A stretch of 64,000 bases of DNA from Botryosphaeria dothidea (lineage: Eukaryota; Ascomycota; Dothideomycetes; Botryosphaeriales; Botryosphaeriaceae): the NCBI GenBank assembly GCA_011503125.2, contig WWBZ02000051.1, positions 3,596,001-3,660,000 of the forward strand. Direction: 5' to 3'. Position numbers and translations under genes: made by a program. Within the stretch, counting starts at the first letter, position 1, and every line of letters begins with the position of its first letter. The notes beneath the pieces were generated by a model that was not told the origin of the DNA, searched no databases, and worked only from the letters and a program-made list of their open reading frames with translations. Positions 1-64,000 of this stretch are shown here, piece after piece.

Positions 1-1
1 G

Positions 2-2437
2 TCGGGCAAGCGGACCGTTCTGTACAACGCCAACCTGCCGCTGACGAACGGCCATCTGGTCGGGGCGCTGAGGGCGGCCGAGGCGGAGAGCTTCCATTGC
101 GTGCCGTATGCGCTGAAGGTGCTGGCGGAGACGGAGGACGGCGTGGAGGCGTTGAGGCGGTGTCGGCTGGTGTTGTTTGGCGGGAGCAGCTGTCCGGACG
201 AGCTGGGGGATATGCTGGTGGAGAGGGGAGTGTATATCGTGGGGCACTACGGCGCGTGAGTACAACTCTTTCCCCCTAGCAGAATTCGCTTGCTAATTCC
301 ATGAAGGACGGAGATGGGCCAGCTGATGACCTCGTTCCGCGACCCGGAGGACAAGGCGTGGAATTATGTCCGCCCGCTGCCGAAGGTCAAGCCGTACCTG
401 CGCTTTGTTCCTGCTGGAGAGGGTATCTTTGAGTGTGTGGTTTTGGATGGCCTGCCGTCGAAGGTGCTGTCGAACTCGGATGACCCGCCGAATTCGTATC
501 ATACGAGGGATACGTTCGTGCCGCATCCGACGTTGCCTGATGCATGGAAGTATCTGGGCCGTCTGGATGATCGCGTTACGCTTGTTAATGGCGAGAAGGT
601 GTTGCCCATCCCGTATGAGCACCGGATTCGCCAGGATGAACTGGTGCAGGATGCGCTGGTCTTCGGTGTGGGGAAGGCGTTTCCTGGACTGCTTGTCATT
701 CCGAGTGAAAAGGCTGCGGGGATGAGTAAGGAAGAGTTCTTGGATGCGCTAGAGCCTGCTATCAAGGCCGCGAATTCTCAAGCGGAGAAATTCGGGCAGA
801 TTTCAAGAGAGATGGTGGAGGTGCTGGAGGCCGGAGCCGACTATCCCAGGACGGATAAGGGAACAATGATTCGGGCGGCATGCTACATGAAGTTCGCAGA
901 CCTGATTGAGCAGATCTACATCCAGTTTGAGTCGGGTGATGGCAAGCAGAAGAAGAAGCTGGATGCTGAGGGCCTGAAGACGTACCTGGTAGATCTTTTC
1001 AACAACCGAGTCGGTGTCGAGGGCCTCGGCCTGGAAACAGACTTCTTCGATGCCGGCACGGATAGCCTTCAGGGAATCGCTGCCCGTGGGCACATCCAGC
1101 GCGAGATCGACCTCAATGGCTCCGTCCTGGGCCAGAACGTCGTCTTCGAGCACCCCTCCATCTCCAAGCTCGCCGCGTATCTCGACGCCCTCTCCAACGG
1201 CTCCGCCGTCCAGCAGAAATCCGAAATCGAGCTCATGCAAGAGCTCGTCGCCAAATACTCCACCTTCGCGCCCTTCACTCCCGGCACAACCACCCCCTCG
1301 CACGACACCGTCCTCCTAACCGGCGCAACCGGCTCCCTCGGCGCCCACATCCTTGCCCAACTCCTCCCGCTCCCACACATCGCCAAGATCTACTGCCTCG
1401 TCCGCGCGCCCAGCCCCTCCGCCGCCCACGACCGCGTCCGCGCCTCGCTCGCAACCCGGCGCCTCTCCCCTCCCCACCTCGCCTCCAAGCTCGTCGCCCT
1501 CCCGAGCGACCTCTCCGACCCGCACCTCGGCCTCCCCGCGCCCACCTACGCCGCCCTGCAAACTTCCGTCACTACCGTCCTGCACAGCGCCTGGGCCGTC
1601 AACTTCAACCTCGGCGTCTCCTCCTTCGAGGCCCAGCACATCGCCGGCACGCGCCACCTGCTCGCCCTCTGCCTCGCCGTGCCCTTCGCCCGTCCCGCCC
1701 GCTTCGCCTTCGTCTCCAGCATCTCCGCCGCCGCCGGCACGCCTATCCCCGCGACGGTGCCGGAATCCGTCGTCGCGGACCCGGCGCACGCCCAGCCGAT
1801 GGGGTACGCCCGCAGCAAGTGGGTCGCCGAGCACGTCGTCGACGCGGCGCGCCGGGCTAGCGGCGGCCGCGCGATCAGGGTGCTCCGGACGGGCCAGATC
1901 GTCGGGGACGCGGTGCACGGCGTGTGGAACGAGACGGAGGCCATCCCGCTGATGGTCCGGGCCGCGAAGGGCATCGGCGCGCTGCCGCGGCTGGATGAGC
2001 GGCCGGCGTGGCTGCCGGTGGATGCGTGTGCGGCGGCTGTCGTGCAGTTGTCGGACGCGGCCGTGCCGTTTGGGGGGGAGGAGGCGGCAGAGGGGGATGC
2101 GGGCGTGGTGTATCATGTGCAGAATTCGCGGACGTTTGCGTGGACGGAGGAGCTGTTGCCGGAGTTGCGGGCGGCGGGGTTGGTGTTTGAGGAGGTGGGG
2201 CAGAGGGAGTGGGTGGGCAGGCTGAGGGTCGGCGAGCAGGATCCGAAGAAGAATCCGACTGTCAAGCTTGTGGACTTCTTTGCGGAGAAGTATGATAATG
2301 ATAGGCCGGGGCGGAAGGGCTTGGTGTTTGCGACCGAGAAGACGGGGCAGAGGTCTGTGGTTATCAGGGATGGAGTGGACGTGATTCAAGGCGGAGTGGT
2401 GAGGAAGTGTGTGCAGGAATGGTTGAAGAATTGGTAG
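2..2437 (+). CDS. NRPS-like adenylation-thiolation-reductase enzyme (3' part, two exons)
   Basis: The gene is cut by the left edge of the window. Exons are 2..255 and 307..2437; intron 256..306 starts GTGAGT and contains a TGCTAAT branch site. Splicing joins the frame into YGATEMGQLM, which fits the A5 motif of adenylation domains. Next come an A8-like stretch (YLGRLDDRV), the A10 region (YPRTDKGTMIR), a carrier domain with GTDSL (phosphopantetheine Ser codon at 1064), and a Rossmann reductase domain (VLLTGATGSLGAH, YARSKW = YxxxK). This is the architecture of fungal adenylate-forming, Lys2-like reductases, which activate a carboxylic acid, load it on the carrier and release it reductively as aldehyde or alcohol. 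The N-terminal half of the adenylation domain lies outside the window, so the substrate cannot be guessed. No other biosynthetic gene is adjacent in the window. Confidence 0.93.
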
Positions 2438-2837
2438 AGAGACAGATGATACACATGGCATTGAAGGCCACAATGGCGTTTTATTAGGTAATAGGTATAA
2501 ATTCGTATTTTTCCAGTTCAATCAATCTGACTGTTGATCACCGTTGAGCCGCCTTTTAACAGCAATATCATCTGCTTGTATACCGTTCATCGTTGGTGTC
2601 GTTCATACTGTCATAGCTTCGGTGTTTGAGATGCTCCGTCCCATCATCCAAGCAATTTTTCCCCATTGATATAGTTGAAGCAAATGAAAGAGTTCGGAAC
2701 CCTGTAAAAAGCAAGATTTTGACCCAGATAGACCGTCCGCATCCTTGGTTTAGCAACCTCATAGATCGCCAGCAATTGAATCCCTTATTCCGCACTCGTT
2801 ATAGTCCTTCGGCACACGGCATTCCGTCTGAGGGTTT
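2438..2837. other. Intergenic, between convergent genes
   Basis: Nothing recognisable apart from the 3' ends of the two convergent flanking genes. Confidence 0.6.
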
Positions 2838-3524
2838 TCAAGGCTTCCAGCCCGAATCCTTGCTGTGCTTGGCACGATGAGCAGCCACGTCGCGCATGGC
2901 GTCCGTCTCCTCATGCTTCGTGATCTTCTCCTCGAAGAAGCCAGGTAGGTTGACCTCTCCAGAGATCTTGAGAAAGCCATGTATGTCAGCAATCGTAGCA
3001 CCACAAGAGGAATGGATAGCCCAACTCACGATATCCGGCTCGAGCCCGCTATGATCCTTCTCCCAGAGCTCCCTCTCGCGCCTCGCCTCGACACACGCCT
3101 CATCCTCCTCGCAGCGCCCTTCCTGCACCTCCTCCTCACGAGCCCTCTTCTTGCCCTTGTCAGTGTCTCCAGCAGCAAGCTTCTCCTGAGCAGCGGCACC
3201 ACCAGTGCCCTCGTCCTTCTCAGCAGCGTCGCGGCCGCCGAAAAGCATCTCTCCAGCCGTGTTCGCCTCGCCCTCCTTCTGCTTGTCCAGCGGCTCCAAC
3301 GTGCCGTCGTACGGCGGGAAGAAGAAGTTGGCGAACGGGCCCAGCGCTTGCAGCTCGATCGGCACCCACCAGAAGACGTCGACCTGCTCTTCTCCTTCTT
3401 CGTCATCGGACGCGTCGTCGACGACGCCTTCGGCGTAGGAGGTCGGGGCGCGCAGGGCGGCTTCGCGGCGGACGCGCGGGCGCTTCGGGGAGGGAGGGCC
3501 GTCGGGGTCGTGGGTGGCGGGCAT
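2838..3524 (-). CDS. Hypothetical acidic/charged protein, probably nuclear
   Basis: The chosen start is the Met at 3524 (MPATHDPDGPPSPKRPRVRR), because the open frame upstream of it is low-complexity. The N-terminus carries a basic PKRPRVRR patch like a nuclear localisation signal. Then come an acidic run (DDASDDEEGEE), an aromatic block (VFWWVPIELQALGPFANFFF) that is probably the folded core, and a long Lys/Glu-rich helix-forming tail. A probable 63-nt intron lies at 2967..3029 on this strand: GTGAGT donor, GCTGAC branch site, CTCAAG end. It is in frame and has no stop, so the protein is 228 aa if it is retained or 207 aa if spliced. The family is not recognised and no catalytic motif is visible. 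Confidence 0.6.
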   Translation of the reverse strand: MPATHDPDGPPSPKRPRVRREAALRAPTSYAEGVVDDASDDEEGEEQVDVFWWVPIELQALGPFANFFFPPYDGTLEPLDKQKEGEANTAGEMLFGGRDAAEKDEGTGGAAAQEKLAAGDTDKGKKRAREEEVQEGRCEEDEACVEARRERELWEKDHSGLEPDIVSWAIHSSCGATIADIHGFLKISGEVNLPGFFEEKITKHEETDAMRDVAAHRAKHSKDSGWKP

Positions 3525-4243
3525 AGTGGGTGTGAGATGACGCGTGTTTGGTGAGGTGGTGGCTGATTGAGGAGCGGATAAGCTTGAGTGGTTGGGAGGT
3601 GGTTGAGGACAGTGATATGTGTCAATTGGTTTGCAGAGAGGAGGTATGAGGCTGTCGCCGTGAGGTGCAACGCGGGCTGAGTGTGGTGACGTTGAGGTTG
3701 TGAGCTGAGTTGCAGTTCGCCTGCAGCTCTTGAGATGCAAGCTCGGGAAGATGGTGAGGCAGGAGCGTCTACGCACGGCAGTGATGCAGGACCCTCTGAT
3801 GGGAGTGTAGAAAGAGATATGGAGATCACGGGCACTCCTGAATGGCGTGCGGAAGCATCTCTGCACGGAACGGCTTAGGTGAGCTGCGCCAGTTCAATTG
3901 CTTGAGACCCCGCCCCTACAGGATGCCACTCGTGACAAAGCTCACTGGCATTACTCACTACACACAAATTTCAGGATGAGATGTCTCTGCAGAAGTCGAA
4001 TGCTGCAATGGAAGATTCTTTGATGCAGCTACAGCAACATGATACGGCAGCCCAATAGTCTTTGCGACTTCCGTCCTCGACCCCCATCCGTGTAAAAGCA
4101 GCCTGCTCCGGCTCGTGCACGCAGTACACCATTTCATCCGAATATACCTGAACCATGCGCCTCGTCATAGCACCGTTGTATATGTATACCCCCGAAACGC
4201 CGCTTCAAGCCGATCGTGATATGATTGGCCTTCAGTGATACAG
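3525..4243. other. Intergenic
   Basis: 5' side of one minus-strand gene and 3' side of the next. Only short, unconvincing open frames are present. Confidence 0.5.
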
Positions 4244-4886
4244 CTAATCGGATGGTTCTCTGAAAACAAGTCAGCATATGTAAGGCTCGGAGTGAACGAT
4301 AAACTTACTCGGCTCGTCTTCTCTTGGTGCGGTCATTCTCTGGATACTCGTCCTCTGTCTCCCATTCCTCCCCACTGTCGCCTCCCGATTCCTCCTCTCG
4401 CGGCCATAAGATTCGAGGCACTCCCGGGGAGTGCATTGGTGATCCGTAGCGAGCTTTGACGCGATCGCTGGTGATTTGTTCATCGCTGCCAAAGCTCCGC
4501 ATCTGCTTCTCAGGCGTCTTTGGCTGCTCGTCTGCGGAGGTTGCGCCGGCGCGTTTGCGCTTTTGCGGGGTTGATTTTCTTGCTTCGGTGGGGCTGCTGC
4601 CCCAGGTGAAGAAGATTGGGTTGATGCCAGCCTTGTTTTGGATTTTAGAGCCAGGCCGCTGCTTCTTCGGCGCTGGAGGAGGAGAAGGGAGAGCTGCTGC
4701 GCCTGCTGGTGACAACAGTGGCGTTTGCGGCGAGCGCGGCGCCGGCACAGGTGTGGCGGGTGGCGGAGGAGTGAGAGGACGGGGAGGAGTTTTCGTGCGC
4801 GGTGTTTTGGTGAGCTCAAGATGAGCTGAAAGCTTCCTGGCGCTGGAGTCAAACATTTCTGAGCGATCGCGGCGAGATACGGTCAT
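4244..4886 (-). CDS. Hypothetical Pro/Lys-rich nuclear-type protein, two exons
   Basis: Exon 1 runs from the Met at 4886 (MTVSRRDRSEMF) to 4309. Intron 4260..4308 has a GTAAGT donor, a GCTGAC branch site and a TTTTCAG acceptor. Exon 2 is only 4244..4259 and ends the protein in EEPSD. Without splicing, a stop lies just inside the intron. The protein is rich in TPP/SP repeats, has several basic clusters (PQKRKR near the middle, TKRRR near the end) and an acidic stretch (GGDSGEEWETEDEY). It is probably intrinsically disordered and nuclear. The family is not recognised; a short conserved-looking block (NPIFFTWGSSPTEA) would be the best search probe. Confidence 0.6.
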
Positions 4887-6026
4887 TTTAGCGGGTTGTA
4901 AAGAGGAAAGTGGTTGTGGATGGTGTTGGAGATGAAGCGGCGGCGGAGCGGCTGATATATTCACCTCCCAGATGCGCAGACGCTCGCCGCACCGGCCCAT
5001 CCACCTTTCTCAAGTCTCCTCGTGCCTAACACCGCGGCTTGGGAAAGTTAGTACATCCAAGTCACCCTCTGTCCAAATTGTACTTTCAACGCCAACAAGG
5101 ATCACAGTACCATGATCCATTATACCCGCCGCCTTCTCTTGTTTGCTTGATCATCTTCCCGTTCAGGTTATACGTAATTACAAGAGTGGAATACGCACTT
5201 TCTAGTATGCATGTTTTATTCTGGAACGTAGGAAACCTATCGTCCATCTTTTAGTTGACGAAAAGAAGCCGTCATTTTAAATATATATCACCGTCTTGAA
5301 TTGCTTTCTTGAAGCAATGACTGCATTGACCCATGTACAACGCTTGACGCAATCGCAAAGGTTTCTGAAAACACTCAGACAGGACTGAAGTAGTCATCTG
5401 GACGTGGATGTCATCCAACCATTTTAACAATTACGTCCAGACGAATGCTTTGACTCCGGATGTGTATCAATAGATTGCTGTGCGGCTTCAACATTGCGTT
5501 CTGGTCATTGCCATTTGGAAAAGCTTTCCTGATCGTGGTACGAACACCTTCATCATTCATCTCATGGCATCTTCGCTTTCCATTGATTTAATTTCAGTGT
5601 CTTTGCTTTCAGAGGCTGGGAAACGATGGAAGGGCTTTGGGTTTTGATTACCCGTATATGGCAATTCCATAAGTATCTATGGTATCTCTATACCGTGTGC
5701 AGGTCATTGGTGCCAAAGTTTATGTTGCGCATCTGGACTGACGCCTTTCAGTTCACTTCAGGAGTTTCGTTAGAAAATACAGGTTTTGATATGAATGCGC
5801 AGCTTCAGAGGCAAAGGCAATGAATCTATCCCTGAATCAGATAAGATATATCGTAGGAAGAAACTCCTGGCCAAGCCACCCTTTCCATGCGATTTTCCCT
5901 TCCAGTCACCACTTCCTTCTCTTCCGACCCCAGCTCGAGCATTGCTCATGGCATGCTTTCACCTGACTGCTTGCATTTCTGGACTTAAACTTTGTTCCCA
6001 TTGGGGAATCCATCAACGAACACAAA
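4887..6026. other. Intergenic, fairly AT-rich
   Basis: No gene seen on either strand. Short open frames lack coding character. Confidence 0.5.
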
Positions 6027-6162
6027 GGCGTTGTGGCGGAGTGTAAGCAAGCCCATCAAGCATCATCACTCAAACATGAATTCTAATAAACTCTCAGGGT
6101 TATCGCGACAGACTAGAAATCTGTTTCCTTCGGGAGCACAAGTTCGAATCTTGTCAACGTCG
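6027..6162 (+). tRNA. tRNA-Ser(AGA) interrupted by a GT-AG intron in the D-loop
   Basis: Removing 6043..6097 leaves an 81-nt serine tRNA. The acceptor stem is GGCGTTG (6027..6033) with CAACGTC (6155..6161) and discriminator G. The D-stem is GCG/CGC, the anticodon stem-loop ACAGA-CTAGAAA-TCTGT gives anticodon AGA (6115..6117), there is a serine-type variable arm, and the T-arm is ACAAG-TTCGAAT-CTTGT. The 55-nt insert starts GTAAGC, has TTCTAATA near its end and finishes CTCTCAG, so it looks like a spliceosomal intron. It lies just before the invariant D-loop GG. The B box is intact, the A box is nearly intact because the intron's own first G extends it, and a T7 Pol III terminator follows at 6165..6171. 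This is not the position of canonical tRNA introns (3' of position 37). It could also be a dead copy, but the exact restoration of the tRNA argues against that. Confidence 0.88.
6043..6097 (+). other. Spliceosomal-type intron inside tRNA-Ser
   Basis: 55 nt with donor GTAAGC, branch-like TCTAAT 12-18 nt from the end, and acceptor CTCAG. It has the same six-base donor and nearly the same length as the element in the tRNA-Phe gene 0.5 kb downstream. Confidence 0.8.
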
Positions 6163-6164
6163 AA

Positions 6165-6171
6165 TTTTTTT
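6165..6171 (+). terminator. RNA polymerase III terminator (T7)
   Basis: A run of seven T two bases after the tRNA-Ser discriminator base, as expected for Pol III termination. Confidence 0.85.
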
Positions 6172-6600
6172 GTCTCCTCATAGAAGGCAATCTCTTTTGC
6201 TGGTCAAGTGTTTCGGTGGTGTTGAAAGGGGCGGATGTGGAGTTGCAGGGCAGGAGTCCCCTGCTCGGGTCCAGCAGATATCCAACACCAAATATGCGTT
6301 TTGCGGCCCGGATGGTGAGCGCAGTGCAGTATGCAAAAACTATTCTTTCAAAATATATTTTATGCTTCTTCGACTCCGAAAATTTCGCAAGAACTCGGAA
6401 AGTGAAAGGATACATGCTATTCAGCCATCTCCGTGGGGGTATTGTGTTCGGACCGGAAATTTTCTCGCTTGAGACATCCCGAGGCCCACCTCCCGCACTG
6501 CACGTCCACACAGCGCGTCTCAAACTCGCGGTCCTCCGGGAGCGTTTTGCAAAGAAACATGAGTGTAGCATGCCACGACTTGTCTCTCATCAGCCAATCA
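6172..6600. other. Spacer between two tRNA genes
   Basis: No gene or tRNA-like fold recognised in this stretch. Confidence 0.5.
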
Positions 6601-6630
6601 GCAGCTTTAGCTCACTTGGGAGAGCGCCAG

Positions 6631-6684
6631 GTAAGCATCAACACCATCAGCTATTGCTCGCACCAGTAACTAACAACTCCCTAG
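6631..6684 (+). other. Spliceosomal-type intron inside tRNA-Phe
   Basis: 54 nt with GTAAGC donor, a textbook ACTAAC branch site ending 11 nt before the CTAG acceptor. It is placed where tRNA splicing endonuclease does not normally cut. Confidence 0.85.
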
Positions 6685-6691
6685 ACTGAAG

Positions 6692-6723
6692 TTCACTTCA
6701 GCCATCAGCATCATCTGTGCGGT
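6692..6723 (+). other. Canonical tRNA-Phe anticodon-loop intron
   Basis: 32 nt inserted after position 37. It contains CTTCAG, able to pair with the anticodon loop, as in other fungal tRNA-Phe introns. Confidence 0.85.
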
Positions 6724-6759
6724 ATCTGGAGGTACTGTGTTCGATCCACAGAAGCTGCA

Positions 6760-7417
6760 AGGAATTCGAGGTCCTTACCAGTCTGAGACTGGCTGTAAGC
6801 CTTTCTTTTTGCTCTTGCGCAGGAGCTATGGGTTTGGAGGATGGTGTGGATGCATGGGTGCCAGGAGGCTATACACAATTCCTGGAAAATTGACGAGTCG
6901 AGAGCAGGTACAGCAGTGGGGAAAATATTGGTCATTGCAATTGACCCCAATTTAAGAACAAGGTTGGGGAATAGGTGCAGAATCCAAACTTCTTAATGGG
7001 TGTGATGATACAAAAGGCCTGCCCCGTCAGATCTCCCGGAAACATTTCTCTGCTGAATTTGAGAACTAATTATGAACGCCGGATTCCATTTGCAATCTTG
7101 TCTTTCATAAGGTTGAAAGTTCATAATATGTCACACACGAAGAACCAATTGTTTGAGTACCGTATCTATGTTCGCGCAGTGACAAAGGGAATCCAATTGC
7201 TTCAAGAAATAATCATGCCAAAGAATCACTATATCGACCACAGTATATGTGGCTGATATGGGATTGAGGACGGCACAGCTAAACCGCAAGGACGGACTGA
7301 GGCCATCCAAATACAGCGCTTATGATGATTTATGGACACGCAAACATTAAGACAAGGTGACTCGTTTGGTTTCTTCCTGAAAGGCATGAATGTGCCCCGG
7401 AACAGACTATATGCTGC
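6760..7417. other. Intergenic
   Basis: Only the T-rich tract 6801..6810 stands out. No gene seen. Confidence 0.5.
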
Positions 7418-7822
7418 TTAAGCAGCCTCCGATTTTCCCTCCGCGCGAGCCTTTCTTGCCTCCGCCCTCTTCCTCTTGGTGCCGTCGTTCCTCTTCTTGT
7501 TCCTCTTGTCCTTCTTCTCTCTCTCCGTGGCCTCTGTCTGGACCGGCTGCTTCAACCGCTCGATGTGGTCGATCTGCGCCGTGAATGCCGACACTATGTC
7601 TTCTCCCAGCGTGTCCGCCCATGCGGGGTGGTTCGTGTCGTCAACGATCCTCAGGAGCATGCCCTCATAGACTGCAGGGCGGGCGGGCTGCTTCAGGCAG
7701 TCGTAGATGTAGTGGCCACGGTCGTACCAGTACTCCGCGCTGGCCAAAGGTTGTGGAGCTGCGAGCTGCGAGACGTAGATGTTGTAGGGGGCGACGCTCG
7801 CGAGGGTGGCGGCAAGGGACAT
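7418..7822 (-). CDS. Hypothetical small protein with basic coiled tail
   Basis: The frame from the Met at 7822 (MSLAATLASVAPYNIYVSQ) gives 134 aa. An upstream Met at 7876 is possible, but the sequence between the two contains an acceptor-like CTGAC...TGCAG, so an upstream non-coding exon is also possible. The N-terminal two thirds has a mixed globular composition (AEYWYDRGHYIYDCLKQ, LGEDIVSAFTAQIDHIERL). The last 40 residues are almost only Lys, Arg, Glu and Ala, typical of a long charged helix or nucleic-acid-binding tail. The family is not recognised. The upstream 8-10 kb region is poor in genes. Confidence 0.55.
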   Translation of the reverse strand: MSLAATLASVAPYNIYVSQLAAPQPLASAEYWYDRGHYIYDCLKQPARPAVYEGMLLRIVDDTNHPAWADTLGEDIVSAFTAQIDHIERLKQPVQTEATEREKKDKRNKKRNDGTKRKRAEARKARAEGKSEAA

Positions 7823-9196
7823 GATGGGAGTAATAATCCTGCAGTTCAAGTCAGTGTAGAATGCATCCATCCACATTTTTTTTTAAAGATGTAGACCAGC
7901 GGGAAATTCATGAGGTTTGCTGAGGATAAAAGATCTTTTCGCACTCGAAAGGATCTGTTTGACTCAGAATGCACCGCTGTTTTCATCCAGCGAGACATAA
8001 ATCTTTCCAACCGGTCAAGGAGTGACGGGGGTAGCCGCCTACTTCTTCCAAGGGTACTTGCCTGACGTGCGAAGCCCCTCGGGGGCGTTTGACGTATGGG
8101 GAAGCTGAGAGCAACGTGATCGTCGATGAGGATGGAGGATGAGGTCGTCCGGGTAGGGGTGTGCGGAAAGCCGAAGAGTGGAGCCTTCTAGGAGTGCTCA
8201 GGGCTACGTCAGAGTTGCTAAGTCGGCGTGTTGCCCAGGCAGCGGCCGCTAAGCTACTGCCCGCGCCGGCCCTCAGCCCACCTTCGCCCGCCGCTGGGCA
8301 ACCATCTCCCCTCTCCTCCAACTCACCACCCGCCACGTCTTTGTCTCTACTACTCTCCTCGGCATTGCTCTTGGCCTCTGTCTGAGGAGAAGTGGGCTAC
8401 CACGCGCGTCCACACTATCCTTCGTCATGGTGAGCAGCTCAGCCCCTTTGCTAGATCTTCTGCTCATGCAAGTCATTAGGAATATTCGTGTGGCAGTTCA
8501 GCTCCGCCCTCATCTCGCCTTCCAAGCCGGGTAGCATTGGCCCCACATAGCCTCATGCTACGTCGAGTCGCGTGCTGCGTGCTGAGGAGGAGGTTGAAGA
8601 GAGCTGCTGGACATGACTCTGAAGAAGGGCGGCAACAAGCCAGTCTCTGGTGGTGAGGCCTCATTGCTCTCTTCTCATGGATGATGCTGACACTCGATTC
8701 GCAGGAGCTTGAACTTCAAGAGTATGTCCGGCTGCCCGGTAGCCCTGCGCACTCATTCCCGAAAACACTCCTCAAGTTCCGTTTTTTGGCCGAAGGTCAC
8801 CTTCATAACATGACAACTCATTGCTCCCGGAACATGTTCTGCGACTGGATCGAATGCTTTCCGATGGGGTATCCTGGGATACCGAGTCCATTGTTGACTC
8901 AGCCCTCAGCGATGAGACTTGTGCAAAGATCAAGCTTCGCAAGTTTGGCAAGTTCATTTGTCTTTGCAACTACAAAATCCCGATACAGGAGACGGAGCTG
9001 CGTATCAAGCTTGCCGAGTGGTCCTCTCCGTCAGTTCCCGTTCAACCTGGATCATACTATAGATCCAGAGAAGATCTCTCCACACACTAGCGGATACCAA
9101 GAGCCATGGAGACGCCGTGTGGACAATGGCCACCACCCGTAAGCCCAACTGTGTCGCGCTGACTGCTCTCGCAGCCACCGGCGCCTCGCCTGTTCG
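7823..9196. other. No convincing gene
   Basis: Several mid-sized open frames occur. One, 8821..9090 on +, contains a plausible stretch (KIKLRKFGKFICLCNYKI), but none has a clear start, splice context or recognised domain. It could be an exon of the uncertain locus that follows. Confidence 0.4.
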
Positions 9197-10060
9197 GTGA
9201 TGGCACCGCCAGCAGACGCCCTCAAGCGTGCAAGGTTCCAGGACACAACGTCCGAGAGCGAAAATAACGGAGAAGATTTCGGAGATATCTCCATCGACAA
9301 GTGCCGCGCGGCTTTCTACGCGCTTGGGGATCTCGGTCCTCACACCTGTCGTCGGGTGCAAGCGAGCCAGCCAACCCGCCGTAGACTGTTTGCACCAAAC
9401 ATCATGTTTGGACGGAATGCGTCCAGGAGCGTTCCCCCGTCTCCATTGAGCTCAAGTGTCGCTCTGGTCTCAGAGAGGCCAGACGAGTTGCCGCGCTCCA
9501 AGCGCCCTGGCCGCCACCATCAGGATGCCAGACGACCGCTATCGGGACCATGGCCAGGGGAAGGTTGTCTTTGGCAATCCTTGCCACTCTTCATACAGCC
9601 AGAGGATGGTCTGGGGGAAAGAATGGCAGACGGAGTACCGTAGCGGGTATGTCGCCGCGGTGGCATTCCCATGTGGTAGATGGGACCTTTGCTCCTATCT
9701 TCACGGGTGGGCCAACACACCCTTGACAATGAGATGAGTGGCAAAGAGCGTGCGGTCTGAGGGCGCACCATGGGGGGCTGCGGAAGTACAATGTGCTGGA
9801 CAGTCTGGAAGTTTGGACTGGTCGGGCTGCCTTGTCGCCCGGCTATTTCAACTTCGCCAAGTCCTCTAGCACGCACGAGGCCCTGGCCAACGTTGAGACG
9901 ATGCTGTCGATCTTCTGCGAGGTTGGAATGTTGTGGGACTCGGGGGCCGTTTTGATGGGGTGGGTGGAGTGGATGGGCGGAGTGGGTGGGATGGGTAGGG
10001 GTCAAGAGAAAAGATGGAATTGGCCGCGGCGCCAACGAAGGCTTCCGCGAAGTTGTGCTC
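9197..10060 (+). CDS. Possible multi-exon gene, structure unresolved
   Basis: Three consecutive stretches in different frames look coding by composition: MAPPADALKRARFQDTTSES from about 9200, a piece with RMPDDRYRDHGQGKVVFGN from about 9522, and LEVWTGRAALSPGYFNFAKS from about 9800. A GTATGT donor follows the second piece near 9648, and a TTGAC...ATGAG acceptor-like end lies near 9735. I could not build one continuous frame through all three. The options are a real gene with small introns that I failed to place, a degraded gene, or chance. No domain is recognised. Confidence 0.25.
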
Positions 10061-10602
10061 GTTTTTTTCGTATCTTTATTTTTGTATACTTAATTTCTCA
10101 CATATAGAGTATAATGCCAGTCTGCGGAGTAGGTGAAAGATCCTACTCACGCGCTGCTATTTGCTGTTCCCCAACTGCAGAACACATGAGTGACGGCGGT
10201 GATACTAGAGAGCCCTCACAAATAACATTTAGCTTTGAGCCAGAAACCAAGCAGTCAAACTGATTGGCTTGCTCTCATGGCTCCGTCGTTGCACGAAAGC
10301 TCCTCTCGCGGCAAAGTAGGCGGAAGAATGTGTGCAGAACTTGGACTCGGCTGCACGAAGCTCCGTCCTTCCACATCTAAATGGATGTCCCAGCTGAGCA
10401 GGTGGGCCTGACGGTGTTATCAGCCAGTGACGCAACTTTCCAAATGTGCATGGTGCGTGCGCGCCGCGAGGTAACCACAGCGCACCCCTCCGTGCATCAA
10501 ATCCTCTCCTCCCTACAACTTCATTCCTCTTACCTCTACACAGCACACTCAATCGTACCTTCCTGCTTCCACCAGCTCACTCCTCTCTCCACCACCGCAA
10601 TC

Positions 10603-11297
10603 ATGGGCTGCAGTCGCTCACGCCACAGACGTCGCAAATACAAGCGCAGCTGTGACCGCCCACAGGGCGAGCAGAACCAGGAAGCCCCGATCCTGAGGCT
10701 CCCGCCCGAGATCAGCCAGCACATCCTGCGCTACACGCTTACCGACCGAGACATAACGTGGGACCTCACCACCCCGCTCGAGCTCTTCAAAGCATTCGGT
10801 CGCCTCCGCAGCGTCTGCTGGAAATGGAACTTGCAGATGGACTGGGTCATGAACAAGTGGGAGCAGCGCCGCAACACGCTCATCAAGCGGCACGGCTTCG
10901 AGCTCGTCACGGGCACCAAGCACCGCCGCTGGCTCGAATTGCTCCAGCTGACCATGAGCGCGAAGGGCGACCGCTTCGAGGAGCGCTTCCGCCGCAGCCA
11001 GATGCGTCTGGCCAGGCAGAGGGCCGACAAGCAACGTCGCGATAAGAAGAGGGCGCACAGGCTGAAGAAGGAGTGGGAGGAGGCGGAGGCGCGGCGCGAG
11101 AGGGACCGCATGCGTAAGCTCGAGATCAGGTGGAGGCGTGGCGTAAGTGTCTCCCTTTCGTGCACCGCTGTGAGGGCGCGTGCTTTGCTGACTCTTTGCG
11201 TGCACTGCAGGCGATGAAGCACTACAATGCCATGGTCAAGCAGACCCTCGGACGCGTCAACAGGCACGGTGCGCGGGAGGCCATGTCCTCGTCTTAG
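10603..11297 (+). CDS. F-box-like protein with basic coiled C-terminus
   Basis: The start at 10603 (MGCSRSRHRRRKYKRS) follows a pyrimidine-rich leader; the frame is open further upstream but lacks coding character. Exon 1 ends at 11142. Intron 11143..11210 has a GTAAGT donor, a GCTGAC branch site and a CTGCAG acceptor. Exon 2 adds AMKHYNAMVKQTLGRVNRHG and ends at 11297, giving 208 aa. An F-box-like motif follows the basic N-terminus (LRLPPEISQHILRYTL ... FGRLRSVCWKWN). The second half is a long Arg/Lys/Glu-rich helix. F-box proteins bring substrates to SCF ubiquitin ligases, but here the substrate-binding half is replaced by the charged helix, so the role is unknown. Confidence 0.75.
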
Positions 11298-13510
11298 CTG
11301 CCCTTCTGTTTTCATGAGCAACGCAGCTGGATGGAGTTCACACCGCAGCGTCTGACAAGGCTGACATGAAGCGACTACGACAAATTCGACAATATTCCTT
11401 GACTGATATCATGCGAACGAACATTGCACACACGAAAGCATGGGTACAGTTGCTCGAGTCAAGGCTGTCCATGATGGACGTATAAAAGAACCGCAAGAAG
11501 TTGCAGACAGACTTTCTGGGCATCAATAAGTCAAGCAAGGAATCTTTCCTTGCTGGGAAATCAGGTGTAGGGGGAAACCAACAGAACGGTCGGAAATTTG
11601 TTGGAAACACTTTCTGGGCCCAAGATTGTTACAAGGAGCAAAAGAGGGCTGAGCTTTGTTCAGAAGAATGCACCGCTATATGGAAATACTTTAATGCAAT
11701 CTTTCTTCTTTTCGCGAAATGGGAATGGACGTGATGGTGGAGATAAGCTCGACCTCGTGAGGACTTGTGATACCGAGGCTGATGCACGTCACATCCATCG
11801 ATCCGCGGTATGCATCAGTTCCCAGTCTAACCTACAAAGGCAGGAAAAATTGCAAGGAAGCTTTGCGATTCGTTGTGCAGACTTACCATCTCTGGAAAAG
11901 ACAGCCGTGGTACCGTGTACCACAGTTTCGCACCCGGGTGTTATCATCCTTCCACCATTTCATTGTTATTTTCTGCGGCTCTCACTAATTTCTGCCAGCG
12001 TGCTTGATGTTGTTTCCCTCTCTCATGTTCGCAGTGAGAAAAATAGGCCCGCCCCACGCTGTCGCCATCTCGCTATCCTCGCAACATCTCAACGATCTGG
12101 AGATCGCTCCCTGTAGATCTCTGTACATGTGCTCAACCACTGATCATGGACTACATAATCGGGTTACATGGTCTAGGTAAGCTCTCCGATGACGACGACA
12201 CCGAACGAGATCAACAGCGCAACGCAGGGGTATGATATTCCCTTCGCATCACTCGCTGCACAGTTCAAGTTTTTGCTCTTTCTCATGACGATGGGTGGCG
12301 AGATGCTTTGCTCGTCTTTTTCGTGGTTGAGAGACAGGATACAATGGAAGGGGTGGTGTTGTGGATGGGGGGGAGGTAAGGAAATGGAAAGACGCTGGTA
12401 CGGATGCAGGAGCAGGAAATCTGTGCAAGCAAAGTCTCTTGTCTTCTTTGGAGACATCTTTGACGCAAGTGTGAATTGTGGTGCTGTTCTGTGTCTGGAT
12501 CGAAGGACTTCTGAGCGGCAAAGCCTCAGGGGAAACGGTACGAAAATGACGAAAGTCGTGGCCGAATACTTCAAAGCAGCATACGAACTTGAGATTGTCT
12601 TGAATTGAAACTCGAATTTTGAGCAGAGAGTTTTGTCTGGCAGATTTACTGCATTTCCGCAGCGGCCATTGATTTTGTCTTGGGTCTTGAGTTGCAGCGG
12701 TGCGGTGCGCTACACTGGCGTTCGGGATCGCTGGCGGCGTTGCGCTGGCTCCACAGCTCGAGCAGCATGCCTTCCGCACGCTGCCTTCCCGACGACGTCA
12801 TCTCTCCAAACACCAGCAGCGATCAAAACTCGTACCACACCCATCTCCTCATGCAACTCGCAGCGTTTCCGCAGAGAAGCAGCACCGTCCGATACGACAG
12901 ATTGCAGTGACAGCACTTAGCGCCTACCGGTCATTTCCTCACTGCTTCCGTCACGCTCCGCTCAGAACTTCTCGTCCGCCGTCCGCCGCCCGCCACACGC
13001 TCTCGCTTCAGCTCGTCTCCTCCTGGTCCCGAAACAGGGCTACCGGAGCAAACCCATTGTCCTTAGCTCTCCGTCTGAATCTCTGCGACTCAATTTCTGG
13101 TGAGTGTTGTGGGTAGCACGCGCATCCTCTCCTGCCCATAGCAGTAGCCAGGCAGCCGACCTCGTATTTCTAACAACTACTACAAGAAGATCTGTCAGCA
13201 AGCACCATCGACTGCTCGGTTTATCTCCAACCCCGCATTATTCGGCCTTCAGGTTGACGAAGACGCTCCAGTCATCTTCCTCTTCCTTAGCCACCGTTTG
13301 CCGCGCCGCCCTGCGCTGTTTCATCTCCTATTCGTTCGCTTAACTATCCAGGGGCCCACACAATGCGAATGATCCGAACACCAACCTCCTCGACCCTACG
13401 AGTGCAACTTTGTGAGCAGAATCCAACGAGCACAACGCGAGGAAGGAGAGAGTGGCAGAGCGGCAAAACAGAACATATATTGTAAAAGAAGCAAACAGAC
13501 TTCAACAACC
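11298..13510. other. Gene-poor stretch of 2.2 kb
   Basis: Overlapping open frames on both strands at 12.2-13.1 kb have skewed, low-complexity translations and no splice-supported structure. I see no gene I can support. Confidence 0.45.
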
Positions 13511-13592
13511 GCCCGCATGGCTTAGTGGTACAGCGTCGCACTCGTAGAAAACGGTAATGCGAAGATCCCTGGTTCGATTCCGGGTGTGGGCA
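13511..13592 (+). tRNA. tRNA-Thr(CGT) with ordinary 10-nt intron
   Basis: The acceptor stem is GCCCGCA/TGTGGGC with discriminator A. The D-arm (GGCTTAGTGGTACAGC) is normal. The anticodon stem is TCGCA/TGCGA with anticodon CGT followed by A37, then a 10-nt intron (GAAAACGGTA, about 13547..13556), then position 38. The T-arm is CCTGG-TTCGATT-CCGGG and the B box is perfect. A T4 run at 13623..13626 may terminate transcription. It has no spliceosomal-type insertion, so it is an internal contrast to the two tRNAs at 6.0-6.8 kb. Confidence 0.93.
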
Positions 13593-14155
13593 CAGACAAG
13601 TAACAGCTCTGCGGAGCGACCCTTTTGCCTTCGTTTTGCTTCTCAGCAGGTCCTGACGACGAGTGGAAGATGAAGGGCATGCCGAGCGCCAATGACGAAA
13701 TACGCCCTTTTTTAAGTGTTGTAACAGGGAAGTGAACCGGGCGTTACATGCTTATCGGCCTTTGCGTTTCAGAGAACTTTGCGTTGCTGATGTCCGGAGA
13801 CGGATGCCTCGGTAAGTTTGTACATACAGACCTCAACGTCCGTTCACGTCTGCGTGGGCATCGAGAGAAAAGGAACCATACTATCCTCACGCCATTTAGG
13901 GGCCGACAGCTTCTATCGCAGAGAAAACAGCAAGCCGTTCATCTATGACACACTGCCCGCACTAAAACCCACGCTGTACATCCAACTGGTATTCGCAAGG
14001 GGTTCAGGTGGGCAGGAACTGTTATCGGGACATAGACCAAGTGTCCAATGTCTGGTCATCGCCATGCTATGCAAGTACCTCCGAAGCGCATCCTGATATC
14101 CGAAACCCCTCACACTGAGGACCCCGAAACCATATTCCCATCGCCGCCAAACTCT
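13593..14155. other. Intergenic
   Basis: No gene recognised between the tRNA-Thr and the end of the minus-strand F-box gene. Confidence 0.5.
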
Positions 14156-15608
14156 CTACAATGCCAATGGAAACCTCGGGGGGCAATCCTCCACCGCCGC
14201 ACCGTGGCCCCAAGTCTTCGCCTCCTCCTGCGGACTGTACCTCCTGATGAACACCTTCTTCGTCATCTTGTTCCAGTCCTTGGCCTGCATGTGTGACCAT
14301 TCAAAACAGTCATGCTGCGATGGATACTCGGGATCCGGAGGATAGTAGGGGTCTTGCAGGTAGATGGTGTCGAGGCTGCCGCTCAGGCGGCGACCAATCT
14401 CATGCAAGGTCTCACGGATATCGCACCATTGTGTGGTGCCACCAAGGATCCCAACCGAAGTGCCGCAGCGTGTTCCGGTGGGCCTTGAGAAACTTTACGA
14501 GCGTGAAGTCGCCCGCCTGGCCTTCAGGGGTCTCCGGTACCTCAACAGCGATGGTGAAAGAGCGGAGGCTTGGCAGTGGTCGCTGGCGCAGCGTGACAAG
14601 AGACTTGAGCAAGATATGCTGGGTATTCGTAGTCGCCCAGCTGCCCGTGGTGAGGCGGAGTGAGGAGAGGTGTGGGAGAGTGTGGAGAAGGTCGGGAACT
14701 TTGAAGGGGAAGTCGCCACGGGGGCCAATGTCGTGGCTGTCGTGGATACCTAGCTTGAGCGTTGTGACAGCGGGGATTGTGAGACCGCAGATGCCGTTCT
14801 TAACGGGGCTGTTCAACATACGGTTCCTGCAGTCGAAGTTTGGGAGGAAGAGGAAACTGATGGTGCGGTAGGATGCGCGGAGCACCGCGCAAAGCAGTTT
14901 GGCGGCGTCGTTCTCCAACTTAACCTCCTGAAAGTTGTGTGGATGATGGAACTCATTGAGGAGAGTATTCCTCACGATGCGTCTCGCAGCCATACGTTGG
15001 GCTGCCGTAGCTCCTGGGAAGCTCACGTTCATGACGGACTCGGGCACCGAGACCTGCATCTGCTGGCTGTCCGCAGCCTCTCTGATGGCCCTCCGCAAGG
15101 TCTTGGCCTGCTGGATGTGCACCGCGACCAAACTTGTCAGCCGGTGGACGATGAAGTTGAGATGGTGCTGTGCACCACCAATACTGCTACGGAAGTTCTC
15201 GTCGTCGTGCAAATTAGTGCTGAACAACTGCTCCGCCGCATACGCGTCCAGGGTGTCACCTAGAGGGTCCCCGCGCGTCGCCCTCCGGAAGACGCCCAAG
15301 GAGTCCTTGGTCGGCGCGCTGGCGGAGAAGGTCAGACTGTCAATGTGCCTGACCAACTCCGTCCGCTGCGAAACGGCGTCCAGCTGGCCCAGGTGGGCCC
15401 GGTCGAGCCTGAACGGCTTCTTCTTGATGACAAGCGCCAGATGTCCGTACGACTCCGCAGCGAAGCTCTTGCCAACCAGACGCAGGGCTAGCAGCGCGCT
15501 GACGCTCTCCGCGTCCATCTCTGGCTCGTACATCTCCTCCGGCTGGTGCTTCCAGCACACTAGCTGGTCGAAGATCTTGGGAACAAGCTCGATCGGGAGC
15601 TTGTCCAT
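14156..15608 (-). pseudogene. F-box protein gene with a C-terminal frameshift
   Basis: From the Met at 15608 the protein starts MDKLPIELVPKIFDQLVCWK, an F-box, followed by a long helical region and leucine-rich stretches (LHTLPHLSSLRLTTGSW) as in fungal F-box proteins. The frame stops at 14412. However, the next frame stays coding for 84 codons to 14156 (CFEWSHMQAKDWNKMTKKVF). Dropping one base near 14447..14451 would join the two as GWD-LGGTTQWCDIRETL. No intron with proper ends fits there. It is therefore either a recent frameshift (about 395 aa product instead of about 480) or a base error in the assembly. The first 395 residues look intact, so a shortened protein may still be made. Confidence 0.6.
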
Positions 15609-16090
15609 GGTGGGTGGTGTTGTAGGGGAGAAGCTGTGGCGGAGGAGGGGGCTGCTGGTGGTGTCTGCGTGGGGAGATGGTGGAATGCGGGTATGCAGAT
15701 AAGCGAGGTGGTGGTGCTGAGGAGGAGAAGTAGCTGTTGGTGGAGTTGAGCAGAGTATAGTGAAGCACAATGGTCGTCCCGAAAGGGCTTAGCGGTGCAG
15801 TGGTTGATGTGAAACGAGCACTTCAATTGCTCTTGAAAAGATCTTTTTACTCATTCATGCATCCGCTTCCTCCCTTCCTACTTCCCATAACCACCGCAAC
15901 ACCACAGTGCTATAAGCATCATGCCATTGCCAGCGGGACGGGCACAGCTCGGCTGCAATCCAGTCCCACCTCCGGGCAGCTCTCTCCTCCCGTCCGCCAT
16001 GTGCGCTCGCGAGCGCCAGCACGCCGCCATTTATGAGCAGAACCGCACGCACTCCGCCAAATACCACCCTGAAGATCTCATCGCGCCGCA
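15609..16090. other. Divergent upstream region
   Basis: Upstream of the minus-strand F-box gene and of the degenerate plus-strand locus that follows. No element recognised. Confidence 0.4.
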
Positions 16091-16616
16091 ATGCGTCCTC
16101 TCTTCACACAGCCTCGTCCGCTTCGCTCTCGAAACAACACATCAGCAGACTTTCTGGTGGCTTCGCCCGCAATGTCGCTGTACGAATACACTGAGTCCGT
16201 CGCGGCCTTTCCGCCTGGTCAGGCCAGCATCCATCTCGAGGACAGCAACGGTCACATCCATCCAGTCAACGACATCGACCCGGACATTGTGGGCAATCGT
16301 GCGCCTCTCTTGAGAGTCTTTCGATGGACGCCCGGGTGGCCCTCTCACCCTGACTCTGGGTGTGCGTTAGGTCGTTCAGGTTGGTGGAACGCTCACCCGC
16401 TTCTTCTTCTTCTTCTTTGGCGACTATGGCCTCGAAGACCCGGACGAGCCTATCGAAGTAAAGCTCCTTCTTCACCTCGAAGTCTTCTACGTTGCGGAGG
16501 ATATCGAATGCGAATTTCCTTGAGACACAGCTGCCTCCCTGCTTTCCGATTTCATTGGATGCTTCCGCCCTGCGGAACGCTCCTCACCACTGGAAGCGAA
16601 CTTGATTGCAGTAAGC
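16091..16616 (+). pseudogene. Degenerate BTB-like locus, copy 1
   Basis: The frame from 16091 includes MSLYEYTESVAAFPPGQAS and breaks down after about 16330. In another frame a stretch at about 16385..16510 reads FFFFFFGDYGLEDPDEP followed by EVKLLLHLEVFYVAEDIE, which resembles the part of BTB domains with GDY...LLLHxxVYxxA. A stop follows (EFP*). About 170 bp of DNA around MSLYEYTE is clearly related to the minus strand at 23.9-24.1 kb. A possible GTAAGC intron (about 16611..16670) lies downstream. No continuous gene can be drawn, so I treat it as a broken member of a small family. The BTB assignment is tentative. Confidence 0.35.
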
Positions 16617-17199
16617 TCACCTTTGCGCCCACGTTCCGACCCACCACGAACTGAAACTGACACGTCGTAACAGTCTGGGAGCAGGAGATGGCTTCTTCCT
16701 TCCCCTCGAAGTTTTTGGACATGTTCGAGTCCACACGGGTTTCCCTGCGGTCGCCATGCTCGGCGACCTTTCGTCGACACCATCCACGTCGCGCAGCGCT
16801 ACGCTTGTATCCTCCCGCCACGGCCCCATGATGCCGCTATCCCGCGCGCCCTCCCCACTATTGCCGTCGCCCTTCACCAGGTTCCGCAGCTTGAAAATGG
16901 CCAGTCTAACGCCGATATCGTTGGGTCCAACTTCCGCATGGCTGGTGGGAGTCTCAGCTGAGACTGACCGCTTTGTTGCCCGTGTTGCGGCCCTCGAGCC
17001 GCACATGCGCGCTCTCCGTGCCGTTGTGAAGGATGAGGAAGACAGGGAGCTCGCCAAGGTGGGCGAGGGTCTCGCTGGTCTTTCCTGTGCTCGCGACGAG
17101 GACATGGGGTCGCTTCAGGCGGAGGACGGCAGCGTTACGGACGGAGAAGAAGGTGTTGAGGCCAGCAGCACGGCTAGGGTCAAGGTTATAGTTTGCCAT
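16617..17199 (-). pseudogene. Hypothetical ORF pair, apparently frameshifted
   Basis: The first frame starts at 17199 (MANYNLDPSRAAGLNTFF), reads VLRLKRPHVLVASTGKTSET and stops at 16954. A second frame takes over seamlessly (ETPTSHAEVGPNDIGVRL, then AIFKLRNLVKGDG) and ends at 16617. Removing one base near 16957..16961 would fuse them. No intron with valid ends fits the junction. The composition of both parts is protein-like, but I recognise no family. It overlaps a plus-strand open frame that I judge to be a shadow. Confidence 0.35.
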
Positions 17200-18460
17200 G
17201 GGGGGTGTTTGAACGGGGGAGTCGCGATTTGCTTGGTAGTCTGGTTCGAGTGGACGATGGGGTTTGAGATTTGCGAATGAATCATACTTTATCTTGGAGT
17301 TTCGGTTTGCTCATCCCGGAAGTACTGTGGCTGAATACTACGTATAATTGATCGTGAAATTGCATGGAAGGCTGGGCTGGCTGGTCGGCATGAGTGCAGC
17401 GTTGCAGCCGCACTCGACTCGTGAAACTGCGTCGACGTGGAGCTGATCACCAGAGGATCTATATAGTTTCAGGTGTTTACAACTCAGGAAAGAGAAAGGA
17501 GACAAACGCGAAGGTTGGAGATGTCCTCAAGCATTTCAAGTGTCCGCGACCCCAGTCCTTGCGCCGTTGGTCGGCGTTTGTGGGCTCCGCTGCTCGCAGC
17601 AGGTCCAGCTTGCCAGCGCCGAGCAATGGCATCACTTGGCGGCTTCATTCGCAGGGTGCGAATACGCGCGATCTCCCCATTGCGCGCAGAGTGCGCTGAT
17701 TCGGCCGCCAGCCAAAGCGGCCGCTGCAGCGCACACGCAATCTGGTTCCACTGCTGAACCTCGTCATCACCGCCAGCGGGCCGCGATACCTGTTGGCGTC
17801 AAGATTTCAAATCGCGCAGCGGACGATTCAACACACCATCTGGAGCTTCTCTTTCAACGTTATCACATGCATCTTACTCAGCGCCGCGTGTCTCATGTAT
17901 GGATGGCATCGTATCTTGTATCGCACCATCCCCACCCCGTTTGCCAACTGGATCCTTTTTGTTGACATCAACGCAGTGGCCCATGTCTTCTGTCGCGTCA
18001 CGATTCGATTCTGGACGACTATCAGTCTGACACGACACACGCCAGATCTTGGCAGAGCAAACGGCTTTTTTCAGGCCATCAATACCTCATGCGAACTGCA
18101 AAACCCGTTCCAGTGCGTTTCGACAATGGCAGAAGACCACTGCAGCAGCAAATGATTGATAATTGAACCCCAGCATTGGCTGACCATGGGCATACCAGAG
18201 CCTCCCGAGAACCCCCCACGATCTCATACCTTTCTGGAACACTGGGACAACTGAGTTGGCACCGAGCTCTGACAGCAGGCTCAAGACTCTTAGTAGTCCA
18301 TCTATTGACACGATTGCGAACCAGGCGAGTTGATGCGATATCACCGCGTCATACTCGCAGAAGCGAGGCGTGTTGGCGTCCACGTCAATCTCGAAATGCA
18401 GAATAAAAGGAAGACGATCTCCAGACCGAAGCTTCCAGAGCTCGGCAAAATACAGACATC
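17200..18460. other. No supported gene; one membrane-like frame
   Basis: A plus-strand frame at about 17700..18155 contains two hydrophobic stretches (FNVITCILLSAACLMYGW; NWILFVDINAVAHVF) but has no start or splice context that I can defend. Otherwise nothing. Confidence 0.3.
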
Positions 18461-18884
18461 ATGAAGATGGACGACGTTGTTGCGAGAAAGAAGAGAGTGT
18501 TGTGCGCGGGCACCATAGATGCCGCCATAGAAGGCCTCAGACTGGAAATTCTCGGTATGTTACCCCTCTTATTGGGAATATTTCGCTGAAAGGCTTCCAG
18601 CTGCTTCACTGGAGCTCAAAAGAAGGCCAGCCTTCTCCATGATTCCAGAAGATACCACTAAAGTGGTTGACATTTTCATGAAAGGACACGTGCAAAATGA
18701 TAAACAGATCTTTCAGGCATGGCTTTACGAATCCGCGGAAGGGTACGAGGCTGCGGGGATCATTCACAGTGAGGTGATGGACACACGCGGTCAAGCCTTG
18801 CACGACTTGCTGTGCAAGATTCAAGACGAAGTTGCCCGTACTCAGGTCAATGGAATTTTGCCCGAGGAAGACATTGATGGCTAG
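18461..18884 (+). CDS. Hypothetical small two-exon protein (125 aa)
   Basis: Exon 1 is 18461..18554, beginning MKMDDVVARKKRVLCAG. Intron 18555..18600 (46 nt) has a GTATGT donor, a GCTGA branch-like site and a TTCCAG acceptor. Exon 2 is 18601..18884. Splicing gives ...GLRLEILAASLELKRRP... and one clean frame to the stop after EEDIDG. The protein is mixed alpha-type, acidic towards the C-terminus, with no signal peptide or membrane segment. The family is not recognised. It lies just upstream of the APH-like kinase on the same strand. Confidence 0.6.
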
Positions 18885-19161
18885 ATCAGTAAGACAAATC
18901 TACGCAACGCCTTATCATTCGGAGCATGATTCCGGCTACTCGAAGATTCACGAGACCACCAGACCATCAGAAAGATGTGTTTTGGCAGGTGACCTTCTGA
19001 AAGAAATCGAAAGGCCGGTGACATTCTACACACCTAAGCAGCTGATTCTTCACGGTTCGCTGGGGATAAAAGTAGTAGTCTATTCTCTGAACCCCTCCGC
19101 TCTCTCTTCGATGCTACAACAGCTGCGACTCCACATCTTCCAACTTGCAACGTCCAAGCCC

Positions 19162-20460
19162 ATGGAACAACTCAGAGGTTCGAAGCACGCGTCTTTCGAC
19201 GACAAAGCCTGCTCAAACAGCACGCCCCGATCAGTGGGAGTTGGATACGACGAACCGGAAGCACAAAGCAATGTCTTGAGCAACCAAACCGATGGCGGAC
19301 AACTGACCCTTCAGCTCGATGATCCGAACGAGATTGAACCTACCGGCAGCACATCATCCAGCCCCACCCTCCACCTCAAGCCGCCGTCCTGTGAAACCAC
19401 CGCTCCCAACGACGCCGACGCAGCCCAAACCGTCGCCGACCCTCCCACCAACCACGCCGCCGCCATCAACCCACCCCACACCCCGCCCGTCAACCCCTAC
19501 GAAACCGACGTCCGCCGCCTGCCCGCCACCGCGCCCTACCAAGACCACCCCAACTTCGGCCGCTACACCGCCTCCCCGTCCGACTTCCACCCGGAGCCCG
19601 CGCACATCCAATCCAGCGGTCCGGCGTCCCTCACCTACTGGCGCCGCTTCCTCGCCGCGCGCTGCACACCCGCCGCCCGCGTCTACCGCCCCGCCAGGGC
19701 CAAGCGCGACATGTTCGCCGTCGGCGGCGTGCTGGTGAAGAGCTACCACCTGCGCCTCGCCGAGGGCGCGATGGTGGCGAACGCGCGCTTCTGGCTGCGC
19801 TTCCACGCGTTCCAGGACCGCCGGGAGGTGCTGGCGAGCGAGTTTACGCGGGCGCGGATGGGCGTGACGGCGGCGCGGGGCGCGGTCGGGGTGCCGAAGG
19901 TGTATGCGGCGGTCATGCTGGATGGGGGCAATCCGGTGTTGGTCGTTGAGAGGGTCGAGGGCGTCGATTTGGATCTGTGCTGGGGGTTCTTGAGCGAGGC
20001 ACAGAAGAGGGGGTTTAAGGAACAGATGCGCGTGTTCATGCGGGAGATGAGGGCGATTCCGGAGGAATTAAGTAGGGGGTTGCAGGGGGAGTTGGAGAGG
20101 GGCGGTATGCTGCGGTGCACGCATGATGCGGAGGAGTATGAGAAGCTGATGGGGGCGGAGGCGGTGCGGAAGGGAGATTGGGCGTTCATGCACAATGATT
20201 TGAACAGGGGCAACATCATCGTCAAGGATGATCGGGTCGTGGCGGTGGTGGATTGGGAGTTGGCGGGGCGGTTCTCGTTTGAGGGCGTCAGGTGGGTGCA
20301 TGAGCACCTTCGCCCGCCGAGGAGGAGAGAGTACGACCGCGATGAGATGACGGCTGAGAAATGGGACGACTTGTTCTCCTGGGAGGATCTCTACCATGTG
20401 GATGAGGAAGAGTTCGACCTGGATGACTTGCATTTGGATTTGCTCTTTAGAGAAGAGTAG
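19162..20460 (+). CDS. APH/choline-kinase-fold protein
   Basis: The open frame runs back to about 18832. The Met at 19162 (MEQLRGSKHASFDDKAC) is preferred because translation upstream looks non-coding and overlaps the preceding gene; a start at 18850 cannot be excluded. The product is 432 aa. The first 130 residues are disordered and Pro/Thr-rich. The C-terminal half is a kinase-like fold with the catalytic loop HNDLNRGNIIV (His344, Asp346, Asn351) and the metal-binding VVDWE (Asp364), as in aminoglycoside phosphotransferase-family enzymes. An acidic tail follows. Such proteins are abundant in filamentous fungi and usually have unknown small-molecule or protein substrates; antibiotic resistance is not implied. 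GC content rises sharply from about 19.45 kb on. Confidence 0.82.
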   Translation: MEQLRGSKHASFDDKACSNSTPRSVGVGYDEPEAQSNVLSNQTDGGQLTLQLDDPNEIEPTGSTSSSPTLHLKPPSCETTAPNDADAAQTVADPPTNHAAAINPPHTPPVNPYETDVRRLPATAPYQDHPNFGRYTASPSDFHPEPAHIQSSGPASLTYWRRFLAARCTPAARVYRPARAKRDMFAVGGVLVKSYHLRLAEGAMVANARFWLRFHAFQDRREVLASEFTRARMGVTAARGAVGVPKVYAAVMLDGGNPVLVVERVEGVDLDLCWGFLSEAQKRGFKEQMRVFMREMRAIPEELSRGLQGELERGGMLRCTHDAEEYEKLMGAEAVRKGDWAFMHNDLNRGNIIVKDDRVVAVVDWELAGRFSFEGVRWVHEHLRPPRRREYDRDEMTAEKWDDLFSWEDLYHVDEEEFDLDDLHLDLLFREE

Positions 20461-21307
20461 ATTGAGCATTGCTGGATGTATTTCGGGACACAAAGACAAC
20501 CGGAGCAACAGGCAGACAAATGCGTTGATTGAGGCAGAGCATTGCATTTCGCTGGTGTTCAAATAATTTAGAGTTTCCTCCTGTAGCCTCCTTCATCACT
20601 GCATATGCAGTCCTTTCTCAATGCTCATCTGCCCCATATCCGCTCCATATCCGCTCCATATCTGCGCAATGCTAGGTAACATCTGTCTTGCAATTGTCAG
20701 TTATCTTCCTCCCAGCTTCTTGTGCAAATATCTTACCGTCAATTGTCAGGCAGCTTTTGTTCACTACTCCAAGCCCATTGTGCGGAGCATGCCGCGGACT
20801 GCGCGGCGACGGGCGCGGCGTTGTTCGAGATTGGACGTGGCACGGGCTTGCTCCCAGATAATCCTCGGAACCAAGAGCAAACCGGACAGAAGGACGAAGA
20901 CGAGGAACCAGAGGAAGGCAAGAAGAGCCATGTTGGTGGTCGCCGGATGGGAAATGGTGGTGTTTTGCTTGTTCTTCAGGTGTTCAGTTTTGTGAGCGAG
21001 TTTGCGTGTGGTTTTGTGTAGTGTTTCGATTTAGTAGAGGGTGTTGCGTGCTGGTGTAAATGACGAGGATGATGGATGGATGGATGGATGGACGGAGTGT
21101 GATGTTTAGTTGTAGTCAGCCAGATCCTGTGTTATCAAGATCTTTCTAGCGAGTGAAGCGTCGGATGATTAACATGAGGAACTCACAGTGTTAACGGAAC
21201 AATATAGTGAATTAATTCGTCATAAAATTTGTTTTGAACTATCTACTCAATAAATACCCCACTGCATATTCTTGTCGCCATCCTCATCGTCGCTCTCCTC
21301 GAACGGA
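20461..21307. other. Intergenic with a short ATGG repeat
   Basis: No supported gene. A five-copy ATGG tract lies at 21072..21091. Confidence 0.5.
21072..21091. repeat. Microsatellite (ATGG)5
   Basis: Five perfect tandem copies read directly. Confidence 0.9.
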
Positions 21308-21753
21308 TTATTCGGCACGCAAGCAATCCGAATCCTGCCCTGGGCCCCAGTCAAATACCATGTAAATCGTGTACCACAATGAGAGGAAGGACCAGGACAA
21401 CGCGCTATCAATCATATAGGGCGTTGAGATGGTAAAGACGAGGTTAAAGAGCCACTGGCTCGCTTTCGCAGAAACAATACCATTCTCGCGGGCGCGGTTA
21501 GAGAACAGCCTGTGAGCACAGCGTCAGTTGAGTTCATTCCTGTTAATGCTCTAGAAACGATGACTTACACATTGCGGTACGGCCAAGGAAGTCGATACAA
21601 GCCCGTAGTTGAAAGACCGAAGGGACGCACGCGCTTCAGATTAGTGGTCTTCTCGGAGAGGATGTCGTTTAGCCTTTTGAGCAGGTCGGTGGAGCTGCTG
21701 CTCTTGGCAGATGAGTTGCGTATGCTGGTGTCTTCGTTCTGGTTTGCCGCCAT
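21308..21753 (-). CDS. Hypothetical small membrane protein, two exons
   Basis: Exon 1 starts at 21753 (MAANQNEDTSIRNSSAKSSS) and ends at 21569. Intron 21510..21568 has a GTAAGT donor, CTGAC near its end and a CTCACAG acceptor. Exon 2 ends at 21308. The spliced frame is clean (128 aa), reading RLPWPYRN-VLFSNRAREN across the junction. The C-terminal part has one or two hydrophobic segments (WLFNLVFTISTPYMI; WSFLSLWYTIYMVF). That block resembles the NWLFNF...TP segment of MFS sugar transporters. Since a clear transporter fragment lies 0.4 kb upstream on the same strand, this may be the 3' remnant of a broken transporter rather than a real small gene. Confidence 0.45.
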
Positions 21754-21989
21754 TTTGTTTTTGAATGGTCTGATTCTTGAGGAAAATCTCTGTCTCCATT
21801 CTGCTGGCTGTTGCAAGCAGAAGAGCCGTTCTCATTCTTTGTAGTCAAAGCCTGGCGTGCTGTGTCGAGCTCAGCGCGCAGCATCTTGATCTCCTGGTCC
21901 TTAATCCCCTCCGTCTTTGCAGTCTGGGACCTGGCCCAACAGAGGTTGACGCCAAGATTCCTGATCTCGTCGTCTTCCTCGCCCCAGTA

Positions 21990-22358
21990 CTTCTGAAGAA
22001 GAGTTTGTTGTGGTTGTATCCGTGACAGTCGGATTGATGATGGCCGAAGCTGGTTGCTGAACAGATGAGCCCCTGTAGAGCGGAGGGGACAGACGAAATG
22101 GCCTCGGAGCTGCAGTTCTGCAAAGGAGTGGGCCAGATCCCACCGCAAGGGTGACTGGAAGAAACTTCCGAGTCGGCCGCGAATTTCCTTGCGTGACATC
22201 TCCGCATCGTACTGAAGGACGACAACAGCCATGGTTCCAATGGCTCCAGCAGGAACCAGGCCAACGCAAACGTGGGCCAGGCTATGCGAAGGGCTCGTCT
22301 GCATCACGGCGCCAATGCAGAAGACGACAGAGCCAAGAATAGAAGGCTCGATGGCCAT
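21990..22358 (-). pseudogene. MFS sugar-transporter fragment
   Basis: The frame from 22358 reads SILGSVVFCIGAVMQTS, VVVLQYDAEMSRKEIRGRLG and so on. This matches the conserved region of fungal monosaccharide transporters around helices 2-4, with the E-x2-(P/R)-KEIRGR loop motif. The similarity ends at about residue 66 (about 22160); the rest of the frame is unrelated, and upstream the match jumps frame. No complete transporter can be assembled, so it is a relic. Confidence 0.6.
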
Positions 22359-22360
22359 GT

Positions 22361-23440
22361 GATGAAAATACCCTTCGGGTCCAAGAAAAAGCGAAACGAA
22401 AACATGCAGGCCTCCTCGCCCTGGTGAAGCGGAAGTGGTCTTGGAAAGATGTAGAGGACGAGTCTACCTGCAAGTAGTCAGATGATCAAATGCCTCCATT
22501 TAGGAAGCAATAATCCCAAAAGTCGTACTACCCAGTCTTTATCGAGAAGAGTTTCTGTCGTGCTGAAGGTGTTGGCGTTGCAGGTTGCCGATGCCCCGGA
22601 CTGCTGATGGGATCACGGAATAGTCGAGTGGCTAGCAGCCTAAGAGGGGGAAAATTCAATTTAACCAAAGAGATCTGACTTGTTCCAAAGATTAAACCAC
22701 TCTTATCTCCAGTCATGCCAGACCAACCGAAACGTACCAGATTGCGACCGTCAAAACACTGGCGGCAGATCTCGATCTCAGTCTATTCACGAGATTCCAA
22801 CTCCAGGCAGAACTGGAAAGTGTGACTGTTGTAGTCACGAACAACGTTGATCAGTACAACAGAGAGGAGGTCACCGCTGCCGAGGTGCTCGTCCACCCAG
22901 GACATGGCAGAAAGGCAAGCCTCCTCAAGAATTGCGTTGGCAGTGCTTGTGGCCCAGGGTTCCACGCGATGCTGACCCTCGAACCGGTTGAACATGAGAC
23001 GGGTCTGGTGGAACCCGTCGCAAAGCTGGGTGAACTCCTCAACGGTGATGAGCGGCGCGGAAAACGGGCCAAAAGTACCAATAACTCCGCCGAACGAGTC
23101 AAACTCGAAGACAAGCACGTCGTTGGCGGCTCAAATACCTCGCTCCGGTTTGGGAACTCAGCCTTGAGCTCGTCGCCAGCAGCATACTGCTTGCATCGCA
23201 CCTTGCAGCTCAAACATCCGCGGCCATTTGTGGTTGTCTTGGCCTCACCAGAGCGACCAGGGATCATGGATCCGAGTCTGCATGACCAAACTTGACAACT
23301 TGCCGGAGGCACTGCCTTTAGGGATCTTTGGGACCATGGACCCGAAACCGCGACTCGCAGGAGGACGATGTGCCTGAGAAGGCAGTGCGGTGAATGAAGG
23401 TGAGGTAGCATTGGTGACAGTCCAATCTAAAAACCAAGAG
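22361..23440. other. Degenerate region
   Basis: Minus-strand frames at 22783..23118 and near 23200..23300 look partly coding. One has GCLSCKVRCKQ, faintly like a broken Zn2Cys6 motif. No gene model holds. Confidence 0.3.
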
Positions 23441-24139
23441 CTCACGCACAACTACAATCCCGAGTATGCTGAGGGGTAGTAGGAGCAGCAGGGTGGGCAA
23501 TCTTGGTAGGGCCAGGGCGGGCTATCTGAGGTTTCCTTTCCATCGAGGAAGATGTCAATGGTGAAGTTGTACGGATACTTGGCGGACCCATTAGTGGGTG
23601 GGAGAGGCAAACCGCAATGATGACGTGCAGATCGCCAGAGCGACTAGTCTCCCGTCGAACATCGTACGGCGCGCTGACCTGAGTCTTCTGTGGTGTCTTA
23701 GCAAACACCGGCGAGAGGAGCAACCCGAGTCCCAAAGCCACTTGGTCCGGTCGAGATCAATGGTGTTGCTCTGGTCATTCTGGCGACCAGCGGCCAATTC
23801 GGTGTTGCAGACATCACTGGACCTGCGAACACGAGTCGCTAACCAGAAGGGCGAGGACATTTTCCAAAGCGTCCAAAAAGAAAAGATCTTTGGCGTCTCC
23901 CGGGTATGCATTGTCGAAAAAAAAAAAAAGAACCCCAGAGTGACTGCGGTCTGGCCAAGCAGGAACGGCCCAAAAGGTTTCAGTGTATTCGTATAGCGAC
24001 ATTGCAGAACCGAGAGGGCACAACCATGGACTCTGCTGTTTATGCTAGTTAGAAGCAGAGCGAAGCGGACGGGACCGTGTGAAGAGAGGAAGCCTTGCGG
24101 CACAACATGTTCTTTGCCGAGTGAGCCAGGTATAGGCAT
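23441..24139 (-). pseudogene. Degenerate locus related to the 16-kb BTB-like copy (copy 2)
   Basis: The minus strand at about 23.9-24.1 kb matches the plus strand at about 16.09-16.26 kb, including MSLYEYTE and the upstream CCTCTCTTCACAC segment. It is interrupted by an A13 tract (T13 on this strand, about 23919..23931). Towards 23.46 kb a different frame reads KYPYNFTIDIFLDGKETSDS and then PPWPYQDCPPCCSYY before a stop, which looks like a genuine C-terminal exon. I cannot connect the parts into one frame. Confidence 0.35.
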
Positions 24140-27100
24140 TGAGTCTCAGCGCTCTGATGGGAAGAGGCCAGCTTAGCCTCGTTGTTCGGACCGGGAAACG
24201 GCCTCTCCTGGCTCTGCAGGTGCCACTTCTCCGGGTCCATAACAGCTATTTCTGTTAGCAAGATATCTTCTGTTTAAAGGTGATGTAGATTAACCTTGGG
24301 GCGGCATTGAGGAGCCCCCAGCGTATCAATGCTGCGCAATCTCTCACCAGGTCAATCCGGATATAGTACGTCTGAAAGTGTGGCAGATCAGTGATGAAAG
24401 TCAGATCTTCTTGGGCAGGCAGGAACTCACTCTGATGTTGCCCCTGACAGCACGGGGAAGCCGCGACAGGTGGGTTGGAAGCTGAATGGGCAAAGCGAAC
24501 TGTTAAGATCTGAAAACAAATTCCAGATCTTCTCACCGAGGAAGGACTGGGTGAACAGGAAAAGGGTTGAAGGACGGGGGTGAAGGCTATTTGAATGTCG
24601 AAGCGGGGGGCTGGTCACCCCGCTTGGACCACGCGCTAAGCAACTTTCACAGGCTCGACTAGCAGATTTGATTCACAAATTTTCTTTAATCATGCCGGTA
24701 AGTGACTGTGAAAGTCAGAAAAGATCTGGAAGAAGGAGGCGGGCTCATACGGGGTAGTGATTCGGGCGGTTGAGCATGGCCGAGGTTGCCCGCAATGGGA
24801 GCTCAGCAACCCAGGTCAACGAGGCACATGCGCATATATGGGCAGGGATAAACCCTGCCTTTTGATCAGACTATATGGGGTGCAGGGATCTGGGGTAGGC
24901 AATGAAGCGGCATCGGGGCGAGCCGGTGACGGCGGTTCCTGCGCGGGTGGCTCAATTTTTGTCCCGTTGTGTGTGCTCAAGCAGACACCTCGCTACGTTC
25001 GCCATGTGTGGACAACCTCTTCGATAAGCGCACTGGCCGAGTAGCGCTGAGCTGTCAGCATTCCTGAGTGTGCTGGCGATGTTGTAGGCATCCGCCACAG
25101 CGCCTGAGATCTCGCCATGAAATCCGTAGACATCATTGCAGCGCGGCCTCTGCACTGCAATGTCAATTACACTCATGATCCATTTGTGCGAATACTGCTA
25201 CATGCCGACGCTGAATTTGTCCAGGGCAACCTGAGCAATTAAATGGGCCGCTATATCAGTGCGCTCTTCACGGCGGGGGTACCCGCGGCGTCAATGTTGA
25301 CGTCAGTGGTCGCACTCGCTGCGGTATGCGCCGTCGCCACCGTCGCAACCACACGCCTGCCGGACAATCCAGGCAACCTATCCTGCTCCCATCACACGCA
25401 GCTGTTGCCCATTGTCGCATGTTTTGGCCATCTGGTCTCGCGAGAGGAACTTCTTGTGGGGCATTAATATCTCACTGTGTGAACAGACGGAGCAAGCAGG
25501 AGTGCGCGCCATCTTCGGGGCAAGAGCACACGCGCGTCCAGCCGAAACACGGAGCAGCATGAATAAGTGAAGAGCAAGTAGTTCGGTCGTTTCTTTTTCA
25601 TCTTGATCCCATTGATGCCGCTGACACCACATATCTCAGCCCCTCAGATATCTGCGTCAAGCGCACGAGCAGCGCCAGCAGCTTGTCACCCCATTCCAGC
25701 GGATACTGAGATAGTGTTACTGAATCGTTGAAGGCTCCACCATGCTCAATTCTCAACCAGAGATTCTGGGGATCGTGCTCGACAAGATTTGGGCCGCGCA
25801 AAGTTTGAGGCTGCCTACATTACAGGGAAAACGCACCAAGGAGTTAAATCTCTAATCACCAAAGCCCACTGGGAGCAGAATCAAGATCCCTGCAAGGGAT
25901 GCAGGCCTTGGTTATCGACATGCGCGGATTGCAGGGCCGGCGCACAGGTACTATTCTGGGGAAGCAATCTTGGATCATACGCAGCAGACACGTTGAGGAG
26001 GAGGCCGCAGCAGGTCTTGAAGATGATCATGATGGGACACTTGAAGGATAGAAGTGGCTTGCAGGCGTCTTGGCATCATCTCATTGGAATGATCAATAGC
26101 AAATCCATGCGCGAGACAATTGACAACGGCACGGTGGAATGGCACATGGACTCGATACTGTAGACTCGCGCTCCTCTCAGTAGATTGAACACACTATGTG
26201 TGTACGTGAAGGAAGACGATAATCTGTGATTCCAGAGATTTAAGTGCCATGCAGCATCGGCTGCCCTGAAGCACGCTGATGATTGAATGTGTGGTAATCA
26301 GACTTCACAGCGGAGTCCATCCAGCAATTCATCATCATAGCAGCTGATATCAACAGTTGTCCATGTTTGGTCATGTAATCCCTGTTATAGTATTCCACAT
26401 GAAGACAATCTTCATCAAATCCGATCATGAACCGCGTCGGGAGGGTTACTCTTTGTCCATATCGCCGGGTCACCGCAATGGACTGTCCAGTCAGTGAAGG
26501 TGCCGGAGCTCATTACCGGCATAGACAGGCTACAGCCCATGCGCAGGCGACACTCCTGGGTAACCTCATTCTGTGTGTAGTTGGCAACGCCTCAATGCTG
26601 TGGCGACTGGGCGTGGCTTTGATGCGGGCTGAGCAACCATCCGAAGGCTGTCTCGTCATCACGTCAGATCAGAGCTACCACAACGCTGTCCAATTTTGCT
26701 CTATGGGGTAGTTGTGAGGCTGAAGAGACGTGACCATGGCTGCAACAGGTGTGTCAGAGCTCAATCGGGCTCGGGTGTCGCTGAGTACCATCCGCGCCTG
26801 GCTGTATTCAGGGAAAACTTTGCGTTCACCATTTCTAACAGCGGGTATGTAACCTCCAAGACCTCACAGTATCAACCGGATATTGATAGGCAGTGTGCTG
26901 CGAAGACCAGTAGATTTTGGGCCGTTGCGCGATTCGTGGGGGTGATTCATGGTAAAAGGGCAAGAAGAGGCGGGAGGAAGGGCGTCAGATCGGAGTCTCT
27001 GAACAGAGTAAACTTGTGCCAAATTAGCCTGTCATGCTACGTTAGTGGGAATCAATGTCGTCAGCGGCCAGGCTCAGTGATGTCGGACAAAGCCAAAATC

Positions 27101-29099
27101 AGTGCACGAATCAAGGGCCGCTCTGCAAATGATCATCGTGTGCGTTGTGGGATGTATGTCCTTGAGCGACGTGGCGGTGAGTTGTGTTGTGCGACGCGTT
27201 GTTTTGCGACGCGGGTGGCGTTGCGATGGCGGCGGTCTTCAAGAAGATGGGAGGATCTGAAAGCAAGCTGCGGGGGCAGAGTTCCGGAAGAGACAGTAAC
27301 TCTGTGATCAAGACGGGTTGCGCGGATACAACAGCGACAGCAGAGTGGTGTAATGATGAAGGCGATCACCGAAAATATCTATGTTGTGCTCTGTGCTGTG
27401 AAACTCAACACCAAGGAGGGCATCGCGAGCCTGACAAGGAGGGGAAACATTGGCGGGTCTGGGCGCGTGTTATCGCGCGGTGACGCTGGGACGCGTTGTC
27501 TGACCAACCACATCAAGCATTGGTCTTGACTGCAACGATGAGCTGGCCGTTCGAACCACCAAAAGTTACTGGCACGGGAGGCCAAGCAAACCAGTACCAG
27601 AAGAGCATGATGCTGCTGTGGTGTTGAGCAGAGCGGATGAATGAACGGCGGCTCCAGCTTCAACACTACAAGAGTGATGTGCGATGGGCGAGTAGGTCAG
27701 AGCGGCAAGGTAAACAACAACACCACGGCGGCAACATGAACACCAGCAGAGACACTTCAAGACGCCGCGGGACGCAAGACAAAACACAAAACGAATACCA
27801 AACACTGAATCATCACCAGGTTTAGGTCAGTTCAAGTACAAGTCCCAATGAACTTCCTTGTAGCTCTGCTCATGGCAAAGCGAACAACGAAATTTCAGCC
27901 TCAGATTGCTCTTCAACGGCCCGGGGATAAACCTCGCCACTGAAAGTCAGTGATGAGTAAAAAACCCGATGGTGTGGGGCGCGGTGCCTGTGATCTCGTT
28001 ATCCCTGCTCTAGAGAGAAAAGAAAAAAAAAAGCTGAAAGGGCGGAGGGCGGAGGGGTATTTAAACCCCAGGAGAGGCCCAAGAGCGGTGGTTCTGATCA
28101 ACTGACCTGACAGGGATCTGAGGCTGCGCTAGACCTTTTTGGAGGGAGGTTACATCACGGGGCTGGGTTGTTGATCGTTTTTGGACCTGCTGGTGCCTGA
28201 ATTGTGTCGGGCAGCGGTCGCCGGTGTGGTTTGCAGTCACTTCAAGCACGGCCAAGCTCTGGGCTACGCCGGATCTGGTTACTCGCACGGACGCAGACGC
28301 ACGAAATACCTGCTTTTCCATTGCTCAGCTGCCAGATGGCCCCACAATTGCAGGCACCAATATCTAAGTGGGTCGTGCAGGCCGTTTTTCTTGGCGTCTG
28401 TGCTCATTTGGACATGGTGACGGAGTCCCCCGCGCGGGATGTCGACACTCGGGCCCTTCAGCTGTAGCTTTGCAGTCGTTCATTCACTGCGTCAAGCTCA
28501 CAGCAAAAGGTGGAGCAGCCTCTGCTACACGCTGGCTAGGAGGCACGGCCATCAACGTAGTCTGCGGTCTGCCAGCCCATGGCAATGCGGAGTGTCCGGA
28601 ACCGCAGCCAGTTGCATACAATTTGTCCACTCCAACTCATCTCATGCGTATTCACATGCGTGTTCTGATCTGCATGTCCACCGAAAACAGCTACCGCCTC
28701 GCCTTCGGACCAGGAAACAGACAGGAGTGGTGAGCCACTGTTGTTGGACCTGCCTGTGTGCCGTGTATCATCAACACTGACGAAAGGGACGCCGCAGACC
28801 GGGCGTTGGGGCACCGATTCAACTGCAGTGCCTCGACCAAAGTCGCTGAACCAACAACGTACAATGTGGTGGAGCGAGCCCTACTGTGAAGATCTGCGAA
28901 ACCGCATGCCATTCAAGTGATACCCGCACGCAAGATAGCCTCGTTCGCCCTGCCATCAGATACTTCATGCTGTCACCGTGAGCTTCCCACCACAAATGCA
29001 GTCAACAGCGGAAACGGTTGTCAACAGACCACAGCAATGAATTCATTTCTACCAAAGGCTACTACTACAAAGTCTTTGTATGGACCGTAATACAAGCGC
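24140..29099. other. 5 kb without supported genes
   Basis: Open frames are short and overlap on both strands. None has a domain or a splice-consistent structure. The region also has scattered A/T runs and looks like decayed accessory DNA; no terminal inverted repeats or reverse-transcriptase motifs were recognised. Confidence 0.4.
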
Positions 29100-31270
29100 T
29101 CGGCTTGAACTTCGCGCACGGCACCCCGTACCGGTCCATCGCGTTTTCGCGTTTCTTGCTCTAGCCTCAGCAGTGTAACGCGTCTCGTCACTGAGCTGAC
29201 ACGCACGCCTGTTTTCCGGGCACAAAGAGACAAATGAAAGTATGTCTGACCCTCAAATGGGGCGTATGCACTGAACTTCAGACGTACGTCCGTTGCTCGA
29301 GTCACGTTTGATCTGGCCCGCCGCTCCGTGCCGCTCTACCACTGAACAGGCAGGCTTGCAGTTGGAAGAGGACGGGCCGTCTGTTGGTTGAGAAGGTTAG
29401 AGACATGAAGGTGGATGTCTGACTCTTGGTGAGACATACGCTGTAATGTCACGCGCACGTCCGAACTGTTCAGAGGTCATTTTCGCTCTTGCCCAATGTT
29501 CCGTGCCGCTCTGCCACTGATCAGGCAGGCTTGCAGTTGGAAACTGATGGGCGGATTCTGTAAAAGAAAGGTTAGAGACATGAAGGGGAATGTCTGACTC
29601 GTTTAGAGACATGCCCTGTAATGTCACGCACACATCCGTAACTGTGAAGGAGTCATGTTGCTCTAGCCCGTCGCTCGGGGCCGCGCTGCGACGGAATGGG
29701 CAGGCTCGCAGTTGAATGACGACGGGCTGTAAGGTGAGAGACACGAAGGGGAATGTCGCGGCTGCAGTGACAGCACGACGCTTCATATTTACGCGCCGCT
29801 CCTTCTATCAGCCGCTTTTTGTTCTTGCCTCATCGCTCCGTGCCGCTCTGACATGGGGAAAGACAGGCTTGCAAGTGGAGAATGATGGGCGGAATCTGTG
29901 AAATCGTTAGCAGAGACAGGGAGGGAAGGAATGTTGCGGCTGGAGTGAAGCATGACGCGGTGACTTCGAGCGAAACGCCTTTCTGCAGCCGCTGGTTGTT
30001 TGATCTTGCCCGTTGCAGTGTGCCGCTCTGACATGAGGAAGACAGGCTTGCGCGAAGGTGCGTTGGGCGTTTGCTTCAAATCGGAAGCGATGTCACCCCA
30101 AGTAGAACCCACCAAGCATGATCTTGGGCTGGCGGGCATTTGTAGTCTTCGGGACTGGTTAGCTCGTCTTTTGATCTAGCCCGGAGGGTAAAGCGCGCCA
30201 GCACGGGTGAGTCTGGCGCCCTCGTTACTTCTCCGGGCATGAGAGACAACTCATAGGAAAAGAAAGGACGAAGAAGCAAAAAGACAAAGTGGTGGAGGAA
30301 AGAGATGAGGGGGAGAAAGAAGAAGTAAATGGTCAGTAAATACCCGCATGTACAGAGTTGTGAAACCAGAACACCAGTATTTTGGAGATGCCCTAGACTG
30401 CTAACTCGGACGTTGCTCTACCCACTTTGCGGCCTCTTCAGCGCCACTGACGGTTTCCGAAGAACCCAGGTGAAGACGTGAAGATAATCCCGTGGGAGTA
30501 TTTTAGCTTTGTACGGGGTTTCAAGACGCAATGCCCACTAGCAGGATGCCGCGTTAGTAGAACCCAGAACTTGATCTTCCCCTCGACCCTCTCCGATCAG
30601 CATCCGCTGATGATGATAAGCCATGGGGTTTAGTCGGTGAAGTACCATCAACCTACACCAAGTATGTCAGTGAGAACTTTGTACAGACTGATCAATACGC
30701 AACGCCCACTGCCAGGACGCTGCGTCAGTAAAGCCCGAACTCGATCTTCCCCTCCGCCACCGCTCTCCGCAAACTGCGAAGAATGAAAAAGTCATGGGGT
30801 GAAGTGTGGTAGTGTTGTAACCATCTTCCAGAGTGAGAAATGTAGACGACCTGTTCATGCAGCCGCGCTGGTTTTCGAGGCGAGCTGCTCGTCGTATCGC
30901 CGTATCGATCTTCCCCTCGGCTAACGCTCCACCGAAATACGGCAAAGTGAGTCGCCACGGGGTTAGTGTCAGCGTCATTCTGCCGAGAGATGTCGGTAAC
31001 AGTGAAGCCAACTGCGTCGGTGCGGTCGAAACGAGCTGGTTGTTCTGAAACCTGTTGCTCTCCCCCTCGGCTCGCCGCTGGGCGGCTGACCGCCGCCAGC
31101 GACTGGCCACGGGGTGATGAAGTGAGAGACATCATCATGTTAGCTTTGTCTGGAGCCCAAAGACAGCCGCGAATGTTCTTCGTGTCGGGCTGCTAATCTG
31201 GCGACCATTTTGCATCTCCCCTCTCGGGACACTCTGTCAACACGGGCGGTTTCCGAAGACCCCTACCAAA
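29100..31270 (-). repeat. Diverged tandem array of intron-bearing units
   Basis: About 13 units recur every 150-180 bp (one gap of 242 bp). The plus-strand anchor, of the type GATCTTGCCC or GCTCTAGCCC, lies at 29158, 29310, 29485, 29660, 29821, 30002, 30173, 30415, 30573, 30743, 30907, 31057 and 31212. Read on the minus strand, several units contain intron-like segments: 29381..29439 (GTATGT donor, TCTCTAACC branch site, CAACAG acceptor) and 29558..29614 (GCATGT, a GC donor, then TCTCTAACC and TTTTACAG). The segments between acceptors and donors are about 112-118 nt, not multiples of three, and carry stops in the conserved frame. The array may be a non-coding multi-exon transcript or a decayed repeat-protein gene. 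Confidence 0.6.
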
Positions 31271-33133
31271 GTCGCAGAGAAGGAACCGTTGGGGGTTCAA
31301 GTGTCTGAAGCTTGAGCTTCGCAAATGAGGTTATGTAGTACTGAGACATGTGACGATGGGTGGAAGGGAACGCGGAGTGGGGCCGGTGAATGCATGAAGC
31401 GAAGATTGTAGTGCAAACCTGCAAGTCTTTGTCAGCCGGGCTCTTTACAAAATGCATCTGGAATAACGAATATCTGTGTCTGGTCGGCTTCCAGCGTATG
31501 AGCTGAGTCTGCATCTTGCCCTTGTAGTATTGGCTCAACTTTGCTTTGTTACGACACTGGCACGAAGTACTCGTCCGAGGAGTGAGCACAGCCAGAGCGC
31601 GATTCGCGTGGGCGTGAAGTTGCAGAAAGGAAGGAATGAAAGAAAGTAAACGACAAGAGAAAAGGATGAGGAGCTAGACGTTACAAACCAAGGAAGTGGA
31701 CAAGATGCTGATGCGTTTGTTGCCACAAAGAACTTTTTGTTGAGAAGGCGGCTGCGATGTGCTGCGCATGGACGCTGTGGATGAGTGACAAAGGCGAGGG
31801 AAGATCCGATGAAGATGCGCAGTGCGCTCATGGGAATTATCTGAGTGATGGTCAGCGCGGTGTCTGGGTGTGGAGCGGGAGAGTGAGGGCACACGGGGCG
31901 CAGGCGCGGGCGCGCGAGATCTTCTTCATGAGATCTTGATAAGACCGGATTGCGTTGTTTATGAGAAGAAATAGTGTGGAAGAGCTCACATGGTAGCGTC
32001 AGTGTCCAAGAAGCGCGGCTGTGTGTCGGGACATGGCCAGTGACGCGGCGAAACGAGTCTACGCGACTCGCGTGCGCTTGTGGAATCATGCCTGCAGTGA
32101 GCCACTACATGTCTGCTAAGCGCGTTGCGCGACTTCGCAGGGTTAGTGGTGTAGTTAAGGTCAGCAGCTGCGTCGCGTCGCAGCGCAACAGTGGAGAGGG
32201 GAGCGCGCTATGCTCGATCGCACAGGGAAGGAGAGGAGATTCTTTGTGCTGAAGAAGACGATGAGAGGTAGGGAGACATTTTGTGAAGACAAGGTGCCGA
32301 TGAAAAGATTGGGGCGAAAGTGTTGTGATGGGAGGAGGGGAGGAGGAGGTTTTAAGGCTGGCGGGCAAGGTTTTCTGTTTGCGCGGCAACGTCAACTGCT
32401 CAACCGCGTGGCTGCCTAGCGCGTCTTCAAATGAGGAAGGCACGCTCTTGCTGCTGTGACTGAAGGCGGGTCTTTGCTTGCAGTAACGTAGTTGTATTGC
32501 GCGCGGCCGCTGGAGCGGCGGCGGCGGCGGCGGCGGCTTATGAGGAACAGGCTTGCAGAAGGCTCGCAAATTATAGCGCCGCCGTCAAAGGGCCCTGCAG
32601 AGGAGCTTGAGCTTCGCGCTCCTTCTTCACCTCTTGCTCATGTCTTCGGGTCCATTCTTTGAGTTTTATCTTGGGCACTGTTCGAGGCGCGTCCTTCGAA
32701 TGAACCCAGAAAGCCGCCAGCGGCCGCGGCGGCGGAAAGTCTGCGGCTGTCAGATCTTCTGCGAGCCCACCAGTCATTTAGAGTCGATTTATGGCCGCAC
32801 TCCTATTCCATGCCATCGCCCTGAGAAGGACAGTTGTATGTCCGCGGCATGTCGTAGTACAGTCAGTCGGTCCGCCACGACGACGCAGAGTCTGTTCAAC
32901 CACATCTGGCTGTCCACAGTCCATGCCACTGGCAGCGTACAAATTGATATATCCATGTAATGCTCACGTCCGAACGTCTTCTTGAATCACGATGCCAAAG
33001 CGTCGGCGCTCAAACGCTCTCCTGCAAAAGATATATATGCATCCAGCCAGAATCACCCACGAAGCTCAGCAAAGTGACTGATCCCAGAGAGCCGATGCTT
33101 TTCTCATGTGGCTGAATTCTACGCCCAGATTCA
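31271..33133. other. Gene-poor stretch
   Basis: A minus-strand frame at 32571..32777 (68 aa, MTGGLAEDLTAADFPPPRPL) has protein-like composition but no context. A GCG-repeat lies at 32515..32537. Nothing else is supported. Confidence 0.4.
32515..32537. repeat. Trinucleotide repeat (GCG)n
   Basis: About 7.5 perfect copies. Confidence 0.9.
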
Positions 33134-33851
33134 TCAATCCCTAAACACTCCGTCGTACGTGATCCTCGCATTCGGGAAGATCCGAACGCTGCCTGCGGCA
33201 AACGTCTCCTTGGCACCAATGTGCAAGTGTAGCTCCATCACCGTGTCGAATTTTGCGTTCATGACCTCGGCCTGCAGTTCGAGGCTCTCGAAGACCGCCG
33301 CACCACCGCAGAGGGTCAGGAACCTGAGCTTTTTCGCCGTCAGCAGGATGGCGAGCATCTGACTAGCAACGGAGCTGTCGATGCCAGCTTTGTCCATGGA
33401 GATGTTGGCACGGATCTCCTGACGCAGAACGCGCAGTCGCAGGTCGGTCCATCTGAGCGTGAGATGTCTGCCATGAGCCATCAGCCGGAGTTCTCAAGAA
33501 AGGAGTTGGTATTTCTTACTTCGTAAGATTCAGCGCTTCGGGGACATCGCCGGTGTATGGAGAGGGGATGAAGAGTGGGCAGTTGCAGTTGTAGACTTGG
33601 AGGCCGGCACGGCGCAGGATCCGACAGTCTTGCGTGTGTAGCAGCCTGACAAACGCCTCTGGACTAGTCCGTCGGATTGTATGAAAGATTTGTTCAGCCG
33701 CAATGCGGCGGAGCTTCTTGTTGACCAAGGAGAGTGTGAAGAGCGCGTCCTTGGTTCCAAGGCGTGTGAGACCGTCCTTCGGGACGAGCTTGACGATTTT
33801 GAGGATTATTTCCTCCGGAAGAGAACCGAGAGAGGCTTGTTGGTTGGCCAT
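33134..33851 (-). CDS. Short F-box protein, two exons
   Basis: Exon 1 runs from 33851 (MANQQASLGSLPEEIILKIV) to 33520. Intron 33468..33519 has a GTAAGA donor, a GGCTGATG branch-like site and a GGCAG acceptor. Exon 2 ends at 33134. Splicing reads EALNLTK-HLTLRWTDLRLR without a break; total 221 aa. Residues 8-55 form an F-box (LPEEIILKIVKL ... FTLSLVNKKLRRIAAE). The rest is a short leucine-rich domain (AKKLRFLTLCGGAAVFESLE). F-box proteins recruit substrates to SCF ubiquitin ligases. At 221 aa it is short for the fungal family, but both ends look natural. Confidence 0.8.
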
Positions 33852-35372
33852 GATGGATTCTGGTGTGAGGATGGGGCTAATTTGACGGTCTTTGGTGGTG
33901 CTTAAGGATGCCGGACGTAAGAAGGGCTGGAAGGGTGGAAGTAAAGCTGTCGGCGGCAGTATTTAAGTGAGCAAGTAGCCTTGGCTCGTGCACAGCGGTG
34001 AATCACCGTATCCTCAATAATCTATGTAATGCAGCAGAGTCCACTATTTGTATCTTTTCTTTTGAACAATTGAGCATTTCTCTGTATACATGCTCGGACG
34101 TGAATTTTTTCAGATCACTACGCACCTGTTGATTCTTCTTCTGCAAATGCAGCAACACTAAAATGAAGTTCCATTTACGCATTCGCCTTATAATTGATGT
34201 CGGTTTTAGGTATAACAATTGCTCCAGTTGATTGGGTATCTATGCAGGCACATTTTACATGCACCATGCCGTTTACACATGTTGGGGCAATTCTTCTACT
34301 AGGATTCAACATAAACGTCTCATAATGCAATACATGGAGCAGTATTCGGACATTTGCTTCAAAGGTGTTCTCACTCATGCATAGATCTGGCATTGGCTAC
34401 TATACCACGCATCCTTTGGAGCCATATCCTTCAATCATGGGGAAGTAAATTTTACATGCTACGTAGCCAACGACATCTCAGGAATACACACGGTCTTAAC
34501 CTGTTCTATGAATGCTAAGTAGCGATGGTTATGTATTGGTTTAGATACTCTTGAATCCACCTCAGAATGATCACTTCTAGTCTTCAGAGAGCAACGAGGA
34601 TGTCGAAAGCGTATGCCTGCTTGCTATTGCGGAGACCAACCCTTGAGAACCGATAAGGTCCGTGGTTGTGATGAGAATGGTGGGGAATTCATGACATAAC
34701 AGTCAGCTAGGAGAATATAGAGGACCCAGTGCGTTAGTTGGGAGTTTTCTGATAGTCCGCAATAGCTTAGAGTCAGAATTCGCGGTGAACAACTCTTCGT
34801 TAGGAGTGAATGAATACAAAGGTATGAATCAGGCGTGTGTGAATAAGAATCCTACCGGGACTTTTGAAAATCATATGTGGGAACCGGATGGGAGTCGGAT
34901 TTCTGTGAAGGTTTTTGTTAGGAGGAACAGGGTCTGATTGAACCAAGGGTCAACACCGAGAATTTGTTATATAGCTACTATATAAGAGGGACCGGGTCAC
35001 CTACCCTCTTCCTCCTCATGCCAATCTACGATGAACTTCACTCCCTATACAAACAACTCACTTGTTCAATAGTTTTCAACGGGCTGTTCTGCCCTTCCTC
35101 GAGCCCGTGAATTTCCACGCCCTTCTACATCTTCCCAATGAACGTGCGGTAGAGCGACCAAGAGAAGCCACTGTTACGGAGTCGGAGTGGCCAGTGGACC
35201 GTTTGCAATTACAAAAATGGCTTAGCGTCAAATGCGCAGCCGGGCAGCTCACTGCAGTCTCCAGCGCTGCTAAGTCTACTCTTCCTTTCCACCTTTGGAC
35301 GCACCACCAAATTCCACTGCTGCACTATCTTGCACGGCTCTTGCACGCAACAAACCTCTCGCTGCCGCAGCC
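33852..35372. other. AT-rich intergenic region and promoter
   Basis: No gene seen in 34.0-34.9 kb, which is AT-rich. Near 34966..34983 the sequence TATATAGCTACTATATAAG could serve as a TATA element for the following plus-strand gene, though it lies about 400 bp from its ATG. Confidence 0.4.
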
Positions 35373-37097
35373 ATGAGAGCCTATGACCACCCGGAAGGTG
35401 ACCCCGCTGCGCTGGGCATGACAGCCAACTCGACCGACCAGAATCAGGTAAGAGGAAACTCGTTTTCTCCAAGCTCGCGCGATCCCACTGAGGGGCAGCA
35501 GGTCGCGACCACCAGCCTGTATCCGCCGCCCGCTCATTGGGTCACTCAAGCTCTGCCACCGCTTCCGCCGATGCCTGCGTCTGCATTGCGCCAGCTGTTC
35601 ATGCCCGCGCCCCAGCAGCTTCAGCAAAACACTCTGGCTCATGACACTTATATTGGTCCTGGCGATGTGACAGAGGATGACACCGAGTCGGATGATATAG
35701 ATTGGAATGTTCTTGGTCACCATTCCAGCAGCAACGGTCCCTCTAACGTTCCCTCGTACGCTTCTCAGTCGTCAATGCCCCAGGACAGTACAAGCTCCCG
35801 GGCCGCCAACGCCCCGCAAGGCTCGTATCCTTATATGCCCTTCCTTGCCCAGCATGCCTACTCCTTAAACGGCAACCTGAGCCATGGCCTGACTACTTCG
35901 TTCGACACCAGCGTCATCGACACTGCCAGGCCCCCGTACAGCCACATTTCTACGCAGGGAATTGGACCCTCATATTTGTCCAGCAATCTCACGGGAGACA
36001 CTAGCTCCAGTATGGCCACTACCGTGCCAGACCTTGCCGACGAAGCGGTTCATGAGGCACCGGGCGAGCGGGCAGATGGGCAAGCCTCTGAGTCTTCTTC
36101 TGTCAGCATCGATAATGCCACTGCTCCCGCTGATGACCTCAAGGATACTCCTCCTGGCCGCTACAAGACACTCCTCACTCCCGATGCCTTGGAGGAGAGG
36201 GTCAAAGAGAGCCGTTCCTGGTCCGACCGTGAGATGTCCGCGCTGGACACCGTCGCTGCTTGGGCGCTCATCAAGCTCAAGAACTTGTCCTTTGATGACC
36301 GCTGGAAGGCTGTATCCAAACGCCTGGCAACTCACTACAATGTCCATCGCAGCGGTGTTGCCGCATACCACAAGTACGCCCGGATCCACGGCCAGGAGAT
36401 CAAGCAGGATGGAAAGCGCAAGCGTTCGCTCGACAGCATGAGATCAACCACAGCGCCGTCAGACGCCACTCCTACCAGCGTCACGCCCATGGTTGCGCCG
36501 GCCAAGAAGATTCAGAAGCGCTCCCACACCGCCACACCCCAGAGCTCTACACCACAGTCATCCATTAAGAAGGCCGTCAAGAAGGCCAGGGGCAAGACGC
36601 GCGTCTCCAGCGGCACCCCTTCCCTCAGGCGTCTTGCGCCCAAGCCGAGCTCGCCTCAGAAGCATAGCTCTCCCTCCACGCCGGCCGTCGCCGTCTCCAG
36701 CATCGTCAACGCCGTAGACTCGCAGCCGACTCCCGAGATCCAGCTCCTCGCCGTCGGCCAGAAGGTCATTGACACCTTCACCAAGCACACCGGCACGCCG
36801 CTGCCCGCCAACTGGGAGATCGTGCTCGAGAACGTCGTCGCCAAGTTCGTGCCGTATGCCACCGCGTCACAGCCGCGCGCCAGCAAGAAGAACATTGTCG
36901 ACCTCACAGCTGACGACCGTGACGGCAGCTCGGACAGCGATGTTGATGAAGAGGAGAAGCGGAGGACGCAAGCTGAGTATGATGCCTGGTGCAGTCGGGT
37001 CGAGGCTACTGGAAACATTGGTGCTGGAAAGAGCTTCCTCTACCAGGGCGTCGACTATGTCGAGGGTGTCGGATATCCTGAGGACGCTACTACCTGA
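35373..37097 (+). CDS. Myb/SANT-like domain protein
   Basis: The first true Met of the frame is at 35373 (MRAYDHPEGDPAALGMTA), giving 574 aa without a required intron. A GTAAGAGG donor-like site at 35449 could mark an optional intron. The first 270 residues are disordered and Ser/Thr/Pro-rich. At about residues 280-345 a helical domain begins RSWSDREMSALDTVAAW and continues DDRWKAVSKRLATHYNVH. The regularly spaced Trp and aromatic residues are those of Myb/SANT-like DNA-binding or protein-binding domains. Basic Lys/Arg/Ser-rich segments with nuclear-localisation character follow (GKRKRS, KKAVKKARGKT), then an acidic patch and a compact C-terminal block. It is probably a nuclear regulator. It is paired with a second protein of similar layout at 40.1-41.1 kb. 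Confidence 0.72.
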   Translation: MRAYDHPEGDPAALGMTANSTDQNQVRGNSFSPSSRDPTEGQQVATTSLYPPPAHWVTQALPPLPPMPASALRQLFMPAPQQLQQNTLAHDTYIGPGDVTEDDTESDDIDWNVLGHHSSSNGPSNVPSYASQSSMPQDSTSSRAANAPQGSYPYMPFLAQHAYSLNGNLSHGLTTSFDTSVIDTARPPYSHISTQGIGPSYLSSNLTGDTSSSMATTVPDLADEAVHEAPGERADGQASESSSVSIDNATAPADDLKDTPPGRYKTLLTPDALEERVKESRSWSDREMSALDTVAAWALIKLKNLSFDDRWKAVSKRLATHYNVHRSGVAAYHKYARIHGQEIKQDGKRKRSLDSMRSTTAPSDATPTSVTPMVAPAKKIQKRSHTATPQSSTPQSSIKKAVKKARGKTRVSSGTPSLRRLAPKPSSPQKHSSPSTPAVAVSSIVNAVDSQPTPEIQLLAVGQKVIDTFTKHTGTPLPANWEIVLENVVAKFVPYATASQPRASKKNIVDLTADDRDGSSDSDVDEEEKRRTQAEYDAWCSRVEATGNIGAGKSFLYQGVDYVEGVGYPEDATT

Positions 37098-37697
37098 TCA
37101 CAACCGTTACACGCATTCTCGCTCCGTCGAAAAGTTTCTTTTCTTCCAGATGATGGGCTGGGGTGTTTGAGCAGCTTAGCGCTGCGGGAATGGACGGCTT
37201 TGTTCTCGGACAATGTGCAGGAGGATGTTTACGGTTCTTTGTGGTTGAATGCTTTCTGGCTGCCACGTCTAATGCTTTCTATGGACGAGCTGGATGGTTC
37301 CTGAGCCTCTTTGAGGATGTTTACTTTAGAGTAAGTGCGGGTACGAACAGGGCTTCTTGATAGAGTTCAAATAAGATGCCATCCAGCATCTTCTTGTTCC
37401 ATGCGTGAAATATCTTGACAATGAATATAGTTATCGCTTGAAGAGAGTACTACTCGAGAATAAACCAACACCGTAATCATTGATATCTTGCCATCTGGAC
37501 ATTCATCAAACGACGAAATCATCCCAACAAACCCCTCAGGATTCCCAAGCTACCCCACCACTTGTATCTGGGTATGTCCGTTTCCATGACAGCTCCCCTG
37601 AAGCCAAAAGAAACTAGCACTTGACGTAGCTTTCCAACCTCGCCTCACGCCTCCGTGTATACTGTTTCAGACAAGATCCCAGCCATCAAAAACCCAA
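37098..37697. other. Intergenic, between convergent genes
   Basis: 3' regions of the two flanking genes. Nothing else seen. Confidence 0.5.
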
Positions 37698-39305
37698 TCA
37701 ACGGTCTGTCTTCTGCTTCTTACCACCCCTCCTGCTCTTGGTGCTTCTGCCTCTCCTCTTCCTGGCCTTGACCTCGACCACGCTTTCCTGGGGCTTCTCG
37801 CTCTCCGGCTTCTTCAACCTCTCTTTGACACCCTTCCCGCCCCTGCCTTCAACGATGTAGTACTCCCCATCGCACATCCTCCTTGTATTCCATCCCTCCC
37901 AGCCTTCCTGCTTGAGGGACGCTTCCCACATCTTGACGTCCTCATCCGTCTTCAGCTCCACATCCAACAACGGACCAACAAGTCCCCTCAAGCCCTCCTT
38001 CAAACAGTCATCCATCAAGCCGGCCAAGACACTCTGAAACGACCTCTCCAAATCCTCCCTGGCCTCCTTCCTCATCCCCCTCTTCCGATCCTCCTCAAAC
38101 CTCTCCACAACGCCCCTCCTCGCCGCCTCCTCCCACGCCCTCTCCTCCACACTCACCCCCCACACGTCCTCCAAGCCCTCCTGCAAACACCCCCCACAAT
38201 CCGCCATCTCCACCGCCACCCCCTCCGCCGTGCGCACCTCATGCAACGCCCGCCTCGTCTCATGCCTCCCCCGCCAGCACCACCGCACGTGCGTCTCTCC
38301 GCCCTCGCGCGCAGCCCCCGGCTCCATGCAGTACGCGCACGTCCACACGGCCAGCCACGCCTCGTCCGCGACCAGCCGCACCGGCCGCGCGACCCCGCAC
38401 TTCTCGCACTCGAACGCGCGCGCGTCCGCGGGGATGCCGTAGCGCGCGAGCGTCGCCCCGACGAGTGCGGCGGGCGGATTGGCGGCGCCCGGGCCGGTGG
38501 CGGGAGGCGGGAGGGAGGGCTTGCAGGGGGCCGGGATGCGGTCCTTCGCGGGCGGCGGGACGGTCTTGGGCTTCGGGGCGCGCTGCGGGGCGGGCGGCGG
38601 GCGGTAGAGGAGGAACTTCGGGAGCGGCTTGGGGGTCGTGGGCGCGGGCGTGTTCGGGGGCAGGCTGATGCTGGACCAGAGGCGGGTGGCGGAGTAGAGG
38701 AGCTCGGTGGTGGCGTTGAAGGTCGCGCTGGCGGCGATGTCGGCGGCTTGAGGTGCGATGTGAGAATGCTCAGGTTGTGTAGTAGAGGCTGCCGCTGGGG
38801 TGACGGCTTGGGAGGCGGCGGTCGTGAGTGGTTTCCACTTCGTGTCAGGCTTGTGAGCGGGCTTTCCGGCGGCAGGCTCCTTGTCGCTGGGATTGGCGCG
38901 GGATGTGCGCGAGAAGATGCTCTGCGTCAATGCCTTGATGTATTGGGTATGCCTGGGAGCTGCTGCGCTGGGGGTGGGCGTCTTGGGTTCGTCCTCTTGC
39001 GCGGGAGCGAGCCGTGAGCGGCTGCTGCGTTGTGGGATGGGGTCGGCGCTCCCATCGCTTGTGTCTCCGCTATCCGCCTCCGGGCTGTGACGCAGACACA
39101 TTTCCTCCTTGCCGTTGTCCTCGCTTTTGGCTGGGCTGGCGGGCGACTTGCGCTTGGAGTTCGCCGACTCAGGCATGGTTGTCTCGCCGCCGGTGTTGGA
39201 CGAGTCGCGCTGCAGCAGCATCAGTGAATTAGGTTAGCGGTGTGAGGCGAGACTGTTGAAGCTGACCTTTTTACGTCTAGACCTTTGCGAGGCAGGAGGA
39301 GCCAT
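37698..39305 (-). CDS. Hypothetical nuclear-type protein with CxxC...CxxC zinc-binding pattern
   Basis: Exon 1 is 39267..39305 (MAPPASQRSRRKK). Intron 39210..39266 has a GTCAGC donor, CTAACC and CTGATG branch candidates and a CTGCAG acceptor. Exon 2 runs to 37698. The spliced product is 516 aa. The N-terminal half is disordered (Ser/Pro/Ala-rich). The middle carries FECEKCGVARP and, about 20 residues later, WTCAYCMEPG, a four-Cys pattern that could hold one zinc. Then comes a long charged helical region (EEAARRGVVERFEEDRKRG) and a very basic tail (KARKRRGRSTKSRRGGKK). The family is not recognised. A DNA- or chromatin-associated role is only an inference from composition. Confidence 0.68.
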
Positions 39306-39421
39306 CGTTGTTGCGGAAGTATGTCTTGGCCGAGCTTGCGACGGTGGGCGTAACGATGTGGGTTGGAGGATCGGTTGCAAGCGGAAGAAAACTAGATAAA
39401 CGAGCTCCCAGGCGAGCAGCG

Positions 39422-39876
39422 TCAGCATGGACCATCTATGACGCTATGTCGAAAGCCTCCGCGAAAGTGAATGGTTCTCAAGTGCGGGTGAGCCTCCACC
39501 CTAAGCTGCTGAAGCGTCTTCAGGAACGCCATCTGGAAAGCAGAATCCCTGCCCATCGCTGTAAGAAGCCGTGTTTCTTTTCGAATGCGCAGATACTTCT
39601 CCTGCATGGATATTGATATATTTGAGCATTGGGTACTGGGAAATATGTACCAATTCTGACATCAAGGAGATAAAGTATTTCGGCAAACTCTGCCATTGCT
39701 TCAATTTACGACAGGCTATGAAATCTTTGGAATCGCGAGATGCTAAGAGTAGAACTTCGTTACGCATGATTTGCATACCAACAGTGAAAATACGTAGTGG
39801 TTCAACGTCGGGATGTGAGCGAGTATCATGCAATGATAGACAGCGTGCAACCAATCGAAGTTTACAAGTCTTTTGA
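39422..39876 (-). pseudogene. Frameshifted F-box-type C-terminal remnant
   Basis: Two minus-strand frames abut. The upstream one (about 39876..39600) contains RCLSLHDTRSHPDVEPLRIF and KLKQWQSLPKYFISLMSELV. The next (39607..39422) contains MQEKYLRIRKETRLLTAMGR and LKTLQQLRVEAHPHLRTIHF. Their composition resembles the leucine-rich tails of fungal F-box proteins. The shift near 39605 breaks the frame and no F-box lies upstream. It is probably a relic; it could also be chance. Confidence 0.3.
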
Positions 39877-40115
39877 GCTAGGTATTAAAGCGAAAATATG
39901 ATCATCCCTTCTTTGCATTGTAGAGTTTTCTTCAAGTTGCATCCTGTTCTCGACGCTTCCCAGTGAGACTGAACAGCTCTTCACGACTTGCCCTGCACAC
40001 GCAAGTAGACCTAGCAGCAATCAGCTACGGCAATACATCCGCAAAAGTCACTCTTTCAACAAGCCAGACATGCTCAAACTAGAGCACCCCACAGCCAACA
40101 TCGCCATCGCCCCCC

Positions 40116-41139
40116 TCAAGCCCCCTCCCCAGCCTCCTTCCTCTCCGTCCTCCTCACCTGCTCCCCAAACCTCTCCGCCCGCCTCTCCCTCTCATCCAGG
40201 CCCGTCACCCCCCTCCCCTCCCGGCACCACCAACTCTTGATGCTGCTCCACCCCTTCCGGATCCCGTACTCCCCCTCCAGCAGCTCGCTCACCAGCCGGA
40301 ATTTGTCCTCCAGCTTCATGCGCGACCCCGCCCGCGGCCGCCCCACCTCGTGCGGCGTCCCCGTCGCCGCGTAGGGCAGCTCGAGGAAGGCGTAGATGAC
40401 GAGGGACGTGGCGGCCATGGCTTCGGTGTACGTCCACGAGTCGGCGCGCGGGCCGATGAGGTCGTCGGGCCGGGAGGGCATGGGCGCGGTGGGCGTGGAG
40501 GGGATGGGGATGGAGGGGATGATGGCGGAGGGGCGCGGAGCCATGGTTGGGGCTGGGGTGGGAATGCTGGTGTGGGTGGCGGGTGTGCTGGACGCGGGCG
40601 GGTCGGAGGAGGTGCGTTGGATGGCGCCGTTTGCTGTGTTGGTGTCGGCCGCTGTCGCGATGGGGGTGCTGCGCTGGAGCTGGTGGAGCGGGGGTGCGTC
40701 GGAGGAGGGGGAGTTTGGGTTGTGAATAATGCTGGGCGCGTCGGCAGGGGAGGTGTTGTCTCTGTTCTGGATGGCAATCGAACTGCTGTCTCTCGTGGCC
40801 AACGCAGACGGATGTTGGGGAGGAGGATGGCTTGTCGAGCCGGCGGGAATCGAAGGCGACGGCGGTATGTAATTCATGCTCTTGGGTTTGACAAAGGGCT
40901 CGTTGTCTTTCTCAAAAGTAGCCGCGGCGGCCGCGTCCGTTTCCTTCCAAGCTTTGTCGAGCTACGCTTGATCATCAGCTTGGACACGTCGGCTGGACGT
41001 CAGGCTTGCAATCGCTTACCACGCTGGGGTGGACGATCCGGGACGGCAGTTTGCGCGGACGCTTGCGGCCAGGAGCGGATGTCTGGTCTTTTCTTGATTC
41101 CTCTCCCTCGTCCGATACGGTGTAGCTTGTCTTGTCCAT
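40116..41139 (-). CDS. Second Myb/SANT-like domain protein
   Basis: Exon 1 is 41020..41139 (MDKTSYTVSDEGEESRKDQT, with a basic GRKRPRKLPSR segment). Intron 40962..41019 has a GTAAGC donor, a GCTGATGAT branch-like site and a GCGTAG acceptor. Exon 2 runs to 40116. The spliced frame reads RIVHPSV-LDKAWKETDAA; total 321 aa. A Pro/Ser/Thr-rich linker leads to a C-terminal domain (about residues 215-300) starting DSWTYTEAMAATSLVIYAF, with DKFRLVSELLEGEYGIRKGW later. The Trp/aromatic spacing parallels the 35.4-kb protein (RSWSDREMSA... then DDRWKAVSKRLATHYN), suggesting distant paralogues. It is likely nuclear, with a DNA-binding or chromatin role by inference. Confidence 0.7.
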
Positions 41140-41637
41140 ATTGTCTCCAACAAAATCCGCTGGAATGGAGATGAACGATCGCGGTAGCGCGGTAAGTGAA
41201 GGCCTTGCGGTGGGAGTGGTTTCGGTGGTGGGCTGGTGCGGCTCTCGAGGCTGGCGTGGAGGTTTGGGTTGAAACAAGGATTAGAAATGAGGGATTTGGT
41301 TCTGGTGTTACGCGGAAGTCGTGTCTGATCTTTTCGCTTGGAAGTGTCTGTGAGTGCATAAGGTGCACTCGAGTGACCAAGCTCACGGTGCTCACACAGT
41401 CACATATCCATGGTAAAGGCTATCTTGGGTGCATTCGGACCTTGGGATGATCTGCGTCCACACCATGAAGGGGGCTGCCATGCGCTCATTCCAGTGCAAC
41501 TCATCGGACGTGTTGGATGACCATTTCCCACAGACTCTGCAATCTTTCAGCAAGCAAGACGCTTGTAGGGATCCAGGCGTGTTTCATCTTCGGAAGATCT
41601 CCATCCTCAAGCGCCCGTGCATGACGGACGTCTTAAC
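41140..41637. other. Intergenic between a minus-strand gene and a U2-like locus
   Basis: At 41590..41640 it holds the 3' flank of the U2-like locus, which resembles the 3' flank of the second U2-like gene at 57.8 kb. Confidence 0.4.
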
Positions 41638-41755
41638 GAAAAAGAAGCTGAGAGCCGCCACACAGGCCGCGAGTAATGCTCCTAGGGGCTCGAAAAATTA
41701 CGAAGAACAAAACCTGCGCTTGATCCAAGCCCGAAGGCAAGGAGACTGGAGAAGA
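41638..41755 (-). ncRNA. U2-like snRNA, truncated/variant copy
   Basis: Read on the minus strand from about 41750, the sequence CTTGCCTTCGGGCTTGG is a U2 stem-loop I with extra C-G pairs replacing the usual U-A. GATCAAG follows, then the region where U2 has GUAGUA; here it reads GCAGGU (41717..41712). TTTTGTTCTTCG follows, where U2 has CUGUUCUU. An Sm-like AATTTTTC lies at about 41699..41692, followed by a GAGCC...GGCTC hairpin. Compared with the 58-kb copy about 100 nt are missing, and no stem-loop IV is recognised. Promoter blocks and 3' flank are shared with that copy. It may be a pseudogene or a shortened variant RNA. Confidence 0.6.
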
Positions 41756-41757
41756 AA

Positions 41758-41919
41758 GAGGTGTTCGGTCGAGGCTGAGGGGTTTTATACAGGCTGAGGG
41801 CGTTGATCTGCTGGCCATGGATCACGCGAGCAAGACACGACGCTTAGCCCGTTTTGGAGGGCTGGCAAACGGAAATCCAAGTGCGGTAGCAGTCTTGCTG
41901 CTTGGTGATTGCATGCACG
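41758..41919 (-). promoter_or_regulatory. snRNA-type promoter of U2-like copy A
   Basis: Three blocks are shared with the 58-kb copy: the 17-nt GAGGTGTTCGGTCGAGG (plus-strand reading, 41758..41774); GACGCTTAGCC(C)GTTTT (41839..41855); and GTGATT..GCATGCACG (41905..41919). A TATA element (GTATAAAAC on the minus strand, 41782..41790) lies at the same distance from the 17-nt block in both. Confidence 0.6.
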
Positions 41920-42651
41920 GTTCAGATAAGGCGTCCAAGGGCCTTGCTGCCTGGAAACGCTTCCATGAACGGCCACAAGATGAGTCTGCCATTCCACTTT
42001 TCATACCCGCTTCCCCTCTGCCTATGTAAACCTCCCTCCTCACCCCCTCTACCGCCAAGCTCTCAGATCAAGTGAAGTGACTGATGTTCTAATATCTCGA
42101 TGTATGGCCTAATCTCTGTACAACCAAATCGAGACACACGGCCTTCTACCGGGGCCGCATTGTACGGTAGAAATTTTTGGAATCCTTCGGGGTAAACTGC
42201 GCCGCCCTTGTGCTGGACCTCACTCTTTTTCGTTGAGATGTTTGCCCTGCGCAGGCACTTGAGGAAGGAGGCAATTCATTCCAAACGGACAACCTACGGA
42301 TGATACCTTGACCTTCATTTCGACAGCAACGAATGTGCGATCTCAGACACACTTCAATGGACAAAGAGGCCAATGTTTCTCCCTGTGATCTACCGTAATT
42401 ATCCAATTGCCCGCTCAATGCAGACTGTCAGGGAAAGACTGCCGCACTTGCACAGCGTGCTCCACCATCTGAAGCCGTTGGCATGTTGAGAGAATCGAGG
42501 TTGATGAAGTCGTCTCGCGGTGAATGTTCCGAGATGGTGTTAACGCGCGCATGCCGTTTGATTCCCACACCTGCTGGCGTGCCCACGCCGGCTCCTTCTC
42601 TACTCAGCGCACTTCGCCACGTCCTATCCGCACCACAACCACACCGCCGCC
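41920..42651. other. Intergenic
   Basis: No feature recognised apart from the 5' flank of the next gene. Confidence 0.5.
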
Positions 42652-43608
42652 ATGGCGCACCGCAAGCGTGCCTCCAGCGAGAGCACTCTTTCCAACATCG
42701 TCGTGGCCGACCCTTCCTCTGCAGACGCCACTGCCTCACGCAACGCATCGCCGCCGCCCAAACCCTCCACCACCACTACCTCCCGACCCCAGCTCACAGC
42801 AGCCGCCCTCGCTCCGCTCGAACAACAATTCGCCGTCCTCCAAAACCCATCAGCCCCGCCTCCCCCAAGCTCACCACCATCCGTCTACCACCCACACCCA
42901 CCCACCAAAGCGCACAAGAACCGCAAAATGGCCGCCCCGAAAGCGCATCAAGGCCGCGGCAAGGCGCCGCCCAGCCCCAGCCCACAGCCCCCCAGCAGCG
43001 AGCCGAACAAGGTGACGCACCACGGCGGCGAGCCGACCACGCAGGACAGGCGGTACGCGCCCGACTGCCTCCTTCCTCTCCCCCAGCACTGACACGCCCG
43101 CAGCACCATGCGCGACCTCCGCGACAACCCGCACAACGCCGTCGTCACGCTGCTGGCGCGCTACCGCACGCTCGTCATCCGCTACCCGACGGCGCCGCAG
43201 ACGCCGGCGACGACGGTGTCGGTCGAGGACGCCGAGACGCTCGAGCTGGCCGTTGCGATCACGCGCGCGATCGAGGGCCGCTTGGCGAAGATGAAGGCGG
43301 TGCCGCAGGAGCGCAAGGACGTGCGGAAGAAGCGGGAAGGGGCCGAGGGAGAGCGCGATCGGGAGCGGCTCGTGTACGAGGCGTTGAAGGGCGGCTGGAT
43401 CGAGGTTACCGGCTTCGATGGGATGGATGGCGAGGAGGACTTGCGTGCGAGGGCGACGAGGCCGGGAGAGGGGGAGGGCGTGGCGTTTGACTTCCTCGAT
43501 CCTCTGGAGGACGAGGGGGAGGATATGGAGGGTGAAGTTGGGGTTGAGGTGGAGAGCGAGGTGGATCCTGAGCATGGACTGGATCGGGAGATGGATGAGA
43601 GAGATTGA
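42652..43608 (+). CDS. Hypothetical protein, disordered N-terminus and acidic C-terminus, two exons
   Basis: Exon 1 is 42652..43052, starting MAHRKRASSESTLSNIVVAD. Intron 43053..43103 has a GTACGC donor, a CACTGAC branch site and a CCGCAG acceptor. Exon 2 is 43104..43608. The junction reads TTQDRR-TMRDLRDNPHN; total 301 aa. The N-terminal 140 residues are Pro/Ser/Ala-rich. Exon 2 encodes a helical domain (DNPHNAVVTLLARYRTLVIR; AETLELAVAITRAIEGRLAK), a charged linker and a strongly acidic tail (DPLEDEGEDMEGEVGVEVES). The family is not recognised. A large antisense open frame over this gene is a shadow. Confidence 0.68.
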
Positions 43609-43738
43609 TGAGGACGCTGGCGAAGGGCATGGATGGAGTGAATGATGACGGATTTTCTCAGGAAAAGAGATTGCTTGCATGGGAGCATCCCATGACGAGT
43701 ATACAAGTGGAGCATGGCCGAGAAAAAGGGGCTCGACG

Positions 43739-43750
43739 GGGGGGGGGGGG
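43739..43750. repeat. Poly-G tract (G12)
   Basis: Read directly, in the 3' flank of the preceding gene. Confidence 0.9.
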
Positions 43751-46392
43751 ACAAATGTATGGAGATGGTGGACGAAAAAGAGCCACATTGCCCATACTAA
43801 AATGAAACAAACAGCATCAATAGAGGCTCTTGCTCGATGCTCATCCAGATACTCTTCCGTGAATATGGACATGAAACATTTCTGGGAACCAAACCATAAT
43901 CCTTCTTCTCGTAGTCTTTGCCCTTTGATCGATGACCTCACAAACGTCATTGGTCTACTGTATAGCTTATCCGCCAACATGATATGATTTGCAAACCCAT
44001 GATGCAACAGGCGTGAGAATCAGCGACTCAGACTCCCGGATCAGGGTCCAATGGCTGGCTCATCAATGCTTAAATCGACGTCCGGACACAAGCTACAGCA
44101 TCAGCAAAGCCATGTGGCCCGCTGTGCAGATCCCATGATCTCCACTAAAAGGCAGCCACAGCATTCTTAAAGATCCCGTCGAGCGCCGAGTCAACACCAC
44201 AAAATCCGTCGGACGGGAATCTCACGATACCCGGACCCCAAGCCTATAAATACCACCCACACCGCCACGCTGCTCGCACTGCAGGCTCCGCCTCACGAAA
44301 GACCTGCGCCGCAAGCCTCACGCGCTACCCGCGGCACCCGTCGCTGCACGACAATGACATGCACGAACGCCGGCGTTCTGACCGGTCAGCGCCGCACGCC
44401 TGCAGCCGCATCCCTGCCTCCTCAACCATTCCTGCGCGCCAGGCCGCACCTCCCGGCGGCCACGCGCGTCCTTCTCGAAGCAAGGCCGACGCGCGCACGC
44501 GCCATTCCCGCCTTCTCGAAGACGTCCGGAAGATTCCATTTTCCTCGGCGGAGACCGGGTTGCGTTGGGGACGGGGTGTGGGTACCGCTGCCGGATGGTT
44601 TTGGCGGTGAGCAAGCGCATTGCATGCATGCAGGTGTGGGGCGGGCCGCTTTCGCTCGTTGTTTGGCTGCTGGGAACACGCGCGCGTGGTTCGTTGCAGT
44701 GCAGCGTGCCTTGTCCTTGCTCTTGCGTGCGGGTGCGATCCTGGTCGCGCAGGACGGCCACGTTGGCAAGGTTGTGGCAGGGGGGAGGGCAGTAGTGCGG
44801 CTGCGGCGGGGTTGAGTCATGGTTGCGTCGTGAGTGTCTTTTTGGGCAATGTTCTGGAAGGAAGAAGGGAAGAGGAGACGGGTTTGGGGAGGAAGGAGCA
44901 TTGTGCTGGAGTGTGGAGGTCGGAAGAAAGCGAAGTGGGAAATGGGGGGACACGGTGGCAGGGAAATGCTTGCTTAGGCTGGGCCTTGAATTGACGTCGT
45001 GTTCCCGGAGGATGGTGTTGAGGATGACGGCTTCAAGAACGCCAGTCGCAATCCTGAGGATATCATCTTGTCAAACGAAGGAGCACAGAAAATTGATGAT
45101 GCTAGTTGATCACTGTGTGCTTGGATTTTGTGATGTGCGATTGTACGAAGGCAGGAACGCCTCATCAACGAGGATTGGAAAGCCATGACAGCAAGACGCG
45201 CTGAGAAATTATTGCATAGACGGTTCCTCCGGTCCTTTCAACTCCCCTCCTTCCATGAAATCTTGAAACCCGGTGACTTCCAAATTTTTCACGGTGTGCC
45301 ATCACATCTCTGCTTCCGAGATGCTCCGATGCCACGTCAAAGACCAACAAGAGACATCTGAAACACGAGAAAAGTGGCAGATCCCTCGGACTCCAAAACA
45401 CCAGGGTACTCGAAACGCGAAACAAGCACTGGATGACGATACACCTACAATCCACCGATCTGCACCCCTTAGCGGCACGGCAAAAGGAAAAAAGGATCAA
45501 TTTTTGAGTCACATCTCGCAACTCACCACCATGCAGCAATGCCTTCCGCGTCTCACGATTGCTACCCAAAAGCTACGTCACGACCCCAGATATTTGCCCC
45601 GGTCTGCAGCCTTACAGAGATGAAAGCTCTTTCCGCCCCGTACTTTGCGGTGTGCACGTCTGCATGCCCGCATCCATGAAGGAATCCTCGCGCGCTGAAA
45701 CATGAGAAACCATTGCGCTGTTGGTGTTGAAGTGCATCTGCAGCAGCTCACGATAGCCGCCACGAGGACGGCCGACCGGTCAAGCACGCTAAACCGCCGC
45801 CTCATTCTGTGTACCATGATCACGCATCCTTCCCAATCGCACATGCAGCATGCAGCAAGCCGGCACACGTTTATTTTTTTTTTCCTTTTTCCGCACGCAT
45901 GCGCACGACGTCATGTCCCCATCTATCCATCCATGCACGCAAAAGACGGGACACGTGGTGCACACGCGCCTTCTAGAAAACGTGCCGAAGGGTGGTCGCT
46001 ACTCTTCGGCCGGCAGGCAGCGGGAAACGGGAAGCAAAAGCCCATGACACAGCGCGCCCCAACATGCGAGCGGGCGCCTGTAAGGAAAAAAAAAAAAAAA
46101 CACAGACCAACAGCAATTCCCCACCGAAATGCTCTCTCTCGTGTCAGTGCTGCTGGAAGAAAGCCCACACCCCACCACGCCCTATACCCGATCCGGCAAC
46201 ACACAAATACTCACATCGACGGCGTGGCCAAACGCGCGGCACGGATGCAATAGAGACAGACAAAAAAAGCATACACCATCTCCTCGCCACCTCCCTATAC
46301 ATGCATCCGCGCGTAGAGCGGCTGCCGCCCAGCGGCTCGACCGCGGCCCCCTCCGCCCGCGCTCTGGCCGCCGTTCCGTCCGCCCATCCGAG

Positions 46393-46394
<2 letters not shown>

Positions 46395-46424
<30 letters not shown>
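46395..46424. repeat. Microsatellite (GT)15
   Basis: Perfect dinucleotide run. Confidence 0.95.
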
Positions 46425-46427
<3 letters not shown>

Positions 46428-46865
46428 CACCAGCGGGGTGGGGTGTGGGCAGGACATAACGCACGGAGTGGGGGCGGCCCCCCCGAAGCAGGGACCGCGT
46501 ACGACAGAACGACGGCGGCCTGCGCGCGCTCATTGGCCCGACGCGCTTGTCACACTTACCGCGGTGGGTTAGAGCGCATACGCGGGCAGGGGTGCGGCTG
46601 CGTTATCTTATCCGACGACACGAGGATGGCTGGCGAACGTTGCCAGGGTGTTGCGGGCGCCCGGGTGGGGTCGGAGAGGAGGGAGGAACGAGCGGAAAAA
46701 GAGGCGAGCGGCGAGGGATGTGGGTTAGGCGCCCGCAGGAGGGATATGCACGAGAAGGGCCGACTGGGTGCGGAGAACGGAGAGGGGAGGGAAACGCTGT
46801 TGTGTGATGATGGGAGGATGATGGGGGGGGGGCCAAGTGGTGGTGGATGGCTGTTGGGCAGAGAC

Positions 46866-46886
46866 AGAGAGAGAGAGAGAGAGAGA
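46866..46886. repeat. Microsatellite (AG)10
   Basis: Perfect dinucleotide run. Confidence 0.95.
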
Positions 46887-48662
46887 CATCTCGGTACATA
46901 GATGCGTACCGAAAGGGCTGCTGTCCAAAGCAAGCGCGCGCTGAGCGGTCTCTTGTCTCAGATCATGGCAAGGCGAGCAGGGTCACCCCGACGAGCGAAG
47001 CCGAAACAGAGCAGCCAGGGATTGTTGGCGTCCGAGGTGCAGCGGAGCAGAGTGTTTCGTCTTGTTTAGCCGCTCCGACGACGAGCGGACGAATGCTGCC
47101 AAGGGAAATCAGATAACGCCCCGTTCTGAGCGGAGGTCGTCAGATAGGATTCCTTCCCCCGGCTTCGGGGAATTGTTTTTTGAGCAATAGCGCTGCGCTG
47201 CACGCCATTGGCGCCCCCGAGGCCATCATCCCTTAGCAAACTTCCGTGCATGGCGGGACGGGCTTGTATGTACAACGTCTCTTTGGGGCAGGTGAGCGCT
47301 GATTCTGTCACATTTTGCTTCTATCTTGCCCTTACCCAACCGTCGATACGTCTCAATTGTCGCGTGTGTATGCCAATCCTCCTTTGCATCCTCCGCACGT
47401 GTCCACTCGATCACGTACACTTCAATCTGCAAGCTGGCCTGCGTCATTTCCATCGCAGGCGCCCCTCCCTTCCAACCCCATAAAACACCCCACCCTTGCG
47501 TGGACCCTTGGCCAGCGCGTGCTGCCAGGCAGATCCTTCGCTTCACTTCTTGTTGCTGTCCTTGTTCGCTTTCGCTTGTTGCGGCAACGAATGGTGGTCC
47601 ACTCCAGGCTAAGCCTTTCCGCCGCTTTGGGAGCGTGTGGCCGTTTTGTTGACCGGTGATGCAACCTTCGTCCCAAGGCCGTGGGAGTTGGAAGTGGGCT
47701 CTGTGCGGATTGCGAAGAAATTTGCGTGGCCCCTCTTTCTATCGAATAACCACGACTACGGTTCGTTGTTGCGGCGCGATGATGGCGTTCGCGGTGGGGA
47801 CCGCCGTGGTGTGATGGGCAGACGAGTTTGAGAACCCCGAGGTTCCGAATTGTAGCAATGTGTCAAGACGGCTCTGTACACGAACGATCATGGTGCGATA
47901 TTCGGAGAGAAAGTTTATGTGTCGTGTGCGCTTCTGGGTATCTCCCCCCGCTGAACGATGAATTCGTGTTTGCGCCGTGGAACTCCTTCTTCTCTCGCAG
48001 AAAGCAGAAGACCAACAAGCAATAAGCTATGGAATTACGCCAATGACTCCTTCTCCTGGTATGCGTCCGGAAAAGCAACGCTTGCCATGCAGAATTCAAA
48101 ACAAAACAGAGAACAAAATGCTGGAAACAAAGAAAACGGAACGCTGGAAGAGGAAACAAAGATGCAAAACCAACGCTGAACAATGCAAATGCAAGCCAAA
48201 ACAATGCAGGCCGACCCAATGTGAGACAAAGCAAAAACGCAGAAACACCAGAGACCTTTGTGAAGCGAGAGTCGCCCTCCCAAAACCCCATTTCCCATCC
48301 AGCAAATGGAACAACAAGGAAAACACAAACGCATGCCGCCGTAACTCGTGCGCTCATTACATATCATCCCTCCGCAGTACAGGTCTTACTTTGGAAAACA
48401 AGAAAATAGAAGCAGAAGGGTCTCGAGATCGGGTGTCGGAAGTCGAGGTTCAGTAGGAGATCGAAAGGTGAGGAGGCAGTTGGTGGCGGAGAATGGAGAA
48501 TGGAGAAATCAGGTGATGCAGCGCCTCTGCAGCTGCTCGAGTCGTGAGGAGTCGTGTGTGTGGTCGTTCGTTCGTAGAGAAGCTCGATGGACTCGGTGGC
48601 AAAAAGTCAACATCGTCGGGGCTTCCCGGTCGTAGAATCGTCAATGGTCCTTGGAAGGACAT

Positions 48663-48717
48663 TTCGTTCGTTCGTTCGTTCGTTCGTTCGTTCGGCGTCT
48701 TTTTTTTTTTTTTTTTT
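48663..48717. repeat. Microsatellite (TTCG)8 followed by T18
   Basis: Eight tetranucleotide copies at 48663..48694, a five-base spacer, then a T18 run at 48700..48717. Confidence 0.95.
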
Positions 48718-51700
48718 GCATCCGCCTCCTTCCGCCGATGATTCTTGATGCGGTCGTCTAGACCGGCTCAGGGTCTCGTTGGAGCAGTGGCAGGATCCCA
48801 GCAACGGGGCGGTCCGTCGGAAGCCGCGGAGATGCGGGCAGCTGAGAGCTTGGCTATCTGGGAGCGTGGTTGCGCGGGGGCTTGGGAGTGCCCGTCGTGT
48901 CGTAGCCACCACGGCCCATGTCGGCCATGGTTGCGATGACAGGATTCCTGCAGCGGCTGGAGTTCATTGTCTGGCCTCAGTCAGCGGGACGGACGGGCGG
49001 CGGGGGAGCTGTGGCGGACGTACGGGGTGATATCAAGGGGGCGGTGAAGGAACGGCAGAACAGCAGAAAGGACCGTAGGAAAGCAAGAATTGAGAACTGT
49101 AACGAGACGATGCGGAGCACGGAAGGCGAATGTCGATGTCGAGCTGGACCGAGAGGCGACTTCGCCCACAATAAAGAAGACGGCACGACGGGCTGATGTG
49201 CAGCGGGCGGGCCATGGAAAAAGTCGGTATGTCGAATAGGTGGAGCTGTTGATTATTTCACCGTGCGATCTGCGCTCAGACGTCCAATGGACCCATGATC
49301 CGCCAACCACGCCGAGTCATGGCCGGCGGCAGCAAGCGCTGGTGCGCGATGCACGGCGGGAAGGGCTGCGCGCCGGGCCAGGGCGTTCAGTCATCGTCAG
49401 AGCCAGCGAGCGCTGCGACACACCGACGAGGGGGGCGTCTGACCGGCGGCCGCCCTGGCAGGGCTCGCAGGCTGTGGCAGTGGTGTTGCGGGGTGCTGCT
49501 GCTGGGATGGGCTGCCTGGTGCGCAGGGGCCATACGTTCTGCACATGACTGACATCCCTAGGCCTCTTTTGCAGCCGCCGTGGTCCCTGCGCCTGCGAGT
49601 GCTCTGCTGGCAGCGCGCCGACAGGGCTGTGAAAAGTCTGCGCGTAGGGCATGTGCTGGCAGGTGCTCGGCTGCCGTGGCAGCTGCGCCTCGCAGGCCTC
49701 CGTGGCCAACGCATCAGTAGCCTGTGTGCCAGAGCTGAACATGCGGCCCGGGCCGCTCGCCATACGGGGCGGCACGCGCGCGAGCCGCCAACTTCGCCGG
49801 GCGGCCGCCGGCCCACGATGCCAGCGCGTCCGAGCAGAGTTTTCGCCGCGGGTGAGGCGAGTGTGTGATAGCTCTCATTTCGCCGTCGCTGGCCCGCAGG
49901 GCTGAACCGAGCCGGCGCGCATCTGGGAGTCCGTGTTAGCAACGTAGCAGCCGCTCGCCAAGCTCCCGCTCTCGCGCACCTACGGCTGCACTCGGTCAGA
50001 CGACCGGATGACACGGACGATGGCCTGGGAGTCGATGATGGAGTTGAGTGCTGAGGCGCGCTTGCCGACGTAATCTTCCTTTTAAGTCCAAGCCGCGAGG
50101 ACCCCAGCCGCGCCCCTGCACCCTCAAGCGAGCCAAGGATGATGTGGCGAAACCGCCCGCCCGGCTCTGGGACTGAGCCTCCAACGTCAGCCGCACACGT
50201 TCGGGGGCCATTGTTACACAGCATTCGTGTCTGCACGTCGACGGTCCGTCGTCGATGATGTCGTCTGCGCGTGTACGTGTCGAAGCTCCGAGGCTCCTGG
50301 GAAGAGGGGGAGGGGCGCGCGCCCACGTGTTGCGGCTCTCAGTTCGCGTCGGCGGCCGGAACTGGCTGGCGAAACCTTGGTTCATAGAGTAACCCCGCGC
50401 CATGTCCATGCATGAAAGCCAGGCATGTGTCGAGATCAGCTTGTGACTGGCCAACGAGGAGTGTTCCTGCAGTGATGGGTATCAGCTGGCCTGCGGACGG
50501 GAAGGTTTGGCGGGAAGGGTGTTGGGCGAGGGCGAGACACTTGCCTTTATGTTTGCACCACCACATCCTCAGGACAGCATCGAGTCATGTTTTCACTGTT
50601 TCCATCAGGACTAACACTCGCCGTGGCAGATGACCGGAGTTCGAGAACGTCGCAGAGCGTGGCGGCGCGAGGGTCGGGCCGCAAAACCTGGCGATCCCCA
50701 TGACCAGATGACAAGCCGAAGGGCGGCGTGGGATGTTTCCAGGTCGCCGCCGATACGTCCTTGCCGCGTGCCGCCGGCCGCCGGAGCGGTTGCGTGCGTG
50801 TGCCGTGGGTGTTGGGTGTGCTCGCTCGCCTGCGGCCGCCGTCGGGCCTCGTTAAACTTTGGTCGTCTCTTTCGCGAAATTGCCGAGCGTGGACGGCCAC
50901 CGTCTTATGAAGCACTGCGCCCTCAGCAGCGGTGGAAGCTGACCTTCAGAATGCTGCCAGGAAGGGTCACGCGGAGTCCGAATGGCGTTAGGCGCCGGTG
51001 TCGTCTGCGAGATTGCTGCGGAGATCAGACTTCACAACACCCATTCCGACCCCACCACGACACGTCTTGATGTTGCGGTGAACACCATCCGATGCTTCCC
51101 GCCGCGAGAGAGGCCCCGCGAAGAGCAGCTGCGGGAGCGGTTGCGCGGCAGTTGCGGTCAGCGACCGAGTTGCGGTGTCGACGCCGTCTCTGGGCCGCTC
51201 TTGAGGAAGGTCGCGACGCCGACGATCTCGCGCCGGCTGCGGCTATTGTTAGTACGGGAGGCAGCAAAAGAAACCAAGATGGTGGTGACACTTTACCACA
51301 TGCGACCCTTCCTGACGGCAGGCGCCGTTCGTCCCGACTCCACGGGCTTCCGCCACAGCCACCATTCCGGCTTTCTGGCCGGCTAAGCTAGGCAGGCATC
51401 CGCAAGCTCGTTTCCGGTGTTCGTCATCGACCGAGGGCTATGCTGAGGTGCCGCTTTGGCGGTGCGGAGCCGGCGGCTCGTCGTTCTGAGCTCAGCTCTT
51501 GCGGAGGCAGAGAAGTCAGCAGGTAGGGGCGCTGGAAGAAGCCAAGATCATCAGATCCGCCGGATATAGGCAGCGTGGTGCGTCCCGACCGGAGGGACCA
51601 AGTCCGTCTCATCGTCGAGCATGGCCCGGCATCCAACATCCATGGCGGGGGAGGCCTGAGAAGTCGTCGGCATCAGGGCGGCGCGCCGGGGAGGCAGGCG

Positions 51701-53391
51701 TTGAAGTAGTGACAGAAACAGAGCCTCTGGGCCCGCAGGCAGCAGTGAAAATGTTGACCGGTGCGGCTCTGTTTCGTGTAAGCAGAGACGCAGGGTCGCT
51801 TACGTCTTGTGTAACTGTGATGAGCTGTGGCCGAGAGGCAGGAGCCCACCGGACCAGAGCAAAGGTAAGCCACTCGCACCCTGGCGCAGATCGCGTTCAT
51901 GCAACTTCGAAACACCCATCCGTGGGAGCCATCTCCGTCGCCCATTCTAGACCCCCGACGATCCTCCCAAGGCCGCCCGTCAAGTTGCCCCGTTTCATCG
52001 GCCTCGTCGCCGTTCGGCGCCCAAATGGCCCTCCAGCCCGTCCATCCCGCTCGCTGCCCGAGCCGAACCCCCCTGCGTTCTCAGCTCGTTGCCGGCGCCG
52101 CCCTGTGCTCGACCTCGCCACTCTTATTCCCGCCCAATCATCAACCGTGCATGCGTCATCCTCGCTAGCGTCGTGTCTATTTCCACCTCATCTCGTCCCC
52201 ACACAGCCTTCTCTCTTGGTCGCCATGCAGATTTTCTACGCCCGATTACTGAGCAGAAAGCGTTGGCAGACGTACGCGTGTATCTTGGCCATGCATGCAT
52301 CTTTCGACTGAGCAGCCATACTCTCGGGAGGAGGTGCCATTTCGGATGGGGAGTGCATATCAGAACATTCATGTAGTAAGGTCTCCGCGAGGGTATGCGC
52401 TCCCCTTACTACCTGGCCTGCAAGAGACTAGCCATTCAAAGGTCTCCACAGACAGGTTCTAGGTCTCTGTGCCTTTATTTCCCAGATGCGCTCAAAGTTC
52501 GCAGCTCATTTGTTCACAGACCTTTTCTCTGGGACTTCCCAAGTCAGAGCTTCATCCCTTCCAACAAACGTCTTTCGCTGACCCTCCTCCATTCAAGATC
52601 AACCCCCCGTTTGAACATACTTCCCTGAAGTGCATTGCCTGCTCCTGCGACATCAACGCCTTGTTTTGTATCTCTACCGGTTACCCAGCGCGGCCAGACC
52701 CATGTCGCCATCCAACTGCTCGTCCTCCCATTCGACCCTTCGCATCAATCACAAGAAAGCACAAAATATACGGCAGTCGTAGAATCCAGCCTCGACGTAT
52801 AATCTGTGCCTTTGAGCGAATGGCTGGTTATCAATGTCGAGCTGTGGAAAGAATTGTTCTTCGCGATGAAGCGGTGGCCCTGTTGGTGGCACGAGCTCAG
52901 GTCCATATCAGTGATCTGGAGCACGTCGTCCTTGTATTTGTTCTTAGTGGAAGCCCACTAGCTAGCGGGAGGACGCTCTTTAGAAATGACACGGGAGATG
53001 GAAAGTAGCTCATTTGCGTGGCGGCACAGGCGATTGAAGCGCGAATGCTCCTTTGAGAACAGAATATTGGATCACAGTTTTCCTCCAAATAAACCGCATT
53101 TCGTGCGTCTGTCACGCTGCATGGATCACATTCAAGTGAAATGTCAAATCACTGTAGTGATTCACGATTTTGTTCTGATACAAGGCAACTGCTCCCTATG
53201 CCAAGTTATTCCAGGAGCTCTCTCCATCTCAGGGGCCCTGCAGATCCGCCTTGAGGTATCCATCCGAGATGCTTTCACACGCGGGTTTTCAAGGATATTC
53301 AGTTGCCAAATGAAAAATATCGTTTGATCCCGAACTGCTGTGTGATCCAGGCTATGAATGTGGCGGAGCGCCCATATCCATGGTAATTCCT

Positions 53392-54435
53392 TTAGAATGG
53401 AATTTCCTGCGCGATCCGCATCGCGACAAGTGAATGCTCGACCATCTTTTGAAGGTAGTACTGTATAACTGGGCCCGACAAAACCAGCCGACGAGGGGGG
53501 TGTGGCTGCCAGAACGTATCCCGCAATAGCAACCCAAGCTCATTGATTAATTTTCCGATCAATCCAGGGGTCAGGAGCGCGAAGACTGGATTGTATCTCT
53601 CAAACACTCTCGCGAGCGCCTGAACCGCTGGCCCCAAAATCAAAAAGTCCGAGAACTGCTGTCGTGCTTGCCACTCGGGCAGGAGACGATACACCATGTT
53701 GTTCAGACGTTGCGACAGCATGAGGGCGCCGTGCACTTTACCGATGACAGATTCCTGCACTGGCTCGATCTTGACCTGCGGCGTACCCTCCGAGATATCT
53801 TTCCAACGCAAGTATATCCTGTTGTGGAATTCGAACAAGTCCTCTGACATGGCGTAAAGAGACCAGTACGAACCTCTGACGGGGGGCGCTCCATCAGTAA
53901 GTATCCTCCTGCGTGTGTTCTTCGGCGGGGTAGGGAGATCCTTTTCCTTGACCCATTGACCTTCGATGCCTTTGATGAATTTCGCGACGGGACCGAATGG
54001 AGCTCGACATCCTAGAACTGGGCAGGGGCATTGGTAGGGATTGTTCTGGAAGAATTTGCTCGTGTTTCCGGAATGCTCTCGCCAGTGCAGCTCGAACTTC
54101 TTGAGGGAATGAGCAATATCATTAAAGACACAAACCTCGCCGAACACGTGACCGCAGCGAACCATGACGGGATAGTGGACATGGTCGGCGAAGCTCTCCT
54201 GGCAAATGCCGCATTTGGCCTGCGAGAGTTCGTCGGTCGGAATAACTGGAACGCAGACATTACCGCGCAACGGAGCGTAGAAGTTGCTCTGGAGGAGCTT
54301 CAGGGTCAAGCCCATGTCAATGCCCTTCCAGCTGTACTTGGAGCTGTCTTCAAGAGGCGCGGCGTCAACATTGAAAAGGCGGCGATCTGGAAGAAGTTGC
54401 TCGATCACAGCCTTGTCGAAGACCAGGGAGTTCAT
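53392..54435 (-). CDS. RING-like zinc-finger protein
   Basis: The start at 54435 (MNSLVFDKAVIEQLLPDRRL) gives 347 aa. Residues from about 75 carry CGICQESF, then VRCGHVFGEVCVF and later CPCPVLGC, a Cys/His series as in RING-type fingers with a long insertion before the last pair. The remaining 200 residues are helical, with no membrane segment or signal peptide. Fungal proteins with a single degenerate RING followed by an unknown helical domain are common; ubiquitin-ligase activity is plausible but unproven. No intron is needed. Confidence 0.75.
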   Translation of the reverse strand: MNSLVFDKAVIEQLLPDRRLFNVDAAPLEDSSKYSWKGIDMGLTLKLLQSNFYAPLRGNVCVPVIPTDELSQAKCGICQESFADHVHYPVMVRCGHVFGEVCVFNDIAHSLKKFELHWREHSGNTSKFFQNNPYQCPCPVLGCRAPFGPVAKFIKGIEGQWVKEKDLPTPPKNTRRRILTDGAPPVRGSYWSLYAMSEDLFEFHNRIYLRWKDISEGTPQVKIEPVQESVIGKVHGALMLSQRLNNMVYRLLPEWQARQQFSDFLILGPAVQALARVFERYNPVFALLTPGLIGKLINELGLLLRDTFWQPHPPRRLVLSGPVIQYYLQKMVEHSLVAMRIAQEIPF

Positions 54436-54882
54436 CGAAGCGATATGTAACGATAGAAAAATGCTGGAAATGCCGCTGTGCAAGATATTCTGTTGCAGGA
54501 TGCGTTATATCCGATGTTCGAGGGTACGACGACTGGTGACGGATGGAAGACGGGCGTCAAAGTAAAGGGCAGGAAGGCGCAAGTACTAGCAGGCACGACT
54601 CTCCCCCAACGCGGTAGGAGCGTCACCCCATGACATCATGCGGAGCCCAGCATACACTATGCAAGCCGTTCAGATGCCTGTTCAACATCTAAGCAGACCA
54701 GTCGCGTGCTGACATTCACGGTCGCCACTCACAGGTCAAACACTGCAAAATCCTTCAAACCATGTCGGTACAATCAAGAATCAATTCTAGCTCAAACTAA
54801 TCAGTCAAAAGAGTCCAGCTCCTCTTTCCACCCGCGCCCTGAAGTCCGCAGCCGGCCGGCCAGCTGGCTCAGTGCCTCGCAC

Positions 54883-55560
54883 TTACGCCGATGCACACCT
54901 CTTCCCCTCAATCAGCCACTTGCGCGGCGGCTTCCCCTTGTGCGAATGCATTGCATGGATATCCGCCATCTCCTGGCTCTCGAACTTCCGCTCGCAGCCC
55001 CACTCCTCCCTGGCCGGGCACGTAACACTTAGCCCGGAGTGCATCTTGTCCACATGCTTCTTCGCGCCGTCCGGGCTGCGAAACATCATCACACACCCGG
55101 CCTCCCGCGCTCTCGGACACGCAAAGGACTCCTTCGCCACATGCGCGCTCCTGACGTGCTTCTTCACGAACCCGGGCGCCAGAAACACCTCCTCGCACTC
55201 CCTCTTGGGGCACGCGTAGATCTCGTCGGGATGCACCGCGCGCAGGTGCGCGCGCACGTCGGCCGCGTCCGCGCAGCGCCGCGGGCACTCGCGCCACTTG
55301 GCCATCGGGCAGGGCAGCGGAAGCGCCGCGTGCGGGAACCACTCGTGGTGGTCGTCCAGGTCGGCCTGTGAGTAGCAGCGCGCGGTGCAGTCGGCCGCCT
55401 CTGCGAACTTGCACGGCAGGCCTTCGTGCATCGATATGGCGTGGTGGCGCGCGTGCTTTGCTGCGGTGAACGTCAGCGGGCAGGATTCTTCGGCGGCGAG
55501 GGGGCAGGGGTGGGTGCGAGGCGTGAAAGCCGTGACTGGGGGAACGTAGGGGGAAGACAT
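54883..55560 (-). CDS. C2H2-type zinc-finger protein
   Basis: The Met at 55560 (MSSPYVPPVTAFTPRTHPCP) is chosen over one 20 codons upstream because the leader is low-complexity. The 225-aa protein is nearly all tandem C2H2-like fingers with irregular spacing, about six to seven units, for example CPLTFTAAKHARHHAISMH, CPRRCADAADVRAHLRAVH, CEEVFLAPGFVKKHVRSAH and CVMMFRSPDGAKKHVDKMH. Many units have the form C-x4-5-C...H-x3-4-H. Such arrays bind DNA or RNA. There is no obvious activation domain. The C-terminus is basic (HKGKPPRKW). Confidence 0.85.
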   Translation of the reverse strand: MSSPYVPPVTAFTPRTHPCPLAAEESCPLTFTAAKHARHHAISMHEGLPCKFAEAADCTARCYSQADLDDHHEWFPHAALPLPCPMAKWRECPRRCADAADVRAHLRAVHPDEIYACPKRECEEVFLAPGFVKKHVRSAHVAKESFACPRAREAGCVMMFRSPDGAKKHVDKMHSGLSVTCPAREEWGCERKFESQEMADIHAMHSHKGKPPRKWLIEGKRCASA

Positions 55561-55842
55561 CTTGGTGTCTTGTATGTTGGGAGTAATCAGGGACGGGTAG
55601 TTGGAATTCGTGGGGTGCAATGATATCTTTCCAAGGTGGTCGGAACCAGTGTAGAAATTACTGCTTTGAGAGTGTTAGAGGGTGCTGTTGGATGTCAGGT
55701 CAGAGACACATGAAGGTCACTTTCTTATAACATTGGACGAATGAAAACAATGGCATTGTGATAGTTCGCAGACAATGTGGTGTCTGGCCAAAATCGCGAT
55801 GCTGCATTGAAAGCAGCATTGTTCAACAGCGCCTGCCATTGT

Positions 55843-56370
55843 TCAAGCTTGCTTGAACGGATCCTCAACAGCCTTCTCCCTCTCCTCCTTACCCTCGTCC
55901 TCAACCTTGACGACCGGAGCGGCCGCACTGTCCAGCTCCTCCTCCACCTCCACCTTCTCCTCCATCGCCCGCACAGCTCCGCCGCCCTCCTCCTCCTCGA
56001 CCGCCACACCCGCCGCCTTCGACGGGGCAATCCCCATCAGCTCCTCCCACTCCCGCAGCCTCTCATTCTCGCTCCTGCCCTCCAGCTTCCGCTCCATCTC
56101 CCGGCGCGACCAGCCCTTGCCCTTGCGCCGCGACCCGCTGCTGTCCGTGCAGCCCTGCTCGTGCTTCTCGCGCTTCTGCGCGCCGTACTCGGCCAGCCGC
56201 CACCGCATGCCGCAGCCGACGCGGCACGTCACCCACCGGGGCTCGCGGCTGATCTTCTTGGCGGCGGGCGTGGGCGAGGCGGCGTCGTCGTTGGCGGAGC
56301 GCTTGCGCTTCTTGGGAGCGGGCGGCGGGCTGGCGGCGGCGGCGGGCGGGGGCGGGGTTGCGGGCGCCAT
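55843..56370 (-). CDS. Hypothetical basic/acidic nuclear-type protein
   Basis: The start at 56370 (MAPATPPPPAAAASPPPAPK) gives 175 aa. After a Pro/Ala leader come the nuclear-localisation-like PKKRKRS, a short module PRWVTCRVGCGMRWRLAEYG ending in a Cys (HEQGC) that may bind zinc with the two preceding Cys, an Arg/Lys-rich helix (RRKGKGWSRREMERKL), and an acidic tail. The family is not recognised. The short Cys-containing module is the only likely folded part. Confidence 0.62.
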   Translation of the reverse strand: MAPATPPPPAAAASPPPAPKKRKRSANDDAASPTPAAKKISREPRWVTCRVGCGMRWRLAEYGAQKREKHEQGCTDSSGSRRKGKGWSRREMERKLEGRSENERLREWEELMGIAPSKAAGVAVEEEEGGGAVRAMEEKVEVEEELDSAAAPVVKVEDEGKEEREKAVEDPFKQA

Positions 56371-57847
56371 TGTGGTGGATGTTGGTGATTGTTTTTTATG
56401 CGTGAGATGATACGATGGTGATCTACGAGGGTTCTCGAGTGAGAGAACGGGCATGTATGAGAGAGGTGATGGAGGGAATGCATACCTGTATGATCTGAAC
56501 GCTGGTTGGAGAGAGAAAAGGAGGGGATGGGACATCATGAAAGATATATTTATACCTGCTCTCCGAGTGACTTCGAAATCTGCCTCGTGCCGATATTGTC
56601 CGTGCGATGTGGGTTCATTACTAAGGCTGCCTGTCAAGTGACTCTTTGAGCAGATTCAAATGGCAGGAACAACCTGGGATAGGCAGTCATGATAGAGAAA
56701 GAGACGGATATGGACATAGTCTCTTCCACAATGGGGTAGTCCAATGCTTCAATCGCTTCTTTGTGGGCATTCATTCACTTCCACTGCATGCTACTCATCC
56801 TTCTGCTAAAGGACGAGTGGCATACGAGGTTGAAAGATGCTATTATATTTGTATTCAATAGTGGATTAATGGAACACACCGTTGAAAGTCTGAAATTGCA
56901 TCCCAATACGCTATTGCCGTATGATTTTGGCGGCTTGCGAATACGGACACTTCACTTTCACTTTCTGACAGAATAAAGATACGTGACACAACTTCAGTTC
57001 CAGTATTCGTGTGGACGTGTGTGCATCTGGTCCTCATGAAAATCCGCGTCCTGACGAATACTTCCACTCCCCATAACATGCGCAGCCGTTCCAGTACTGA
57101 ACTTGAAACTGAGCCTGAAAAGCCCACCAGTGAAGCCCCGTGATTCCACTCCGCTCAACAGTTGAAAGTGGCAGTGTATGGAATGAAATTTGCAGAGATT
57201 GCTCAACTCCGGTGTCCAAATATGCCGACTCTTGTCCAGAGAGGAGGTTGAGAGGCTTCACCGCTGCAACATGAGCGCGTCCAGGCGTGTCTAGAAACTG
57301 CGGCAACCCCGGCTGGCGTACGATCTCAGCTCGACCACGCTTGTCTGTGATCTGGATGAGGTAGGGAGACGATGCTTTAAGCCGAATATGGCTGGCGATG
57401 TCAGCTGAAGAGTATCGTGATGGCGGCCGGCGGTCGGCAGAGCTGCAGCGTGGGTCGGACGCACGGGCGGGTTCCGGTGCGGGTGCGCAAGATCTGGCTT
57501 TTCATTAGTTTGTCATGGTATCTTGGAAGTGTACCAGTTTGCAATAGTATGAGGTTGTGACAACAGAGCGAGCCGGCCGCACAATGCCCAGATGGAGAGC
57601 AGGCGAAGGAGTTGGCGAGCTGTTCCTCCTGCGGACGTTGACAGCTACAACAACAGCGCGGAGCGCGCGTGGTGCAGTCGTCGTGAGACGACGTCGCTCA
57701 ACACCATAGTATGGTCAAGTCAAGGCAAACCAACAAAGACACCGAGCTGTACATCGGAAGCAAGCAAGGAGAAGATTTTCTTCCTCAAGTACCAGCGCAT
57801 GGCCAGTGAGATGACGAAAAAGCCACCAGCGAAGTGGTGTCCGCTGG
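56371..57847. other. Intergenic
   Basis: Holds the 3' flank of the U2-like gene. Around 57775..57832 there is a segment (minus-strand GGCTTTTTCGTC ... GAAGAAAATCTTC, able to form a hairpin) that is also found behind the 41.7-kb copy and may be a 3'-processing signal. No protein gene seen. Confidence 0.45.
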
Positions 57848-58040
57848 TTCGCGTCAGCTCGAGACAGTGCAATACGAGCGACACTGTGCCCTGGAAGATG
57901 AGCGGAGCTCAGCGCCTCCAAGGCCGTTTCCAAAAACTGGGTAATCTCGGGAAGCCCCGTAGGACAGTTAAGGAGATTAAACCTTAAAGAACAGTCACTT
58001 CACTTGATCTAAGCCAAAAGGCAAAGAGAGCTAGAGAAAA
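57848..58040 (-). ncRNA. U2-like spliceosomal snRNA with altered branch-site-recognition sequence
   Basis: On the minus strand, TCTTTGCCTTTTGGCTTAGA is U2 stem-loop I as in fission yeast, followed by TCAAGTG. Where U2 has UAGUAU before CUGUUCUU, this RNA has AAGUGA, so the invariant GUAGUA (human numbering 33-38) reads GAAGUG at 58001..57996. The rest is U2-like. CTGTTCTT is present. Stem IIa is TTAAGG-TTTAATCT-CCTTAA, with a conserved loop and a compensatorily changed stem. An Sm-like GTTTTTGG lies at about 57929. Stem-loop IV is GCTCG / 13-nt loop starting TATTGCA / CGAGC (57879..57857). The length of about 190 nt fits U2. The ends are estimates. An overlapping plus-strand ORF (57592..57987) is not coding. 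Confidence 0.82.
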
Positions 58041-58044
58041 AAGC

Positions 58045-58192
58045 GAGGTGTTCGGTCGAGGAGGAGGGGGGTTTATATATGTTGCGGAGGAGGAGGATCT
58101 GCACTGCCACGGGGCGGTAGTGCAGGGTTCTCCTAGGCAACACGTGAGACGCTTAGCCGTTTTCGTGGTCGGGGAGTGATTTTGCATGCACG
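58045..58192 (-). promoter_or_regulatory. snRNA-type promoter of U2-like copy B
   Basis: TATATAAAC (minus strand, 58080..58072) lies about 35-40 nt before the RNA start. Shared with the 41.7-kb locus: the 17-nt block at 58045..58061, GACGCTTAGCCGTTTT at 58148..58163, and GTGATTTTGCATGCACG at 58176..58192 (plus-strand readings). The two upstream blocks are candidates for Pol II snRNA promoter elements of this fungus. Confidence 0.65.
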
Positions 58193-60164
58193 ACGTCATA
58201 AAAGTACAGTTGTGGAAGCTTCTCAACCACAGGCAGGGCTAAAATCGAAGAAAGGCCCCACTATTACAGAAACTGGTAGCCAAAAACATCAATAAACTGT
58301 GAATCAGCCACCCGAGAAGCATCTGCAGAAGATCAAGCGGCCTCCATTGCGCATGCTTGCCACCACGTGTGCCCGACAAACGAACATCGCTGCCGCAGCA
58401 GGACAGGCCAATGCTCCTCTCGCACGCTCAAGGAGGCAAAGAGGCCATTGCGTGATGGCTTTTACCTACGGCGCTTGGCCCAAACATCTGTGAGGGCGTA
58501 TATGCGTAGATGCACATCGTCAGTTCCAGATCCATTCCATCTATGCAGTCACTGACAGCTCCCCGCGCCAGAAGACATGCACTCAGGTAGATTCGCACCA
58601 TTCACACCGCCTGTCATCAAAACAACACCTCAGAAACGCCACCTTCGCCATCTGACACCACATGTAGTCCCTTGCAAGGTCGCACACGCAGGGATTGTTT
58701 GCGCATCCGAATATGGAATTCGGAGCCCATCCTATTCTTGCAAACGCACCTTGGCCTGGATAGATGGTGCTGACGATTGAGAGAGGCTGACGCGTTATAT
58801 TCGACCGTGCTTAATCAAATGCATTAATTCTGTTCAAACCATCAACTTCCAAGTGAGATACACCAAAGATGACTGGCCTGGAGATAATACGGGAGGATTC
58901 ATAACACTGCGGGTTATGTACAGGGCACCCAATTGAAAAGGCCAGGTGGCTGCCTTGATCAACACACTTGGCTCAATTTGCCTAGTAGAGTCGCCTTGCA
59001 AAGCAGGTTCAGCGCGGTCTTCGTTAATTTTAAGCAGGGTAAGATGCGTTTTGGTTACTAAATTTATAAGGTAACTTGATCCTCGTATGAGTAATTTATT
59101 AGGTAATAATGTTCGTTTTAAGGCTAGAATTTAGCTTATCAAACTTATCTAGGCTCAACACTAGATTGAGAATCGCGAGTCAAGATGCCTTAGATGTCTT
59201 GGGAGTTTGTCTTAGAAGGGACTGCTAGGACTGAGCTGGATACTTTCGGCTTGTAGGGATCTGTGTTCCGAGAGGTGCGATTTGGCAAAGGACGGAGCTG
59301 AGAAAAGGTATGCGCCATACTAAGTTTGAAATACTGGATTCCCGTCTGAGCCTTAATGTCAGGAACTATTCGACAAAAGGATACAGAAATGGAAATCTAC
59401 CCTCGGTTTTGCCTGAGATCGCCCTGCATATTGGATGTAGATTCCAACCCTGAGCTTAGATTATACTTCCTCGGGTTCCGCAGGTCCAGGTGGTATGAAG
59501 ATTCAACCCAGTGAATAGGCGCTCATGGCTTCCCGGACTTCTTTCCTGCGCATGAATATGTTTGTCAGGGACGCCAGGGAAGGTAATCCAATTTATGGAT
59601 TGCACGAAAGCGAAAATGGAATTCTATTCCTTTGATTGGTTGTGGGTAAAAGGATCAAGCTAGAATCATGCAGAGTCTTTTCCCATTTTTGCAATGATGC
59701 TTTCCGTTCCCGGCAGTCAACTTTTCTTGGCAAAAGCTTGACCGGATCATCGTGGTAAATTCCTTTGTCCGGGGAACATGGATGCTCGCAGACAACGTAA
59801 GCCAAGCATTTCGTCAAAGACGTGGCCGGTCCGTTTGAGTTCTTCTTCGTATTTGAATACTGGTACCCGATGCTAGAGAAACTCTTCTGCACAGAAAGAA
59901 ACTTTCTCGGATTCGTATTACAAGAAGGCTGGAGGAAGTAGATACAGCTGACCCAGTTGCGGGATGGCCGGCAAGTGTATTGATGGATTAAGCTTAAATG
60001 GTACCTGGAAGACTAACTGCCAAAAATACTCGTCAGCTCCGAACAGCGCGATTGGGTGTCCCGTACGAAGCTCTCCAATTCAGAAGAAAAATATATCATA
60101 ACATTCTATCTCTTCATATGAATTCAGTTATAGGTGAACCTTCATTTTTTTCCAACTGAGATAG
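58193..60164. other. Gene-free, AT-rich stretch
   Basis: 58.8-59.2 kb is AT-rich and resembles a decayed, possibly RIP-mutated, repeat. No intact transposase or polymerase motif is readable. No gene seen up to the subtilase promoter. Confidence 0.45.
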
Positions 60165-63010
60165 ATGCTCAATATGTGGACCATCCTTTTCGCTCTCTTT
60201 GCCTCCATAGCATTCAGCCATGCAGCAACCACCACCAATCGTTTCATCGTCGAGCTCGCTGCGGACGAGGTAAAAGGCCCCAATTTACTACACCAAAAGT
60301 GCACTGACCTCCCCCAGACCCCCGACAACGCCATAAACGAGATCCGCAACTCCTTCCACGGCCACGGAACCGCCCCGTCCGTCACCACAACCTACACCTA
60401 CAACTCGCCCTACCTCAACGGGCTCTCCATCGCCGTCGACACCGCGACCTCGACCTTCACCTACGACACGCTCGCCCACCACATCCGCTCGCTCCGCCGC
60501 ATCGAGCGCGTCTATCCGGTCCGCCGCCTCTCGCTGTCCCCGGCCATCACGCAGAACCCCGCGCGCCCGCCCGCGTCCGGCGTCGCGCCGCCGCGTTCGG
60601 CCTCCAACATCCACCGCTTTACCGGCGTCGCGGCGCTGCACGAGTTGGGCTTCCGCGGCAAGGGCTCCACCATCGCCGTCATCGACACCGGCGCCGACTA
60701 CCTCAACCCGTTCCTGTCGGGCGGCATCGGCGGCGACCACCGCGTCTCGTACGGCTACGATCTCGTGGGCGACAACATCCGGCCGCCGCGCGTGCCCGTG
60801 CACGATGGCGATCCGTACAGCGAGTGCCAGGCGCACGGCACGCACGTTGCGGGCATCATTGGCGCGGTGGCGCCCGGGCTGGAGCTCGTGGGCGTGGCGC
60901 CGGAGGCGAAGCTGGAGATCTATCGGGTGTTTGACTGCGAGGGGATTACGGAGACGGATATTGTGGTGGATGCGGTGTTGAGGGCGGCGGCGAGGAGGGT
61001 GGATGTGATAAATCTGAGTTTGGGCGGCGGCGGGCCGTTTGAGGAGGGTAGGTTTCCTCTATTCAACGGGCTGCAAGAGCATTGGGGAGAGAGGGTTTGT
61101 GAGGCATTGCTGATGGTATTGCAGATGCCATCAGCGCCGTGTTGTCGAGAGTCAACAACAACGGGACGACGTACTGTGTGGCTTCCATGGGGAATGACGG
61201 CCGGAACGGGACCTTTACTTCGACAGCCCCTAGTGCCGGTCTTGATGTGCCAGCGATCGGATCCTTTGTGACGACCGAAGGCAAGACTCCTGGATGGCTG
61301 GCAAATTACACCGTTGGCACCAACGCTACGCAGAACCACTTCCTCTGGCTCCCATCTGACCGGAGCATTTTCCCACTCGTTCTGGACCTGTACGTGCTGA
61401 CTCTCAACACCACCGTCGAGGATGATGCTTGTGCGCCCCTTCCTCCTTCGACTCCGAATTTAGCGAATCGTCTCGTGCTCGTTCGCCGGGGCAAATGTCC
61501 GTTCGTTAAGAAGATGGAGCACGTACTGGCAAAGGGAGGAAAACACGTTTTGATCTACAACAACCGACCGGGAAATGATCCCTTTGGAGTGTTAGAGGCT
61601 GCCAATGGTACGCTTGGTGTAGCTGGTATGGGTGGAAAGGATGGCTTGGATTTGGTCCGCGCATTCGCTGCAACAGGTAGGATCCAGGTCACCATGAACA
61701 CCACCGTTTATCCAACTACCGCCTTCATAACTAGGAACAATCAGACCGCTGGACAGATGAGTGCATTCAGCAGCATGGGGCCTCCCGCGCTGGGATACAT
61801 CAAGCCTACCGTCTCAGCACCAGGAGATCTGATCCTCTCGACTGTCCCTCGCAAGGATGGATACTTCAGCAACCTCAGCGGCACCTCCATGGCAACCCCG
61901 TATATGTCAGGAGTCGTTGCTCTTCTGAAAAAAGCACGCCCACAGCTTTCCTTTAAGCAGATTACAACCCTCCTCGCGACGACGGCCACGCCCACACAGT
62001 TCGGCGATGGATCCAACTTTTCGTATCCTTTCCTCGCCCCAGCATGGCAGCAAGGCGGAGGCCTTGTCTCAGCACTCAGTGCCTACCAATGCCAAACTCT
62101 TTTAGATAAAGAGGCCATTTCGTTCAACGACACCGCCCATTTCGAGCGCGAGCTGTCCTTCACCGTCCGGAACATCGGCAACCTGCCGCAGGACTACCAG
62201 CTCTCCAACCTCCCCGCGGTCACCGCCCACTCCTTCCGCGGCAACGGCGACCCCAACCCGATCAAGTTCTTCGCCAACGCATCCGCATTCATTCCCAACA
62301 AGGAGTTCACCCTCAGCCTGACCCCTGACTTCGCCAGCATCGACGTCTTCCCCCACACCTTCTCCCTCGCGCCCGGCGCCGCCCAACGCGTCACCGTCTC
62401 CGCCGACATCAGCATGTTCGAAGGCCTGCGCCCCAAGTGCCCGCTCTTCAGCGGCTGGATCGCCATCAACGGCACGCGCGACTCGCTCTCGCTGCCGTGG
62501 GGCGCCATCGGCTGCTCGCTCTACGACCTCCCCGTCATCGACCGCAACGAGACTCTGACCCACCTCGTCGCAGCCACCAACGAGACCGAGTACAACGCGA
62601 CCCTCAAGACCACCTTCGCCCTGCCGCGCATCGAGCCCAACCGCGTCTTCACCCTGCCCAAAACGAACGACAGCGTCGCGCAGCTGGGCGTCGTGTTTCC
62701 GTGGCTGCAGTACAAGTTCAGCATGTTCACGCGCTTCGCGAACATCGACCTGCTGAGCGGGAACGGGTCGTGGGTGGCGAGGCTTCTCGATCAGAACACC
62801 ACAACCGATGCGGAGCGGGTGACGGTGGCGTTTCAGAATTTTACGGGGCTGTTGCCGTGGGGCGAGTGGGCGGACGAGGGCCAGTATCGGTTCAATCTGA
62901 GCGCGCTGAGGCTGTATGGGAATCCGAATGATACGGCAGATTATAAGGAGTGGGTTGTCAGCGATCCGTTTATCATTCGGTATCAGCATGAGAATAATAC
63001 GAGCCTTTAG
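60165..63010 (+). CDS. Secreted subtilisin-like serine protease (S8) with PA domain
   Basis: Exons are 60165..60269, 60318..61047 and 61125..63010. Intron 1 (48 nt: GTAAAA, CACTGAC, CCCCAG) is in frame and stop-free, but its removal gives the better propeptide (LAADETPDN). Intron 2 (77 nt, GTAGGT...GCTGATG...TTGCAG) is required. The product is 906 aa. A signal peptide (FALFASIAFSHAA) is followed by an I9-like propeptide. The catalytic triad is Asp158 (VIDTGAD), His208 (AHGTHVAGIIG) and Ser533 (GTSMATP). A protease-associated domain (RRGKCPFVKKMEHVLAKGG) is inserted before the Ser, and a beta-rich C-terminal domain follows, as in large fungal extracellular subtilases. Many NxT/S sites suggest glycosylation. 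It probably degrades extracellular protein. Confidence 0.92.
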
Positions 63011-63766
63011 ATGGAATCTTGTAGACGGGCCGGGGCGAGGGCAAGAAGAGACGACATGTAGTATGCACGGTACTGCCAACTCCCAATACATTTACGATGT
63101 TCTGAAGCGAAGGCCTCAATACCAATTTTCACATATTCAGGACGCTTTGGGGCATTCTTAGAATTTCCGGGCACACCAAGCAGACGCAACGCGATAGAGC
63201 CCTAATTTGGCACCCCTCATGTCAAGCCACATCTGGAAGAATGCTGTGGCGCCAGATCTCATGGGATCCTTGCTGGAGAGAGGTATTATCATAGTGCAGA
63301 AGCTCAATACCACCAGGTGCAGCCATGCTCTCTTCAGAGAAAGTTTGACACTGCTCACGCAGAAGTTCTCTGCGGATACGGCTGTGCGATTGTCAATGCT
63401 GCCAAGAACCTATCCAGGCGCATGGCCAGGCCCTCCGTAGAAAGCCGGGAAAGACCGGCAACAATACTCCGCATGGAGCACCAAGCGTGGCGGCGCATCT
63501 CTGAATGGCCCCTGAGGAACAATATCAGTGGTTAACAATGAGCGGCCAGAGGAACAATATCAACACCACGTACCAAGACATCACCACCAGCAACATAGCA
63601 ACAGACGATCTTTGTGCCGCAGCACTGGAGATTCGCTTTGTCCCCTCTTCTATATAGGATTCCGTTTTCTCGACACACCATCCGCATCAGGGCAAGTACA
63701 TACCACAGCTGACCCATACGATCATTCATTCCACCACACGACTAAACCACTACATTCGCTACTAAA
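63011..63766. other. Intergenic and promoter of the right-edge gene
   Basis: A TATATAGG sequence at about 63651 lies roughly 110 bp before the next ATG and may be its TATA element. No gene otherwise. Confidence 0.45.
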
Positions 63767-64000
63767 ATGCAACTCCAAGGCCTCCTCATCGGGACCCTGA
63801 GCGCCCTCGCTCTTGCCGCCCCCGCGACAATCGACCCCTTCTCGCTCCCTTCCGACAACTCCACCGGGCAGGCCGTCCTCATCCCACACGCCACCAACAC
63901 GACCTCGAACTCGACCCTCGAAGAGCGCGGCAAGAAGATCGTCATCTGGCACCGCACGCGCTACTGCGAGCACGCCAACGGTAAGGGGCGCTGCGTCAAC
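63767..64000 (+). CDS. Small secreted protein, N-terminal part (cut by window edge)
   Basis: The ATG at 63767 opens MQLQGLLIGTLSALALAAPA, a clear signal peptide with cleavage expected near Ala18-Ala20. Next comes an N-glycosylation-rich segment (HATNTTSNSTLEER), then ERGKK, a possible Kex2-type processing site, and Cys-containing KIVIWHRTRYCEHAN before the window ends. The GTAAGG within the last 20 bases could be a splice donor or simply coding (NGKGRCVN). The layout of signal, short pro-region, dibasic site and Cys-containing mature part is typical of small secreted fungal proteins, including effector-like and antimicrobial ones. No family can be named from the visible part. Confidence 0.7.
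   Translation, partial: MQLQGLLIGTLSALALAAPATIDPFSLPSDNSTGQAVLIPHATNTTSNSTLEERGKKIVIWHRTRYCEHANGKGRCVN

Follow-up and report, generated by a model that had tools for sequence, protein, structure and literature searches.

Spliceosomal-like introns in tRNA-Phe and other tRNA genes of the fungus Botryosphaeria dothidea

Textbook accounts tie nuclear tRNA introns to TSEN and spliceosomal introns chiefly to mRNA, while here signatures of both occur in tRNA genes. RNAs made by Pol III are normally short and uncapped and are expected to be poor substrates for the spliceosome, with U6 as the precedent. The U6 snRNA genes of fission yeast and other fungi carry mRNA-type introns, likewise placing a short spliceosomal intron in a structured-RNA gene of Pol III. 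Going by the titles of work by Tani and Ohshima in 1989 and by Canzler in 2016, such introns were reportedly gained repeatedly in fungi; the first-pass annotation of the present locus had also named the U6 intron of fission yeast as a precedent for an mRNA-type intron in a Pol III RNA. U6 is one family without a second splicing system, whereas here ten isoacceptors are concerned, most of which have a canonical tRNA intron as well. Of three U6 loci in B. dothidea itself, the two best lack an intron (the third is at C18:304005). Spliceosomal introns are also said, from the title of a 1993 paper by Rogers, to occur in fungal nuclear 18S rDNA, again mRNA-type introns in a non-coding structured RNA, but in rRNA rather than tRNA.

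Fungal U3 snoRNA genes contain normal GT-AG spliceosomal introns, and intron-bearing and intron-free paralogues are found in one genome (accessible part of PMC5832005). The likeness to the genes described below lies in spliceosomal introns within a small structured RNA with mixed paralogues, and the difference in the RNA, a snoRNA and not a tRNA. According to the accessible part of the same 2017 study (PMC5832005), frequent interruption by an intron was so far known for no small structured RNA except U3 and U6. Extra introns in the D, anticodon and T arms, beside the canonical one, are known from tRNA genes of Crenarchaeota, nucleomorphs and Cyanidioschyzon merolae; in archaea and C. merolae such introns go with bulge-helix-bulge (BHB) motifs and the splicing endonuclease, and the splicing mode of the 3-24-nt tRNA introns of Guillardia theta is said to be unknown (accessible part of the review PMC4090602). 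Unlike these, the inserts reported here are 51-61 nt long, run from GT to AG, carry a branch motif and have hardly conserved interiors. The word stem "spliceosom" is absent from the main text of that tRNA-intron review (PMC4090602). As far as the accessible text goes, the open-access literature searched (subscription papers and preprints lie outside it) does not describe a spliceosomal intron in any nuclear tRNA gene; the first-pass annotation likewise knew of no described fungal case. The accessible parts of PMC11782384, PMC13149111, PMC8393795 and PMC6461891 describe no such intron, and the sole promising phrase, "non-spliceosomal splicing of tRNAs", is a reference title in the accessible part of PMC13247085.

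The tRNA-Phe gene compared with these systems lies in the window, by which we mean the whole 64,000-nucleotide stretch of B. dothidea contig WWBZ02000051.1 that was analysed (Table 1). The borders first proposed for its two inserts proved exact, and excision of both leaves a perfect tRNA-Phe(GAA) of 73 nt, called Phe(gaa) by ARAGORN. The inserts themselves are also as originally described: the first, at 30/31, has the GTAAGC start, an ACTAAC motif and a CTAG end, and the second sits at the canonical site after 37. By position, by pairing with the anticodon region and by conservation, insert 2 belongs with the canonical eukaryotic tRNA introns, from which insert 1 differs in its site and its spliceosomal signals. 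The comparison of spliced and unspliced sequences suggested in the first-pass annotation was run with ARAGORN: the spliced gene is Phe(gaa), and the unspliced gene is misread as tRNA-Arg(gcg) with a misplaced intron. If insert 1 alone is excised, the call is tRNA-Phe(gaa) and the 32-nt intron is placed at 38. An ARAGORN scan of the whole window (bacterial code) returned zero tRNA genes, and the only Rfam matches in the window at gathering score are a tRNA-Thr(CGT) at 13511-13592 and one U2. A tRNA-Ser(AGA) gene, located 440 bases upstream of tRNA-Phe and absent from the first-pass annotation, has a spliceosomal-like intron of its own. This insert is present in 3/4 of the Ser(AGA) copies found; the paralogue at C12:5039494 (L039) is without it.

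Table 1. Features of the interrupted tRNA-Ser(AGA) and tRNA-Phe genes in the window
Feature	Position	Strand	Remark
tRNA-Ser(AGA) exon 1	6027..6042	+	
D-loop spliceosomal-like intron of tRNA-Ser before G18, GTAAGC...CTAAT...CTCAG, 55 nt	6043..6097	+	
Branch-site motif CTAAT of tRNA-Ser intron	6083..6087	+	
tRNA-Ser(AGA) exon 2	6098..6162	+	without intron after 37
T7 run, likely Pol III terminator of tRNA-Ser	6165..6171	+	
tRNA-Phe exon 1, positions 1-30, A box region	6601..6630	+	A box by eye; identical in 5 copies
Insert 1, U2-type spliceosomal-like intron at 30/31, GTAAGC...CCCTAG, 54 nt	6631..6684	+	shared site in 5/5 Phe, interior diverged
Branch-site motif CTAAC in insert 1	6670..6674	+	presumed branch A 6673, 11 nt before intron end
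tRNA-Phe exon 2, 7-nt micro-exon ACTGAAG bearing anticodon GAA	6685..6691	+	
Insert 2, canonical tRNA intron after 37, 32 nt	6692..6723	+	CTTCAG complementary to anticodon-region CTGAAG
tRNA-Phe exon 3	6724..6759	+	B box GTTCGATCC at 6739-6747
3'-trailer hairpin CCAGTCTGAGACTGG of tRNA-Phe	6778..6792	+	conserved
First T5 run 3' of tRNA-Phe (+47), likely Pol III terminator	6806..6810	+	

A DNA search of the organism's own genome (51.7 Mb assembly) found 5 tRNA-Phe genes, and all five have insert 1 at 30/31, followed by exon 2 ACTGAAG and a canonical intron of 30-34 nt after 37. Their mature sequences are identical at 73/73 nt, and once the inserts are removed ARAGORN reports a cloverleaf with GAA anticodon, tRNA-Phe(gaa), for 5/5 copies. 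Among these genes, insert 1 is 51-58 nt long and starts with GTAAGC, GTCAGT (three copies) or GTTCGT; its branch motif is CTAAC or CTAAT, with the second A 11 nt before the end, and the terminus is TAG or CAG. Insert 2 has the marks of a canonical intron throughout, given by ARAGORN as i(38,30-34) in 5/5 and with CTGAAG/CTTCAG visible in all. Mean pairwise identity among the five genes is 54% for insert 1 interiors, versus 49% for shuffled sequence, and 86% for insert 2; the 40-nt flanks average 52% (5') and 68% (3').

Many intact tRNA-Phe copies elsewhere were one of the conditions under which the first-pass annotation would have regarded the window gene as a dead copy, but no uninterrupted junction was found in the assembly. 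A pattern search of the assembly with the contiguous 30/31 junction, allowing ≤2 mismatches, produced 2 matches, neither of them tRNA-like, and the reversed pattern used as control gave 3 matches versus these 2 (both at 2 mismatches). The joined sequence GAGAGCGCCAG/ACTGAAG (junction GCGCCAG/ACTGAAG) was not found in the assembly within 1 mismatch. Scanning genome and viral contig collections with exon 1 plus GT returned 48 and 3 stretches, respectively, none resembling an interrupted fungal tRNA-Phe; by eye, they are bacterial-type tRNAs or unrelated sequence.

Similar inserts are present in other tRNA genes. We found 25 interrupted tRNA loci, or 23 when Val(CAC) copy 2 and the third Ala(CGC) locus are discounted as likely assembly duplicates, and they fall into ten isoacceptors: Phe (5), Ser(AGA) (3), Ala(TGC) (1), Ala(AGC) (3), Ala(CGC) (3), Leu(CAG) (3), Val(CAC) (2), Pro(AGG) (2), Pro(TGG) (2) and Glu(TTC) (1). 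Nine positions are interrupted, with tRNA position numbers assigned by eye: 10/11, 16/18, 18/19, 19/20, 24/25, 25/26, 30/31 (Phe and Glu), 55/56 and 57/58. Every parsed gene except the three Ser also has a canonical intron after 37. The survey is not a census, and the counts of loci and isoacceptors are lower bounds (at least ten isoacceptors). The tRNA-Ala(TGC), with a T-loop insert, surfaced as a poor Rfam tRNA hit (27.6 bits), and an own-genome search with it gave no match beyond Ala(TGC) itself. The Glu(TTC), Leu, Val, Ala(AGC), Pro(AGG) and Pro(TGG) loci came from patterns combining branch site, AG and B box, plus follow-up of a B-box pattern whose listed matches were dominated by a repeat. 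The branch-site patterns require a CTAAY intron followed by a good B box, and they also bring up many matches that are not tRNA, one of them giving, for example, 36 matches, mostly noise, versus 65 for a control pattern. A search for intron-free Pro genes turned up one intron-free Pro(AGG), one Pro(CGG) without such an insert and, in addition, the three Ala(CGC) loci with T-loop inserts. By eye, Glu(CTC), Asp, Cys, Arg(CCG) and the window Thr(CGT) have the canonical intron only, which in Thr(CGT) is short. In an RF00005 scan, 63 of 1497 candidates were scored and 61 lay above the cut-off, 16 of them on C14/C26 (taken as mitochondrial); no spliceosomal-type insert was seen by eye among the 45 other hits, from a model that favours uninterrupted genes.

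The splice signals could be compared in 24 fully parsed inserts, a set that keeps the duplicate Val and leaves out the third Ala(CGC) locus, which was covered only in part. These inserts are 51-61 nt long, and all 24 start with GT, have G at position 5 and end in AG. Against GTRWGT, the 5' sites have A3 in 18/24, A4 in 20/24 and T6 in 20/24, as expected of U2-type introns, and the 3' ends are CAG (15), TAG (7) or AAG (2), making 22 YAG. The branch motif, also of U2 type, is CTAAY in 23/24 and TTAAC in 1/24, and the distance from branch A to intron end is 9-14 nt (11 nt in 16/24). For a random insert of window composition, the chance of a GTNNG start, an AG end and YTAAY 9-14 nt before the end is about 1.5e-5. 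In the genes obtained with branch-site patterns, branch and AG were search criteria, so that independent evidence from these genes comes just from the 5' end and the exact tRNA join; the Phe, Ser, Ala(TGC) and Ala(CGC) genes were found without selection on a branch motif. Insert interiors look largely unconstrained, with mean identities of 42-58% within six families versus 41-49% in shuffles and 90-100% in exons. The inserts match the consensus of Fusarium coding introns (CTRAY 91%, YAG/R 94%; accessible part of PMC5677156), which, together with one coding intron of this genome, served as reference. That intron, at window 256-306, is 51 nt long, has GTGAGT, CTAAT and AAG, an anatomy like that of the tRNA inserts, and is supported by a 17-residue gap at this place in the alignment of four homologous proteins. 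Strict intron-like patterns are not enriched in the window (7, against an average of 9.3 over 20 shuffles); motif matches by themselves are therefore poor evidence, and the weight rests on the tRNA context.

The same inserts might instead be archaeal-type non-canonical introns, in which TSEN would cut a BHB at each insert and remove both introns of tRNA-Phe. Two of the positions, 25/26 and 30/31, are indeed known archaeal tRNA intron sites (accessible part of PMC4090602), and an intron-exon helix H4 can be formed with 3 or 4 of 4 pairs in 16/24 inserts; in three Phe copies and one Pro(TGG) it is 4/4, which ≤2% of other positions in the same tRNA equal. However, H4 stays below 4/4 in Phe copies 1 and 3, short of a full BHB, and the intron-internal helix hC is at chance level (mean 0.83 of 3 pairs versus 0.89 in shuffles). 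Insert 1 interiors are also hardly conserved when set against the TSEN-type insert 2 of the same Phe genes, and nothing about BHB introns would call for a common GTNNG, AG, YTAAY 9-14 nt from the end and length of 51-61 nt, even if branch and AG were partly selected for. Despite the partial H4, hC, poor conservation and shared spliceosomal signals speak against BHB cleavage by TSEN for insert 1, and we regard it as very improbable.

Removal of the insert restored the expected ARAGORN isotype and anticodon in 22/24 genes (20/22 plus 2/2), the exceptions being two Leu genes called Gly(ccc). Unspliced, and with introns of ≤200 nt allowed, the right isotype and anticodon were obtained in 2/24, with a misplaced intron, and two further Leu genes had the right amino acid only. 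The restoration count is based on versions with insert 1 removed, because the hand-placed borders of the canonical intron were off in 10/22 fully spliced sequences, for which the ARAGORN anticodon was missing or wrong. For Ser(AGA), Glu(TTC) and Pro(AGG), paralogues without the intron display empty sites and confirm the joints. Over the 5' exon plus 20 nt, the Ser joint has 1/36 mismatches for the closest copy and 2/36 for the window copy, and the Pro joint 0/37; the Glu joint has 10/50, located after the joint within the canonical intron.

Where the insert precedes the T arm, the B-box motif GTTCRANNC is exonic in 21/21 genes and intronic in none; it is GTTCGATCC in 5/5 Phe genes, which have an A box in exon 1 by eye. 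In the three genes with a split T loop, GTTCGANNC lies within the insert in 3/3, at insert nucleotide 5 or 13, and none has an exonic B box, although two of the three are Ala(CGC) paralogues and not necessarily independent. An intronic B box in split T loops is expected if the unspliced gene has to remain readable by Pol III. These observations bear on the possibility that the interrupted genes are dead or decaying tRNA copies with chance inserts. Short D- or T-arm insertions in single eukaryotic tRNA genes are considered likely pseudogenes (accessible part of the review PMC4090602), and in some single genes, Ala(TGC) for one, an acceptor mismatch can be seen by eye. Yet 5/5 tRNA-Phe genes found are interrupted, with identical exons and with no intact Phe gene found, the inserts are regular, and even genes whose exonic B box is split by the insert possess one. 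We reject the dead-copy reading, to which we give almost no weight.

Termination signals differ among the families. The first T4+ run is 45-49 nt past the five Phe genes and 35-36 nt past the three Ala(AGC) genes, and the lack of a T4 run within 34 nt downstream of both is unusual for a Pol III gene. A T4+ run 2-12 nt past the end is present in all 14 parsed genes outside Phe and Ala(AGC, CGC). The Phe trailers form a hairpin (CCAGTCTnAGACTGG type) with a 7-pair core stem, in which 33/35 cells are paired across the five trailers; one copy carries a core pair with both bases altered. A different conserved trailer hairpin, CTGG..CCAG, is shared by the three Ala(AGC) genes. Late T4+ runs and conserved trailer hairpins in these two families, along with the occurrence of tRNA-related repeats in the same genome, would suit spliceosomal introns of Pol II transcripts containing tRNA-like sequence (host-gene or SINE-like) rather than functional Pol III tRNAs. 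Against this, the interrupted copies are the sole tRNA-Phe genes found, each T-loop intron contains a B box and the 14 other parsed genes have their T4+ runs close by. The 24 inserts contain 0 T5 runs and 2 of T4, which is weak evidence, since approximately one T5 would be expected by chance in that amount of sequence. A SINE or Pol II origin is least disfavoured for the two families with long trailers, Phe and Ala(AGC), where it is still unlikely, and for the interrupted genes as a whole it seems extremely improbable. Group I or II self-splicing introns are dismissed, as 51-61 nt is too short for them and the window has Rfam matches at gathering score only to U2 and tRNA.

Judging from sequence features, insert 1 is very probably a spliceosomal intron of U2 type that interrupts a Pol III tRNA gene; these features are the anatomy, its recurrence, the restored tRNAs, the paralogues of three families, the contrast in conservation and the intronic B box. 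Pol III would read the entire gene from the internal A and B boxes, the major spliceosome would excise the 54-nt GT-AG intron with the branch A at 6673, and TSEN and tRNA ligase would remove the canonical 32-nt intron after 37. The spliceosome probably acts before TSEN, since TSEN reads the anticodon arm, which insert 1 interrupts. The same anatomy in 25 loci and ten isoacceptors suggests that the spliceosome is a regular step in tRNA maturation, apparently an unavoidable one for tRNA-Phe. On a broader level, tRNA genes of this fungal lineage have probably gained spliceosomal introns repeatedly (nine positions in at least ten isoacceptors), which would make the major spliceosome essential for tRNA maturation and indispensable for tRNA-Phe. 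Most of these tRNAs would then need two unrelated splicing systems, and part of the promoter would itself be spliced out where the T loop is split.

If true, the spliceosome would be able to handle short, abundant Pol III transcripts at large scale, and translation capacity would be linked directly to splicing. Such introns could also account for tRNA genes overlooked by annotation, given that ARAGORN misreads or misses the unspliced genes. The paralogues with and without introns offer natural material for studies of intron gain.

Several further observations were made in this genome. For one window protein, which has a 100% match from source lgn, the best named relative is from Macrophomina phaseolina MS6 (85% identity), ahead of Neofusicoccum, Lasiodiplodia and Diplodia, as would suit a fungus of Botryosphaeriaceae. 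There are 35 U2-like loci above the Rfam cut-off genome-wide, including the window copy at 58034-57843 (-). In 20 of the 35, the branch-recognition stretch after AGATCA was compared: four loci have AGTGTAGTAT, seven have ATTGTAGTAA (among them two pairs of likely assembly duplicates) and five, the window copy included, have AGTGAAGTGA, with four further forms occurring once each. U2 stem IIa has compensating variation by eye. A U2 variant family with altered branch recognition would merit separate study. Near-identical tRNA, U6 and U2 loci lie at constant or similar offsets on C3/C12, C36/C78 and C36/C69, which suggests uncollapsed haplotypes or segmental duplications. A repeated element with B box GGTTCGAATCCGGGTGGGGACTG followed by T runs (e.g., C1:12703), present on several contigs among the matches listed, looks like a SINE related to tRNA. 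Finally, a subtilase gene at window 60165-63007 has two overlapping frames, split near 61090, and a 98% identical protein of 948 aa is continuous over the split; either the window sequence differs slightly in frame or a very short intron lies there.
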